Shown: piece by piece, positions 1-64,000 of the stretch
How positions within the stretch are numbered: position 1 is the first letter of the stretch
Layout of the letters: each line of letters starts with the position of its first letter
Source: Egibacteraceae bacterium
Lineage (GTDB): Bacteria; Actinomycetota; Nitriliruptoria; Euzebyales; Egibacteraceae
NCBI GenBank assembly: GCA_030446775.1
Contig: JAUJMQ010000001.1
Location: 142,497 to 206,496, forward strand
Length of the DNA: 64,000 bases
Direction: 5' to 3'
Made by a program: the position numbers and the translations under genes
Notes under the pieces: generated by a model
What the model was told of the DNA's origin: nothing
Seen by the model: only the letters and a program-made list of their open reading frames with translations
Database searches by the model: none

Positions 1-436
1 CCCACGACGACGGCCGTGTCACCGTCGCGCAGGTCCTGCGACGGCTCCGGTGAGGGGATGGTCGTGCCGTTGCGCAGGAGCGCCACGATTGAGACGCCGG
101 TGCGCCGGCGGAGCTGGGTGTCGCCGATGGTGCGCCCCGCCGCGCTCCAGTCCGCGCGGATCGGCACCCAGTCGATGGCCAGGCCCTCGACCCACTGGCG
201 CAGGTCCGCGACGCTCGTGCTGACCTGCGACCCGCCGAGGATCTCCACGAGCGCGGAGCTGTCGGCCTGATCGAGGTCCACCACCTCGGTGCATGCGTCG
301 GGGTCGTCGCGGGCGTAGACCAGCAGCTCCCGACGTCCGGTGCGGTGCGCGATCACCCCGACCCGCCGCCCGGACTTCGTCACGAAGTCGTGCCGCAGCC
401 CGACCCCGGAAGCCGGGTCTCCTCGACGTGTGCCAT
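1..436 (-). CDS. cation:proton antiporter regulatory subunit, TrkA-C/KhtT-like (frameshifted near 408, runs off window)
   Basis: Minus-strand translation ...GLRHDFVTKSGRRVGVIAHRTGRRELLVYARDDPDACTEVVDLDQADSSALVEILGG...TGVSIVALLRNGTTIPSPEPSQDLRDGDTAVVVG; one G missing in a G run breaks the frame after MAHVEETRLPG. Confidence 0.7.
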
Positions 437-559
437 GGCTGTTCCGATCCTCCTCGGGGCGGCCCGGCTCGTCGGGCTGCACTCGTCCGCGCCGGCGCGG
501 CCGCCGGCCACCCCTCATCCGACCACACCGCGCCACTCCACGCCGTCGGGGCGAAGCCG

Positions 560-1021
560 AACGCCGCCGGCGCAAGGATCTGGTCGACCAGGTGACCATT
601 GAGCTCGTGCGCCACTGTGGCCGAGGAGGCGGAGGTCTACCCGGCGGTCAGGCAGAAGGTGAGCGAAGCCGAGGCCGAGCGGGCCAGGCACGAGCACGCC
701 GAGGCCCGAGGAGACGATGAAACGACTGGAGGGGCTGGAGCCGGACGACCCGTCCTTCGACGAGCACCTGACCACGCTCATGCGCGAGGTCCGCGACCAC
801 GTCGCCGAGGAGGAGGGCGAGATGTTCCCGCAGACGCGGCGGGTGTTCAGCCAGAGGAGCTCGTGGAGCTCGGCGCCAAGGTCGAGTCGGTCAAGAGGAT
901 CGGGCCGACCCGCCCGCACCCGGCCGCGCCGGACCAGCCTCCGGCGGACAAGCTGCTCGGCCCGGTCGCCGGCCTGTCGACCGCCTGCGGGACGCGGTGA
1001 GCAAGCGCGGCACCGAGCGCT
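560..1021 (+). pseudogene. hemerythrin HHE-domain protein, about four single-base frameshifts
   Basis: Frames stitch to KDLVDQVTIELVRH / VAEEAEVYPAVRQKVSEAEAERARHEHAEA / ETMKRLEGLEPDDPSFDEHLTTLMREVRDHVAEEEGEMFPQTRRVFS / EELVELGAKVESVKR. Confidence 0.65.
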
Positions 1022-1139
1022 GAGGGGCGTGGCTGTCGGGAGGTGAGGACGTCGCCGACGGCGGCGGGCGCCAGGTCTCGTCTCCAGCGCGTAGGGGTAA
1101 GGACCACAACCAGACGACCCGACGTCCAGGAGGAGCACC

Positions 1140-1373
1140 ATGGCCAGCAGCAGCGAAACCGGAACCGTCACCGGCACCAAGGACAAGGACTACAACCTCA
1201 TCTGGTTCACCGAGGCGTGCCTGAGCAACGCCCTGCGCCTGGAGACCTACATCCAGGACGCCGACCGCGACGGCGACAGCGAGCTCGCCGACTTCTTCCG
1301 CCGCGCACCGAAGGAGAGCCGCAAGGGCGGGGAGCAGGGCAAGCAGCTGCTCGCCAGCCGACTTCGCGGGTGA
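1140..1373 (+). CDS. small conserved hypothetical protein (77 aa)
   Basis: Intact ORF MASSSETGTVTGTKDKDYNLIWFTEACLSNALRLETYIQDADRDGD...; good spacing to neighbours. Confidence 0.6.
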   Translation: MASSSETGTVTGTKDKDYNLIWFTEACLSNALRLETYIQDADRDGDSELADFFRRAPKESRKGGEQGKQLLASRLRG

Positions 1374-1436
1374 CCCGCGCCTGACCGGGGCACGCGGGTC
1401 CGCCCCCGACGAGACAGTGGGGGCCGGGAGTCCGGG

Positions 1437-2138
1437 ATGAGGTCGACGCTGAGACGGCCGTACGCGGATCGCGACGAGGCGGGCCGGGTGCTCGCAGCGC
1501 ACCTCGGTGGCTACGCCGGTCGCGACGACGTCGTCGTCCTCGGGCTGCCGAGGGGTGGGATCCCGGTCGCGGCCCGGGTGGCGGCGGCGTTGGGCGCACC
1601 GCTCGACGTGCTCGTCGTGCGCAAGCTCGGCCTGCCGGGCCGCCCCGAGCTCGCGATGGGGGCGATCGCCGGGGTGGGAGACGCCGTGGAGGTCGTCCGC
1701 AACGACAGGGTCCTGGCCCAGGTCGGGGTGTCGCAGGACGCCTTCGACGACGTCCACCGGCGGGAGGTCGTCGAGCTGCGGCGCCGGGAAGTGACCTACC
1801 GGGACGGGCGGGCGCCCGTGCCGATGCACGGCCGGGTGGTCATCGTGGTCGACGACGGGCTGGCGACCGGGTCGACGATGCGGGCGGCGGTCGCCGCGGT
1901 GGGCCGCCAGCACCCGGCCCGGCTCGTCGTCGCCGTGCCGGCGGGCTCTGTCGAGGCGTGCAAGGCGCTGCGCGAGGAGGTCGACGACGTCGTGTGCGCG
2001 TGGACCCCCCGGCCGTTCTTCGCCGTCGGGCAGGCCTACCGCGACTTCAGCCAGACCGGCGACGCGCAGGTCCCCCGTGCCCTTGCCGACGCCGCGCACG
2101 GCGCCGACCGCCAGGCCGCGCGTGAACCGCCCGACTGA
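1437..2138 (+). CDS. phosphoribosyltransferase family protein
   Basis: PRPP loop VVIVVDDGLATGSTMRAAVAAV; LPRGGIPVA start motif. Confidence 0.85.
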   Translation: MRSTLRRPYADRDEAGRVLAAHLGGYAGRDDVVVLGLPRGGIPVAARVAAALGAPLDVLVVRKLGLPGRPELAMGAIAGVGDAVEVVRNDRVLAQVGVSQDAFDDVHRREVVELRRREVTYRDGRAPVPMHGRVVIVVDDGLATGSTMRAAVAAVGRQHPARLVVAVPAGSVEACKALREEVDDVVCAWTPRPFFAVGQAYRDFSQTGDAQVPRALADAAHGADRQAAREPPD

Positions 2139-3432
2139 GCAGGCGCGTCGCCTGGCGCTGCCGTTGCGCGACGACGCCGACCTCGACCCGCTCCTGGAGC
2201 GGGTCGGTGACGCCCGCTACGTGCTGCTCGGCGAGGCCTCGCACGGCACGCACGAGTTCTACGCTTGGCGGGCGGCGGTCACCCGCCGCCTCGTCACCGA
2301 GAAGGGATTCAGGTTCGTCGCCGTCGAGGGCGACTGGCCCGACTGCTACCGGGTGAACTGCTCGGTCACCGGGGCGCCCGGGGCGGCGCACGACCCCGCC
2401 GACGTGCTCGCCGACTTCGATCGCTGGCCGACGTGGATGTGGGCCAACGAGGAGGTGGTGGCGTTCACCCGCTGGCTGCGTCACCACAACGCCGACCTGC
2501 CTGCGCGCCGGCGGGTCGGGTTCTACGGCTTGGACGTCTACAGCCTGTGGGACTCGCTGCGCGGCATTCTCGGGTACCTCCGTGAACACGAGCCTGCCCA
2601 CATCGAGACGACGATGGCGGCGTTCCGGTGCTTCGAGCCATACGCGGAGGACCCCCAGGCCTACGCCCGCGCGACCCGGCTGGTCCCGACCAGCTGCGAG
2701 GACCGGGTGATCGCGATGCTCGCCGACCTGCGCCGGGTGACCGGCGACGACGGCGCCCCCGGGGCGGACGCCCGCTTCGACGCCGAGCAGAACGCGCTCG
2801 TGGCCGCCGGAGCGGAGGCCTACTACCGGGCGATGGTGGAAGGCGGACCGGCGTCATGGAACCTCCGCGACCGCCACATGACTGACACGCTGGACCGGCT
2901 CGTCGCCCACCACGGCGACGCGCCCGGCGGTGCTCCGGTGAAGGCGGTCGTCTGGGAGCACAACACCCACATCGGGGACGCCCGCTTCACCCACATGGCC
3001 GAGGCCGGGATGGTCAACGTCGGCCAGCTGGTCCGTGAGCGGCACGGCGAGGACGACGTCGTCCTCGTCGGCCTCGGCAGCCACCACGGGACCGTGGTCG
3101 CCGCCCGGGGGTGGGGTGAGCCGACGCGGGTCATGCCGGTGCCGCCTCCGCGGGCGTCCAGCATCGAGGCGCTGCTCCACGAGCTCGAGTCGCCGGCGGC
3201 CCTGTTCGTGTTCCCCGCCGAGCTGCCGGACTGGCTCACCCAACCGCGGGGCCACCGTGCGATCGGGGTCGTCTACCACCCGGACGCCGAGCGGTGGGGA
3301 AACTACGTCCCGACCGTCCTGGGCAGACGCTACGACGCCTTCTGCTGGTTGGACGAGACCCGGGCGCTGTCGCCGCTGCACGAGGTGCACCCCGGCGGCG
3401 GGGAACGGGAGGCCTGGCCGTACGGCGAATGA
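2122..3432 (+). CDS. erythromycin esterase family protein
   Basis: LLGEASHGTHEFY, VEGDWPDCYRVN, WEHNTHIGDARFTHM motifs; GTG start overlaps upstream pRTase. Confidence 0.88.
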   Translation: MNRPTEQARRLALPLRDDADLDPLLERVGDARYVLLGEASHGTHEFYAWRAAVTRRLVTEKGFRFVAVEGDWPDCYRVNCSVTGAPGAAHDPADVLADFDRWPTWMWANEEVVAFTRWLRHHNADLPARRRVGFYGLDVYSLWDSLRGILGYLREHEPAHIETTMAAFRCFEPYAEDPQAYARATRLVPTSCEDRVIAMLADLRRVTGDDGAPGADARFDAEQNALVAAGAEAYYRAMVEGGPASWNLRDRHMTDTLDRLVAHHGDAPGGAPVKAVVWEHNTHIGDARFTHMAEAGMVNVGQLVRERHGEDDVVLVGLGSHHGTVVAARGWGEPTRVMPVPPPRASSIEALLHELESPAALFVFPAELPDWLTQPRGHRAIGVVYHPDAERWGNYVPTVLGRRYDAFCWLDETRALSPLHEVHPGGGEREAWPYGE

Positions 3433-3436
3433 CAGC

Positions 3437-3831
3437 CGTGGACGCCCCGCTCCTCGCTCCCCTCGTCTCCCCGGAACACGAACGTCAGACGGAGCGTTCC
3501 GTCGTCCTCCCCGGTGAACATGGCCTCCCCCGACCCGTGGACCCGAAGACCTCGCCGTCTGGCGACACCGCCTTGGCGCCGCGCAAGGTGATGATGAACA
3601 GCCCGCGGTCCCGCGGCAGGTCGTTGAAGCGGAACGTCACCCTCAGGCGGTGAAGCGGAGCACCTCGCCACCGCACTTGAACCGAGGCGGTCCGGACTCG
3701 TCTATCGGGACCGTGTCCACCTCCGGCGGGCCCGTCCACGGCGGCTTGGCAGCCGACGCCGGCACCGCGGCCATCGCCAAGACCGCCACCGCCGTCAGCG
3801 ACACCACGCCCGCTCTCGCGTACCGGATCAT
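3437..3831 (-). pseudogene. small secreted protein with signal peptide, frameshifted
   Basis: MIRYARAGVVSLTAVAVLAMAAVPASAAKPPWTGPPEVDTVPIDESGPPRFKCGGEVLRFTA then continuation RVTFRFNDLPRDRGLFIITLRGAKAVSPDGEVFGSTG and GEAMFTGEDDGTLRLTFVF in other frames. Confidence 0.5.
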
Positions 3832-4043
3832 GTCAATCCTCCCCTCGACGCGACAGGGCCGCGACGAGCCCGCTGCCCCGCGCATCCCCCTCGCCCCTGT
3901 GAAGGTGTGACGGCGACGAGGTCAAGGCCCGGGGCGCTCTTGCGCGGCCGGTCCAGCCCGCTCCGCAACCACGGCCGCTGCGCCCGGCGCGGACGGCAAC
4001 CAGAGGAGAGCCGATGAGGCAGGCCCGCGGCTTCCGCCGTCCT

Positions 4044-4059
4044 ATATCCGAGCGGATAT
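4044..4059. promoter_or_regulatory. perfect palindrome ATATCCG-AG-CGGATAT, putative operator of the XRE gene
   Basis: 7-bp perfect inverted arms ending 9 nt before the GTG at 4069. Confidence 0.7.
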
Positions 4060-4068
4060 CATGGGCTG

Positions 4069-4698
4069 GTGTCAAGTGTCGCCGCGGGTCTTCTGCGGGA
4101 AGCCCGCCGCCGTGCGGGGCTGTCCCAGGCGGCGCTCGCGCGCCGCGCGGGGACCTCGCAGCCCACTGTGTCGGCCTACGAGCGAGGGCTCAAGGATCCG
4201 TCTGCTGCAACGCTTGCCCGCCTGCTGGCCGCTGCCGGGACGGCGCTGACCGGCGCCGCGGGGCCGACGACCACGCGCGAGTTCCTGCGCGGACAGGACG
4301 GGCTGCCCGCGACGTTCGGTCCCGACCGACTCGTCGATGTCGCCAGGCGTGTGCAGGGCGGCGAAGATGTGTGGTTCGCCCTCCGGGAGTTCCTCGACGG
4401 AGTGGCGCTCGTGGCGGACGTGGCCGGCACCGCCCACGTGCTGACCCTCATGGCCGAGCCGCCGGCGCGGCTCGGCGATCCGCAGGTCGACGCCCTGCTC
4501 GCCGGCGTCGCCGAGCATCTTGCGGGGGTGCACGGGCTCGACCGTCCGACGTGGGTGACCGACTCGTGGCGGTTCCTCGACAGGTGGTGGTTTCCGCATC
4601 GCCGCCGTGCGTTCGACGCGCTGGCCATCCGCGACGCGCCCTCGGCGTTTCGGCGCCGCGGCGTGTTCCTTCATCCGTCCATGCTCGAGCGGGTCTGA
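4069..4698 (+). CDS. XRE-family helix-turn-helix protein
   Basis: LLREARRRAGLSQAALARRAGTSQPTVSAYERGLKDPSAATLARLLAAAG. Confidence 0.85.
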   Translation: MSSVAAGLLREARRRAGLSQAALARRAGTSQPTVSAYERGLKDPSAATLARLLAAAGTALTGAAGPTTTREFLRGQDGLPATFGPDRLVDVARRVQGGEDVWFALREFLDGVALVADVAGTAHVLTLMAEPPARLGDPQVDALLAGVAEHLAGVHGLDRPTWVTDSWRFLDRWWFPHRRRAFDALAIRDAPSAFRRRGVFLHPSMLERV

Positions 4699-4701
4699 CC
4701 G

Positions 4702-5247
4702 GTGGACCGCGACGAGATCCTCGCGGCGCTCACCGCGGTCGGGCGGAAGCTGCAGGCGCGCGGGGTCCAGGGGGACCTCTACCTCGTCGGTGGCGCGGCC
4801 ATGGCGCTGGCCTACGACGCGCGCCGCGCGACCCGCGACGTCGATGCGGTCTTCGAGCCCAAGCTGCTCGTGTACGAGGCCGCTGCGGAGATCGCCGCGG
4901 AGCGCGGTCTGCCGCCCGACTGGCTCAATGACGCCGTCAAGGGGTTCCTGCCAGGGCCCGATCCCTACGAGGGGCCGGCGTTCGACCTGCCTGGGCTGCG
5001 AATCCAGGCCGCCTCACCGCAGATGCTGCTGGCCCTCAAGGTGCTCGCCGCACGGGTGGGCGAAGACGACGACGATGTCGCCCGGCTGGCGTCTATCGCC
5101 GGCCTGCCGGACGCTGAGGAGGTGCTGGAGCTCGTCGTGCAGATCACCGGCGCCACGCGGCTGACCGCACGCTCCCGGTTCTTCGTCGAGGCCGTGCTCG
5201 CCGACGGCGCCGGAGGGGATCCCGGGGATCCGTCACCCCCGGTGTGA
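4702..5247 (+). CDS. DUF6036-like nucleotidyltransferase
   Basis: LYLVGGAAMALAYDARRATRDVDAVFEP (GG-AM, D-D motif); starts 4 nt after XRE gene. Confidence 0.75.
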   Translation: MDRDEILAALTAVGRKLQARGVQGDLYLVGGAAMALAYDARRATRDVDAVFEPKLLVYEAAAEIAAERGLPPDWLNDAVKGFLPGPDPYEGPAFDLPGLRIQAASPQMLLALKVLAARVGEDDDDVARLASIAGLPDAEEVLELVVQITGATRLTARSRFFVEAVLADGAGGDPGDPSPPV

Positions 5248-5347
5248 CGGCGTCCCGGAACGCTGCTGCGACGGCGTCGACGCCGAGCTCGGCTCACCTG
5301 GCCTCGGCTCTCACCAGCCCCAGGTGATGCCAGGGCCCGGTCTGTCA

Positions 5348-5800
5348 GCGGATTCGGGACTCGATGATCGCGAACGGCGTCTCCGTTGGCGTGACGCTGA
5401 CCAGGTCGATGCCGCCCGCGGCGAGAAGGGCCTGGTGCTCGGCGAGCGCGCGTTCCCGACCGCCGGTGATGGCGAGCATCATCACGTCGAGCTTCTTCGC
5501 CCAGTGCGGCTCGGGCGTCTCGGGCATGACGGCCTCGACCAGCAGGACCGTTGCGCGGTCGTCGCGACCGGCGTCAGCCACCGCCGAGACGATCGACACC
5601 GCCTCCCTGTCGTCCCAGTCGTCCCAGTCGTGAATGATGTTGACCAACACGTAGGCGTCACACCCCGGGAGCGTCTTGGAAGAAGTGTTCGCGGTCGGTT
5701 GCGGCGACGTCCACGGCAACCGCTGGCGTCACAGGACTCCTTCCACCGCCGAGAATCGCCCTGATCAGCAGCCCCTGACCGCCGATGTTGGCGCGCCCGC
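5348..5800 (-). pseudogene. O-methyltransferase C-terminal remnant
   Basis: IGGQGLLIRAIL...EHFFQDAPG(frameshift)CDAYVLVNIIHDWDDWDDREAVSIVSAV...ATVLLVEAVMPETPEPHWAKKLDVMMLAITGGRER. Confidence 0.65.
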
Positions 5801-6274
5801 TTCTGCTGGCTGATATAGGTCCCGTCGGTTCCACGGCGTGCCAGAAAGGGACCCAGTTCGTTGAAGGGCGTTGCCATGGTTGACACCACCACGAGGCGTC
5901 TTGGAGCGGGCCCAGCAGGGTGCCGGCGCGGGAGCGGATCGCGGCGGTGGATGTCGGAAGACCAGTGGCGATGGTCGCCGGCGGTGAGCGCCTGGTCGCG
6001 AGCCTGGATCCGTCGTGTGGTCGTCGAGCGCGGCGCTTCGCGGGTCGTCGGCGTTGACGGAACCGGCCGTTGACGGCTGGCGCTGCCACGGACTGCCTTC
6101 AACAGCGTCGCGGTGCGCGTCGACCGAATCGCCGCGATGTATGACCTGCTGGTCGGACGTGGCACCGTGTCCCCGACGCCACACCGCCGATGTTGGCGCG
6201 CCGTGCTTCGTCGTGCGTGTGGGGCAGCTCTGCGACACCGTCGGCCGGCTGGTGCTGAGCGAGGCTGCGACCCA

Positions 6275-6400
6275 GACCGGCTCGCGAAGATGGGTGTGGA
6301 GCGGTTCCGTCGCTTCGCTGCGGCCCGCGACGTGCTCGTGCAGGGCAAGGTCGCTGACGCCCAGGGCCGCGGTGCCCCATGACCCGCCGCTGACCCGCGC
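6275..6400 (+). pseudogene. possible transposase (IS110-like) fragment
   Basis: RLAKMGVERFRRFAAARDVLVQGKVADA resembles an internal IS110-transposase segment; no ends or intact ORF. Confidence 0.3.
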
Positions 6401-6779
6401 TGCTGGAGATGGCGTTCGGCACCACGCCGTTCCAGATCGAGCCGGCGCCCCGCGCTGTCCGCTACGAGCGCCGGCGATCACGTCTACCGCGCCGCGTCCC
6501 AGTGCGATGGCAAGAGGCGAAGGCCGTCGAGCTCGCGGCGGTCGAGCTCGGACTGTCGACTCGGTAACGCGCCCGGCCGTGGGCCATGAAGGCGCGCGGG
6601 CCCGCCGGCGTCGCCTGCGCGAGCAGGTCGTCGCCGCAATCGCGTGACACGATCGGGTGGACGGAGACACCGTGGGCCATGCGGGCCGCGCCAGCGGCGG
6701 CCAGTCGAGCCGGCGGCGCACGAGCACGGCCTCGGTCGGTGGAGCGGCCGCCGCATGCCGTCCACAGGTGTGCCAGCTA

Positions 6780-7585
6780 GTCGTCGAGGACCCGGCTGGC
6801 GACCGACCGCGACCCGCCGGCGCTGTCGTCGGCCGGCGCCCCGCGGCGACGGCGTCCGAGCTCTCGATGGTCAGGCGCCGGGTCCGGGCCGTTCAGGGCA
6901 AGCACGCACGTGATGTCGGCCGCGTGGAGACGCTCGCCTCCGGCATGCCGCAGGTGTGTGACCACGCTGGGCGATGGCCGTCGCGCCTCCTCGTAGCGGT
7001 CGCTGTGCCCGAGCGCGGCGATCACGCCGGCGTCTGCCGCGCACGCACGATCGCTGCACCCCCGTCGAGCTCCGGCGCGACGGTGACCATCCGCACGACC
7101 CCGCTGCCGAGCGCGCCAGCTCGGACAGATCGGGTGGCCGCAGCTGCGCCGGATCGTGCGCGCCTCGCCGACGGGGGCTGAGGAACGGTCCCTCGACATG
7201 CGCGCCGATGAGCGTGCCGCTGGCGACCAGCGCCAGGCGACGCACGGCGTCGGTCATCGTGGCCGGCGGCGCGGTGACGATGCTCGCGAGCATCGACGTG
7301 GTGCCGTGTCGGCGGTGGAACGCGACGGCGCGCCGCGCCGCGCCGGGAAGGCAGTCGTGAAGTCGGCTCCGGCGCCGCCGTGGACGTGCAGGTCCACGAA
7401 CCCCGGCACGAGCACGCCGCCGCGGAGATCCTCGCCTCCGGGCGGTGGTGGCGCCCCCTCGGCGCAAGCGGTCACGGCAGCGATCCGCCCCCGCCGCACC
7501 GCGATCGAGCCGGCATCGAGAAGCCGGTCCGGCGTGACGATCCGCGCGCCCCACAAGACCGTGTCGGAGTCGCTCGACGGCGCGT
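6780..7585 (-). pseudogene. nagA: N-acetylglucosamine-6-phosphate deacetylase, multiply frameshifted
   Basis: GARIVTPDRLLDAGSIAVRRGRIAAVT...GGVLVPGFVDLHVHGGAGADF / HRRHGTTSMLASIVTAPP / GTLIGAHVEGPFLSP / ADAGVIAALGHSD. Confidence 0.75.
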
Positions 7586-7589
7586 TCAC

Positions 7590-7858
7590 CGCGCAGACGA
7601 CACCCGTGGAACAGCTTGGCGCGCAAGGAGTGCGGCACCGACGCGGCCGGCGTCCTGCCCGAAACGCCCCGCAGCGATGCCGGGAGCGCTGCGGAACGAC
7701 AGTCGGTCCGCCAGCGCCACACGGAGGGGATCCAACAGGTGCCGGCCGGCCGATGCCACACCGCCTCCGACGACCACGCGCTCCGGTCCGAACAGGGCCA
7801 CGGCCGCGGCCAACCCCGCCGCGAGCGCGTCGACCGCCTCGGCCCACAGCGCCCGGGC
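7590..7858 (-). pseudogene. ROK-family sugar kinase, C-terminal remnant (5' end missing)
   Basis: LWAEAVDALAAGLAAAVALFGPERVVVGGGVASAGRHLLDPLRVALADRL...GRVGAALLA. Confidence 0.7.
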
Positions 7859-8203
7859 TTGAACATCCCCGATACGATCTACGAGGCGGCCTCCGTCGAC
7901 GGCGCCACAGCCTGGAAGAAATTCACAGCCATAACCCTCCCGCTGCTCGCGCCTGCAACGTTCTTCGTTCTCGTCATCACGCTCATCGAGGCATTCAAGA
8001 CGTTCGAGGTCACCTACGTCATGACGGGAGGCGGTCCCCAGAACGCCTCGAACACGCTCGCATTCTTCATCTACGAGAATGCGTTCGTCTTCAGCCGCAT
8101 GGGATACGCGTCGGCGCTCGCCATGGTCCTGCTCGCCGTCGTGGCGCTGGTCACCATCCTGCTGTTCCGGATTCAGAAGACCCGTGTGTCCAGTATGAGG
8201 TGA
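7859..8203 (+). pseudogene. carbohydrate ABC transporter permease, C-terminal half only
   Basis: LNIPDTIYEAASVDGATAWKKFTAITLPLLAPATFFVLVITLIEAFKTFEVTYVMTGGGPQNASNTLAFFIYENAF; EAASVDGA EAA loop; N-terminal TM region missing. Confidence 0.8.
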
Positions 8204-8216
8204 CGTAGGTGATCGC

Positions 8217-9130
8217 ATGGCCGTAGGACAAGAGGCGCCGGCCGCCGCTCGTCCGGAGCGCGATCGCGCCGGAGCCCGGGAGCGACCGACACGGAACTGG
8301 CGGCGGATCCGCAGCGCGGCGTTGTCGTACGCCCTGCTGACGGTGTTCGCGGTCTTTACCGTATTCCCGTTCGTGTGGATGCTGCTGACCACATTCAAGT
8401 CGCGGGGAAACATCTTTGTCCTGCCGCCGACAATTATCCCGGACAGCCTGTTTCAGCCGGGAATGTTTGACGCTTACAGGGAGGTCCTGACTAAGCACGA
8501 CTTCGGTCGCTACCTGCTGAATAGCGCCTTCGTCGCGTCCATGGCCGGTTTGGGCCAGGTCATCACGGCGTCACTCGCCGGGTTCGCCTCCGCCAAGATG
8601 GAGTTCCGTGGCGCCAAGTTGATGTTCGGCCTCCTCGTGCTGTCGCTGATGGTGCCGATCGAGGTCACCATCATTGAGGAGTTCTTCATCGTCTTCCGCC
8701 TCGGATGGTTGAACACTATCTCCCGCTCATCGTTCCGTCCTTCCTCGTCGGCGCGTTCGGGACGTTCATGATGCGCCAGTTCTTCCGCGGTGTCCCCCAA
8801 GACCTCGTTGACGCCGCGAGCGTGGACGGAGCATCTCCGTTCCGTATGTACTGGAGCATCTTCCTGCCGCTCGCCCGCCCGGCGCTGGTAACGCTGTTCC
8901 TGATCGCTTGCATCACCAACTGGAACGAGCTGCTCAGGCCGGTGCTCTACATCTCGGACAGCAGCCTGTACACCGTCACGCTCGGGCTGGCCTCCTTCCA
9001 GGGTGAGTACGGCGCCCAGTGGAATCTGCTCCTTTCCGCTGCGGTGATCGCCATCGTGCCGCTGCTCGTCCTCTACGTCTTCATGCAGCGCTACATCGTT
9101 CAGGGGTTCGTGTCGTCGGGACTGAAATAG
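8217..9130 (+). CDS. carbohydrate ABC transporter permease (MalG/UgpE-like), frameshift near 8710
   Basis: TM-rich start ...LLTVFAVFTVFPFVWMLLTTFKSRGNIF; second frame YLPLIVPSFLVGAFGTFMMRQFFRGVPQDLVDAASVDGASPFRMYWSIFLPLARPAL. Confidence 0.8.
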
Positions 9131-9262
9131 CCAGCGGAGGTCGCTTCGGAGGCACGGGAAGTCCAACACCGCCGCGAATCTCGCCGCCCTTCTGGCAATT
9201 CGCGGTGAGCGGGTCGGGGTCATCGACACCGACATGCAGTCGCCAGGGATCCACATCCTGAC
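9131..9262 (+). pseudogene. ParA/MinD-type P-loop ATPase N-terminal remnant
   Basis: GGTGKSNTAANLAALLAIRGERVGVIDTDMQSPGIHIL after correcting one missing base in the P-loop. Confidence 0.6.
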
Positions 9263-9478
9263 GGCCAGACCACTCCCGCGACGGCGAGGACGCAGCCGCC
9301 CAGCAGGGGCGACGGCGCGGGTGGTCGGGTCGACGCCGGCCGCGCCCGGCTTGTGCCGTGGCGGCCCGCTGGATGCGAGCCTCCCGGAAGCTGGCCCGCC
9401 AGGACGGCGTCTGCCACAACGATGACCGCCACCACCGCCCGCCCGCAAGGAAACCGCAGGTCAAGGGGTTAATCGGGA

Positions 9479-9524
9479 AGCGCGCCGGGAGGGACTCGAA
9501 CCCCCGACCTTCTGATCCGTAGTC
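9479..9524 (-). repeat. att-like duplicate of tRNA-Arg(ACG) 3' half
   Basis: agcgcgccgggagggactcgaacccccgaccttctgatccgtagtc; 45/46 identical to 21061-21106. Confidence 0.88.
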
Positions 9525-9736
9525 GGCTGCGCCCCGTCGCGGCGCCCGTCGCGGGAAGCCCCGTTCCGCCGCTGACCTGCGGGTTCGCTGGCACGGCTGG
9601 CGCGCAAGGACACGGGCTGGAACCGGTCTGGCGCGCGTTTTCGTGAGCAGGTCGTGAGCATCCTGGGGCACCCGCCCGGCGGCCGGCTGTTGTGCTGGAG
9701 GTGGTTGGCGCCCGCGCCGGCTGAGGGCTGAGCGCC

Positions 9737-10917
9737 GTGGCGTCGCCTGCTGCACCGGAGCGTCCCGCGCCTGAGGGGCCGCGCCAGGCCCGCGACGTGA
9801 TGGCGTTCGGCCACGAGGTCGGCCGGGCGTTGTCTGACGGGCGGATCGTGGGGCGTGCCGAGCCGTTCGCGAAGGTCTTCGCGTCCAGCCGGGTGGTCAA
9901 GCGCGCCGTCGGCCTCGTCGCCTGGGGGTGCTGGAAGACATCGCCCTGGACGCCCAACTGGACGGCGACGGCCGGCTGGTGGCCGAGACCAGCGTCCGGG
10001 CCATCGCCGCGCACCTGGCGCTGAGCAAGAACACCGTCACCAAGCATCTGGCCCGGCTGCGCGAGTACGGGTTCGTGCTGCACGAGGAGCGCCGCGACGA
10101 CGGGTCCGGGCGCTGGGAGACCTGCCGCTACGTGCTGGACCCGTCGGCCTGCGTCGAGCGGTTCACCGCCACCCCCAAGCCACCGTGTCCCAAGAACTGG
10201 GACACGGCCACCGTGTCCCAATCCACGGGACACCGTGATCTGGGACGCAAAGAACAAGAAGTTGTTGTTGCTGTCGCAGAAGAACAACAACAGCCGCCGG
10301 CCGTCGCGCGGCTGACCGCGCTGGGCGTCGCCGGCGACATCGCCGCCGAGCTGGCCGCCCGCCATCCCGCTGCGGACATCGAGCGGGTCGTCGCCGCGGC
10401 TTCACGGCGTGATCTGCGCTCCCCGGCCGGCTGGGTGGTGCGGGCGCTGCGCGAGGGCTGGGACCTCGCCGCCGCGCCGGTGCCGGGCGATCCGGCGGCA
10501 CGTGAGCGGTTGGCCGTCCAGGAGGCCGCCGATCGGGTCGCCGCCGAGCAGGCCCAAGTCGAGCGGGCCCGCGCGGCCGGGTGGGCGGCGGCGATCTCGG
10601 CGGCGCTGGACGACGACCAGCTGCGCCGGGCGGTCGAGCGGGTCACGACCGTGGCGCCCGGGATCGGGCGCCGCTCGCTGCCGCTGACCCGGGCGCAGCT
10701 GGTGGCCTGGGCCGTCGACGTCGCGGCGCGTGCCGGCGGTGTGCCGCTGACCGACGCGCTGGCCGCCGACCTGGCCTCGGGAGCCGCCTCGCCCGTCCCC
10801 GCGGGTGAGTCGCGGCTGCCGTCCCCGCCGCCGTGCCCGGCGGCTCCCGTCGACCTGTGCGCGCGCCTGCGCGCCTGCCTGTCCCACCCACCCGAGCCGC
10901 AGGAGGCCCGACCGTGA
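9737..10917 (+). CDS. winged-helix replication-initiator-like protein of a mobile element (one G-run frameshift near 9924)
   Basis: RDVMAFGHEVGRALSDGRIVGRAEPFAKVFASSRVVKRAVGLVAWG(fs)VLEDIALDAQLDGDGRLVAETSVRAIAAHLALSKNTVTKHLARLREYGFVLHEERRDDGSGRWETCRYVLDP; function inferred from wHTH and context. Confidence 0.6.
10183..10295. promoter_or_regulatory. candidate replication origin inside the initiator-like gene: dyad iterons plus AT-rich tract
   Basis: CCGTGTCCCA-AGAAC-TGGGACACGG, CCGTGTCCCA-ATCCAC-GGGACACCG, TGGGACG, then aaagaacaagaagttgttgttgctgtcgcagaagaacaacaac. Confidence 0.5.
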
Positions 10918-11366
10918 CTGCCGACCGTGACCACACCCTGACCTGCCTGCAGCGGGCCGCAGCGACGCCCGGCACGACCCTGGACGAGGTCGACCGGCGG
11001 GTCGCCGCCGAGCTCGGCGTCGACGTCGGCCAGTACTTCGCCTACCTCGCCGTCGCTGAGGCGCTGGACCGCCACGCCGAGGTCCGCACCCCCGAGCAGT
11101 CCGGCGTCCCCTGGCGAGATGTTGAGGACTCCAGCCCCCTGGGGCGGGCGCAGGACCTCACTGCGGCGATCGGCTGGCGGGCCGCGACGATCTACCAGGC
11201 GACCGCGACCGGCCGGTCGGCGGACGACGCCGGTCAGCTCGCCGCCGGGATCCTGGGGTCGCTGCTGCAGTTGCGCCAGAACCTTCGCGACCTCGACAGC
11301 CTTGAGCGGCTCGGCGGCGGCGTGGACGGCCACGTCTCGTCGCGGGGGCTGGGCCGCGATGTCTGA
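10914..11366 (+). CDS. hypothetical mobile-element protein
   Basis: GTG start overlapping upstream stop; intact ORF MTADRDHTLTCLQRAAATPGTTLDEVDRRVAAELGVDVGQYFAYLAVAEAL. Confidence 0.65.
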   Translation: MTADRDHTLTCLQRAAATPGTTLDEVDRRVAAELGVDVGQYFAYLAVAEALDRHAEVRTPEQSGVPWRDVEDSSPLGRAQDLTAAIGWRAATIYQATATGRSADDAGQLAAGILGSLLQLRQNLRDLDSLERLGGGVDGHVSSRGLGRDV

Positions 11367-12015
11367 GCCCCATGAGTCCGACGCGTTCCGCAACGCCGAC
11401 GAGTTCACCGTGGCGGTCACGTACACCGTGGCCGGCGGCACCCGGGCCGGCACCGCCCAACGGCGCGCCCGCAAGGTCGCCGAGCGGCTCGCCGACACCG
11501 CCGCCCGCACGGCCGGGGTCGTCGCGGTGACCGCCAGCGCAGGCCCCAGCCGTCGCGGCGAGCTCATCGCCGGTCAGCCGGTCCGCTTCGCCGCCGCCAA
11601 CAGCGGCCCGGGCACCGTCACCGAGCCGCACCGGCTGGCCGGCTACCTCGACCCCGACCACGAACGGGCACTGCGGTCGCTGCGCGCAGCCAACCTCGCG
11701 TTCAACGAGCGGCGGCAGACCGACCGGAACCGCCGCCAGGCGGCCGGCTGCCGCAACGCCAGGCTGTCCCTGCTCGACGGGCCGGCCTCCTGCGCGTGCG
11801 TGTACTGCGACCCCGGTACGCACCTGGCCGCCCTGCACAGCGAACGCGAGCACGGCCCCAGCCCGTTCAACGCGACCCGCTGTGTCTGCGGCACGCCCGT
11901 CGGACTCGCCGCCCAGCGCTGCGCCACACACACCGACGTCGCCCTCGTCGACCTCGACGGCGACGCCCCCGAACTCCAAGCACTCGCCGCCGCGCAGCAG
12001 TACCGCCAGCCATGA
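11359..12015 (+). CDS. hypothetical mobile-element protein with Cys-rich C-terminus
   Basis: MSEPHESDAFRNADEFTVAVTYTV...CACVYCDPGTHL...CVCGTPVGLAAQRCATH; overlaps upstream gene. Confidence 0.65.
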   Translation: MSEPHESDAFRNADEFTVAVTYTVAGGTRAGTAQRRARKVAERLADTAARTAGVVAVTASAGPSRRGELIAGQPVRFAAANSGPGTVTEPHRLAGYLDPDHERALRSLRAANLAFNERRQTDRNRRQAAGCRNARLSLLDGPASCACVYCDPGTHLAALHSEREHGPSPFNATRCVCGTPVGLAAQRCATHTDVALVDLDGDAPELQALAAAQQYRQP

Positions 12016-12150
12016 CGGCCCAACGTCTCGCCGCCGCAGGGCCGTTCGCCCGCCGCGCCAGCCAAGGGCTACGACAGCGACACAGACTGGTCCCGCCGAG
12101 CACCGCGCCAACGGATACCGTCGATGAGGTAGCCGAGGGGAGGTCCTGTC

Positions 12151-12251
12151 CATGCCGCTGTATGAAGTCAACGGCGAAGCACTCAAGCGTGGTCGAGGTC
12201 GCGCAGTACGCAGCTCTCGACATGTATGAGCGCGACGATCTGCAGCGCTGT
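12151..12251 (+). pseudogene. N-terminal remnant of an MPLYEV-type (NucS-like/DUF4268-like) nuclease family protein
   Basis: MPLYEVNGEALKR(fs)VEVAQYAALDMYERDDLQR then truncated. Confidence 0.4.
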
Positions 12252-12379
12252 TGATGGTCGCCCCGAAGAAACAGAATTGCCCGGGCCGTTTCCACCGCCT
12301 CCGACGCCGTCCACCGGACCCCTCGAAAAAGGAAGCGCAGCCAGCTCTCCCAGTCGCCGCGCTATCGAGCCCGGCACGC

Positions 12380-12790
12380 CCGGGCTCTATCCAGTTCTTG
12401 CTACGCCGGAACTCACGGGGGTCCTTCTCCCGGCCGCGTCCCGTGAGGAGCAGTTCGGCGTGGATCTCCCTCAAGCGACGCAGGGAGAGCGGAAGCTCAG
12501 CCATGCGGTCGGACCGTGGTTCATGGCTCTGACGTAGTTGACAACCTCTTCGACGTCTCCGGGCAGACCAGGCTTCCCAGGGTCGAGCTCGAGCGCGAGG
12601 ACGTCGTCGAGGGTCGACTGGTCCCCTCGATCTGCGATGACAAGACAGCCTCGCGCCGGACGTACATCGCGACGAACAGGTCGGGTTAGGAATCGTCGGC
12701 GTCACGCCATCCAAGCGGCCCAGCGCATCGGCCGCTGCTACATATAGCAGTGGGTCGCCGTGCGGGATTCCATTTGCAGGACGCTTCAAT
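12380..12790 (-). pseudogene. Fic/DOC-family protein remnant lacking the catalytic C-terminus
   Basis: DALGRLDGV / LFVAMYVRREAVLSSQIEGT / MAELPLSLRRLREIHAELLLTGRGREKDPREFRRSKNWI in different minus frames; ends before HPFxxGNGR. Confidence 0.7.
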
Positions 12791-12842
12791 ACTGTCGGGT
12801 CAGACAGGACAGGGGCTTTGCTCGAACCTTGCCCGCTCACTC

Positions 12843-12856
12843 GCCATATGTATGGC
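12843..12856. promoter_or_regulatory. palindrome GCCATA-TG-TATGGC upstream of vapB
   Basis: perfect 6-bp arms; half-site gccatat repeats at the vapB start codon (12874-12880). Confidence 0.55.
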
Positions 12857-12877
12857 TGCGTGCTACTGTACAGCCAT

Positions 12878-13123
12878 ATGAAGACCACGTTGAACCTCGA
12901 TGATGAGCTGCTGCGGCGGGCGAAGCAGCGCGCGGCCGCGCGGGGAACCACGCTGACTGCGCTGGTTGAAGCGGGGTTGCGGGCGGCGCTTGCCGATCCG
13001 CCCCGCGCCCAGCCCGCCGTGCTCAACTTCCCGACCTTTCGCGGTGAGACTCCGCCGGTTGTGGACCCGGCCGACCGGGCCGCCCTCTACGACGTGATGG
13101 GGGTTCGGGAGCCCCTGGCGTGA
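12878..13123 (+). CDS. VapB-type antitoxin
   Basis: MKTTLNLDDELLRRAKQRAAARGTTLTALVEAGLRAAL. Confidence 0.85.
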   Translation: MKTTLNLDDELLRRAKQRAAARGTTLTALVEAGLRAALADPPRAQPAVLNFPTFRGETPPVVDPADRAALYDVMGVREPLA

Positions 13124-13545
13124 TCGCGGTCGACACCAACGTCCTCATCTATGCCCACCGTGAGGAGATGGAGCAACACCATGCCGGGCGGCGGGCACTT
13201 GCAGCGCTGGCAGAAGGGGAGGAGCCCTGGGCCGTCCCCGTCTTCGTGGTCAGCGAGTTCCTCCGCGTGGTGACGCATCCGCGTGTGTTCCGGACGCCGA
13301 CCCCAGCGCCACAGGCCGTAGCCGCGCTGGAAGGGCTGTTCGAGAACCCGACGTTGCGGGTGCTGCACCCTGGCGAGCGGTTCTGGCCCTTGCTGCGCGC
13401 CACCATCGAGGAGGGTCATGCACGCGGTGACCTCGTGCTCGACGCCGGCATCGTGGCGTTGTGTCGCGAGCACGGCGTTACGACCATCCTGTCCGCCGAC
13501 CGTGACTTCCGGCGCTTTCCCTCGATCTCGTTTCGACCCTTGTGA
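13120..13545 (+). CDS. VapC-type PIN-domain toxin
   Basis: MIAVDTNVLIYAHREEMEQHHAGRRAL...HARGDLVLDAGIVALCREHGVTTILSADRDFRRFP; overlaps vapB. Confidence 0.9.
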   Translation: MIAVDTNVLIYAHREEMEQHHAGRRALAALAEGEEPWAVPVFVVSEFLRVVTHPRVFRTPTPAPQAVAALEGLFENPTLRVLHPGERFWPLLRATIEEGHARGDLVLDAGIVALCREHGVTTILSADRDFRRFPSISFRPL

Positions 13546-13801
13546 CGAGTCCACGCTGCCGAACCGTGAATAGCAGGTTGGCTATCGTCGCCCGAGCCAA
13601 TCGACCAGCGCGTGCCACCTGGAAGGTCGCGCCGCGATTCTCGGGGTGCACCGGCGTGCCGCCGGCATCACCGATGACGCACCGCCCTCGGCCGGTGCCC
13701 TTGGACCCGCCTCGCGGCCGCCGCAAAGCCGGGCTGCGCCGCCTCGACGACCTCGCCTGCCACCGGCAGCCCGATCGGGGGAGGCCCGGCGCGGCCCCCG
13801 T

Positions 13802-13882
13802 CTGAGTGACCCAACGGTCCAGCGACGACTCGTACATGTCCAACCGGGAGACCTGCGCGATCGGCCGGCCGGTGTCGAGCAA
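13802..13882 (-). pseudogene. possible IS3-family OrfA fragment
   Basis: MLDTGRPIAQVSRLDMYESSLDRWVTQ resembles IS3 OrfA helix-turn-helix. Confidence 0.3.
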
Positions 13883-14037
13883 CGGCTACCGGCGGGTCGA
13901 CACCGAGCTGGGCCGCCAAGGCGTGGCGGCCGGCTTGGAGTTGGTGCGGGCGTTGATGCGCGCGGAGGGGCCCGGTGGCTTTGCCGGCTGGCGCCACGGG
14001 GATGCCCGCCAGCTCGTCGGGCTCACCGTTTCTCTCG

Positions 14038-15768
14038 TCAGGCGAGAAGGTAGCGGCGGTTGAGCGGCACCTCGTCGACAGGGTCGACGGCGAGGACCCG
14101 GCCCTGGAGGCGGACCGTGCCGTCGGCGGGGTCGATCTCGATCGGCGCGACGCTGTGGTGGGCGTAGAGGTCGCTGCGCTGCAACCCACGCGTGCCTCGC
14201 ACGGCGACCAGGCGGCGGCGGGTCCCGAGGCGTGCCGCGATGCCTTCGTCGAGGGAGAGCTGGGACACGAACGTCGTCCCCAGCAACGCTCCCGCGTTGC
14301 CCGTGGCCCCCCAGTGGGCGCCGTAGGTCGTGGGCTGGCTGCCCTCGACCGCGGCGTTGCCCTCGCCCAGCGCTCCCCAGGTCTCGAAGCCGCACTTGAA
14401 GACCAGGTCGGGCTTGACGCCGAAGTGGCTGGGACGCCACACCACGATGTCGGCCAGCCGGCCGGGGGCCAGGCTGCCCACCTCCTCGCTGATGCCGTGG
14501 ACGATCGCCGGCTCGAGGGTGTACTTGGCGAGATAGCGCAGCACCCGCTCGTTGTCGTCCGGGCCGAGCGGGTCGTCAGGCGCGGACGGAGGCGGCGTCA
14601 TCCTCCTGAGCGTCGCAGCGTGCTCCCAGCCTTCCCCGGCGGCGCTCGCGCGCCAGCGCTTCATCACGTCGCACAGCTGCCAGGTGCGCCTGATCGTCTC
14701 GCCCATGCGGCCGACGCCTTGCGAGTCGCTGTTGGTGATCGCGATGGCGCCGAGTTCGTGCAGCGGGCCTTCCGCCGCCATCGTCGCGGCGTGCACACGC
14801 TCGTCGACTGCTGACACGTCCTGCGGCAACCCGGGGTCACCACCGTGGACGGCGAGGATCATGTCGCGGTGCTCGGCCGCGGTCGCGCGGGCGAACGGCA
14901 GCGTCGGGGTGGTCGACGAGCAGATCACACTCCGCTCCGTCGTGAGCAGCAGGTTGTCCGGCGGGTGGCCTCCGGCGGAGCCTTCGACGTGGTAGGCGTG
15001 CACGGTGCGCCCGGCGATGGCGGCGACGGTGTCGTCGACCTCGCACGACTCGTTGAGCCCGTCGGTGTGCAGGCAGACGGCGACGTCGTGGGCGTCCGCC
15101 GACCGCAACGCCGCGTCGAGCACGTCGGGGTAGGCGCCGTAGTCCTCGTGCACCTTCAGTCCCACGGCCCCGGTGGCGAGCACGGGCTCCGACGTCGCCG
15201 GGTCGGCGGTTCGCGCGCACGCCTGCAGGCCGATGTTGACCGGCGCGGTCTCCATCGCCGCGAGCATGCGCAGCATGCCGAACGGCGGCTCCTCGAAGCC
15301 GGCGGTGATCAGTGTGGTGACCCCGGCCGAGAGCGCCGCGGGCAGCAGGCGGGGCGTCGGCAGGTGCACGTGGCTGTCCACGCCACCCGCCGTGGCGATC
15401 CTCCCGTAGGCCGGAAACGGGTAGGTCGACGGACCGACCTCCAGGTCCGCACCCGGGCCCACGCGCCCGATCCCGACGACGCGGCCGTCCTTGACGCCGA
15501 TGTTGGTCTTGCGCACGCCCAGGAGCGGGTCGATCAGCAGCACCCCGAGGAACACAAATTCCAGCTCGCTGCCCGGTGCCGGCCGGTCGGACTGGAGCAT
15601 CCGCGACCGCAGGTTCCTGCCGAAGCCGAACAGTGGCTCGTCGCCGTAACCGACGTCGTCCGCCTCGACGCGCACCACCAGGCTCGTGTCACCCAGCCGG
15701 ACCCGGTCGCCGGTGGTGGGGCCGTACCGGCGGGCGTACTCATCACGACTGAGACGGGCCACCCGCAT
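14038..15768 (-). CDS. ureC: urease alpha subunit (divergent)
   Basis: RRYGPTTGDRVRLGDT, GGVDSHVHL, AVGLKVHEDYG, CLHTDGLNES, HAYHVEGSAGGHPPD, NSDSQGVGRMGE; flap reads LAVHGGDP rather than MVCHHLDP. Confidence 0.93.
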   Translation of the reverse strand: MRVARLSRDEYARRYGPTTGDRVRLGDTSLVVRVEADDVGYGDEPLFGFGRNLRSRMLQSDRPAPGSELEFVFLGVLLIDPLLGVRKTNIGVKDGRVVGIGRVGPGADLEVGPSTYPFPAYGRIATAGGVDSHVHLPTPRLLPAALSAGVTTLITAGFEEPPFGMLRMLAAMETAPVNIGLQACARTADPATSEPVLATGAVGLKVHEDYGAYPDVLDAALRSADAHDVAVCLHTDGLNESCEVDDTVAAIAGRTVHAYHVEGSAGGHPPDNLLLTTERSVICSSTTPTLPFARATAAEHRDMILAVHGGDPGLPQDVSAVDERVHAATMAAEGPLHELGAIAITNSDSQGVGRMGETIRRTWQLCDVMKRWRASAAGEGWEHAATLRRMTPPPSAPDDPLGPDDNERVLRYLAKYTLEPAIVHGISEEVGSLAPGRLADIVVWRPSHFGVKPDLVFKCGFETWGALGEGNAAVEGSQPTTYGAHWGATGNAGALLGTTFVSQLSLDEGIAARLGTRRRLVAVRGTRGLQRSDLYAHHSVAPIEIDPADGTVRLQGRVLAVDPVDEVPLNRRYLLA

Positions 15769-16027
15769 CCTCCCTGCCGGCGACGAGCGCGACGTCGAGC
15801 GTCTCGCCCGGGCCCCAGCGCACGAGCTCGCCCGCCGGCACGTGCAGGTGGTATCCGCGCGCCACGCCGCGGTCGAACGACAGGCGCGGGTTCACCTGGT
15901 CGAACGGAAAGTGGGACGACACCCGCACGACGCGCGCCGAGGTGTTCGTCACGGTGACGGTCACGGTCCGGCGGTTCGCGTAGAGCTCGATGTCACCGCT
16001 TTGGCAGCGGATGCCGCCGATCTTCAT
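15743..16027 (-). CDS. ureB: urease beta subunit (short)
   Basis: MKIGGIRCQSGDIELYANRRTVTVTVTNTSARVVRVSSHFPFDQVNPRLSFDRGVARGYHLHVPAGELVRWGPGETLDVALV. Confidence 0.85.
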   Translation of the reverse strand: MKIGGIRCQSGDIELYANRRTVTVTVTNTSARVVRVSSHFPFDQVNPRLSFDRGVARGYHLHVPAGELVRWGPGETLDVALVAGREDAGGPSQS

Positions 16028-16341
16028 CGCGTCGACCCCCCGTTGATCGGATCGCGCAGCACGACCAACCGCGTGCCCTCGTCGAGCAGCACCTCGGCGC
16101 GCACCTCGGTGACGATGTCCGCCACGCCGTCGAGCACGTCGTCGGGCGTCACGGCCGCCAGTCCCGACTCGACGATCTCGGAGTAGGGGCAGCCTTCCCG
16201 TGCCGCCCAGTGCAGGGCATCGACCATCAGCGCGGTCGCCTCGGGAGCGTTCAGCCGCAGACCGCGGTCGCGTGTTCGCCGCGCGAGCTCGGCGGTGGCG
16301 AAGACCAGCAGCCGTTGCTGCTCGGTCGGGGTGAGGTCCAT
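16024..16341 (-). CDS. ureA: urease gamma subunit
   Basis: MDLTPTEQQRLLVFATAELARRTRDRGLRLNAPEATALMVDALHWAAREGCPYSEIVESG. Confidence 0.9.
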   Translation of the reverse strand: MDLTPTEQQRLLVFATAELARRTRDRGLRLNAPEATALMVDALHWAAREGCPYSEIVESGLAAVTPDDVLDGVADIVTEVRAEVLLDEGTRLVVLRDPINGGSTR

Positions 16342-16522
16342 CGCGCGGTGCCCTCCCGCAGCTCCTGACCCGGCGCGGCGTTCCTGCGTCAGCCGGGCCG
16401 GCGCACCATAACCGCCTTTCCGGCACATGGCCTCCCTCCTGGCGGCCAGCGCAACGGCGACGGGACGACGTTGCGCAGTGGTCCACCTGAGCGTCAGCCC
16501 GTACAGCGGGTAGGGACTCCCC

Positions 16523-19472
16523 ATGCCGGCGAACCCCTTCCTCCGCCGCGAGTGGCGCGCGCCACGGCTCCGGGCGCGGGACGCGGCGCGCATCGCCCGC
16601 GAGGCGTTCGACGTCTCAGGCGACGCCGAGGACGTCGGAAGCCACCAAGACCAGAACTTCCGCATCAGCGGCCCGGCCGGCACGTACGTGCTCAAGATCG
16701 CCAACCCCGCCTTCGGCTGCGAGGAGCTGGACCTGCAGAACCAGGCGATGCACCACGCCGCGGCTCGTCTATGTGGGATGGTCCAGGTTCCGCTGCCGGA
16801 CCGTGACGGGCAGGAGATCAGCACGTTCGACCATGACGGTCGCGAGTACCACGCACGGCTGCTGACCTACCTGTCCGGCGTGCCCCTACGCGCGTTCGGC
16901 TATCTCGCCCCGTCGGTCCTGCGCGATGCCGGTCGGGTCGCCGGGCAGGTGGCCGCCGCGCTCGGCACGTTCACCCATCCGGCGGCGGACCGGGTGCTGG
17001 CGTGGGACGTGCAGCGACTCACCGACGTGGTGGACGCATTCGCTCCGTACATCCGCCACCCCGAGCACCGGGGCGCTGATCGAGCGCACGTACGAGGCGG
17101 CCGCGTCGCGCCGGCTGAGCGACCTCGCAATCGACCTGCGTCGCCAGGTCATCCACGGTGACGTCAGCGACTGGAACCTGCTCGCTGCCACCGACACCTC
17201 GGGGCGACCACGCCTGTGCGGGCTGCTCGACTTCGGTGACGTGACCCGCTCCTGGCTGGCCGCCGAGTGCGCGGTGCCGGCGGTCGCAGCCGTGGAGCAC
17301 CAGCCGGGGAGCGCCCTGCAGGGCGCTGTCGAGGTGGTCCGCGGCTTTCACTCGGAGATGCCGCTGCTCGACGTCGAGGTGGCCGCTCTGCCGGCGCTCA
17401 TCGCGGCGCGCGCCATCCTCAGCGCGCTCGGCTGCGAGCAGCAGGCGGTGGTCGAGCCCGACAACCCCTATGCCCTCGAGTCGGTCGACGGCGCGTGGTC
17501 GCGTCTGGCGGCGGTCGCCGCCATCCCGTTCCCCCTGGCGCATGCCGCCTTCGCCTCCGCCTGCGGCTTCGCGCTGCCCGCGGCCCCGCTCCCCCGACCG
17601 GCGGCCCCGCTGCTGAGCGGATGGGACGACCGGGCCACGTCGGTCCTGGACCTGTCCGTCGCGACCGAGATGCTCGACTTCGGAGCCTGGCGTGATCCGG
17701 ACGCCGTGGCGGCCGCGATCGCCGCCCGCCAGCAGTCGCCGGCGGCCATTCCCGTGGCCTTGCACGGGGAACGCCGCATCACCGCGGGCGGTGACCCCAC
17801 CGTCGACGAGCCGAGCACCGTGCACCTCGGCACCGACCTCTTCGTCGCCGCGGGCACGCCGGTGCTGGCGCCGGTGCCCGGGCGGGTGCTGCGCGTCGGC
17901 ACGCGCGAGGTCGTCGTCGCGACCGGCGGCGATCTCGTCCTGCGCCTCGGCGGCATCACGCCGGCGGTCGGCACCGCCCACTGGCTCGAGCCGGGGGCCG
18001 TCGTGGGGACTGTGGCCGCCCGCCGGCCCGGCGCGTCGCTGCCTGCCCACGTTCACGTGCAACTGGCGCGGCAGCATCTCGAAGAGCTGCCCGACGACGC
18101 GCCGGCGTCCCTCGCGTCGGCGTGGTTGCAGCTGTGCCCGGACCCCGCGCCGCTCCTGGGGCTGGCGCCCGCCGGAACCGGCCGGCCGCAGCCGGAGGCG
18201 GTGCTGGCCCGACGCCTGCGGTTCCTCGCCAGCCCGTACGCGCTGTACTACGAGCCAGACCCGCCCCGGATCGAGCGCGGCTGGCGGCAGTGGCTGTACG
18301 ACGCCGACGGACGTCCCTACCTCGACGTCATCAACAACATCGCGGTCGTGGGCCACAGCCATCCGCGCATCGAGGCCGCCGCGGCCCGGCAGCTACGCCT
18401 GGTCAATGTGAACTCGCGCTTTCTGTACGAGGCCATCGGCCGCTTCACCGAGCGCCTCGTCGCACTGGTGCCCGCCCCGCTGGACACGGTCTTCCTCGTC
18501 AACTCCGGCTCGGAGGCCAACGACCTCGCCCTGCAGCTGGCACGGCGCGCGACCGGACAGCGAGACGTCGTCTGCTTCCAAGGTGCCTACCACGGGTGGA
18601 CGGCCGCGACGAACGTGTTGATGACGGGCGCGGACAGGACGGGCGCGGTGCATCCGGCCCACCAGTTGGTGAAGCCGAACAGCTACAACGGCCCCTACCG
18701 GCGCGGCGACCCTGCCACCGTCGACCGCTACGCGGACGAGGCGTGCGCCGAGATCGAGCGGATGGTGGCCCAGGGCCGCCCGCCGGGAGCATTCCTGTGC
18801 GAACCGCTCCTGGGCAACTCGGGCGGGGTGACGCTTCCCGACCGGTACCTCGAACGCGTCTACGCGGCGGTACGCAAGGCCGGTGGCGTCTGCATCGCCG
18901 ACGAGGTCCAGGTCGGCTACGGGCGTCTGGGCCGCCACTTCTGGGCCTTCGAGCAGCAGGGCGTCGTCCCCGACATCCTGACGATCGCGAAGTCGGTGGG
19001 GAACGGCTACCCGGTCGCCGCCGTCATCACGACACGGGCGATCGCCGATCAGTTCCGGCAGCCCGAGCGCTCGTTCTTCGCGTCCGTCGCAGGGACCCCG
19101 GTCGCCTGTGAAGTCGGCTTGGCCGTTCTCGACGTCATGGATGACGAGGGTCTCCAGCACAACGCGATGGTGGTCGGCGACCACCTGCAATCACGGCTCG
19201 AACCGATCGTTGCGGAGCACCCGCTCGCCGGTGCGAGCCACGGCATCGGGCTGTACCGCGGCATCGAACTGGTCCGCGACGGCGATCCCGACCGTCCGGC
19301 GAGCGAGGAAGCAGCGGCCATCTGCGAGCGCATGCGCGGGCTCGGGGTCATCGTGCAGCCGACCGGCGACTTCTCGAACGTCCTCAAGGTGAAGCCGCCG
19401 CTGTGCATCACCACCGACGACATCGACTTCCTCGTCGACGCCCTCGAGCGGACGTTGACCGGCGGGTGGTAG
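16523..19472 (+). CDS. APH-type kinase / M23 peptidase-like / class-III aminotransferase-fold PLP enzyme fusion (one +G frameshift near 17070)
   Basis: Kinase: VIHGDVSDWNLL...GLLDFGDV; M23: HLGTD...HVHVQL; PLP: VNSGSEANDLALQLARRATGQ, YHGW, DEVQVGYGRLG, IAKSVGNGYPVAAV. Confidence 0.88.
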
Positions 19473-19748
19473 CGGCCCGCGGCGCGTCCGGTCGAGCCGG
19501 CGGCGACAGGGGTTCATCGCTGCGGTAGAGCCTCTCCCCGCCAGGTAGAGGAGACCCGGGCGAGGTGCTCCGCCCCCTGCGTGACCAGCACGTCCCGCGA
19601 AGATCCCGGCTCGCTCGCGCAGCCGCTTCGGCGACGACCGCACGGTCGATCATCCACGGGCCGCGCCCGGGTCACGAGCCGCCATCCGGTTCGCGCATCG
19701 CGTCCGCCGATCGAATGGGCCGTCGGCGGCCGGCGGTAGCCTGCGGCG

Positions 19749-20685
19749 ATGAGCGTGATCGACTGGCTGCTCGACGGCGACCCCGCCATCCGCTGGCAGG
19801 TGCTGCGCGATCTCACGGATGCGTCGCCCGACGACGTCGCGGCCGAGCGAGCCCGGGTGGAGCACGACGGCTGGGGTGCGCGCCTCCTGGCGCTCGAGGG
19901 TCCCGACGGGCTCTGGGCGGGCGGCGCCTGCTTCCCGGCGTCCTACACCGGCGGTGAACCGGGGCAGCCCTGGACGGCCACGATGCACACGCTGCAGACG
20001 CTGCAACTCCTCGGGCTCGACCCGGCGTCGGAGTCCGCCCGCCGGGCGATCGCGCTCGTCGCGGAGAACGGGCGCTGGGAGCACGCCGGGCAGCGGTACT
20101 TCGACGGCGAGGTCGAGCCGTGCATCAACGGCAGGACGATCGAGACCGGGGGTACTTCGGGGTGGACGTTGCGGCGATCGTCGAGCGGATCCTCGACGAG
20201 CGGCTCACCGACGGCGGCTGGAACTGCGAGGTCGAGAACGGATCGGTGCGGTCCTCGTTCGACACGACGATCAACGTGCTCGACGGCCTGCTCGAGTGCG
20301 AGCGCGCGACCGGCGGGTCCGCCGCGGTGCGCGAGGCCCGGCGCGGCGGTGAGGAGTACCTGCTCGAGCGCGGCCTGTTCCGCCGCAAGAGCACCGGCGA
20401 GGTCGTCGACCCGGCCTATCTCGAGTTCGCGTTCCCGTACTACTGGCGCTACGACGCGCTGCGCGCGCTCGACTACTTCCGACGGTCGGGCGTGGACCCG
20501 GATCCCCGGATGGCGGAGGCCGTCGAGGTCGTGCGGTCAAGCGGCAGCCCGACGGCCGGTGGCTGCTCGACCGCATCCATCCGGGTCGCGTCCACTTCGA
20601 CCTCGAGGGCGGCGTGGGGACGCCGAGCCGCTGGAACACCCTCCGCGCGCTCCGGGTGCTCGAGTGGTGGGACGGGAACGCCTGA
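19749..20685 (+). CDS. squalene-cyclase/prenyltransferase-like alpha/alpha-barrel protein, two frameshifts
   Basis: MSVIDWLLDGDPAIRWQVLRDLTDASP... / GYFGVDVAAIVERILDERLTDGGWNCEVENGSVRSSFDTTINVLDGLLE / LLDRIHPGRVHFDLEGGVGTPSRWNTLRALRVLEWWDG. Confidence 0.65.
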
Positions 20686-21060
20686 CGTCTCAACCAAGGT
20701 CCAGCACGCCCGGACGCCCGGTACGCCTGAAGCGCCTCTCTTGAACTGGGCGATGACAATGCCGGTTCCCCCCTGCCGCGGTGGAGCGCGCCGCGTCGGG
20801 CGACGAGCTTCAACTTCCCCGCGCCCCCTGTGACCGGGTCGAGGTCACGCTCCGGCCGAACGCTTGCTGTCGCGGAGCGATGTCAGGCGCACGTAGCTTC
20901 ACGCGCGACGTCTACGGCTGGGTGCTTCACGGCATGCAAAACCCAAGCCGCAGCCGTCTTCTCCCCGCTCATGTCGGCTCATCCGGAGAAGATCCGGTGG
21001 AAGTCCAGCCACCTCGACGGGACGTAAGCGGGTCGTTGGGCCTGTGACCCGCACGTATCT

Positions 21061-21106
21061 AGCGCGCCGGGAGGGATTCGAACCCCCGACCTTCTGATCC
21101 GTAGTC
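21061..21106 (-). repeat. att-like 3' portion of tRNA-Arg
   Basis: pairs with 9479-9524 as direct repeat, 45/46 identity. Confidence 0.85.
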
Positions 21107-21136
21107 AGATGCTCTAATCCACTGAGCTACCGGCGC
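21063..21136 (-). tRNA. tRNA-Arg (anticodon ACG)
   Basis: GCGCCGGTAGCTCAGTGGATTAGAGCATCTGACTACGGATCAGAAGGTCGGGGGTTCGAATCCCTCCCGGCGC; full cloverleaf. Confidence 0.95.
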
Positions 21137-21268
21137 CAGGAGCGGGTGCGGCAACACGGGGCGCGGCACCCGCCGCTGCCGCGATGCTAGCGGCGGGCCC
21201 TGGGCCACGCCACCCGGCGCCGGCGCGCCTGGAGGTGGCGCTCTGGCTGGCGGGGAGCGCGACGCTGC

Positions 21269-22239
21269 TCAGGCGCACTCGGGCCGGTCGTGCTCACCGG
21301 TGTTGCCGCCGAGGATCTCGTCGCGCAGCGACAGCGCGCAGGCGGTCCCGGCCAGGGCCCCGCCGGAGGCCGCCCGCTGGACGTACTGCATCCCCGGTGT
21401 CACGTCACCGGCGGCGTAGACGCCCGGCTCACTGGTGCGTCCCTCGTCGTCGACGCTGACGCATCCCTGGGCGGTCAGCTCGCAGCCGAGCTGCTCGGCG
21501 AGCGCGTTGCGGGGTCGGTGCGCGATGGAGAAGAACGCGTAGTCGCAGTCCACGACACCGCCGCGACGAAGCCGCACGCCGGTGAGTTCGCCGGCGTCGG
21601 TGCACAGCTCGACGATCTCGTCCTCCACGACGGTCACGCCCACCGACGCCAGATGGTCGCGCACAGCCTGCTCACCCTCGAACTGGCGGCCGTCGGTGAC
21701 GACCGTGACCGTCGAGCCCCACTCCAGGATCCCGGCCGCGAACCCCGCGACGTCGCGGCTCCACCCGAACACCACGACCGGTCGGTCGCGGGTCTCGTAG
21801 CCGTCGCAGCTCGGGCAGTGGAAGATCCGCCGCCCGTAGTGCTCGAAGAAGCCCGGCACGTCGGGGAACTCGTCAGTCACCCCGGTCGCGAGGATCACCC
21901 GCCGGGCGCGCACGTCGCGCCCGTCGGCGAGGGATGCGACGAAGGCCCCTCCGTCCCGGCGCACTCGCTCGGCGCGCCCGGACACCACCGCCACGTCGTC
22001 ATACGCCGACAGGTCCCGCCGAGCGTTGTCGAGCAGCTGCGACGGCGAGGTCGGGTCGGCGCCCAGGTAGCCGTGGCTGACCTCGGCCCAGCGGTTGCGC
22101 TGCTCGCCGCTGTCGAGCACCGCGACGCTGCGCCGGTACCGCGCCAGCCAGGTGGCTGCCGCCAGCCCCGCAGGGCCTGCACCGACGACGAGTGCGTCCA
22201 CGGCGGAGGGCAGGTCGGCCGGAGGCACGGATGTCATCG
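21269..22239 (-). CDS. thioredoxin-reductase-like NAD(P)/FAD oxidoreductase
   Basis: VVGAGPAGLAAATWLARY, CPSCDGYE, GVYAAGDVTPGMQYVQRAASGGALAG. Confidence 0.88.
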
Positions 22240-22329
22240 CGAGCACACCGCCAACAGGATCACGGTGATCACGATCGACACCAGCAGGGACCCCAAGCAT
22301 CCGAGGCGGTTGGAGAAGAACAGGAACAT
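22234..22329 (-). CDS. 31-aa single-pass membrane peptide
   Basis: MFLFFSNRLGCLGSLLVSIVITVILLAVCSR. Confidence 0.55.
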   Translation of the reverse strand: MFLFFSNRLGCLGSLLVSIVITVILLAVCSR

Positions 22330-22472
22330 GAGTCGCGCCTCCAGGCGAAGAATCGTGGGGAGCCGGCTGGCGCGCGTCGTGCCTGCGCGGCATGCGGTGC
22401 GTGTGCGCACGGGGTCCGGGAGAACGCTGGACCCGGAATCCCCCCGCCATGGCGCGGGCAAACGCGGAGGGG

Positions 22473-23723
22473 CTACCAGAGCTCGGGCGCGGACCGCGCG
22501 CGGGACTCGAGCTCCTCGCCGCGGCCCATCCACTCCACGAACAGCAGGGTGGCGTCGTCGCGCAGCCCCTCGCTCTGCCACTCCAGCACGGCGTGCGTCA
22601 GCCGGCGCATCGTCTCGGGGGCGGGAAGCCCTGAGGCGCTACTGCGCTGCAACAGGTCGACGAGGCGGTCGGTGCCGAACAGGCCACCGTCGGGCGCCCG
22701 GGCCTCGATCACCCCGTCGGTGAACGCGAGCAGCCGGTCGCCGGGCTCCAGCTGCAGCTCGGCCACCTCCACGACCTCCCCCCCGAGGCCGACCGGCAAC
22801 GTCGGTTCGCACTCAGGCCCCGCCACCACGCGGCCGCCGCGCACGAGCAGCGGCGGCGGATGCCCGGCGATCAGCCACCGCAGGCGACCGGTGTCCAGGC
22901 GCAGCTCGCCCAGCAGCGCGGTGACGAAGCGCTCCTGGCCGAACTGCGCCGAGATCGCGGCGTCCATGCTCGCCAGCGTCGGCTCCAGCCCCAGCCCCTG
23001 GCGGCGGCTGTGGCGATACGCCCCGACCGCCAGCGACGCCAGCAGCGACGCCTCCAGCCCGTGACCCATCGCGTCGAACACGGCGACGTGCGCGACCGGG
23101 CCGTTGACGGCGTAGTCGAAGGCGTCGCCGGCGACGTCGTAGGCCGGCTCGAGCGCCGCGCTGATCGTGACCTGGGGCGTCACGAGCGTCAGGGGCGGCA
23201 GCAGGTTGCGCTGGATCTCCGCCGGCAGCGACATCGGCCTGAGGCGACGTGTCTGGGTGAACACGTCGGAGAACAGGCTCTTGGACACCACGAGCTCGGC
23301 GGTGAGCGCCGCCAGGTGCCGGCAGCTGTCGCGGACGGCGTCGTCGAGATCGTCGGGCGAGGCGAAGGTGAACTCGATGACGCCCAGGCGCTCGGTGCCG
23401 TCGAGCAGGGGGATCCACAGGCGCGGCCGCGGGTCGGCCATCGACTCGAGGATCTCGACGTGCTGGAACGCCCTGCCCGCCATGGTGGTGTCCACGTCGA
23501 GCGGCTCGCGCACGGCCAGCCCCCCGGTCGCCAGGGGCACGAGACGCCGCTGCTCGTAGTCGACGAGGAACAGCGCGCAGTCGTCGACCCCCAGCCGGCG
23601 AGCCTGCGCGGAAACCAGCCAGCCGAGCTGGTCGGGCGCGACGACGTGCGCCGCTTCCAGCATGGCGCCGAGGGCCGCATTCTCAGCGCTGACGCCCCCA
23701 TGGGTCTTGTGGCCCTCTTGCAC
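22473..23723 (-). CDS. GAF + SpoIIE-type PP2C serine phosphatase
   Basis: PAEIQRNLLPPLTLVTPQVTISAALEPAYDVAGDAFDYAVNGPVAHVAVFDAMGHGLEASLLASLAVGAYRHSRRQ...GDRLLAFTDGVIEAR. Confidence 0.88.
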   Translation of the reverse strand: MQEGHKTHGGVSAENAALGAMLEAAHVVAPDQLGWLVSAQARRLGVDDCALFLVDYEQRRLVPLATGGLAVREPLDVDTTMAGRAFQHVEILESMADPRPRLWIPLLDGTERLGVIEFTFASPDDLDDAVRDSCRHLAALTAELVVSKSLFSDVFTQTRRLRPMSLPAEIQRNLLPPLTLVTPQVTISAALEPAYDVAGDAFDYAVNGPVAHVAVFDAMGHGLEASLLASLAVGAYRHSRRQGLGLEPTLASMDAAISAQFGQERFVTALLGELRLDTGRLRWLIAGHPPPLLVRGGRVVAGPECEPTLPVGLGGEVVEVAELQLEPGDRLLAFTDGVIEARAPDGGLFGTDRLVDLLQRSSASGLPAPETMRRLTHAVLEWQSEGLRDDATLLFVEWMGRGEELESRARSAPELW

Positions 23724-24192
23724 GTGCAGCCTCCGCCGCTCCCCACCGACGCCGATGGCGGCGTGGCACAGAAGGTAGCGCCGAAGGGTGCGCACGGCGC
23801 ATACCGGCGGCTCAGATGTGTGCCGCTTTGCCGTGCGCGACCTCCCGCGGGGTGGGCAGGGGCTGTAGGGCCGCCGGGGGACTAGTCCGAACAGGCCATG
23901 CCAGAACCGTCCGAACAGGTCATAGCCCGGCGCCGACCGGGGGAGTTCAATGGATCCAGGTCGGTCAGGGCGCCACAGGCGGGGGGAGCCCGGCGGGAAG
24001 CCGATCCGCCGGTGGTGGGACCCCCCCATGGGGGGTTGAGGGGGGCACCACGGCGACCACGTAGATGAGTTGACCGCGGGCGGCAGCATGCCGCCGCGAA
24101 CCCGTCGTGTCGGACCGCACCATGGGCGAGCCACCGGCACCGGGTGGACCACGGCGGGGAACTGGGGGAGGACCTGATAGCGCTTGTGCGAG

Positions 24193-24281
24193 CGGAGGCT
24201 GCGAGATTCGAACTCGCGAGAGGACGAACCCTCAACGGGATTAGCAATCCCGCGCCATAGACCTGACTAGGCGAAGCCTCC
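24193..24281 (-). tRNA. tRNA-Ser (anticodon GCT)
   Basis: GGAGGCTTCGCCTAGT...GGGATTGCTAATCCC...GGTTCG..GAGTTCGAATCTCGCAGCCTCC with long variable arm. Confidence 0.93.
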
Positions 24282-24407
24282 CGGTGCCGCGATGAGCCCG
24301 ACGGCGGCGGAAGTGTACCGACGCCCCGGCCGGCGTTGCGACGCCGCGGCCGTTGCCACGCCGGCAAGGTGACGGCCAGGACGCGACGCTCCTACACTCG
24401 CCGGCAC

Positions 24408-24495
24408 GGAGGTGTGGCCGAGCGGCCGAAGGCGCGAGTCTTGAAAACTCGTGGGCGGTTACGCCGTCCCGTGGGTTCGAATCCCACCGCCTCCG
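24408..24495 (+). tRNA. tRNA-Ser (anticodon TGA)
   Basis: GGAGGTGTGGCCGAGC..GAGTCTTGAAAACTC..GGGTTCGAATCCCACCGCCTCC. Confidence 0.93.
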
Positions 24496-24564
24496 CCACC
24501 CGCGGACCAGGTTCCCACCCGTCCTGCGCGTCCGCCGATCCAGCGGCGAGGCGGCCGGCGCCAG

Positions 24565-24623
24565 GGCCTGTCTCCCGCAGGGAGCCGTTGCACGGGAGCC
24601 GCCCGGCGTTTGAGGTGCGTGCT
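24565..24623 (+). repeat. 60-bp hairpin repeat family, single copy
   Basis: ggcctgtctcccgcagggagccgttgcacgggagccgcccggcgtttgaggtgcgtgct; reverse complement of the 49598 units with few mismatches. Confidence 0.8.
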
Positions 24624-25213
24624 AGCGCCGGCCGTGCGCTTGGTCGCGGTCTTCGAGCTTGGTGTGCCAGCGGGCGCCGAGCATTCCGCCGAGCGCACCG
24701 CCGAGCAGCATCGCGACGAGCAGGCCGATGCCGACGGCGGTCCCGATGTCGGCCGCGCTGCTGAGCGGCAACGGGCTGCTGCGCCTGGGCTGCGGCGGAA
24801 CCGGTCGTCGTGCCGGTCACCGCAGCCAGGATGGCGCCGAGGATCCCAACGAAGACCAGCGCGACCACGGGAACCAGGAGCCCGTTCAGGATGCCGGACC
24901 CGCGCGCCATGCGCCCGGCGGTGTAGCCGCCCCACAGGTACGCCAGCAGCTGTGCCACCACCAGCCCCACTCCGGCGCCGATCCCGGCAGCGGTCGCTTC
25001 CTCCGGACGGATGCCACCGCGGGCCACTCCTGTGGCGGCCAGGATCGCGCCGATGATGGCCGACAGGACGACGAAGGCCCCGAAGGCGACCAGCACCCCG
25101 CTGAGGATCGACCACAGCGAGATGCCGCCGCGGGCCCTGTCGGGCACGACGGTGCGGCCCTCGTCGCGCCGAGCGTCGGCGTCGAGACGGCGGGCGCCTT
25201 GGTCACTGCTCAT
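24624..25213 (-). CDS. integral membrane protein (one frameshift near 24780)
   Basis: ISLWSILSGVLVAFGAFVVLSAIIGAILAATGVARGG...AGVGLVVAQLLAYLWGGYTAGRMARGSGILNGLLVPVVALVFVGILGAILAAVTG / LLVAMLLGGALGGMLGARWHTKLEDRDQAHGRR. Confidence 0.65.
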
Positions 25214-25278
25214 GTCAGCCTCCCAGTCCGGCGCACGCCGGCGTGTCCCTTATTCCCGCAAGGAGCCGCGCCGAAAAG

Positions 25279-25293
25279 GCACTTCAAGTGCCG
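25279..25293. terminator. palindrome GGCACTT-C-AAGTGCC downstream of the LysR gene
   Basis: 7-bp perfect arms just beyond the minus-strand stop at 25302. Confidence 0.4.
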
Positions 25294-25301
25294 TGCTGCC
25301 G

Positions 25302-26222
25302 TCAGGCAGCGGCCACCAGGTAGGAGCCGGCGCACTCCTGGAGCGCCTGCGACATTCCCCGCACGGCCGGCTCGCCGGAGATCGAGCGGCGTGTGACCGC
25401 GTACACGTGGCGCACCGGTTCGTCCTCGCGCAGGCGGCGCACGCGCACGTTGTCGGGGATCGAGCCGACCGCGAGGAGCGGGAGGAGCGCGACGCCGAGA
25501 CCGGCGCTGACGAAGCCGAGCGCGGTCGCGAACTCGTCCGCCTCGATGGCGAAGCGCGGGTTGAAGCCGGCGCGGCCGCATACGCCCGTCACGATGGCGC
25601 GGGAGTTGCAGCGGGCGGACGCCGTCGCGATCCACGGGTCGTCGGCCAGGTCGGCGAGCGCGATCGCGCGGCGACCGGCGAGCCGGTGCGTCCGGGGCAG
25701 GATCACCCGGTAGGGGTCGTCCAACAGGTGGGTGCGCACCAGCGCCGGGTCGGCTTCGGTCGGCGGGGGGGTGTCCACGGCGATCACCGCGAGGTCGATC
25801 CGTCCCGCCCGTAGCCGCGCCAGCGCCTCGTCGGTCTCGGCCACGTCGAGGTCGATCTCGACGGCGCGATGCCCGGCCCGGAACCAGGCCAGGGCCTGCG
25901 GTACGAGCGTGGCCCCGGCGGTGGCGAACGCGGCCAGGCGCAGCCGCCCGGCCTGGCCGGCGCGCAGCGCACCCAGCGCCGCCTCGGCCTCGCGCAGCCG
26001 CGCCATGACGGCCTCGGCGTGCTCGGCGAGCAACAGACCGGCCGGCGTCGGCCGGACGCCGCGACCGACCTTCTCGAGCAGGACGGTGCCCGTCTCCCGC
26101 TCCAACGCCGCCATGCTCTGGCTGACCGCCGACGCGGTGTAGCCCAGAGCGGCGGCGGCGGCGGTGATCGAGCCGCCGTCGACGACGGCGCTGAGAACCT
26201 GCAGGCGTCGGAGGTCGAGCAT
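25302..26222 (-). CDS. LysR-family transcriptional regulator
   Basis: MLDLRRLQVLSAVVDGGSITAAAAALGYTASAVSQSMAALERETGTVLLEKVGRGVRPTPAG. Confidence 0.93.
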   Translation of the reverse strand: MLDLRRLQVLSAVVDGGSITAAAAALGYTASAVSQSMAALERETGTVLLEKVGRGVRPTPAGLLLAEHAEAVMARLREAEAALGALRAGQAGRLRLAAFATAGATLVPQALAWFRAGHRAVEIDLDVAETDEALARLRAGRIDLAVIAVDTPPPTEADPALVRTHLLDDPYRVILPRTHRLAGRRAIALADLADDPWIATASARCNSRAIVTGVCGRAGFNPRFAIEADEFATALGFVSAGLGVALLPLLAVGSIPDNVRVRRLREDEPVRHVYAVTRRSISGEPAVRGMSQALQECAGSYLVAAA

Positions 26223-26789
26223 GCCGATGATCCTACAGCGCTGCTTACAGGAAGTGAAGGAACATTCGCTTGTGCTTTAGCGTTGTGGGGCTCACCGTCG
26301 TGGTGGCGGGCTTGCCCGACCGGTGTCGTCCGGCGCCGGCGCCAGGCCCGACCGGGAGGTGATCGGCCATGATGTGGATCGTCCCGCTCATCGTCGTGGT
26401 GGTGCTCGCGGCCGCCTATCGGTACGGCACGGACAGCCGGGACGGGCGTGACTGGTCGTCGGTCCCGCAGGAGCCGCGTTGCCTGCCCCGCGGCCCGCGT
26501 TCCGCAGGCCGCACGTCGCGAGGCGACGCCGTGACCGTTGCGGCCGGGCTGATGCGCGCCGTTGCAGGCTCCGCAGGCGCGGCCGCGCACGCTTCCTCAC
26601 CGCTGGGTGAGGCGGATCCTGTCGGCACCCCACGCCGTCGGGCCGCGACGTCGGGAAGCCGGCGCGCTCGCAGGCACGCCGACCCCTTGCCCGGCTGCTG
26701 CTGAGCTGCGACGAGCTCGGCCGCCGCTCCCGGCGCCGGCTCGCCTACAGTCGCGGCGCAGGCACGTACCCGCCGAAGGGTTTGCATCG

Positions 26790-27200
26790 ATGGACGCCGA
26801 CAAGGCCCGGGAATTCATCAGGCACAACAGCCGGTCCGTCCTGGCGACGTTCCGCAGCGACGGCGGCGTGCAGATGTCTCCGGTGGATGCTGTCATCGAC
26901 GACGAGGGCTACGCCGTCGTGAGCAGCCGTGAGACCGCGATCAAGACCAAGAACCTGCGGCGAGACCCCCGCGCGACCCTGTGCGTGCTCAGCGAGCGCT
27001 TCTATGGCGAGTGGTGCTACGTCGAGGGGGCCGCGCAGATCGTCTCGCTGCCCGAGGCCATGGACGGCCTGGTCGACTACTACCGGCGCGCCGCCGGCGA
27101 GCACGAGGACTGGGACGAGTACCGCGCGGCGATGGAGCGCGAGCAGCGCGTGCTGCTACGGATCCCGATCGAGCGCGCCGGTCCCACCGTCTCGGGCTGA
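26790..27200 (+). CDS. PPOX-class F420-dependent oxidoreductase/pyridoxamine-phosphate-oxidase fold
   Basis: NSRSVLATFRSDGGVQMSPVDAVIDDEGYAVVSSRETAIKTKNLRRDPRATLCVLSERFYGEWCYVEGAAQIV. Confidence 0.82.
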   Translation: MDADKAREFIRHNSRSVLATFRSDGGVQMSPVDAVIDDEGYAVVSSRETAIKTKNLRRDPRATLCVLSERFYGEWCYVEGAAQIVSLPEAMDGLVDYYRRAAGEHEDWDEYRAAMEREQRVLLRIPIERAGPTVSG

Positions 27201-27257
27201 GCGCGGGGTCTCACCCGCCGGGCCCGCGACAGGGGTCGGGGTGGTGAATGCGTCGCG

Positions 27258-28373
27258 TCAGGTGTCGCCGTGCCAGACGGCGTCCCGGGAGTCGACGTCG
27301 AAGAAGTGCAGGCGCCGCGGGTCGACGGCCACCTGGATGTGCTCGCCCACGCGCAGGTCGGCCGCGGGGCTCAACCTGGCGACGAGCGGGAGGTGCTCGT
27401 CGGACGGCTCGAGGGCGCAGAACGCCAGCGTCGCGGAGCCCAGGCGCTCCAGGCGCCGCACCCGGACCCCGACGGGGTTGGCGTCGGACGGCGCGGCCTG
27501 CCGCACGTGCTCGGGCCGGACTCCGACGGCGACCGCTCGGCCGTCGTAGCGACGCAGCAGCGGTGGCAGGTGCCCACCGAGGGCCAGCGGCAGCTGCCCC
27601 ATCCACAGCCACGAGGCGGCCGGGCCGTAGTCGAGGCGGCCGCTGAGGACGTTCATCGGTGGGGACCCGACCGTCGTGGCGACGCGCAGGTTGCCGGGCC
27701 GGTCGTACAGCTGCTGGGGCGGCCCCACCTGCTCCAGGGCGCCGTCGCACAGCACCGCCACGCGGTCGCCCAGCACCATCGCCTCGGCCTGGTCGTTGGT
27801 GGCGTAGAGCATCGTCACGCCCAGGCCCCGTTGGAGCTGGGCGATCTCGTCGCGCATGCGGTGCCGCTGGGCGGCGTCGAGGTTGGTGAGCGGCTCGTCC
27901 ATCTCGAACAGCCGTGGCACCCGGGTCGTGGCCCGTCCCAGCGCCACCTTCTGCCGCGCGCCGGCCGACAGGGTCCGCGGACGGCGGCGCAGCAGGCGGG
28001 ACAGCCCCAGCACGCGCGCCTCGGCCCGCACCCGCTGCTCGATCTCGGCGGCGGGCAGCCCGCGCATCCGCAGCGCGAAGCCGAGGTTGTCGAACACGTC
28101 GAGGTGCGGGTACAGCCCGTGCTCCTGGGTGATCATCGCGACGTCGCGCTCACCGGGGCGGAGCTGGTTGACGACGCGGCCGTCGATCGTGATGACCCCC
28201 TCGCTGACGGGTTCCAGGCCGGCGACGACGCGCAGGGTGGTCGTCTTCCCCGAGCCGGACGGCCCCATGAGGACCAGCAGCTCCCCGTCGGCGACAGCCA
28301 GGTCCAGGTGCGAGATCGCGCGGGTGCCGTCCGCGTGGACGCGGGAGACGTCGCTGAGCACCACTTCGACCAT
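27258..28373 (-). CDS. orphan sugar-type ABC transporter ATPase (MsmX/UgpC-like) with altered signature and H-loop
   Basis: GPSGSGKTTTLR; LSAGARQKVALGRA; LFEMDEPLTNLDA; TMLYATNDQAEAM. Confidence 0.85.
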   Translation of the reverse strand: MVEVVLSDVSRVHADGTRAISHLDLAVADGELLVLMGPSGSGKTTTLRVVAGLEPVSEGVITIDGRVVNQLRPGERDVAMITQEHGLYPHLDVFDNLGFALRMRGLPAAEIEQRVRAEARVLGLSRLLRRRPRTLSAGARQKVALGRATTRVPRLFEMDEPLTNLDAAQRHRMRDEIAQLQRGLGVTMLYATNDQAEAMVLGDRVAVLCDGALEQVGPPQQLYDRPGNLRVATTVGSPPMNVLSGRLDYGPAASWLWMGQLPLALGGHLPPLLRRYDGRAVAVGVRPEHVRQAAPSDANPVGVRVRRLERLGSATLAFCALEPSDEHLPLVARLSPAADLRVGEHIQVAVDPRRLHFFDVDSRDAVWHGDT

Positions 28374-28549
28374 GCCACCTCCGGCTCCCCATGCTGACAC
28401 CACGGTCGCCGGCGGGGGCCGGGGCGTGCACGCCAGGCACCGCTTCAGGTCGGAGGGTCGCACAAGCACGGTGTCCCGTCCTCCGGGGAAGTGCAGACCG
28501 TGGCAGTCGAGCCGCATGCGGAGGCGCGTGCTCTCCGAGACTAGACGCG

Positions 28550-28581
28550 ACGGTGCCATCGCCAAGAGGCGATGGCACCGT
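28550..28581. terminator. 14-bp perfect stem, AAGA loop hairpin
   Basis: acggtgccatcgcc-aaga-ggcgatggcaccgt, just beyond the minus-strand stop at 28602. Confidence 0.65.
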
Positions 28582-28601
28582 GCGTGCGTGACTCTGGAGC
28601 G

Positions 28602-29468
28602 CTAGGCGAAGATCAGCTCGATCTCCTCCGCCAGGCCGGTGTCCTCGTCGAACTCGACCTCGGCCACGCCACGGCCTGCGACGAGGTCGGCGTGACTGGC
28701 TTCGTCACTCTCGAGTTCCGGCCCGTCGGAGTCGTCGTCGAACTCGATCTCGGTGTCGGCACCAACGGTGACCGACACGATGGGGCCGTTGACGCTCTGG
28801 ATTTCCAGGAGCCCGGTTGCAGCGTCGAAGGAAAGGATCGTGCCAAGGCGGTCGTCATCGTCCTCGTCGCGCTCGCCGTCACCGTCGCGGTCGCCGGCGC
28901 AGTTGTCGCCGACCTCGTCGTCGTCGTCCTCGTCCTCGTTGGACACGCCGTCGCGGTCGCGGTCCTCGTCGCCGTCGATCACACCGTCGTTGTCGGAGTC
29001 GGCATCGCCTGCACCGAGGCGCAGCTCGTTCTCGTCCTCGTCGGCGATGCCGTCGTGGTCCCGGTCGTCGTCGTCGCCGCGGCAACCCTCGACCAAGTCG
29101 TCCTCGTCTTCGTTCTTGGTGCCGTCGCGGTCGTCGTCCTCGTGGCCGTCGATGCGGCTGTCGTCGTCGCTGTCGCGGTCGTCGGGCTCGGTGTCGAAGA
29201 TGCGTACCTCGTCGCGGTCGTCGGCGCCGTCGTTGTCGGTGTCCTCGTCCTTGGGGTCAGCCTGGTTGCGGTACTCCGCGACGTTGGCCAGCCCGTCGTG
29301 GTCGGCGTCGCCCTTAGCGTTGGCGAGCAACGGGTTCAAGCCGTGGTTGCGCTCCCACCGGTTGGGCATCCCGTCGCGGTCGGAGTCGGTCGCCGCAAGC
29401 GCTGGGCCGGCGACCATGGCGACGATGGCGACAGCCATCATCAGAGCGAGTGTGAAACGAGTCTTCAT
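28602..29468 (-). CDS. secreted thrombospondin-type-3/Ca-binding repeat protein with DUF5666-like C-terminus
   Basis: Signal MKTRFTLALMMAVAIVAMVAGPALA; DSDRDGMPNRWERNHGLNP, DADHDGLANVAEY, DTDNDGADDRDEV repeats; LGTILSFDAATGLLEIQSVNGPIVSVTVGADTEIEF. Confidence 0.85.
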   Translation of the reverse strand: MKTRFTLALMMAVAIVAMVAGPALAATDSDRDGMPNRWERNHGLNPLLANAKGDADHDGLANVAEYRNQADPKDEDTDNDGADDRDEVRIFDTEPDDRDSDDDSRIDGHEDDDRDGTKNEDEDDLVEGCRGDDDDRDHDGIADEDENELRLGAGDADSDNDGVIDGDEDRDRDGVSNEDEDDDDEVGDNCAGDRDGDGERDEDDDDRLGTILSFDAATGLLEIQSVNGPIVSVTVGADTEIEFDDDSDGPELESDEASHADLVAGRGVAEVEFDEDTGLAEEIELIFA

Positions 29469-29803
29469 CGTCGTGTCCTTCGGTAACTGGGCGGCCTGCG
29501 TGAGGCCCCTGGCTTTGCGCACCCACCTCGCGATGGGTTTGCCTTTGTCGGAACGCGCGTTCAGCGCGACATACCTGGAAACGTCAGCTCGTCGCTCAGG
29601 GGTGCGGCCTTCCGGTGTTTTCTTCCGCACCCGCCCTGTGGGTCGCGCTGCTGACGCGACCTGGGCGAGCGCACGCGACGATCGGGGGCTGCCGCGATGA
29701 TCCGGATCTGCCGGAGAACGCGGCGCCGCCGGCGTAGCGGCGTTGGCCGCCGCCATCCTCCGCTTCGGCCGCGGCGGCCAACGTTGGGCCCCTCGGAACC
29801 CGC

Positions 29804-30927
29804 TCAGTCCGTGTCGTGGTCGCTTTCGTCCGCTCCCTCGACATCAGGTTCGTCGGGCTCGTCGACATCGGGCTCTTCGACCTCGGGCTCCTCGACCTCG
29901 GGCTCCTCGTGCTCCGGCTCCTCACGATCGGAGGATCGGTCGTCGTCTGATTCGTCGCGGTCGTCGCTGTCGTCGTCGCCTCCGTCGCGGTCGTCGCCGT
30001 CCCGATGGCGCTCCTCCTCGTCGTCGTCCCGATCACGCTCGGCGTCGTCGTCCCGATCACGCTCGGCGTCGTCGTCATCCCGATCGCCCTCGGCGTCGTC
30101 GTCATCCCGATCACGCTCCGCGTCGTCGTCATCCCGATCGCCCTGGGCGTCGTCGTCATCGCGATCGCGGTCGGCGTCGTCGTCGCGCCGGCGGTGTTGT
30201 CGATCGGCGTCCGAGTCGTCGGGCTCCCGCTGGAATCGGTCCTTGATGCGCGGGCGGTGTTCTTCGTCGATGTCGGAGTCGGAAGACGGCGTGGTGGCGT
30301 CACGCCCGCCGCCGGGCTCCTTCTCCAGCGCATGGGAACCGATGGCCCGCATCGTCAGCGGCGCGGGCTCCTCGTCAGCGTCGAACAACGGTGCAATGAC
30401 GCGTCCGACGACGTGCGTGGCCCAGTCTTGGATGGATTCTGGCAGCGCGCCTGCAGCCGCCAGGCCGCCGGCCGTCGCGGCCGCGACGGCGGTCGCTGCC
30501 AGCAGCAGCTTCATGGCCTGCGGGGCGGCGACAACCGCGAGCCGCGAGACCCACCGGTAGCGGACCGCGCCGGCCGCCCCCAGGCGGCGGGCCGGGGCGG
30601 CCGCGCGGGCGGTCGCTGCCAGCAGCAGCTTCTTGGCGTGTGGGGCGGCGACAACCGCGAGCCGCGAGACCCACGGGTAGCGGACGTCCGCGTGGTGCCT
30701 CGTCGCAGCGGGGCGCGCCGGCGCCGGCGCCGGCGCCGCCAAGCCGTCCCTGAGCAGCATCGACAGCTCATCGCGAGGCACGACGGCCGCCGCCGGCTTC
30801 AGGGCGCGCACCTGCGCCAGGAGCGCGGCGAGCTGTTGGTCCGCCACGGCGTGGCCCATGATGAGGGCCTCGGCGGTTGGGTCGTCGAGTCGACCTTTCA
30901 CCAACCGGAGAACGTCCAATGGGCTCA
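29804..30927 (-). CDS. membrane partner of the ECF sigma factor (putative anti-sigma), duplicated TM segment, polyacidic C-terminal repeats
   Basis: MSPLDVLRLVKGRLDDPTAEALIMGHAVADQQLAALLAQV...RYPWVSRLAVVAAPHAKKLLLAATA...RYRWVSRLAVVAAPQAMKLLLAATA...(DRDDDDAE)n...EEPEVEEPEVEEPDVDEPDEPDVEG. Confidence 0.7.
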
Positions 30928-31512
30928 TAGAGGTGCGCCCCCTTTCGCCACCGCAGCCTGCAGCCGCCGTAGCCCGCGTCGCTGCAGGGCCTTGACCGCA
31001 CCCACGGACCGGCCCAGCGCCTCGGCGATCTGGGCGACCGTGAGGTCGCCGACCAGGCGCATGAGAAGCACATCGCGCTGGTCTGCGGGCAGTCGGTGCA
31101 GGAGGGCGATGACGGCCGCCTCGCTCACGGCCTCCATCGCGGTCTCCTCTGCGGAGGCGACGGTCTCGCGGTCTTCCAGATGCTGTTCGACCGACGTCTC
31201 GATGACGCGCCGACTGTGCCGACGCCGCTCGTCGATGAGCAGGTTCCGCGCGATGGTGAAGACCCACGAGCGGAACTGTGCCGGTCCGCCCGCGAAGTCG
31301 CCGATGCGCCGGAACGCACGCATGAACGTTTCGTTGACCAGCCCCTCGGGGTCGTCGGCACCTTGGCCGCGCGCGTAGCCGCACACCGCCGGTGAGACCT
31401 CTTCGTACAGCAAGCGCAGCGCCCACGGGGCGCCGGCCTGTGCGGCGGTGAGAACGCTGTCGAAAGCGGGGCCCAGGGCGCCGCTGCCGACGACCTGGGT
31501 CGCTGCGGACAT
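30925..31512 (-). CDS. ECF RNA polymerase sigma factor
   Basis: EGLVNETFMRAFRRIGDF...FRSWVFTIARNLLIDERRR...LLHRLPADQRDVLLMRLVGDLTVAQIAEALGRSVGAVKALQRRGLRRLQ. Confidence 0.92.
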   Translation of the reverse strand: MSAATQVVGSGALGPAFDSVLTAAQAGAPWALRLLYEEVSPAVCGYARGQGADDPEGLVNETFMRAFRRIGDFAGGPAQFRSWVFTIARNLLIDERRRHSRRVIETSVEQHLEDRETVASAEETAMEAVSEAAVIALLHRLPADQRDVLLMRLVGDLTVAQIAEALGRSVGAVKALQRRGLRRLQAAVAKGGAPL

Positions 31513-31729
31513 GTGCGTCTCTTCGGCCACGCAGCGACGACCTTGACGCCGCTGCGCGCGCGACGGGGAAAGCCGCATTGCCCCCACCCCGATGGGCGCC
31601 GTCAAAGAGGATCCCGCCGAGCCGACGAACGCCTACGGGGCGGTCGATCTCGCTGTGCGCGCCGTGTCCTCGTCGCCAGGAGGGGAACCCCTGCCGCCGG
31701 GCACGGGCCGGCGCTACGGCGCGGCCAGG

Positions 31730-31893
31730 GCGCGATCGGTATAGGGCACTGCTCTCCGCTGGAGACGTAGCGCTGCTCGACCGCCTCCTGGCGGCACGTC
31801 GACGCCGGCCCGGGCCAGCAGCAGCCCCAGCATCACGCCGGCGGGTCCACCGCCGACGACGCAGCAGCTCGCGGCGAACGCCGGCTCCGGCAT
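31730..31893 (-). pseudogene. FAD-dependent oxidoreductase N-terminal remnant
   Basis: MPEPAFAASCCVVGGGPAGVMLGLLLARAGVDV then homology ends. Confidence 0.6.
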
Positions 31894-31913
31894 GGAGCCG
31901 CTCCCCCGACGCT

Positions 31914-32825
31914 CTACCAGCCGCGCTCGCGGAGCAGCGCGCGGTTGCGCGCCTGCGCCGCGGCGGCGGCGTCGAAGGTGCTGTCGGCGCCGAGCAGGCG
32001 GTCCTGCTCCACCACCACCCAGCCGTCGTAGCGGAGGCCGGTGATCGCCGCGAGGAGCGCGTCGACGTCGAGGTCGCCCGTGGCGAGCTCACAGAAGGCG
32101 CCGCGCTCCCACACCGCCATCATGGGCGCGCGCTCGGCGACGATCCGCTCGATCACGTCGAGGTGGATGTCCTTGACCTGCAGATGGTTGACCCGCGGTC
32201 CCCAGTCCGACAGCGCGCGGATGGGGTCGCCGCCTCCCAGCAGCAGGTGGCCGGTGTCCAGGCACAGCCCGACGTCGGTCAGCTCCAGGAGCCGCTCGAT
32301 CTCCTGCGGGGCCTCGACATAGGTGCAGGCGTGGTGGTGGAACGTCGGCTCGTACCCGCGCGCCCGGCACCTTCCGACCGCCTCGGTGACGCCGGCGGCC
32401 AGCCGCTTCCACCCCGACCCGTCGAGGCGGAGGTCGGCACGGTCGCGGCCACGCCCCGGGTTGGCGGCGCGCTCGGGACCGCCGGCGTCGGCCAGGGTCG
32501 GCTTGGGCAACCAGTGGGGCTGCCGGTCGCGGACGGCGTCGAAGACGTCCAGCGTCTGCTCCAGCACGTCGAGGTCGTCGCGTAGCCCGGCGGGCTCGGG
32601 GAACCGCAGCTGCACGTAGCCTCCCGCCAGGTCCAGACCGGCGCCGTCGAGCCTGCGTCGCAGCTCGCCGCCTCCGCCCAGGAACCCCAGCGGGCCGAGG
32701 TCGATCCCGTCGTAGCCGGCGGCGGCGACCGCTCCCACGAGGTCGTCGGGGCCGGGCAGCCCCGGCCTGCCGATGGTCAGCTCGAAGACGCCGTAGCTGA
32801 CGGGCGCGTTGGCGACCTTGATCAC
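31914..32825 (-). CDS. sugar phosphate isomerase/epimerase, IolE-like
   Basis: VIKVANAPVSYGVFELTIGRPGLPGPDDLVGAVAAAGYDGIDLGPLGFLG...TFHHHACTYVEAPQEIERLLELTDVGLCLDTGHLLLGGGDP. Confidence 0.85.
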   Translation of the reverse strand: MIKVANAPVSYGVFELTIGRPGLPGPDDLVGAVAAAGYDGIDLGPLGFLGGGGELRRRLDGAGLDLAGGYVQLRFPEPAGLRDDLDVLEQTLDVFDAVRDRQPHWLPKPTLADAGGPERAANPGRGRDRADLRLDGSGWKRLAAGVTEAVGRCRARGYEPTFHHHACTYVEAPQEIERLLELTDVGLCLDTGHLLLGGGDPIRALSDWGPRVNHLQVKDIHLDVIERIVAERAPMMAVWERGAFCELATGDLDVDALLAAITGLRYDGWVVVEQDRLLGADSTFDAAAAAQARNRALLRERGW

Positions 32826-33032
32826 GCGGCTCCCTCCGCCGGTCGCCGGGGTATGCCGCATCGCGTCGGCGGCCGCTGCACCGGGGCAGGCGACCGGCCG
32901 CCGGCACGTCGAGGCCGGTCGCCGCGTCACCGTACCCGCGGAGCCGCGGATCCGTCGCCGCGCGCCGACCGGCGGTAGCGGGGGTGTCGGACCCTTGACA
33001 CGCGCTTCGGGGGCCACGTACGTTCCCGCGGC

Positions 33033-33048
33033 ACTTGGAACGCTCCAT
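33033..33048. promoter_or_regulatory. LacI-type operator candidate (iol)
   Basis: cacttggaacgctcca, identical 16-mer at 45207-45222. Confidence 0.65.
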
Positions 33049-33122
33049 CAGATTCCGGCGCACCGAGGAGCCCCCATGGGCGCGCTGCCCGGCAGGCGTC
33101 CCCGCGAACGGGCGGAGGCGCC

Positions 33123-34181
33123 GTGAGGATCGGCCTCGTCGGCGCGGGCCGCATCGGCGGGCTCCACGCACGCACGCTGTCGGCGCTGCCTGAGGTCGGC
33201 GAGCTGCTCGTCGCCGACGCGGAGCCCAGCCGGGCGCGACAGCTGGCCGCCGCGGTGGGCGCGACCGCCGCCGACGACCCCGACGCCGTGTTCGACGCCG
33301 TCGACGGCGTGGTCATCGCCAGCAGCAGCGACTCCCACGCCCCGCTGCTCGCCCGGGCGGCGAAGGCCGGCGTGCCGACGTTCTGCGAGAAGCCGATCGC
33401 CCTGGATCTGTCGACCTCCCGGTCGGTGCTCGAGACCGTCACCGACGCCGACATCCCGGTGCAGATGGGCTTCCAGCGCCGCTTCGATCCCGGGTACCGG
33501 CGGGTGCGCGACAGGGTCGCCCGCGGCGAGCTCGGCGCCGTCTACCTCCTGCGCCACACCAGCCACGACCACGAGCCGCCCCCGCCGGCCTACGTGGCGA
33601 CCTCGGGCGGCATCTTCGCCGACAACCTCATCCACGACTTCGACGTCGCGCGGTTCGTCAGCGGGCAGGAGGTCGAGGAGGTCTACGCAACCGGCACGGT
33701 CCGCGTGGCCGGCTACTTCGCCGAGCACGGCGACGTCGACACCGCCGGGGTGGTGCTGCGGCTGGCCGGCGGGACGCTCGCCCTGCTGTCGGCCGTGCGC
33801 GACGACCCCGTGGGCTACGACGTCCGGCTGGAGGCGTTCGGCTCCGGCGACAGCGTCGCCACTGGCTGGAACGAGCGCACACCGCTCGCGTCGGCCGACT
33901 CCGGGCTCGACGCCGACCCGGGGCTCGACGCCGACCCCCAGCTCGACACCGCGGCCCCCGGCCGCCGGCGCGGCCGGCCCACCGACCCCTTCCGGACCTG
34001 GGCGCAGCGATTCGCCGACGCCTACCGGCTGGAGCTCGAGGCCTTCACCGAGCTCGTCCGGACCGGTCACCGCGACGTCGCCGCGACCGCCGCCGACGCG
34101 CACGAGGCGCTGCGCGTCGCGATCGCCTGCGACCTGTCACACACCGAGCACCGCCCGGTGAGTCTGTCCGACGTGCCGTGA
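33123..34181 (+). CDS. iolG: inositol 2-dehydrogenase (Gfo/Idh/MocA)
   Basis: RIGLVGAGRIGGLHARTLSALPEV...FCEKPIALDL...IPVQMGFQRRFDPGYRRVRDRV...GGIFADNLIHDFDVARFVSGQEVEEVYATGTV. Confidence 0.88.
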   Translation: MRIGLVGAGRIGGLHARTLSALPEVGELLVADAEPSRARQLAAAVGATAADDPDAVFDAVDGVVIASSSDSHAPLLARAAKAGVPTFCEKPIALDLSTSRSVLETVTDADIPVQMGFQRRFDPGYRRVRDRVARGELGAVYLLRHTSHDHEPPPPAYVATSGGIFADNLIHDFDVARFVSGQEVEEVYATGTVRVAGYFAEHGDVDTAGVVLRLAGGTLALLSAVRDDPVGYDVRLEAFGSGDSVATGWNERTPLASADSGLDADPGLDADPQLDTAAPGRRRGRPTDPFRTWAQRFADAYRLELEAFTELVRTGHRDVAATAADAHEALRVAIACDLSHTEHRPVSLSDVP

Positions 34182-34225
34182 GACGCGCGGCGGGCTCGCT
34201 TCCCAACGACACGAAGGACGGTCTG

Positions 34226-35239
34226 ATGAGGCCCATGAAGCGCATGAGGCGGCTCCGCTGGCAGGCACTGCTCGTCGTCCTGGCGCTGGCCCTGGCCGCG
34301 TGCGGCGGGGGCGACGACGGTGGCGGCGCCGCGGTCGGCGGCAGCGAGGCCGCCGGCGGGGACGCCGGCGCCGACAGCGACCTGTCGTTCGCCGTCGTCG
34401 TCCACGACGAGCCCGCCGGCACCTTCTGGGGCGTCGTGCAGAACGGCGCCGAGGCCGCCGCCGAGGACCTCGGGGTGACCGTCGACGTGCAGGGCAACGG
34501 CGACCCGGCGCAGCAGGCCGACCTGGTGAACTCCGCGATCGCCAACAACGTCGACGGGATCGCCGTGTCGCTGGCCAACCCCGACGCCATGCGCGGGCCG
34601 CTGGAGGAGGCGGCCGCCGCCGGCATCCCCGTCGTGACGCTGAACTCGGGGCTCAACGACTTTCAGTCGGTCGGCGCGATCACCCACGTCGGCCAGGACG
34701 AGGTCCTCGCCGGCAACGGCGCCGGCGAGCGGCTCAACGAGGCGGGCGTCACGACCCTGCTGTGCGCCATCCACGAGGTCGGCAACATCGCGCTCGACGA
34801 GCGCTGCAACGGAGCCGAGGAGACGTTCTCCGGAACGACCGAGCGGGTCCAGATCGACATCAACGACCCGGTCGCCAGCCAGTCGACCATCCGGTCGGCG
34901 CTGGAGGCGAACCCCGACATCGACGCCGTCCTGACACTCAACCCCGACATGGCCACGACCGCGGCGCTGCCCGCCATCCAGGAGGTCGGCCGCGACATCA
35001 CCCTGGCGACGTTCGACCTGGGCACCGACGTGCTCAACGCCATCGACGCCGGCGACATCCTGTTCGCCATCGACCAGCAGCAGTACCTCCAGGGCTACCT
35101 GCCGATCGTCTACCTCAACCTGTTCAAGGAGAACCTCAACACCGTCGGCGGCGGGCAGCCGGTCCTCACCGGTCCCGGCTTCGTGACCCAGGAGAACGCC
35201 GCGCAGGTGCTGGAGCTGACCGAGCAGGGCACCCGCTGA
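34226..35239 (+). CDS. sugar ABC transporter substrate-binding lipoprotein
   Basis: LLVVLALALAACGGGDDGGG lipobox; periplasmic-binding fold sequence. Confidence 0.9.
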   Translation: MRPMKRMRRLRWQALLVVLALALAACGGGDDGGGAAVGGSEAAGGDAGADSDLSFAVVVHDEPAGTFWGVVQNGAEAAAEDLGVTVDVQGNGDPAQQADLVNSAIANNVDGIAVSLANPDAMRGPLEEAAAAGIPVVTLNSGLNDFQSVGAITHVGQDEVLAGNGAGERLNEAGVTTLLCAIHEVGNIALDERCNGAEETFSGTTERVQIDINDPVASQSTIRSALEANPDIDAVLTLNPDMATTAALPAIQEVGRDITLATFDLGTDVLNAIDAGDILFAIDQQQYLQGYLPIVYLNLFKENLNTVGGGQPVLTGPGFVTQENAAQVLELTEQGTR

Positions 35240-35314
35240 GGCGCCATCACCGACAACGCGCGGGAGCGCGGACGGCCGCCCTCCCGCGCACCGCACGACC
35301 GTAGGGAGGCCCGC

Positions 35315-36370
35315 ATGGCGACGGCCGGCCGCACCGTCGAGCAGCGCCCGGCGGCGCCCGCCGACGAGCGCCTCACAAAGTCGTCGCTGGCCAAGCGGGT
35401 GCTGTCGCGCCCGGAGTTCGGGGCGACCATCGGCGCGGTCGCCGTCGCGGTGTTCTTCAGCTGGCGCGCCGACAACTTCGCCACCGCCCGGGCGGTGGCC
35501 AACATCCTGGACCCGTCGTCGCTGCTGGGGATCATGGCGGTCGCGATCGCGCTGCTGATGATCGGCGGCGAGTTCGACCTGTCCTCGGGCGTCATGGTCG
35601 GCGCGACGGGGACGATGTTCGCGATCCTGACCGTCCACGCCGGGCTGAACATCTGGCTGGCGATGCTCGTCACGCTCGTCTTCGCCGTCGCGGTCGGGCT
35701 GTTCAACGGCATTCTCGTGCTCAAGACGAAGCTGCCGAGCTTCATCGTGACGCTCGGCACGCTGTTCATGATCCTGGGCGCCAACGTCGGGATCACCCGT
35801 CTGGTCACCAACCAGGTCATCGTCGCGGGCGTGAACCAGGTGCCGGGGTTCGAGGCGGCACGCACCGTGCTCGCGTCCACGGCCTTCGGCCAGTTCCGCG
35901 TCACGGTCCTGTGGTGGCTGCTCATCACCGCCGTGGCGACGTGGGTCCTGCTGCGCAGCCGCTTCGGCAACTGGATCTTCAGCGTGGGCGGGGACGCGAA
36001 CGCCGCCCGCAGCGTCGGCGTCCCGGTCGCGCTGACCAAGGTCTCGCTGTTCGTCTACGTGTCGGTGTCGGCCTGGCTCGTCGGGCTGATGAACACCCTG
36101 CGGCTGAGCTCGGCGAGCGTCGCGACCGGCCGGGGGCAGGAGTTCGAGTTCATCATCGCCGCGGTGATCGGCGGGTGCCTGCTCACCGGCGGCTACGGCT
36201 CGGCCGTCGGGGCGGCGCTCGGCGCGCTCATCTTCGGCATGGTCCGCCAGGGGATCGTCCTGGCCCGCTGGGACGCCGACTGGTTCTTTCTGTTCCTCGG
36301 GATCATGCTGCTGCTCGCGTCGCTGCTCAACCAGTTCGTCCGCAAGCGGGTCGCGGAATCGCGCTCGTGA
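35315..36370 (+). CDS. sugar ABC transporter permease (RbsC-like)
   Basis: [34 protein letters not shown]...[41 protein letters not shown]. Confidence 0.92.
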
Positions 36371-37213
36371 GCCGGGAGCCGGCGACACCGCCGCGGCCGG
36401 TGTTGAAGCTCGGCTGGCACCCGCCGTCGTTCCCGGTCGACGGGGCGACGCCGCAGGCGTTCCTGTCACAGCTCACGCGCGGGCTCGACTCCGCCGGGCA
36501 ACGCTTCGACTCCGTGTGGCTCGACGACCACCTGCTCCCGTGGGCGGACTTCGTCACCCCCGCCACCCCCACGCTGGAGTGCCTGACGACGATCGCCTAC
36601 CTCGCCGGCCGCCACCCCGACTGGCTGGAGCCGGAGTACCGCGCCTACGGCTACGACTACCCGCGGGGTCGGTGCGCATCGCGCAGCTCGAGGAGGCGGT
36701 GCAGGTCGTGCGGGCGCTGTGGACCCAGGCGCCGGCGTCCTTCCAGGGCGCTCACCACCGCCTCGAGTCGGCCTGGGGCGAGCCGCGACCCGACCCGCCG
36801 CCACCGATCCTCATCGGCGGCGGCGGCGAGCGGCGGACCCTGCGGGTCGTCGCGCGCCACGCCGACTGGTGGAACATCCCCGGCGGGACACCCGAGACCT
36901 ACGCGCACAAGCTGGAGGTGCTGCGCGGCCACTGCGACGCGGTCGGGCGCGACTACGACGAGATCGTCAAGACCTGGTCAGCCGAGGTCGTCGCGGTCGC
37001 CGAGACCGAGACCCGCGCCCGCGAGATCGCCGACGCCACCCCGTACACCGACGCCAACCCGATCGTGGGCACCGCCGCACAGGTCGCCGAGCGGCTGCGC
37101 CCTACGCCGAGCTCGGCGTCGAGCACCTCATCGTGCGCTTCGTCGACTTCCCGGCGACCGACGGCATGGAGCTGTTCGCCGAGCAGGTGGCACCGAACCT
37201 GGCAGGAGTGTGA
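36367..37213 (+). pseudogene. LLM-class flavin-dependent oxidoreductase with internal deletion and frameshifts
   Basis: [12 protein letters not shown]...[16 protein letters not shown]...[30 protein letters not shown] (fs) [16 protein letters not shown]...[23 protein letters not shown] (fs) [17 protein letters not shown]. Confidence 0.75.
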
Positions 37214-38124
37214 TGGAGGACTCGGACGGGACGGCCGCTTCCCCGCTGCTGGAGGTCCGCAACGTGTCGAAGTACTTCGGCAACGTCGTCGCCCTCAAAG
37301 ACGTGTCGCTGCGGGTCTTCGCCGGCGAGGTGACCTGCCTGCTGGGGGACAACGGAGCCGGCAAGTCGACGCTGATCAAGATCCTGTGCGGCGTCCACAC
37401 CGCCGACGGGGGCTCGTACCTGTTCGAGGGGCAGGAGCTGTCGCTCACCTCGCCCCGCGACGCGCTCCAGCGGGGGATCGCCACGGTCTACCAGGACCTG
37501 GCGATGATCCCGCTGATGAGCATCTGGCGGAACTTCTTCCTCGGCTCCGAGCCGACGACCGGCTGGGGGCCGTTCCGGCGCTTCGACTCCAAGCTGGCCG
37601 CCCGCGTCACCAGAGACGAGATGGCGAGGATGGGCATCGACGTCCGCGACCCCGACCAGCCCGTCGGCACGCTGTCGGGCGGCGAGCGGCAGTCTGTGGC
37701 GATCGCCCGGGCGATCCACTTCGGCGCGAAGGTCGTCATCCTCGACGAGCCGACCGCCTCGCTCGGGGTCAAGCAGGCGGGTGTCGTGCTGCGCTACGTC
37801 GTGCAGGCCAAGGCGCAGGGGCTGGGCGTCATCTTCATCACCCACAACCCCCACCACGCCTACCCGGTGGGCGACCACTTCGTCGTCCTGCGGCGGGGGC
37901 GGGTCTACGGCGACTACCGCAAGGACGAGATCGACGTCGAGCAGCTCGTGCAGATGATGGCCGGTGGCGAGGACCTCGAGCAGCTCGTGCACGAGCTCGA
38001 GCGCCTCGCCGACGACGTCGAGGGCGCCCAGCCCGCCGCCGGCGACCTCGCCGACGTGGCGCACACGATGTCCGACGAGGTCGGGCCGGGCGAGGACGGC
38101 GACGGACATGCCCGGCGGGTCTGA
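37213..38124 (+). CDS. sugar ABC transporter ATP-binding protein
   Basis: [48 protein letters not shown]. Confidence 0.93.
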
Positions 38125-39073
38125 CGGCCCGCCCGCCTTCGAGGTCCTCACGATGGGCCGCGTCGGGGTCGACCTGTACCCGCAGCAGATCGGGGTGCCG
38201 CTGGCGCAGGTGACGTCCTTCGCCAAGTTCCTGGGCGGCAGCCCGACCAACGTCGCGGTCGCGGCGGCGCGGTACGGGCGCAGGGCGGCCGTCGTCACCA
38301 AGGTGGGCGACGACGGCTTCGGGCCCTACGTGCGCAGCGCCCTGGAGGGCTTCGGGGTGGACGCCCGCTACGTCGGGACCGACCCGGACCTGCGCACGCC
38401 GATCGTGTTCTGCGAGATCTACCCGCCGGACTGCTTCCCGCTGCTGTTCTACCGGGAGCCGACCGCCCCGGACATGCGGATCCGCCTCGACGAGCTCGAC
38501 CTCGACGCCGTCCGCGCCGCCGCGATCTTCTGGACGACCGGGACGGGGCTGTCCGACGAGCCCAGCCGCACCGCGACGCTGGGCGCACTCTCGGCCCGCG
38601 GGCGCCGCACGGTCACCGTCCACGACCTGGACTTCCGCCCGGTGTTCTGGTCCTCACCGCAGGAGGCCGGGCGGCTGCAGCGCCAGGCGCTCGCGCACGC
38701 CACGGTCGCGGTCGGCAACCTCCAGGAGGTGTCGGTGGCCGTGGGGGACGGCTCCCCCGAGCAGGCGGCGGCGCGGCTGCTCGAGCTCGGGCTGGACATG
38801 GCCGTCGTCAAGCTCGGTCCGGGCGGCGTCCTCGTCGCGACGGCGGACGGCGTCGAACGCGTCGCCCCCCTGCGCGTCGACGTCGTGAACGGCCTCGGCG
38901 CCGGCGACGCGTTCGGGGGGGCGCTGTGCCACGGGATCCTGTCGGGCTGGGATCCGGTGACGACGGTGCGCTTCGCCAACGCCGCCGGCGCGTACGTCGC
39001 CGGTCAGCTCGCCTGCGCCGACGCGATGCCCACCGAGGCGGAGGTCACCGCGCTGCTGGCCGGCGTGCCCTGA
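38108..39073 (+). CDS. iolC: 5-dehydro-2-deoxygluconokinase
   Basis: [61 protein letters not shown]. Confidence 0.9.
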
Positions 39074-39084
39074 CGCCGGCGCCG

Positions 39085-40119
39085 ATGCAGCGTCCGACGC
39101 GGGAGCGGCCGCCGACGATCCACGACGTGGCGCACCGGGCCGGCGTGTCGAAGTCGCTGGTGTCGCTGGTCCTGCGCGGCTCGCCCAGCGTCAGCCTGTC
39201 GCGGCGGGAGGCGGTCGAGCGCGCTGTCGCCGAGCTGGGCTACCGGCCCAACCTCATCGCCCGGAGCCTCGTGCGGCGCAGGACCAAAGTGCTCGGCGTC
39301 ATCCTGCCGGATCTGCACAACCCGTTCTTCGCCGAGGTCGTCGACGGCATCCGGGAGCGGGCCGCCGAGGCCGGGTACCGGACGCTCATCGGCAACGGGA
39401 CGCTGGCGTCGCGGGGCAGGGAGGAGGCCGAGGCGATCGAGATGATGCTCGAGCTGCGCGCCGACGGGCTGATCCTGGTCGGGCCGCAGATCGACACGCG
39501 CGCGATCGTCGCGGCGAGCGCCGCGCTGCCGGTTGTGCTCGTCACCCGGGCCACGCGGGCGCGGTCGGTCGACAGCGTCGTCAACGACGACCGGCTCGGA
39601 GCGACACTGGCGGTCGAGCACCTCGCCGCGCTCGGCCACGGGCGCATCGCCCACATCGACGGCGGCGGCGCACCCGGCGCGGAGCCCCGGCGCCGCGCCT
39701 ACCTGCGGACGATGGGACGGCTGGGCCTGGCAGCGCACGCGCGGATCGCCGGCGGGGTGTTCTCCGAGGAGGGCGGCGCCCGCGGCGTCCGCTCGCTGCT
39801 CGCGGCGGGCGACGCGCCGACGGCCATCTTCGTCGCCGACGACATCGCCGCCCTCGGGGCGCTGAGTGAGATGACCGGAAGGGGTCTGCGTGTGCCCGAC
39901 GACGTCTCGCTGGTCGGCTACGACAACACCTCCCTGGCGGCCCTGCGGGCCATCGACCTCACCACCGTCGACCAGCCCCGCTTCCAGATGGGCGCGGCGG
40001 CCGTCGCGATCCTGCTGGAGCGGCTCGCCGGCGACCGCACCGAGCCGACCCGCATTGTGCGCGCTCCCACGCTGGTCGTGCGCGGCACCACCGGCCCCCC
40101 GCCGGCCCGGCCCGCGTGA
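39085..40119 (+). CDS. LacI-family transcriptional regulator
   Basis: TIHDVAHRAGVSKSLVSLVLRGSPSVSLSRREAVERAVAELGYRPN; VGYDNTSLAALRAIDLTTVDQP. Confidence 0.92.
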   Translation: MQRPTRERPPTIHDVAHRAGVSKSLVSLVLRGSPSVSLSRREAVERAVAELGYRPNLIARSLVRRRTKVLGVILPDLHNPFFAEVVDGIRERAAEAGYRTLIGNGTLASRGREEAEAIEMMLELRADGLILVGPQIDTRAIVAASAALPVVLVTRATRARSVDSVVNDDRLGATLAVEHLAALGHGRIAHIDGGGAPGAEPRRRAYLRTMGRLGLAAHARIAGGVFSEEGGARGVRSLLAAGDAPTAIFVADDIAALGALSEMTGRGLRVPDDVSLVGYDNTSLAALRAIDLTTVDQPRFQMGAAAVAILLERLAGDRTEPTRIVRAPTLVVRGTTGPPPARPA

Positions 40120-40146
40120 CGCCGGCAGCGGCACCGTCGCGGCCGG

Positions 40147-40563
40147 TCAGGGCACGAGCACAAGCCCGTCGGTGTGGGCGGGACGGGCGGTCGCGAAGTG
40201 GCGGTGGTCGAGCGTGGCCACCTTGGGTTCGCGCAGACGCTCCAGGAGCGCGATCACACTGGCATCGACCACGCCGAGTCGCAGGTCGTCGTAGATCTGT
40301 TGCAGCTGCCGGCAGCGACGCACGTCCGTCGGCGTCAGGGCCTCGATGCGGTAGGAGCCGGCGAGCACGTCGTCCAGGAAGATCAACCAGGCTCGCGCCC
40401 CCAGGCGCTCCTGACACCAGTAGTCCAGCTCGGCCAGGACGAGCGTGGGCACGACGAGATCCTCGTTGGTGGTGGTCAGCAGGTCCGCGCAGGCCCGGTG
40501 ATCCGGGTCCGCAGCGTCGAGGGCGGCCAGCAACGGTCCGGTGTCGCAGACCAGCGCCATCAA
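40147..40563 (-). CDS. VapC-type PIN-domain toxin
   Basis: MALVCDTGPLLAALDAADPDHRACADLL...LRLGVVDASVIALLERLREPKVATLDHRHFA. Confidence 0.88.
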   Translation of the reverse strand: MMALVCDTGPLLAALDAADPDHRACADLLTTTNEDLVVPTLVLAELDYWCQERLGARAWLIFLDDVLAGSYRIEALTPTDVRRCRQLQQIYDDLRLGVVDASVIALLERLREPKVATLDHRHFATARPAHTDGLVLVP

Positions 40564-40830
40564 CGAGGGGGCGGTGCGACAGGCTCGGCCGTGACCTCCG
40601 CGGCGGCGCGCCCATCGACGGAGCGCGCCACGCCGACCCGTGGGCGGCGCCCAGCACGCAGGCTCGTCGCCTTCTCTGTGACCGCCTCTGCTACGACGGT
40701 CGTAAGTGATACGCCCCGCCTGTCGGCCTCGGCCTGGAGCGTCGCGAGCGCGCTACGCCCCGCCTGTCGGCCTCGGCCTGGAGCGTCGCGAGCTACGTCG
40801 CCCGGCCCCCGGTCCCCGCCGGCCTTCACC
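40560..40830 (-). CDS. VapB-type antitoxin, 5' part disturbed by 44-bp tandem duplication
   Basis: ALATLQAEADRRGVSLTTVVAEAVTEKATSLRAGRRPRVGVARSVDG; stop overlaps toxin start. Confidence 0.6.
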
Positions 40831-40957
40831 GAGAGCCGGTAGCGCGCGTCGCGATCGCGATCATCCCCCACGCGTTCGACCGGGTCAGCAGGCTCGTCGC
40901 CATCGCGACCGTCGCCGGCTTCGTCGGTGGCTGCCTGCTGAGCTGAGCCGGCTTGGT

Positions 40958-41875
40958 TCAGCTTCCCAATGGCGATCGCAGGCGAACTCGCTCGCGCGCG
41001 CGGCCGGCCGGGCCGGTCAGGGGGAGGCGGTCGTCGCGGGGGCCGGCGGGCCAGGTGTCGCGGATCCAGGCGTGCGCCGGGTCGTCGCAGAACGCCATCG
41101 TGCGCTCCTCGGCGGGGCCGGCGAGGACGTTGAGGTAGTACAGCTCGTAGCCGGGCGCCGCCACGCACGGCCCGTGGTAGCCGCGCGGGACGAGGAACAC
41201 GTCGCCGTCGCGGACGGTGACCGTCTCGTCGATGTCACCGCCGGCCCCGCCGGGGCCTTTGGTGTACAGCCGGTGGAACGCGAAGCCGTCGTCGCCGGCG
41301 ACGCGGAAGTAGTAGATCTCCTCCAGGATCGCCTCGCCGTCGCGGTCCTCGTCGTGCTTGTGCGGCGGGAACGACGACCAGTTGCCCTCCGGGGTCAGCA
41401 GCTCGACGGCGACGAGCTTGTCGGCGTCGAAGGCGTCGGGGTGCAAAAAGTTGTTGACCTGCCGGGAGGCCTGCCCGGCGCCGCGGATCTCGACAGCGAC
41501 GTCCTCGGCGGGGCCGTAGGCGGGGTCCAGGCGCCGGGTCGCCTCGGCGGTGCACAACGCGACATCGCCGCCCCCCGCGCTGGCGATGCGGGCCTCGGCG
41601 TCGACCGGCACGTAGGCGAAGTCGGTGACGCGGGAGAACACGTCGTCGCGGCCGGCGAGGTCGAAGCGGCGGCCCTCGCACTCCACGGTGTAGGAGCCCG
41701 ACAGCGGCAGGACCGCCGTCTCGGTCGTGCCGGTGGCGACGACCCGCTCGGAGCCGGGCGCCAGCCGCAGCACGCGCAGGCCCGCGTAGGCCCAGCCGGC
41801 GAGCTGGGGAGTGACGAGCACCGGGTCGCCACCGTCGGCCAGCGAGCCGTGGGGGTGGAACAGCCGCTGGGTCAT
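40958..41875 (-). CDS. iolB: 5-deoxy-glucuronate isomerase
   Basis: NWSSFPPHKHDEDRDGEAILEEIYYFRV...VFLVPRGYHGPCVAAPGYELYYLNVLAG. Confidence 0.93.
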   Translation of the reverse strand: MTQRLFHPHGSLADGGDPVLVTPQLAGWAYAGLRVLRLAPGSERVVATGTTETAVLPLSGSYTVECEGRRFDLAGRDDVFSRVTDFAYVPVDAEARIASAGGGDVALCTAEATRRLDPAYGPAEDVAVEIRGAGQASRQVNNFLHPDAFDADKLVAVELLTPEGNWSSFPPHKHDEDRDGEAILEEIYYFRVAGDDGFAFHRLYTKGPGGAGGDIDETVTVRDGDVFLVPRGYHGPCVAAPGYELYYLNVLAGPAEERTMAFCDDPAHAWIRDTWPAGPRDDRLPLTGPAGRARERVRLRSPLGS

Positions 41876-41956
41876 GGTCGCCGTCCTCCGAAGCTTGGGG
41901 GCATCGCGTTCAAGGTGGACTCCGGTGAGGCCGGTGGCCGCGGCGCAGCATGGTGA

Positions 41957-43134
41957 TCACGGCTCCCCGTCCGGGGCAACCGGCCGGACCGGCTCCCAGG
42001 CGCCGGAGTCAAACGAGCGCTCCATGGCGGCGAGGACCTCGGCCATCGCCCGGGCCTCGGCGACGCCCGGCTGGCGCTGGCGGCCGTCGGCGACCGAGGC
42101 GAGGAAGCCGTGCGCCTCGACGACCTTGAGGTCGTCATAGCCCATCCCGATGCCCATCGACGGCTGGAAGCGGGCGAAGTCACCGTGCCCGGGGCCGGCG
42201 AAGACGGTCGCGTAGCCGCTGCCCAGCGGGCCGCCCGGCAGTGACAGCCGCAGCTCGTTGAGCCGCTGGAAGTCCCACGCCAGCGCGCCGCGCGACCCGT
42301 GGACCTCGACGCTGTAGCGGGCGTGCGGCCCGACCGCCACGCGGCTGGCCTCCAGCGTCCCACGGGCGCCGCCGACGAAGCGCACGAGCGCGGCGGTGTA
42401 GTCCTCGTTCTCCACCGGCGCGGCCTCGCCGCCCTCGACGACGGCGAAGTGCGTCGCCCCCATGGGGATGCGGGGGCGCTCGGCGATGAACGTCGCCCCC
42501 TGGGCGGTCACCGTCTCGACGGGGCCCACGAGGCAGGCGACGAGATCGACGGCGTGGGACATGAGGTCGCCGAGCACCCCCATCCCCCCCATCGCGCGGG
42601 TGAAGCGCCACGTCAGGCCGCCGCCGGGGCTGCTCGCGTAGTCGGCCAGGAACGTGGAGCGCACCGACGTGATGTCGCCGAGCTCGCCCGCGGCGATGAG
42701 CTCGCGCGCGTGGACGATGGCGGGTGCGTGGCGGTAGTTGAAGCCCACGGTCGTGACGATGCCAGCCGCCTCCGCGGCCGCCGCGATGGCGGCGGTCTCC
42801 GACGGTCCGCGCCCCAGCGGTTTCTCGCCCCAGAACGGCTTGCCGGCCGCCGCCGAGGCCAGAGCCATCTCGCGGTGGAGGTGGTTGGGTGCGGTGATGC
42901 TGACGACGTCCACGCCGGGGTCGGCGACAACGTCGCGCCAGTCGGTCGTGAACCGCTCGTAGCCGAGCGCGCCGGTGGCGGTGGCGGCACGGTCTGCGAC
43001 CTCGTCCGCGGCGACGACGAACCGGGGCCGCACCGCGAGGTCGGGGTAGTGGTCGCGCACCCGCCGGTAGGACGTGGTGTGCAGCCGACCCATCCACCCG
43101 ACGCCGAGCAGGCCCACCCCGACCGTCCTCACGG
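41957..43134 (-). CDS. Gfo/Idh/MocA-family oxidoreductase
   Basis: VGLLGVGWMGRLHTTSYRRV...FWGEKPLGRGPSETAAIAAAAEAAGIVTTVGFNYRHAPAI. Confidence 0.9.
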
Positions 43135-43207
43135 CACGACCGCGAGAGTCTGCCGGACGGTGAGCGGCAGCCACCGCGCAGCCGCGGCGCCGGCGGCCGG
43201 TCCCACG

Positions 43208-45109
43208 TCAGCCGCGCCGGCCGCCGTAGTGCAGGCGCTGCAACCGCTGCCTGTCGGCCTCGTACTCCGCTCGCCGCTTGCGCACCTTCGGGTCGCCGGA
43301 CACCTCCGACGGTGCGACGTCCCACCACACCCCCGATCCGGGCAGGTCCCGGTGCGGCTCGGTCGCGACGACGATGACGCAGGCCCCCTCCTCGTCGCGG
43401 GCCTTGTCCAGCGCCGACCGCAACGACTCGGGGGTGTCCGCGCGCAGCGCGACGGCGCCGAACCCGGCGGCGGTGGCGGCCAGGTCGAGCTCGAGATAGT
43501 CGCCCTCGAGGCGGTCCGAGGCGGCGTCGCGGGCGCGGAACTCGTTGCCGAACGGCGTGCCGGCCCGGAACATCTGCAGCCGGCGGATGCACTGGAAGCC
43601 GTGGTTCTCCGAGATCACCACGGTGATCTTCAGCCCCTCCTGGAGCGCGGTGACCAGCTCCGTGGGCTGCATGAGGTAGGTGCCGTCGCCGATGAGAACG
43701 TAGACCTCGCCGTCGGGCTGGGCCATGCGCACGCCGATGCCGGCCGGCAGCTCGTAGCCCATGCACGAGTAGCCGAACTCGATGTGCGCCTTGCGCCCGC
43801 CGCCGGCGTCCCAGACCTTGAGCAGGTCACCGGGTGCCCCACCGGCGGCGGCGATGACGGTGTCGCCGTCGCGGGCGGCGTCGTTGAGCACGCCGATGAG
43901 CTGGCCCTGGCTCATCCGCTCGCCGGGGACCTGCTCGAACGCCTGCGCGCGGACCTCCAGCCACTCGCTCCTGCCCCGCCCGACCTCCTCGGCGTAGTCG
44001 CCGCGCGGTGCGACCCCCGCGTCGGCGGCGGGGTCGCGCAGCGCTCGCAGCGCCTCCCGGGCGTCGGCGACGACGGGGACCCCGCCCTGCTTGGCGGCGT
44101 CCCTGGCGGTGACGTTGACGTTGACGAACCGGACGTCGGGGTGCTCGAACAGCGACTGCGAGCCCGTGGCGAAGTCGGTCAGGCGGGTGCCGACGCAGAT
44201 CACGAGGTCGGCGGCGCGAACCACCGCGTTACCGGCGGGGGTGCCCTCCAGGCCCAGCCCGCCCAGCGCCCGCCAGCTGTCGGTGGGCATCACGCCCTTG
44301 CCGGCGAACGTCTCGACGACGGGGATCCCCGCGGCCTCCGCGAGGGCGGCGAGCTCCGCCTCGGCCTCGGCGTAGACGACGCCGCCGCCGGCGACCAGGA
44401 CGGGGCGCTCGGCGTCGCGCAGCAGGGCGACCGCCTCGGCGATGCGTGCGGGGTCCGGCTGCGGGCGCTCGACGCGCCAGGTCTGCTCGGCCAGAAAGCT
44501 CGCCGGCCAGTCGAAGGCGTGCGCCTGGACGTCCTGCGGCAGCGCGATCGTCACCGTGCCGGCCTCGACGGGGCTCGTGAGCACCCGCATGGCCTCGGGC
44601 AGCGCGACGAGCAGCTGCTCGGGACGGGTGATGCGGTCGAAGTAGCGGCTGACCGGGCGGAAGCAGTCGTTGACGCTGGCGTCGCCTTCCAGCGGGTGCT
44701 CGAGCTGCTGGAGGACCGGTCCCTGGTGGCGGGTGGCGTAGACGTCGGAGGGCAACAGCAGCACCGGCAGGCGGTTGATCGTCGCCAGCGCCGCCCCGGT
44801 GATCATGTTCGTCGAGCCGGGGCCGATCGAGGCGGAGCAGGCCATCGTCGCCAGCCGGCGGTTGGCCTTGGCGAAGGCGGTGGCGGCGTGAACCATCGAC
44901 TGCTCGTTGCGGCCCTGGTAGTAGGTCAGGTCGCGGCCGTGCTCCTCCAGCGCCTGGCCCATCCCGGCCACGTTGCCGTGACCGAAGATCCCCCACATGC
45001 CTGGGATGAGCCGGCGGCGGCGCCCGTCGCGCTCGCTGTGCTGCACGCTGAGGTAGCGCACGATGGCCTGGGCGGTCGTGAGCCGGACCGTGGCGCGGCT
45101 GTCGGTCAT
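43208..45109 (-). CDS. iolD: 3D-(3,5/4)-trihydroxycyclohexane-1,2-dione acylhydrolase
   Basis: ThDP enzyme: GIFGHGNVAGMGQAL, YYQGRNEQSMVHAATAFAKA, GYSCMGYELPAGIGVRMAQPDGEVYVLIGDGTYLMQPTELVTAL. Confidence 0.95.
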   Translation of the reverse strand: MTDSRATVRLTTAQAIVRYLSVQHSERDGRRRRLIPGMWGIFGHGNVAGMGQALEEHGRDLTYYQGRNEQSMVHAATAFAKANRRLATMACSASIGPGSTNMITGAALATINRLPVLLLPSDVYATRHQGPVLQQLEHPLEGDASVNDCFRPVSRYFDRITRPEQLLVALPEAMRVLTSPVEAGTVTIALPQDVQAHAFDWPASFLAEQTWRVERPQPDPARIAEAVALLRDAERPVLVAGGGVVYAEAEAELAALAEAAGIPVVETFAGKGVMPTDSWRALGGLGLEGTPAGNAVVRAADLVICVGTRLTDFATGSQSLFEHPDVRFVNVNVTARDAAKQGGVPVVADAREALRALRDPAADAGVAPRGDYAEEVGRGRSEWLEVRAQAFEQVPGERMSQGQLIGVLNDAARDGDTVIAAAGGAPGDLLKVWDAGGGRKAHIEFGYSCMGYELPAGIGVRMAQPDGEVYVLIGDGTYLMQPTELVTALQEGLKITVVISENHGFQCIRRLQMFRAGTPFGNEFRARDAASDRLEGDYLELDLAATAAGFGAVALRADTPESLRSALDKARDEEGACVIVVATEPHRDLPGSGVWWDVAPSEVSGDPKVRKRRAEYEADRQRLQRLHYGGRRG

Positions 45110-45206
45110 CGCTGCTCCTGATGCTGGTCGCCGTCGCGCCGGCCGGGGCCGCGTCTGTCCTGCATGCGGCTCGCCGATCCTCGCTCCGCGCGGCGTTCGA
45201 ACGGCC

Positions 45207-45222
45207 ACTTGGAACGCTCCAA
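45207..45222. promoter_or_regulatory. LacI-type operator candidate upstream of iolD
   Basis: cacttggaacgctcca(a). Confidence 0.65.
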
Positions 45223-45305
45223 CACGCTAGGAGGGTTGCCGCCGCCCTGTCAACGGCACCGGCCACGGCACCGCGCCCGGGCGGGAGGCGGCCAGCGCGT
45301 GCAAG

Positions 45306-46595
45306 ATGGCTGCCCGACCCCACCCGCACAGGCAGGCCCGACAGATGACCGCGGACCGCCCGCTCAGCGCCCGACCCGTCCGCCGCGACGGGCGCCGCGG
45401 CTGCGACGGACGCGGCAGGCGGGTGACGGGCCTGGTCGCGCTCGTCGCCGTGCTCGCGACCGCGTGCGCGTCGGGACCGGGTCCTGCGGCCACGACGGGA
45501 CGTCAGGCTCCTGCGCCCCGCGGCGTCACCCAGGTGCAGGCCAGCCCGGAGGACGTGGCGATCTCGGCGCTCGACGACCCGGCCGCCGACGGGCTTCCCA
45601 AGCCGCTGATCGACCCGGCTGAGATCCTCAGCGGCGGGCCGCCGCCGGACGGCATCCCGTCGATCGACGATCCCAGGTTCCTGCACACCGACGAGGTTGA
45701 CTTCCTCGACGACCGCGAGCCCGTCCTTGCCCTGACGATCGGCGAGGACGCCCGGGCCTATCCGGTGCAGGTGGTCATCTGGCACGAGATCGTCAACGAC
45801 ACTGTCGGCGGCGTCCCCGTGGCGGTGACCTACTGCCCGCTGTGCAACTCGGCGGTGGCCTACGACCGCCGCAGCGGCGGGCGGGTGCTGGAGTTCGGCA
45901 CCTCCGGGTCGCTGTACCGCTCTGCCCTGGTGATGTACGACCGCCAGACCGAGTCGCTGTGGAGCCACTTCACCGGGCAGGCCGTGGCGGGGACGCTGAC
46001 CGGCGACACGCTGCGGACGTTCCCGGTGTCGACGGTCGCCTGGGGCGACTGGCGGGCGGCGAACCCCGACGGCCTGGTGCTCAGCCGGGAGACCGGCTTC
46101 CGGCGCGACTACGCCAGCAACCCCTATCCCGGCTACGACGAGCCGAGCTCCCGGCCGTTTCTGTTCCAGGGCGAGATCGACCCCCGGTTGGAGAACAAGA
46201 GCAGGGTGGTCGGCTTGGCCGGTGAGGACGACGCCGTCGCCGTCGTCCACGAGGCGTTGACCGAGCGGCGCGTGATCGCGGTGCAGCTGTCGGGACGGCC
46301 GCTGGTGGTGTGGCTCAAGCCGGGCACGGCCTCGGCGCTGGACGCGGGATCGGTCGCCGGTGGACGGGACGTCGGCGCGACGGGGGTCTTCGTCCCGACG
46401 GCGGGCGGTCGCCGTCTGCGCTTCACACCCGCCGGTGACCACTTCGTCGACGAGCAGACCAACACGACCTGGGATGTCCTCGGCCGCGCGGTCGCCGGCC
46501 CGCTGAAGGGCGAGCGGCTGGAACCGGTCGAGCACGTGGACACCTTCTGGTTCGCCTGGGCGGCGTTCGAACCCGAGACGCGCATCGTCGAGTAA
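45306..46595 (+). CDS. DUF3179-domain lipoprotein
   Basis: GDARAYP.. VVIWHEIVNDTVGGVPVAVTYCPLCNSAVAYDRRSGGRVLEFGTSGSLYRSALVMYDRQTESLWSHFTGQAVAG. Confidence 0.9.
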   Translation: MAARPHPHRQARQMTADRPLSARPVRRDGRRGCDGRGRRVTGLVALVAVLATACASGPGPAATTGRQAPAPRGVTQVQASPEDVAISALDDPAADGLPKPLIDPAEILSGGPPPDGIPSIDDPRFLHTDEVDFLDDREPVLALTIGEDARAYPVQVVIWHEIVNDTVGGVPVAVTYCPLCNSAVAYDRRSGGRVLEFGTSGSLYRSALVMYDRQTESLWSHFTGQAVAGTLTGDTLRTFPVSTVAWGDWRAANPDGLVLSRETGFRRDYASNPYPGYDEPSSRPFLFQGEIDPRLENKSRVVGLAGEDDAVAVVHEALTERRVIAVQLSGRPLVVWLKPGTASALDAGSVAGGRDVGATGVFVPTAGGRRLRFTPAGDHFVDEQTNTTWDVLGRAVAGPLKGERLEPVEHVDTFWFAWAAFEPETRIVE

Positions 46596-46718
46596 GCCCC
46601 CGGAGGCCCGGCGGCGAGCGGCTTCGGTCCCGGGGTGGCGCTGCGGGGTGGCGGGTATGGGCTGGGCGGCGGACCCGCGAACGGGCCGCCCGACCCCGCC
46701 GAGCAGGAAAGGACGGAT

Positions 46719-47807
46719 GTGCCACGCCAGACGAGCGGCGTCATCGCCGCCGCGAAGGGTGCGCCGGTGACCCTGGAACCCATCGTCGTCCCGGACCCGG
46801 GGACGGGCGAGGTGGTCGTGCGGGTGCAGGCCTGCGGCGTGTGCCACACCGACCTGCACTACCGGGAAGGGGCGATCAACGACGAGTTCCCGTTCCTGCT
46901 CGGCCACGAGGCCGCCGGGGTCGTCGCCGAGGTGGGCGACGCGGTCGACAATGTCGCACCGGGCGACTACGTCATCCTCGCGTGGCGGGCACCGTGCGGG
47001 ACGTGCCGCTCGTGTCGTGCCGGGCGGCCGTGGTACTGCTTCGACAGCCGCAACGCCGCCCAGCCGATGACCCTGGCGGACGGCACCCCGCTGTCCGCGG
47101 CCCTCGGGATCGGCGCGTTCTGCGAGTACACCCTCGTGCACGCCGGCCAGGCTGTGAAGGTGGACCCGGCCGCCCGCCCGGAGGCGGCGGGTCTGCTCGG
47201 CTGCGGCGTGATGGCCGGCTGGGGCGCCGCGGTCAACACCGCCGGCGTGCGCCGCGGCGACACCGTGGCGGTGTTCGGCTGCGGCGGCGTGGGCGACGCC
47301 GCGATCGCCGGAGCCACCATGGCGGGCGCCCGGACGGTCATCGCCGTCGACGTGGACGCGCGCAAGCTCGAATGGGCGCGCGGCTTCGGCGCGACCCACA
47401 CCATCGACGCGCGCGAGACCGACCCGGTCGACGCCATCCGCGCCCTGACCGACGGCTTCGGCGTCGACGTCGCGATCGAAGCGGTCGGCAGGCCCGAGAC
47501 CTACACCCAGGCGTTCCACGCCCGCGACCACGCCGGCACGCTCGTGCTCGTCGGCGTGCCGGACCCGTCGATGCGCGTGGACCTGCGCCTGCTCGACGTG
47601 TTCGGTCGCGGCGGGGCGCTGAAGTCCTCCTGGTACGGCGACTGCCTGCCCTCGCGCGACTTCCCCATGCTCGTCGACGCCTACCTGACCGGCCGCCTGG
47701 ACCTGGACCGCTTCGTCTCCGAGACGATCACCATCGACGACGTCGAGGCGGGCTTCGCCAAGATGCAGGCCGGCGACGTCCTGCGCTCGGTGGTCGTGCT
47801 GCCATGA
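46719..47807 (+). CDS. S-(hydroxymethyl)mycothiol dehydrogenase-like zinc alcohol dehydrogenase
   Basis: [63 protein letters not shown]. Confidence 0.88.
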
Positions 47808-47890
47808 GCCGCCCGGCGTTTGCGGTGCAGACATGAGCCGCCCGGCGCTCGAGGTGCAGACATGAGCCGCCCGGCGCTCGAGGTGCAGAC
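47804..47890 (+). repeat. three tandem 29-bp units
   Basis: atgagccgcccggcgtttgcggtgcagac + 2 x atgagccgcccggcgctcgaggtgcagac, followed by ATGAGCCGG of the next gene. Confidence 0.95.
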
Positions 47891-48517
47891 ATGAGCCGGC
47901 GCATCGACCGCGTCGTCACGTCCGGGGTGTTCACCCTGGACGGGCAGTCGTTCGACGTGGACAACAACGTGTGGCTGGTGGGCGACGACGCCGAGGTCGT
48001 CGTCATCGACGCCGCCCACGACGCGGCCGCCATCGCCGACGCCCTCGGCGGGCGACGGGTGGCGATGATCGTGTGCACCCACGGGCACAACGACCACATC
48101 AACGCCGCGGTGGACCTCGCCGACCGCGTGGGCGCGCCGGTCGCCCTGCACCCCGCCGACCGGATGTTGTGGGACGCCGTCCACCCCGACCGCGCGCCCG
48201 ACATCGACCTGTCCGACGCCGGGTCGGTCCGGGCCGGCACCGGCGAGCTCGGCGTGCTCGCGACGCCGGGCCACTCCCCGGGCAGCGTGTGCCTGTACGA
48301 CGCCGCCGGCGCGCTGTTCTCCGGCGACACGCTGTTCGCCGGCGGGCCGGGAGCGACCGGCCGCTCGTACTCGGACTTCCCGACGATCATCGAATCGATC
48401 CGGGACCGGCTGTTGACGCTGCCACCGCACACCGCCGTGCACCCCGGTCACGGCGATGGCACGACCATCGGCGACGAGGCCCCGCACCTCGACGAGTGGA
48501 TCGCCCGCGGCTGCTGA
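47891..48517 (+). CDS. MBL-fold metallo-hydrolase
   Basis: VDNNVWLVGDDAEVVVIDAAHD...CTHGHNDHINAAVDLAD...TPGHSPGSVCLY...HPGHGDGTTIGDE. Confidence 0.9.
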   Translation: MSRRIDRVVTSGVFTLDGQSFDVDNNVWLVGDDAEVVVIDAAHDAAAIADALGGRRVAMIVCTHGHNDHINAAVDLADRVGAPVALHPADRMLWDAVHPDRAPDIDLSDAGSVRAGTGELGVLATPGHSPGSVCLYDAAGALFSGDTLFAGGPGATGRSYSDFPTIIESIRDRLLTLPPHTAVHPGHGDGTTIGDEAPHLDEWIARGC

Positions 48518-48529
48518 CCGCCGGCGCGG

Positions 48530-49471
48530 TCAGTCGCTGAACTCGGCCGCGGCCAGGCGGCGGCGGTCCACGCTGACACGGAAGACGTCGGGTCTGGCGT
48601 AGTGGCCGGTGGGGTCGAAGTTGTGCCGCTCGCGGCGGACCTGCTCGGCGTCGACGTCGGCCACGACGAGCCGCTCGGTGTCGGTGACCGGCTCGACGAG
48701 CCACTCGCCGGTGGGAGCCGCGATCGCCGAGCCGCCGGTGTAGCCCAGCGGCGCCGGGTCGGCGAGCAGCTCGTCGCGCAGCGGAAAGTCGTCGGGCACG
48801 TCGTCCAGGCTCAGCAGCCCGCTCGCGGCCAGCGACCACACGCGGCCCTCGCGGGCGATGAAGCGCGTGATGTCACGGGTGAGCCAGGGCGAGCCCGGCC
48901 AGACCGCGACGTGGACGTCCTCCCCGCCGGCGTACAGCGCGTGGCGGGCCTGGGGCATCCAGTTCTCCCAGCAGTTCAACCCCCCGACGCGCAGGCCCCA
49001 GGCGGTCGGATGCACCCGCAACCCGTGACCGTCACCGGTGCCCCACACGAGCCGCTCTTCGTAGGTGGGCATCAGCTTGCGGTGGGCGCTGACCACCCCG
49101 CGGCCCGGGTCGATCGCGACGAGCGTGCAGTACACGGTCCCGCGGGCCGGGCCGGCGCCGCGCTCGGTGACGCCGAGGTAGGTGAAGACGCCGAGGTCGG
49201 CGGCCGCCTCGCGGACGGCGGACAGCTCCGGCCCGTCCAGCTCGACGGCGGCGTCGAGATAGGCGGCGTACGCGCGCTTCTGCCGGCGGTCCTCGAACGC
49301 CGCCCCGCCGGTGCGGGTCACCCAGAACGGGTAGCCGGACAGGAAGGTCTCGGGGAAGGCGAGCAGCTGCACCCCCTGGGCCGCGGCGTCGGTCAGCCAC
49401 GACAGCACCTTCTTCGTGGTCGCGGCCGGGTCGAGCCAGTGCGGATGCGCCTGGGCGGCGGCGATGCGCAT
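48530..49471 (-). CDS. nitrilase / carbon-nitrogen hydrolase
   Basis: LLAFPETFLSGYPFWV; HRKLMPTYEERLVWGTGDG; GLNCWENWMPQARHALY. Confidence 0.92.
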   Translation of the reverse strand: MRIAAAQAHPHWLDPAATTKKVLSWLTDAAAQGVQLLAFPETFLSGYPFWVTRTGGAAFEDRRQKRAYAAYLDAAVELDGPELSAVREAAADLGVFTYLGVTERGAGPARGTVYCTLVAIDPGRGVVSAHRKLMPTYEERLVWGTGDGHGLRVHPTAWGLRVGGLNCWENWMPQARHALYAGGEDVHVAVWPGSPWLTRDITRFIAREGRVWSLAASGLLSLDDVPDDFPLRDELLADPAPLGYTGGSAIAAPTGEWLVEPVTDTERLVVADVDAEQVRRERHNFDPTGHYARPDVFRVSVDRRRLAAAEFSD

Positions 49472-49597
49472 GAGCGTCTCCTTGTGCGGGCTGGGCGGTG
49501 AGGCGGGCGACCCGGTCGACGATACCGGCGCCACGGGCCGCCGGCTTCCTCATTCGCCTTTGGGCGCCACCGCGTCCGGGTATCGCTCGTCGCGCCT

Positions 49598-49716
49598 AGG
49601 ACGCACCTCAAACGCCGGGCGGCTTGTGTTCAACGACTCCCTTCGGGAGACAGGACCAGGACGCACCTCAAACGCCGGGCGGCTTGTGTTCAACGACTCC
49701 CTTCGGGAGACAGGAC
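49598..49716 (-). repeat. two tandem 60-bp units with internal hairpin
   Basis: aggacgcacctcaaacgccgggcggcttgtgttcaacgactcccttcgggagacaggacc repeated exactly. Confidence 0.95.
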
Positions 49717-49763
49717 AAGCGCATCAGCGCAGGCCGGCCCGCCGACCCGGGAGTGCCGCTGTC

Positions 49764-50963
49764 ATGGACTCGCTCGCGCGACAACCGGACGAGGCCCAGG
49801 CGCAGCGGGCCTCTCCGGTCACCGCGGCCGCCTTGCCGTCCCAGCGCGACGCATTCGCGCTCCCCGACGACGTGACGTACCTGAACTGCGCCTACATGGC
49901 GCCCCAGCTCCGGGCGGTGACGGCTGCCGGCGTGGCGGCGGCCGCCCGCAAGGAGCGGCCGTGGTTGCTGCGCCCGGCCGAATTCTTCGACGATCTGGAG
50001 GCGCTGCGCGTGCTGTTCGCCGGCCTGGTCGGCGGCGACGCCGACGGGGTGGCCGTCATCCCGGCCGCGAGCTACGGGTTGAGCACCGCCGCGGCGAACC
50101 TCCGGCCGTCCGCCGGCGACCGGATCGTCGTGCTCGCCGAGCAGTACCCCTCCAACGTCTACCCGTGGCGTGACCTGGCCCGGCGCACCGGCGCGACCGT
50201 CACCACGGTCGCCAGGCCGGCCGACGGCGACTGGACCGCGGCGGTGCTCGCCTTGATCGACGAGCGGACCGCGGTCGTCGCCGTCCCCCACTGCCACTTC
50301 ATGGACGGGACGCGGGTCGACCTCGCGGCAGCGGGCACGGCAGCGCGCGCGGCCGGCGCGGCCCTGGTCGTCGACGCGACGCAGTCGCTGGGCGCCCTCC
50401 CGCTCGACGTCGCCGAGGTTCAGCCCGACTTTCTGGTCGCCGCCGGCTACAAGTGGCTGCTGGGGCCCTACAGCCTCGGCTTGTCCTGGACCGCGCCGCA
50501 GCACCGCCAGGGGACGCCGCTGGAGCACCACTGGGCCGGACGGCGTGGCAGCGAGGACTTCGCCAACCTCACCGCCTACACCGACGCGTTCCGGCCCGGA
50601 GCCCGCCGCTTCGACGTCGGTGAGGCGAGCAACTTCGTGCTCGTTCCCATGGCGCTGGCGGCACTGCGCACGTTGGCGCAGTGGTCGGTCGAGCGGGTCG
50701 CGGCAACGATCCGTCCGCTGACCGCGCTCGTCGCCGACGGTGCGGCCGCTCTCGGCCTGGTGTCTGCGCCGGCGTCGCGTCGCGCGGGTCACATCGTCGG
50801 CCTGCAGCTCCCGCCGGGCACCGTCGAGCCGGCGGTCGAGCGTCTGCGCGAGGCGCAGGTCCACGTGAGCCGGCGCGGCCAGACCCTGCGCGTGTCCCCG
50901 CACGTCTACAACACCCGCGACGACGTCGAGCGTCTCGTCGCCGCCCTCGGTTCTGTGCTGTGA
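49764..50963 (+). CDS. class-V aminotransferase
   Basis: YLNCAYMAPQLRAV; LVVDATQSLGALPLDVAEVQPDFLVAAGYKWLLGPYSLG. Confidence 0.92.
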   Translation: MDSLARQPDEAQAQRASPVTAAALPSQRDAFALPDDVTYLNCAYMAPQLRAVTAAGVAAAARKERPWLLRPAEFFDDLEALRVLFAGLVGGDADGVAVIPAASYGLSTAAANLRPSAGDRIVVLAEQYPSNVYPWRDLARRTGATVTTVARPADGDWTAAVLALIDERTAVVAVPHCHFMDGTRVDLAAAGTAARAAGAALVVDATQSLGALPLDVAEVQPDFLVAAGYKWLLGPYSLGLSWTAPQHRQGTPLEHHWAGRRGSEDFANLTAYTDAFRPGARRFDVGEASNFVLVPMALAALRTLAQWSVERVAATIRPLTALVADGAAALGLVSAPASRRAGHIVGLQLPPGTVEPAVERLREAQVHVSRRGQTLRVSPHVYNTRDDVERLVAALGSVL

Positions 50964-50991
50964 GCGGCGAAGGGCACCTCCCCGGGCCGGG

Positions 50992-52769
50992 CTACGGCTT
51001 GGTGAACCTCAGCTCGCCGCCGACCACCGGCAGGGTCAGCTTGGAGCCGACGCGGGTCGCGTCGGGGACGCGGCCGTTGGCGATGTTCATCGTGCCGACG
51101 GCGCCGGGCACCGCCCACACGGTGTTCGAGCTCTGCACGAGCAGCCCGATGCGGTGGCCGGCCTTGAACGTGTAGTCCTGCGGCAGCAGCTCGACGTCCG
51201 CGTCGATCCACTCGCCGGCCGTGGGTTGCGACCTCGCCAGGCCGTTGCGGTAGCTCAGGTGCAGAAAGCCCCGCTCGACGGTCTTGGCCGTGCCGTTCGG
51301 CGCGACGTCGAGCAGGACCGGCGTCAGGTGCTGGCCCGCCGTGGAGTTGCGGACCACCGCGTCGAGCACCGCCGAGCCGCTGATGCGCGTGTCGGCGGCC
51401 AGCGGCAGCGACTTGTAGTACAGCGAGTAGTAGCCGTGGCCGAACTCGTTGAGCGGGTCGCGGTTGGACACCTCCTCGGTGGCCAGGCCGGTGTCGACGT
51501 AGGTGAACACGTTGTCGGTGGTGGTGTTGTTCGGCTTGCTCGACAGCGCGCCGGTCTCGCCGGTGCCGGGTGGCGGCAGGGTCACGCCGGGGATCTCGTC
51601 GGTGTCGAACGTGCGCCGCAGCCACAGGTTGGCCTCCTTGGTTCCCGGCGCGGGGTAGCTCGCCTCGCTGCGGAACGTCGGGTCGGCGCCGGCGAAGGTG
51701 CGGCCCTGGGTGAGGACGACGGGCTCGCGCTCCACGCCGTTGTCCTCGCCGGTGAGCGTCGCGGCGAGGAAGCGGTCGAGCAGCGGCTGCCACCGGTCGC
51801 CGCGGGTGCCGCCCGAGTGGGTCCCCTGGGTCAGGTAGAGCTTCTTGAACGGCGCACCCTCGACGGCGCTGGTGGACGGGTTGTCGACCCGGATCGCCTC
51901 GAACAGGGTCGTGCCCTCCTCCTGCTTGACGTTGTAGTCCTGCCAGCCGTGGGCGATGAGCACCGCCGCCCGGATGTCCGCGGCGTCCTTGCGGTAGTCG
52001 CGCTCCAGCCAGAAGCCGTCGTAGTCGGGGTTGCGGCTGTAGCCCTCCTCGGTGTGCTCGACGGCGCCGCACTCCGCGGCGCGGGCGCGGACCGTGTCGG
52101 CGAAGGCCTGGCCCATCGGGTCGGCGGCGACGGTCTTGGCGAACCCGACGTCGAACGCGAGCGGGGTGTCGAAGCCCTCGTCGGTGGCGCTCTGGGAGTT
52201 CAGAAAGTAGCGGGCGCCGTTGCCGTAGGCGTAGCCGTACCAGCGGCTGATGCCGGCGATCGGCACGATGGCCTTGAGCTCGGGCACGGCGTCGCCGCGG
52301 GCGGCGACCATCGTGGCGGTGGTGCCGTTGTAGGACCCGCCGATCATCGCGACCTTGCCGTTGGACCAGGGCAGCGCGGCGAGGTACTTGACGACGTCCA
52401 CGCCCGACTGCTGCTCGTCGGCTCCGCCGTAGTCCCAGCACCCGGTCGACCCCCGCGTCCCGAGCACGTCGGCGACCGCACGCGCGTACCCGCGGGGCAC
52501 GTAGCGGTTGCCGACGCTGTCGTCGGCCGTCTCGGGCTCCGACAGGCTGTTGTCGGGCGAGTACGTCAGGATCACCGGCTGCTTGGCGGCGTCGAAGCTC
52601 GGGTCGCGGCGGACCTCCACCCGGATCACCGCGCCCCCACGGTCGGCACGTGGTGCACCTCGTAGGTCTCGCCCGCGGCGGCGGGCAGCGCCGGCAGCAG
52701 CGTGACAGCGCACACCGCGGCGAGCAGCAGGGACAGGCGGCGGCGGGCGGAGCGCGGCGAGGACGTCAT
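50992..52769 (-). CDS. secreted CocE/NonD (X-Pro dipeptidyl-peptidase) family hydrolase, G-run frameshift near 52640
   Basis: Signal MTSSPRSARRRLSLLLAAVCAVTLLPALPAAAGETYEVHHVPTVG(fs)AVIRVEVRRDPSF...KVAMIGGSYNGTTATMVAA. Confidence 0.87.
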
Positions 52770-52859
52770 GCCGGAAGGTTTCGCCGCCGCGCGCGGATCT
52801 CCTGCCGGACGTGCCCCTGGCTGTGGACCCGGGGTGCCGTGGATCTGTCGCCGTGTGCG

Positions 52860-53827
52860 CTACCGACCCACGGCAGCGCGGGTCAGGGCGCGGCGGGCGA
52901 GGTACGCGGCGCCGACGACGCCGGAGACGTCGCCGAGCTCGGCGACGACGAAGCGGCGACGGCTGTCGGCGACGAGCACGTTGGGGCGGCCGCCGCCGCG
53001 ATGCGGTCGGCGATGTCCTGGCCGAGCTGCTCGGCCAGGCCGCCGCCCACGACGACGCAGTCGAGGTCGAGCAGGTTGACGGCGCTCGCGACCCCGAGGC
53101 CCACCGCCTCGACCGCCTCGCCGATGAGCCGGGCGGCGACCTCGTCGCCGGCCTCCAGGGCGCTGCGCCACACCGAGGACGTGATGCGGTCCTTGCCCCT
53201 GCGCGCGGCGATGTCGGTCAGCGCCGTCCGCCGGCCCGCGCCGACGAGCACGTCGAGGGCGCGCTCCATCGACGCCCGCCCCGCGTAGGCCTCGACGCAG
53301 CCGCGCCGGCCGCAGCCGCACAGGGCGCCGCCGGGTCGCACGACGACGTGGCCGAACTCGCCCGCACCGCCGAAGGCCCCCGCGTACGGGCGGCCGTCCA
53401 GGACGAGCCCGCCGCCGACGCCGGTGCCGAGGATCACGCCCAGGACGCTGCGGGCGCCGCGGCCCGCGCCCGCCACCCACTCCCCGACCGTGCCGGCGGT
53501 GACGTCGTTGCCGACGACGACGGGGACGCCGAGCTCGGCGCGCAAGCGGGCGGCCAGCGGCACCGGCTGCGACCAGCCGGGCAGGTTCGGCGCGGTCTGC
53601 ACGACGCCGTCGCTGACCGGCCCGGGCGCGCCCACGCCGACCGCCGCCGGTGCGACGTCGAGCTCCGCGACGGCGGCGACGATGGCCGCGACGACGGCGT
53701 CGGGACCCTGGGAGGGGGTGGGCCGCTTGTGGGAGCCGGCGACGCGGTGGTCGGCGTCGACGACGGCCGCGAGGATCTTCGTGCCGCCGAGGTCGACCGC
53801 GACGACGGCGCCCGGGGCGGCGGTCAT
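52860..53827 (-). CDS. ROK-family glucokinase (frameshift near 52990)
   Basis: VVAVDLGGTKILAAVVD; VGNDVTAGTVGEW; GTGVGGGLVLDG; GEFGHVVVRPGGALCGCGRRGCVEAYAG; continuation PNVLVADSRRRFVVAELGDVSGVVGAAYLA. Confidence 0.88.
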
Positions 53828-55083
53828 CCCAGGGAGTCGCTGCCGAGCCATGGCTGCAACGGCTCGGGCACCGCCACCGTGCCGTCGGCGCGCTGGTGGG
53901 TCTCCAGCAGCGCGATGAGGGTGCGCCCGACCGCGACCGCGGTTCCGTTGAGGGTGTGGACCGGCGCGGTGTCGCCGTCGGCGGTGCGGTAACGGCAGCG
54001 CAGGCGCCGAGCCTGGTAGTCGGTGCAGTTCGACGCGCTCGTCAGCTCCCGGTAGGCCTGCTGGCCGGGCAGCCACACCTCCAGGTCGTACTTGCGCGCC
54101 GCCGACGCGCCGAGGTCCCCCACGGGGATGTCGACGACGCGCCCGTGCAGCCCGAGGCTGGTCATGATCTCGACCTGCGTCTCGCACAGCCGCTCGTGCT
54201 CGGACTCCGACGCGTCCGGCGTGGTGAACGCGAACATCTCGACCTTGTCGAACTGGTGCACGCGCAGGATCCCGCGGGTGTCCTTGCCGTACGTGCCGGC
54301 CTCACGCCGGAAGTTCGTGCTGAAGCCCGCGTAGCGCAGCGGCAGCTGCTCACGGGCGAGGATCTCGTCCATGTGGAAGCCGGCGAGCGGCACCTCGGAG
54401 GTCCCCACCAGGTACAGCTCGTCCTCGGGGATCTTGTAGAGCTGGTCGGCGCCGGTGGGCAGGAATCCCGTGCCGTACAGCGCCTCGGCGCGCGACAGCA
54501 CCGGCGGGATGACCGGCGTGAACCCCCGCCGCACGAGCAGGCCCATGACGTAGCGGACCAACGCCAGCTCCAGCAGGACCGCCTCCCCTAGCAGGTAGGC
54601 GTTGCGGCTGCCCGCGACCTTCACCCCACGCGGGATGTCGATCAGGCCGAGGGCCTCGCCGATCTCGACGTGGTCGCGGACGCCAAAGTCGAAGGTGGGC
54701 TTCTCGCCGAAGCGGCTGACCTCCACGGCGTCGGACTCGTCCACCCCGTCAGGAGCGTCGGGATGCGGCAGGTTCGGCAGCAGCGCCAGGGCGGTCTGCA
54801 CGGCCGCCTCCGCCTCGGCCTGGGCCGGCTCGAGCTCGGTGAGGCGCGCGGAGACCTGCTTGACCTCGGCGATGAGGGCGGGCTTGTCCTGCCTGGCAGC
54901 CGCGCCGACCTCGCGGCCGAGGGCGCGCTGGCGGGCGCGCAGCTCGTCGCCCTCGGCGATGAGCGCGCGGCGGCGCTCGTCGAGGGCGACGACGGCCCGC
55001 AGCCGGCCGGCGTCCACTCCGCGGCGCCCGAGCGCCGTCGCGACGGCGTCGAAGTCCTCGCGCAGCAGGCGGATGTCGATCAC
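53824..55083 (-). CDS. serS: seryl-tRNA synthetase
   Basis: VIDIRLLREDFDAVATALGRRG; TGFLPTGADQLYKI; YAGFSTNFRREAGTYGKDTRGILRVHQFDKVEMF. Confidence 0.97.
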   Translation of the reverse strand: MIDIRLLREDFDAVATALGRRGVDAGRLRAVVALDERRRALIAEGDELRARQRALGREVGAAARQDKPALIAEVKQVSARLTELEPAQAEAEAAVQTALALLPNLPHPDAPDGVDESDAVEVSRFGEKPTFDFGVRDHVEIGEALGLIDIPRGVKVAGSRNAYLLGEAVLLELALVRYVMGLLVRRGFTPVIPPVLSRAEALYGTGFLPTGADQLYKIPEDELYLVGTSEVPLAGFHMDEILAREQLPLRYAGFSTNFRREAGTYGKDTRGILRVHQFDKVEMFAFTTPDASESEHERLCETQVEIMTSLGLHGRVVDIPVGDLGASAARKYDLEVWLPGQQAYRELTSASNCTDYQARRLRCRYRTADGDTAPVHTLNGTAVAVGRTLIALLETHQRADGTVAVPEPLQPWLGSDSLG

Positions 55084-55166
55084 GGGCGGCGAGGCTAGCA
55101 GCGCCGCCGGCGACACAGTCCGGCGCCAGGGGCGACGGATGCGGTTCACTGCGGGGTTCCGGCCGC

Positions 55167-55454
55167 TCAGCCGCGCAGCCCGCGCAGCGCCTCCACACCG
55201 ACGAGCACCCCGACGACGAGGAACACGACGGCGGCGCCGAGCTGCAGGTACTCGGGCCGGACCACCCGCAGCAGCGCCTCACCGAACACGACGGCCATGA
55301 GCGTGGACGCGATGAGCGCCAACGAGCCGCCGAGCAGCACCGCCAGGGGCGGGGGGCCGCCCGCGCCCCCCGAGATCACCCCGAGCAGGGGCTTGTGGCC
55401 CAGCGCGGCGCGGCACACGGCGGCGAACACGGTCGCAACGGTCTTGACGTCCAA
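55167..55454 (-). CDS. small membrane protein (TMEM165/GDT1-like half)
   Basis: 95 aa with TM segments LAVLLGGSLALIASTLMAVVFGEALL and LGAAVVFLVVGVLVGVE. Confidence 0.6.
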   Translation of the reverse strand: MDVKTVATVFAAVCRAALGHKPLLGVISGGAGGPPPLAVLLGGSLALIASTLMAVVFGEALLRVVRPEYLQLGAAVVFLVVGVLVGVEALRGLRG

Positions 55455-55456
55455 CG

Positions 55457-56758
55457 CTAGTCCTTGGTCGGGGGTAGCCGGTAGGCCTCGCGGAGCCTGC
55501 GCTCCCAGCCGGCCTCCTCGGGGTCCTCGGCGGCCGCCGGGCCGCCTCTCGGTTGGCCCGCCGAGGCCCGCGGCCGCGGGGCCGGGGCGGGAGCGTCGGC
55601 GTGGCTGTGCCCCGGGGCGACGGTCTCACGCGCGGACGCCTCGGGCTCCGCTAGCACCATCGCGGCCGCCAGCGCCGTCGTGAGCGGCACCGCCGCGATG
55701 AGCCCGATCGAGCCGACGAGGGTGCGCACCACCTCGACGGCGACGACCTCGGAGGTCACGACCGTGGAGAACGGGTCGATGCCGGTGGCGAACAGGATGA
55801 GCAGCGGCAGCGACGCGCCGGCGTAGGCCAAAAACAGCGTGTTGACGGTCGCGGCGATGTGGTCGCGCCCGACGGTCAGCGCCCCCGACAGCAGGCGGCC
55901 GAAGCCCGCCGAGCGGTCGGCGCGGTACAGCTCGAACACCAGGGACGCCTGCGACATCGTGACGTCGTCGAGCACGCCGAGCGCGCCGATGACGATGCCG
56001 GCGAGCAGCAACCCGCGCAGCGACAGCCCGCCGACCTCGACGTTGGCCAGCCGCGCCTCCTCGGAGGTGAAGCCGGTGAGGTTCGCCGCCTCCACGAACA
56101 GCACCGCGAGCAGCCCGGTGGCGAGCAGCGCCAGCGTCGTGCCGACGACGGCCGCGGTGGTCTTGCGGGCGAAGCCGTGGGACAGGTACAGCGTCGCGAT
56201 CATGATGACGAGCGAGCCGACGACCGCGACGGTCAGCGGATTGCGCCCGTCCAGGATCGCCGGGACGATGAACCCGACGATGACCGCGAACGTCGCGACC
56301 AGCCCGAGCAGCGCGCGGGCGCCCTGCAGCCGCCCGAACGCGATCACCGCGGTGACGAACAGCGCGACGAGCGCCGTGAGCGCACCCGAGCGGCGGAAGT
56401 CGGTGATGTAGTAGGTCGGCTCGGCGCCTTCCTGCGGGATCGTCGCCAGCCGCACCTTCTGCCCCGCCGCGTAGGTGTCGCCGGTCACGTCGGACGTCTG
56501 GAAACGGACGGTCTCGCCGCTGCCGTCCAGGCGCGCGGTCACCTCGACGGTCGTCTCACCCGGGGCGAGCGGGATGTCGGTGACCGCGCCCAGGTCGTTC
56601 ACCTCGATGAGCGTCGCGTCGAACAGCTCGCCCGCCTCGAAAGGTGCCGGTGCCGGACCCGGGCGCTCGTCGGGCCACAGCAGCGCCATGCCGAGCAGCG
56701 CCGCCGCACCGACTGCCGCGACGACGGCGAGCAGCGCCGCATGCGTGAGCCGGCTCAT
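55457..56758 (-). CDS. YibE/F-family membrane protein
   Basis: 8-TM-type ORF with GVLDDVTMSQASLVFELYRAD, LFLAYAGASLPLLILFATG, SEVVAVEVVRTLVGSIGLIAAVPLTTALAA. Confidence 0.9.
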   Translation of the reverse strand: MSRLTHAALLAVVAAVGAAALLGMALLWPDERPGPAPAPFEAGELFDATLIEVNDLGAVTDIPLAPGETTVEVTARLDGSGETVRFQTSDVTGDTYAAGQKVRLATIPQEGAEPTYYITDFRRSGALTALVALFVTAVIAFGRLQGARALLGLVATFAVIVGFIVPAILDGRNPLTVAVVGSLVIMIATLYLSHGFARKTTAAVVGTTLALLATGLLAVLFVEAANLTGFTSEEARLANVEVGGLSLRGLLLAGIVIGALGVLDDVTMSQASLVFELYRADRSAGFGRLLSGALTVGRDHIAATVNTLFLAYAGASLPLLILFATGIDPFSTVVTSEVVAVEVVRTLVGSIGLIAAVPLTTALAAAMVLAEPEASARETVAPGHSHADAPAPAPRPRASAGQPRGGPAAAEDPEEAGWERRLREAYRLPPTKD

Positions 56759-56816
56759 GCCTGCACCTCACACGCCGGGCGGCTCACGCCTGCACCTCAC
56801 ACGCCGGGCGGCTCAC
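56759..56816 (-). repeat. two tandem 29-bp units
   Basis: gcctgcacctcacacgccgggcggctcac x2 between pheA stop and yibF-type ATG. Confidence 0.95.
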
Positions 56817-57733
56817 GGCGGGCTGTCCACGGCGGCGAGCAGGTCGGCGTACCAGTCGGCCGCCCGGCGGTAGGCCTCGTCGGAGTCCGCCGCTGCGGGA
56901 ACGGAGACGAGGCCGTCGGCGCGCGGGTAGGAGCCGAGCACCCGCAGCTCGGCGGCGTGGCGGTGCACGCTGCGCAGCGCCTCGCCGACCCGCGCGTCAC
57001 AGACGTGCCCGGCGCAGTCGATGAGGATCGCGTACTCCCCCAGCGACTGCTTGGTGGGCCGCGACTCGATCTTGGTCAGGTTCACCCCCCGCAGGGCGAA
57101 CTCGTCGAGGACGCGCAGCAGCAACCCGGGCCGGTCCTCGCCGAAGAACACGACCAGCGACGTCTTGTCCGCACCGGTCGGCATCGCCATCGCCGTACCG
57201 AGCAGCACGAACCGCGTCGTGTTGCCGCCGTGGTCCTGGACGTCGCGCGCGAGGACGGCCAGACCGTAGCGCTCGCCGGCCACCGCCGGGCCCAGAGCGG
57301 CGACCGAGCCGTCGCCGGCGGCGACCTCGCGCGCCGCCGCCGCCGTCGACGTCGCCGCCTGGCGCTCGGCGGCCGGCAGGTGGCGGCCCAGCCACCCGCG
57401 GCACTGCGCCAGCGCGTGAGGCTGGCTGCGGACGACGCGCACCGCGTCGAGGGTCGTGCCGTGCCGCACGAGCAGGTGCATCGCGATGGGCAGCGTGACC
57501 TCGCCGCGGATCGACACCCCCACAGGGCCGAATGCGAGCTCGTCCAGCGTGAGGTTCACCGAGCCCTCGATCGAGTTCTCGATGGGCACGATGCCCAACG
57601 GCGCGCGCCCGGTGCGCACCGCCTCGACGACGTCGGGGATGGTGGCCAGAGGCTCGCCCTCGGCGCCGGGCACCGCCCGGCGCGCCGCCTCCGACGTGAA
57701 CGTCCCGTCAGGACCGAGGTACGCGACGCGCAT
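56813..57733 (-). CDS. pheA: prephenate dehydratase
   Basis: MRVAYLGPDGTFTSEAARRA; GIVPIENSIEGSVNLTLDEL; ACT: LLRVLDEFALRGVNLTKIESRPTKQSLGEYAILIDCAGH. Confidence 0.96.
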   Translation of the reverse strand: MRVAYLGPDGTFTSEAARRAVPGAEGEPLATIPDVVEAVRTGRAPLGIVPIENSIEGSVNLTLDELAFGPVGVSIRGEVTLPIAMHLLVRHGTTLDAVRVVRSQPHALAQCRGWLGRHLPAAERQAATSTAAAAREVAAGDGSVAALGPAVAGERYGLAVLARDVQDHGGNTTRFVLLGTAMAMPTGADKTSLVVFFGEDRPGLLLRVLDEFALRGVNLTKIESRPTKQSLGEYAILIDCAGHVCDARVGEALRSVHRHAAELRVLGSYPRADGLVSVPAAADSDEAYRRAADWYADLLAAVDSPP

Positions 57734-57744
57734 CACAGCGAGGG

Positions 57745-58314
57745 CTAGGACGCGTCCCGCACCACACGCGCCGCGGGGCGGCGCACCGGGATCTCCTCGT
57801 CGCCGCGGCCCGACCCCGGCTCCCCGGCCATGGCCAGGCCGATCGCCTCGGCCTCCTCCTCGGACAGGTGGTGGCGGCTGGCGCCCCCGCGCACCGGCTT
57901 GGCGTACGTCCGGGTCTCGGTGCGGCCGTTGATCGCACTGACGACGAGCCCGTCGCCGTGCTCGTCGAGGAGCGCCGACGAGAACGACATCCGGCCACCC
58001 ATGTCGTCGAAGGCGTCGTACCGGACCGTGGCGACGCGGCTGACGCAGGTCCCCAGCAGGGTGCGCACGTGCTCGGCGTAGCGACGCTGCTCACGGACGT
58101 CGTCGCGCAGCCCGGCGACCTCGTCGACGTGGCGGCGCAACAGCGTGAGCACGTCCGGCCCGACGCCCGGAGCGGCGCCCCCGGAGAACGCCCGGTAGGC
58201 CGCCCGGACCCGGCGCTGCCCCGCGAGCGCGACGGCGGCGAGCGCCACCGCGACGACGGCCAGGACGGCCGCGGCGACCGCCAGGACGCTGACCGTCCCC
58301 ATGCCGAGTTCCAC
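57745..58314 (-). CDS. DUF4446-family protein
   Basis: VATVRYDAFDDMGGRMSFSSALLDEHGDGLVVSAINGRTETRTYAKPV. Confidence 0.85.
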   Translation of the reverse strand: MELGMGTVSVLAVAAAVLAVVAVALAAVALAGQRRVRAAYRAFSGGAAPGVGPDVLTLLRRHVDEVAGLRDDVREQRRYAEHVRTLLGTCVSRVATVRYDAFDDMGGRMSFSSALLDEHGDGLVVSAINGRTETRTYAKPVRGGASRHHLSEEEAEAIGLAMAGEPGSGRGDEEIPVRRPAARVVRDAS

Positions 58315-58442
58315 GCCGTGCTCCTGAGGTCGTGGCGGCGCGCCGATGACGTGCGCCGACGGGTCGGCGCACAGCCGTCCCGGTCGCCGACGCGCGAATG
58401 CGGCCGCGGGGGCGATCATAGACCGGGCGGTAGGCTGCCCCC

Positions 58443-59114
58443 ATGACCTCGGGCGACGTGCGGCCCCGGCCCGACCTCGCCCGGCTCGACCACGACCGCG
58501 CCCGGCGCACCGGCGAGCCCGAGGTCGTCTACGGCGAGCACAAAAGCCCCACGACCGTCGCGACGCTGCTCGGCGAGCTCGTGGCCGGCGGCTCGGTGCC
58601 GGTGCTGGCGACCCGCTGCTCACCCGGCCACGCCGCCGCCTACCCCGCCGGCGAGTACGACCCGGTCGCCCGGGTGCTCGTCGCGCGGGTCGCCGACCCT
58701 GACCCCGGACCGGGCACCGTCGTCGTCGCGTGTGCCGGCACGTCGGACCTTCCGGTCGCCGCCGAGGCCGTCGCGGTGCTGCGGGCGTTCGGGATCGCCG
58801 TCGACCTGCTCGCCGACGTCGGCGTCGCCGGCGTTCACCGCGTCCTGGCCGAGACCGACCGCCTGGCCGCCGCCTCCGTGTGCGTCGTGGTGGCCGGCAT
58901 GGAGGCAGCGCTGCCGACGGTCGTCGCCGGCCTCGTGGCCTGCCCGGTCGTGGGCGTGCCGACCTCGGTCGGCTACGGAGCCGCCTTCGACGGGCTCGCC
59001 GCTCTGCTGGGGATGCTCAACAGCTGCGCGCCTGGCATCAGCGTCGTCAACATCGACAGCGGCTTCGGCGCCGCGATGGTCGCCCGGCGGATCCTGCTGG
59101 CGGGCCGGCGATGA
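58443..59114 (+). CDS. larB: nickel-pincer cofactor biosynthesis protein LarB
   Basis: LARLDHDRARRTGEPEVVYGEHKSP; VACAGTSDLPVAAEA; GYGAAFDGLAALLGMLNSCAPGISVVNIDSGFGAA. Confidence 0.93.
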   Translation: MTSGDVRPRPDLARLDHDRARRTGEPEVVYGEHKSPTTVATLLGELVAGGSVPVLATRCSPGHAAAYPAGEYDPVARVLVARVADPDPGPGTVVVACAGTSDLPVAAEAVAVLRAFGIAVDLLADVGVAGVHRVLAETDRLAAASVCVVVAGMEAALPTVVAGLVACPVVGVPTSVGYGAAFDGLAALLGMLNSCAPGISVVNIDSGFGAAMVARRILLAGRR

Positions 59115-60427
59115 CCCTGGCGCACGTCGACGCGTTCTCCGGCGCCAGCGGCGACATGCTGCTCGGCGCCCTCGTCGACGCCGGCGCGGACCTCGACGCG
59201 ATCACGGGACTGCTCGGCGGGCTGGGGCTGGACGGCTGGTCACTGTCGTCACAGGAGGTCGTGCGCGGCGGCCTCGGGGCCACGAAGGTGTCGGTGCGCG
59301 TCCGCGACGAGGACGGGGTGGTGCGGACCTGGGGCAACGTCCGCGAGCTGCTCACCGGCGCGGACCTGCCCGAGCCCGTCCGCCGGCGCGCCCTCGGCGC
59401 GTTCTCGCGGCTGGCCGTCGCCGAGGCGCGGGTCCACCGCACCGACGTCGAGCGGGTCCACTTCCACGAGGTCGGCGCCAGGGACGCGATCGTCGACGTC
59501 GTCGGCGTCTGCGCCGCGCTGCACCTGCTGGGCGTGCGGCGGCTGACCTGCTCGACGGTCGTGCTGGGGACGGGGATGACCCGCGGGCTGCACGGGCTGG
59601 TGCCGGTGCCGGCGCCGGCGGTCCTGGAGCTGCTGCGCGGCGCGCCGACCGCTGCCGGCAACGAGCCGACCGAGCTGTGCACCCCGACGGGCGCGGCCCT
59701 GCTCGCCGAGTGGACCACGGCGTGGGGGCCGATGCCGCCGCTGGTCTGCGAGCGGGTCGGATACGGCGCGGGCAGCCGGCAGCTGGACCGCCCCAACGTC
59801 GTGCGCGTGGTGCTCGGCCACGAGGTCGGCGGGCGCGACGAGGGCACCGGCGCGGCGCTCGTGCTGGAGACGACCGTCGACGACCTCCCGGGCGAGCTCG
59901 TTCCCCCGGTGCTGGACGCGCTGCGGGCCGCCGGCGCGAGCGACGCCTGGGCACGGCCGGTGCTCATGAAGAAGGGGCGCCCGGGGCTGGAGATCGCCTG
60001 CATCGCCGACCCCGCGCGGGGCAAGGCGCTGCGCGCGGTGCTGTTCCGCGAGACGACGACGCTCGGCGTGCGCGGAACCATCGTCGACAAATGGGCGCTC
60101 GCCCGCGACTGGACCACCGTCGACGTCGAGGGTCAGGCGGTGCGCCTCAAGATCGGCCTGCTCGACGGCGAGGTCGTCAACGTCGCGCCGGAGTACACCG
60201 ACTGCGCCGCGGCAGCGGCCGACGGGCCTCGCGCTCAAGGAGGTCTACGCCCGCGCCGCGCCGCCTGGCCGGGACCCGCCGCGCTGCGGCGGGACGGCGC
60301 CGGCCGCCCGGCCGAGGGTGCCCGGCACGCACGGCGTGCCCGGTGATGACGGGGCGCCGGGCGATGCAGGTGCGCCCGCCCGTGCCGGGCGCGACGAGCC
60401 GGCCGACGGCGGGGACGAGCCCGCCTG
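59111..60427 (+). CDS. larC: nickel-pincer cofactor biosynthesis protein LarC (late frameshift near 60220)
   Basis: HVDAFSGASGDMLLGALVDAGADL; FHEVGARDAIVDVVG; ETTVDDLPGELVPPVLDALRAAGASDAW; post-frameshift GLALKEVYARAAPP. Confidence 0.9.
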
Positions 60428-60499
60428 ACAGTCCCAGGCCGACCCGGCCGCGACCCGCGCCCGCGCGGCTCGGGCGACGGACCGGCAGCCGGGCGCGCG

Positions 60500-60849
60500 T
60501 CGCCGCGCGGTCTCGGCCGGGCGGCGCCGCAGGGCGTCGAGGCGGTCGTCCCAGCGGGCGCCGACCTCGGCGACCCACTCGGCCGCCTCGGCGAGCGGCC
60601 TGGGCGTGAGGCGGTAGCGCTGCTCGCGCCCTCCCGCCGGGACTCGACGAGCCCGGCCGCGGCGAGCGCCGACAGGTGCTTGGCCACCGCCTGGCGGCTG
60701 ATCGGCAGGGTGGCCGCCAGGGCGGTCGCCGTGAGCGGCCCCTGTGCCGACAGCAGCCGCAGGACCTGGCGGCGCCGGGGGTCGCCCAGGGCCGCGAAGA
60801 CGGCGTCGGGTTCGCCGTCGGACCGGCGGCCGGCCGCCTGGTCGGGCAC
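60500..60849 (-). CDS. ArsR-family regulator (frameshift near 60640)
   Basis: VFAALGDPRRRQVLRLLSAQGPLTATALAATLPISRQAVAKHLSALAAAGLVESRREG(fs)REQRYRLTPRPLAEAAEWVAEV. Confidence 0.85.
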
Positions 60850-60854
60850 GGGCG

Positions 60855-61250
60855 TCAGGCCAGGGCGGCCGCGAGGGCGACCGGGCCGCCCGACGGCGGC
60901 AGCGCCGGCGCGACGGGGGCCTCGACGACCACGAGCCGGGTCGCGGCGGGCTCGTCGTCGTCGCCGCCGACGGGATCGAGCTCGAACGTGACCCGGGTCG
61001 GCGCACCGACGCCGTCACCGTCCAGCGGCCACCAGCGCAGGACGAGCCGCCGCCCCGCCGCCACGTCCTCGACGACGACGTGGCGCAGCTCGCCCCGGTC
61101 GCGCAGCCAGCCGTCGCCGCCGGTACGGACGTCCAGGCGCCCGTCGGCCGCGAGCCAGCCCGTCAGCTCCTCCGGCGTGGTCAGCGCCTCCCAGACGCGG
61201 GGCGGCGGCGCCGGCAGCGTCACCTCCCGCTCGACCGTCCGCTGCTCCAT
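60855..61250 (-). CDS. SRPBCC/AHSA1-domain protein
   Basis: VEREVTLPAPPPRVWEALTTPEELTGWLAADGRLDVRTGG. Confidence 0.9.
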   Translation of the reverse strand: MEQRTVEREVTLPAPPPRVWEALTTPEELTGWLAADGRLDVRTGGDGWLRDRGELRHVVVEDVAAGRRLVLRWWPLDGDGVGAPTRVTFELDPVGGDDDEPAATRLVVVEAPVAPALPPSGGPVALAAALA

Positions 61251-61262
61251 GCACGTTCCTCC

Positions 61263-61280
61263 TGCAACTATACGGTTGCA
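61263..61280. promoter_or_regulatory. operator candidate TGCAAC-N6-GTTGCA
   Basis: perfect 6-bp arms. Confidence 0.65.
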
Positions 61281-61306
61281 CTATGCCCGTACCGCGTCTA
61301 CGGTGG

Positions 61307-61324
61307 CGCAACTCTAGCGTTGCG
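61307..61324. promoter_or_regulatory. operator candidate CGCAAC-N6-GTTGCG
   Basis: perfect 6-bp arms, same core and spacing as 61263. Confidence 0.65.
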
Positions 61325-61342
61325 TGACACGCGAGGTCGGAC

Positions 61343-61945
61343 ATGAGCGGCTACCTGGTCCCCACCGTCATCGAGCACACCCCCCGCGGCGAACGCGCCG
61401 CCGACATCTACTCGCGCCTGCTCGCCTCGCGGATCATCGTCCTCGGCACGGCGATCGACGACGCTGTCGCGAACGTCGTCGCGGCGCAGCTGCTGCACCT
61501 CGAGGGCGACGACCCGGACGCCGACATCCAGCTGTACGTCAACTCGCCGGGCGGCGACATGGTGGCGATGTTCGCGATCCACGACACGATGCAGGCGATC
61601 CGGCCGGACGTCGCAACGACCTGCATGGGGCAGGCCGCCTCGGCCGCGGCCATCCTGCTGGCGGCCGGCGCGCCAGGGAAGCGACGGGCGCTGCCCAACG
61701 CGCGGGTCCTGCTGCACCAGCCGCACGGCGGCGTGCAGGGCCAGTCGTCCGACCTCGAGATCGCCGTCCGGGAGATGGTCGAGATGCGGCGTCGGATGGT
61801 CGGCATCCTCCAGCGGCGCACCGGCCAACCGCGTCAGCGGCTGGAGCGCGACCTGGACCGCGACTTCATCCTGCGCGGCGAGGAGGCCCGCGACTACGGC
61901 GTGGTCGACGAGATCCTCACCCCGCCACCACGCGTTGAGCCGTGA
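61343..61945 (+). CDS. clpP: ATP-dependent Clp protease proteolytic subunit
   Basis: LYVNSPGGDMVAMFAIHDTMQAIRPDVATTCMGQAASAAAILLAAGAPGKRRALPNARVLLHQPHGG. Confidence 0.95.
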   Translation: MSGYLVPTVIEHTPRGERAADIYSRLLASRIIVLGTAIDDAVANVVAAQLLHLEGDDPDADIQLYVNSPGGDMVAMFAIHDTMQAIRPDVATTCMGQAASAAAILLAAGAPGKRRALPNARVLLHQPHGGVQGQSSDLEIAVREMVEMRRRMVGILQRRTGQPRQRLERDLDRDFILRGEEARDYGVVDEILTPPPRVEP

Positions 61946-61989
61946 GCCGGGCCAGGAGCCCTGCGGCGAGGATGCGCCGGGCGTGCGGC

Positions 61990-63381
61990 TCAGTAGGCCT
62001 TGGCGACGACGGCGACGAGGTCGGTCTCGCGGCGGGAGGGCACGGCGCCGTCGGCGTCGAGCAGGCAGCGCACGGTGTAGCCCCGCTCGGCGAGCCCACG
62101 CTCAGCCGCCTCTCCGATCGCCTTCCACGGCAGGCGAAACAGCCCGGGGCCGTCGACGTCGTCGGGGTCGGCGACGTCGGCCGTGGCCTCCTCGCGCCGG
62201 CGGAGGGCGTCGGCGAGCAGCGCGTCCTGGATCTCGTCGAGCAGCGCGGGCACCGTGGCGGCGACCGTGTCCAGGGCGACGTTGCGCTTGCCCTCGACGT
62301 CGCGCCGGACGAGCGCGGCGCGCCCCGAGGCGATGTCGCGCGGGCCGACCTCCAGGCGCACCGGCACCCCCTTGAGCTCCCAGTTCACCGCCCGCCGACC
62401 GAACGACTGGCTGGTGCGGTCGTCGAGCCTGACGCGCACCCCGGCCCTCCGCAGGTCGTCGGCCAGGCGCGCGGCGGCCTCGATCGCCTCGTCCTTGACG
62501 GCCAGCACGACGACCTGCTCCGGCGCGACACGCGGGGGCAGCCGCAGGCCGCGGTCGTCGCCGTGGGCCATGACGAGCCCGCCGACGACGCGGGTCGACA
62601 CGCCCCACGAGGTCGTCCACGCGAGCTGGCGCTCCCCGGACTCGTCGCTGAACGCGATGTCGAAGGCCTTGGAGAAGTTCTGGCCGAGGTTGTGGCTCGT
62701 GCCCATCTGCAGGGCCTTGCCGTCACGCATGAGGGCTTCGAGGGTGTAGGTCGCCTCGGCGCCTGGGAACTTCTCGGCCTCGGTCTTGCGGCCCAGCAGG
62801 GCCGGCACCGCCAGGACGTCGCGGATGACCTCGTCGTAGACCTCGACGAGGATTCGCAACGTCTCCTCCTCGGCCTCGTCCCAGGCGGCGTGGGCGGTGT
62901 GACCTTCCTGCCACAGGAACTCGGTGGTGCGCAGGAACAGCCGTGGCCGCAGCTCCCAGCGCACGACGTTCGCCCACTGGTTGAGCAGCAGCGGCAGGTC
63001 GCGGTGGCCCTGCACCCAGCGCGCCATCGCGTCCCCGATGACGGTCTCGGACGTCGGCCGAACGATGAGCGGCTCGGCGAGCTCCTCCCCGCCCGCGTGG
63101 GTGACGACCGCGAGCTCGGGGCTGAAGCCCTCCACGTGCTCGGCCTCGCGCTCCAGGAACGAGCGGGGGATGAGCATCGGGAAGTAGACGTTGTCGTGGC
63201 CGGTCGCCTTGATGCGGGCGTCGAGCGCGGCCTGGATCCGCTCCCAGATGCCGAAACCCCAGGGCCTGATGATCATCGTGCCGCGCACGAGGCCGTTCTC
63301 GGCCATGCCGGCCTTGGCGACGACCTCCTGGTACCAGCGCGGGAAGTCCACCGACTGCGGGGTGAGCACGGGAGGGGCCAT
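61990..63381 (-). CDS. proS: prolyl-tRNA synthetase
   Basis: VDFPRWYQEVVAKAGMAENGLVRGTMIIRPWGFGIWERIQ; LIVRPTSETVIG; RTTEFLWQEGHTAHA. Confidence 0.96.
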   Translation of the reverse strand: MAPPVLTPQSVDFPRWYQEVVAKAGMAENGLVRGTMIIRPWGFGIWERIQAALDARIKATGHDNVYFPMLIPRSFLEREAEHVEGFSPELAVVTHAGGEELAEPLIVRPTSETVIGDAMARWVQGHRDLPLLLNQWANVVRWELRPRLFLRTTEFLWQEGHTAHAAWDEAEEETLRILVEVYDEVIRDVLAVPALLGRKTEAEKFPGAEATYTLEALMRDGKALQMGTSHNLGQNFSKAFDIAFSDESGERQLAWTTSWGVSTRVVGGLVMAHGDDRGLRLPPRVAPEQVVVLAVKDEAIEAAARLADDLRRAGVRVRLDDRTSQSFGRRAVNWELKGVPVRLEVGPRDIASGRAALVRRDVEGKRNVALDTVAATVPALLDEIQDALLADALRRREEATADVADPDDVDGPGLFRLPWKAIGEAAERGLAERGYTVRCLLDADGAVPSRRETDLVAVVAKAY

Positions 63382-63459
63382 GCACCGCAGTGTTCCATAC
63401 CCAGCCGGGACGGCCGGGGCCGCGGCCGCCGGCCCGGGGTGCGGCCTAGGCTGCCCGGC

Positions 63460-63687
63460 ATGGACCTGCTGGGCTCGTCGGGGGCGGTGACGGCGACCGT
63501 CGTCGGGGTGCGACCGTTCCTGCTGCACGCCACGCCGATGGTCGACGTCGCGCTGCGGTTTCCCGACGGCCGGACCGAGTCGCACCGGCTGGGCCGCGAG
63601 TCGGTGGACGCCGATGTCGCCGAGGGTGACGAGGTCGCGGTCGAGCAGGTGATGGCGATGGTTGTGGCCGTCCGGCGGATCCGCTGA
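63460..63687 (+). CDS. small hypothetical protein
   Basis: MDLLGSSGAVTATVVGVRPFLLHATPMVDVALRFPDGRTESHRLG. Confidence 0.55.
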   Translation: MDLLGSSGAVTATVVGVRPFLLHATPMVDVALRFPDGRTESHRLGRESVDADVAEGDEVAVEQVMAMVVAVRRIR

Positions 63688-63738
63688 CGGGACCGCCGTC
63701 GGGCTGGCGGGCCGGCTCGGCGATGCGACGCCGGGGGC

Positions 63739-64000
63739 CTACCCGACGGTGACGGTGGCGGTCATGTTGGGGTGGAAGGAGCACACGTAGGCGTACTCGC
63801 CGGCCTCGTCGAAGGTGCGGCTGTACTCGTCGCCCGGTTCGAGCGGGCCCGACTCGGTGTCGTCGTCGAAGGTGACGGTGTGGCGCGACGAGCCGTCGTC
63901 GTACGCCCACCGCACCGTGTCCCCGGCCGACACGGTGGCGTCGGCGGGCTCGAAGGCGAAGTCGACGATCTGGACAGTGGCAGCCGCCTCGGTGGCGGCG
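63739..64000 (-). CDS. cupredoxin/plastocyanin-type copper-binding protein (truncated by window)
   Basis: VQIVDFAFEPADATVSAGDTVRWAYDDGSSRHTVTFDD...EAGEYAYVCSFHPNMTATVTVG; Cu ligands H..C-H-M. Confidence 0.9.
   Translation of the reverse strand, partial: AATEAAATVQIVDFAFEPADATVSAGDTVRWAYDDGSSRHTVTFDDDTESGPLEPGDEYSRTFDEAGEYAYVCSFHPNMTATVTVG

Follow-up and report, generated by a model that had tools for sequence, protein, structure and literature searches.

A putative replication origin inside the initiator gene of tRNA-integrating, TrwC-relaxase elements of the Nitriliruptoria

The 64,000-nucleotide stretch of Egibacteraceae DNA analyzed here (hereafter, the window) contains a gene, rep, in the middle of which paired inverted repeats stand beside an AT-rich tract, raising the question of whether a replication origin lies within the gene for its own initiator. 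We estimate a probability of about 0.83 that these repeats and the tract represent the origin of tRNA-integrating, TrwC-relaxase elements of the class Nitriliruptoria, located inside the element's own initiator gene, with the window copy probably being a decayed remnant. The N-terminal part of rep (9737-9927, forward strand, frame 2) has a GTG start and reads MASPAAPERP...VKRAVGLVAWG, and the remainder (9928-10917, forward strand, frame 1) comprises the rest of a winged helix (~9928-10170), a linker with the putative origin (~10171-10300), and a C-terminal helical module (~10305-10914). The original prediction had treated 9737-10917 as a single coding frame, but the reading passes from frame 2 to frame 1, with the break near a G run at ~9925. 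Since homologues cross that point in one frame, the window rep has a one-base frameshift near ~9925, which may be a true lesion or an assembly error (the assembly is 60% complete), and this copy may be inactive. The gene is the first of an apparent rep-orf2-orf3 operon. The GTG start of orf2 (10914-11366, forward strand) overlaps the rep stop codon; this ORF has apparent counterparts in the G046 elements and gave no match to Pfam profiles. The CxxC-containing protein encoded by orf3 (11359-12015, forward strand) has reading-frame matches in nine other element loci, and its counterpart in G030a matched no Pfam profile either.

Within the linker of the window copy, dyad 1 (10183-10207) reads CCGTGTCCCA-AGAAC-TGGGACACGG, two paired putative Rep half-sites with perfect 10-bp arms. 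Dyad 2 (10211-10235) has half-sites 13 bp apart and a strictly complementary 7-bp core, GTGTCCC/GGGACAC. A third, unpaired half-site, TGGGACG (10241-10247; as TGGGACGC, 10241-10248; forward strand), lies 15 bp past the right half-site of dyad 2, and next to it is the AT-rich tract (10249-10293, forward strand), a putative unwinding element whose own inverted repeat has the arms GTTGTTGTT (10261-10269) and AACAACAAC (10283-10291) in the sequence. These features had all been predicted, and each proved correct to the base. The tract has a GC content of 0.40 in a surrounding region of 73% GC, and a GC3 of 0.13 compared to 0.875 for the gene; just 3e-5 of all 45-mers in the 64-kb window are as AT-rich. 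By itself, a 10-bp dyad is hardly unusual, occurring 0 to 7 times per shuffled 64 kb, and the case must therefore rest on clustering and conservation. Both dyads, the unpaired half-site, and the inverted repeat of the tract all fall within the stretch that leads from the winged helix to the helical C-terminal module. AlphaFold models show a winged helix, a disordered linker exactly over the motifs, and a helical C terminus, with a pLDDT below 50 for residues 141 to 205 of the G030 Rep, where the motifs are located. The linker is also low in complexity, and its disorder in the predicted structure is as would be expected if it were present for its DNA.

Relatives of rep were found in 15 of 66 genomes of the class Nitriliruptoria, and a second, open copy (own2) is present on the window's own contig. 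When used directly to query genome contigs, the window fragment gave no match, and an intact homologue matched only Salsipaludibacter albus; the full Rep found no relative at an E value of 1e-3 in plasmid and phage collections and no close relative in viral contigs. Thirteen copies that reach the linker were compared, including nine full-length homologues, G003, G007a, G007b, and the window copy. All 13 display the same order, i.e., winged helix, half-sites, and AT-rich tract, followed by the C-terminal module where the gene is whole, and half-site spacing across them is mostly 13 or 15 bp. In each of the nine intact homologues, the AT-rich tract is the stretch of lowest GC content in the gene and occupies the same place, and an inverted repeat inside it is present in most elements. 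The copies that have no motifs are either cut off at or before the linker (G001, G004, G005, and G014) or have no winged helix at all (G030b, G042, and G045). A scan of the 66 class genomes with the 25-bp dyad pattern CCGTGTNNNANNNNNTNNNACACGG returned seven places, all in the rep family, with none in the control; six lie in rep genes, and the remaining one (G060) in a decayed fragment of rep at a contig end. The comparison of homologues that had been proposed as a check therefore found dyads and AT-rich tract conserved beyond what the protein requires, and no linker-spanning homologue without them. In G003 (L058:9461-10822), an internal deletion has apparently joined rep to orf3 downstream of it; the fused gene retains the winged helix-turn-helix (wHTH), the dyads, and the AT tract and has partly lost the C-terminal module.

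How far the repeats exceed the needs of the protein was assessed by re-encoding the linker according to the codon usage of its gene, with the protein unchanged, and counting half-sites. The window linker contains five half-sites, compared to a mean of 1.74 in its recoded versions (P = 1e-4). For each of the 10 genes analyzed, the observed count was reached or beaten in at most 2% of recodings, and the AT minimum of the linker was matched in at most 2.5%; combining the half-site counts of the 10 genes, whose rows are not independent, gave a P value of about 1e-18. The length of the longest perfect inverted repeat is a weak statistic here, since repeats that overlap hide one another; half-site counting is better. 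Codon choice within the AT-rich tract is extreme, with GTT used for 15 of 19 valines (11 of 347 outside the tract) and GCT for 12 of 12 alanines (33 of 616 outside). In addition, own2 reads dyad 1 as RVPVSGTR and the window copy as PCPKNWDT, i.e., in another frame, from which we conclude that DNA rather than peptide is conserved there. That the repeats are simply a by-product of a low-complexity linker with repeated amino acids would agree with the disorder of this linker and with the single frame in which the repeats are read in most copies, but this explanation is largely refuted by the recoding tests and is further opposed by the codon bias and by the changed frame of dyad 1 in own2, so that we give it almost no weight.

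The half-site, TNNNACAC, occurs in four main forms. One form predominates in each element, in both orientations and in the unpaired third half-site as well, and the word changes jointly in both arms and in every copy. The form tracks three residues of the recognition helix, encoded in the window by the S-K-N codons at 10024-10032 (forward strand). Helices with SKN go with GGG (TGGGACAC) in the window, G030a, G022, G023, and G059b; SKT goes with GGT (TGGTACAC) in own2 and G007b; NKD goes with CGG (TCGGACAC) in G003, G007a, G046a, and G046b; and the GCG word (TGCGACAC) is found with ANN in G059a and mostly with SRN in G046c. Copies with different forms coexist in four genomes, namely the window's own, G007, G046, and S. 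albus. A quite different view of the repeats is that they work not as protein sites but as RNA or single-strand hairpins, such as an attenuator or a lagging-strand priming site, and arms that are perfect in several copies and covary, together with an AT tract that is itself an inverted repeat, would suit it. Nevertheless, the third half-site covaries with the dyads though it has no pairing partner, G007a carries lone half-sites in direct orientation at a 15-bp pitch, and the word follows the recognition helix of the protein; we therefore consider hairpins very improbable.

Similar dyads were sought in viral contigs using the dyad pattern with its three middle bases left open, and hits inside wHTH initiator genes were followed up. 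Most of the viral matches are taken as chance, yet the same dyad stands directly 3′ of the winged helix in O-like initiators of Bacillota-like phages. Six IMG/VR loci (L106, L107, L114, L124, L146, and L153) encode O-like wHTH initiators of such phages with the CCGTGTCC..GGACACGG dyad or part of it. In these phage relatives, the third helix residue is D and position 2 of the site is C, as in the NKD elements, and the two are concordant without exception in 19 sequences. Taken together, the sequences are suggestive of a code in which SKN, SKT, NKD/SKD, and ANN/SRN correspond to the four words. The independent changes behind this association amount to one well-supported contrast, or three on the best tree, too few supported contrasts for phylogenetic significance to be reached, and the association is accordingly suggestive rather than proven. 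Since the sites sit in the initiator's own gene, the recognition helix and all half-sites change together. We see about even odds that the family records an initiator re-tuning its DNA specificity, with a wHTH-to-DNA code that extends to phages of another phylum and lets elements with different words coexist.

The identity of Rep as an initiator was examined with profile, sequence, and structure searches. A match to phrog_391 (O-like) was obtained for seven of nine members (best E value, 1.5e-5), a similarity that is weak because it is limited to the wHTH region; PHROG profiles of other phage replication initiators also hit the winged helix of most members. RPA plasmid initiators contain a matching C-terminal module (E values of 1e-16 to 1e-18 for the three sequences compared), and one such initiator is located beside ParA/ParB-like genes. 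A Gordonia phage relative is annotated as a RepA-like initiator and is followed by a helicase loader and DnaB. The predicted winged-helix initiator is upheld by these three lines. Rep matched none of the Pfam profiles Phage_rep_O (PF04492), RepA_N (PF06970), and RP-C (PF03428), nor the RPA N-terminal initiator domain (PF10134), so that only the C-terminal module is common to RPA initiators. A sequence search of the PDB found nothing, Foldseek returned wHTH-level matches only (E values of 0.02 and weaker), and no helicase-loader gene comparable to lambda P was recognizable beside rep in the Nitriliruptoria elements. The term "lambda-O-like" is hence apt for the layout and for a weak profile similarity, but not at the level of Pfam, where neither Phage_rep_O nor RepA_N is matched. 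Judging by sequence, the Nitriliruptoria Rep looks chimeric, with an O-like winged helix and an RPA-like C-terminal module. An RPA-type initiator at L085:2990-4636 has a DnaA N-terminal-like domain (PF11638) at its C terminus and adjoins ParA/ParB-like genes.

Two S. albus copies (L067 and L068) have exact DnaA boxes (TTGTCCACA and TTATCCACA) in the linker, immediately before the dyads, compared to an expectation of ~0.2 per 1.8 kb even with one mismatch allowed. As a general feature of the family, DnaA boxes were rejected, 11 of the 13 element copies having none in the linker. The winged helix resembles MarR/ArsR regulators, and rep comes first in its apparent operon. Both observations would fit a Rep that is mainly a repressor, with the dyads as operators from which it blocks elongation of rep-orf2-orf3 inside its own gene while replication starts elsewhere. 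We regard this as improbable, because it leaves unexplained the AT-rich tract that is always adjacent, the in-gene DnaA boxes of the two copies, the C-terminal module common to plasmid initiators, and the phage relative adjoining a helicase loader and DnaB. Autoregulation by Rep could nonetheless coexist with origin function.

As for the elements themselves, the 3′ part of a tRNA gene lies upstream of rep in most copies, at nearly the same distance and from various tRNAs. In the window, a copy of the 3′ half of tRNA-Arg(ACG) resembling an att site (9479-9530, reverse strand, 94% over 52 bp) precedes rep, and an intact tRNA-Arg(ACG) gene (21062-21136, reverse strand) putatively marks the other end of an 11.6-kb island. 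In G046c and G059a, exact att repeats of 45 and 46 bp that include an intact tRNA-Arg(ACG) delimit elements with lengths of 29.1 and 40.3 kb; in both, the integrase adjoins the tRNA and rep is at the far end. Downstream of rep in G030a are orf2, orf3, and a TrwC relaxase (by profile) with a helicase domain, and relaxase-like ORFs also occur in other relatives. An integrative element with att repeats at a tRNA, a tyrosine integrase, and a relaxase was thus found across the relatives combined. A search of the window island gave no match to an integrase, and no relaxase was seen there, so that the att copies and rep-orf2-orf3 are all that remains of the element. Because rep is frameshifted and the 11.6-kb island has neither integrase nor relaxase, the window copy is probably the decayed remnant of a mobile element; the notion of a self-contained replicon suits the family better than this copy. 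Repeat clusters of mobile elements can serve partition or transfer, and with a relaxase close by in relatives, the dyads could be imagined as a parS-like centromere or an oriT-linked site instead of a replication origin. However, no ParA/ParB was noticed near rep in the elements, the AT tract and DnaA boxes better suit an origin, and the sites are inside the initiator gene, all of which makes such a role quite implausible. The island also holds a pair formed by a VapB-like antitoxin (profile-tested) and a PIN-type VapC-like toxin (12818-13545). Between the tRNA-Arg att copies lies a gene cluster that looks urease-like in translation (14038-16824) and could be cargo or chromosomal, and the translated ORFs at 16523-19472 resemble a class III aminotransferase and a kinase of the aminoglycoside-phosphotransferase type. 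In the G046c element, a Vsr-like endonuclease and its neighbors (L091:7685-9963), also judged from their translations, may be restriction or repair cargo.

An origin within the initiator gene is already known from lambda O, pSK41 RepA_N, and RepC. Among Stx-phage relatives of lambda O, the number of iterons varies, adding residues to the linker (PMC7466680). The lambda O/ori-lambda system and Rep both have binding sites in the middle of the gene and an AT-rich tract, and the predicted layout, with sites after the DNA-binding domain and the AT tract adjacent, recurred in all linker-spanning homologues. In contrast, the lambda sites are repeated iterons whereas rep has paired dyads and a single half-site, and rep has no P-like loader alongside, belongs to another host and element type, and does not match Phage_rep_O. 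In pSK41 Rep (RepA_N), an N-terminal domain binds four Rep boxes central in rep, and the ori-encoded central linker, dispensable as protein, is followed by a C-terminal domain (PMC5703833). Both proteins share this three-part plan with sites encoded in the central linker, but the C-terminal module of the Nitriliruptoria Rep is of the PAGW type common to RPA and its elements are integrative. For repC of repABC plasmids, in which oriV lies in the initiator gene, silent alteration of the AT-rich region abolishes replication (PMC3155836); p42d repC, unlike rep, lacks both iterons and DnaA boxes. RPA (PF10134) initiators of other Actinomycetota have in common with Rep a C-terminal "RNPAGWLxKAIxxGY" module, and have an RPA/Rep_3-like N-terminal part where Rep has an O-like winged helix.

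Initiators of Gordonia phage Aleemily, of Bacillota-like phages, and of the E. faecalis DUF6017 type combine a wHTH with in-frame short repeats and mostly an A-rich tract, although in RepA-like wHTH initiators of phages and plasmids the units are mostly direct short repeats and the C termini differ from that of the Nitriliruptoria Rep. In proteins annotated as RepA-like, HTH, or DUF6017 at L155-L160 (Gordonia, Microbacterium, and Arthrobacter phages; Prescottella, Streptomyces, and E. faecalis plasmids), the wHTH is followed by short repeats in frame, which in several recur every ~15 bp, and in most by an A-rich stretch. Since other phage and plasmid wHTH initiators show repeats and mostly an A-rich tract, the layout seems general to a wide group, and this superfamily may generally contain embedded origins. 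For mycobacteriophage RepA, an origin within or beside the gene has been proposed with reference to lambda (PMC7157519). Among integrative elements, AICEs such as pSAM2 use a RepSA, RepAM, or Prim-Pol initiator with FtsK-type transfer, while ICEs of the T4SS type with a TrwC relaxase are generally assumed to have no autonomous replication; the survey of actinobacterial ICEs screened 15 further replication-protein families, which added just one element (PMC3218068). The Nitriliruptoria elements are like actinobacterial ICEs in integrating into the chromosome, often at tRNAs, and like the T4SS type in their TrwC relaxase. They differ from AICEs: no RepSA, RepAM, or Prim-Pol profile matched in Rep and no FtsK-type PF01580 match was found near the rep genes. 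The family is best described as an O-like winged helix with embedded dyad-type sites and an RPA-like C-terminal module, on integrative elements; the protein family, its hosts, and the changing match of protein to DNA look undescribed.

For the family as a whole, the reading of an embedded origin resembling that of lambda O is well supported. In the mechanism that we propose, the winged helix of Rep would bind the GTGTCCCA/TGGGACAC half-sites, as dimers on the dyads, and the assembled complex would melt the adjacent AT-rich tract. The C-terminal module would then bring in the host helicase, and replication of the excised circle would serve its maintenance and transfer. With the site inside the initiator gene, initiator and site travel and change together. 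For an actinobacterial class about which little is known, the finding adds an initiator family that looks undescribed, and it suggests dedicated replication from an origin in TrwC-relaxase integrative elements, which are usually assumed to be non-replicating. It also provides a small set of naturally paired initiators and sites, spanning four half-site words, with which origin specificity and incompatibility could be tested in laboratory strains by swapping three residues or one base. If the re-tuning of DNA specificity holds true, elements with different words could live together in one genome.
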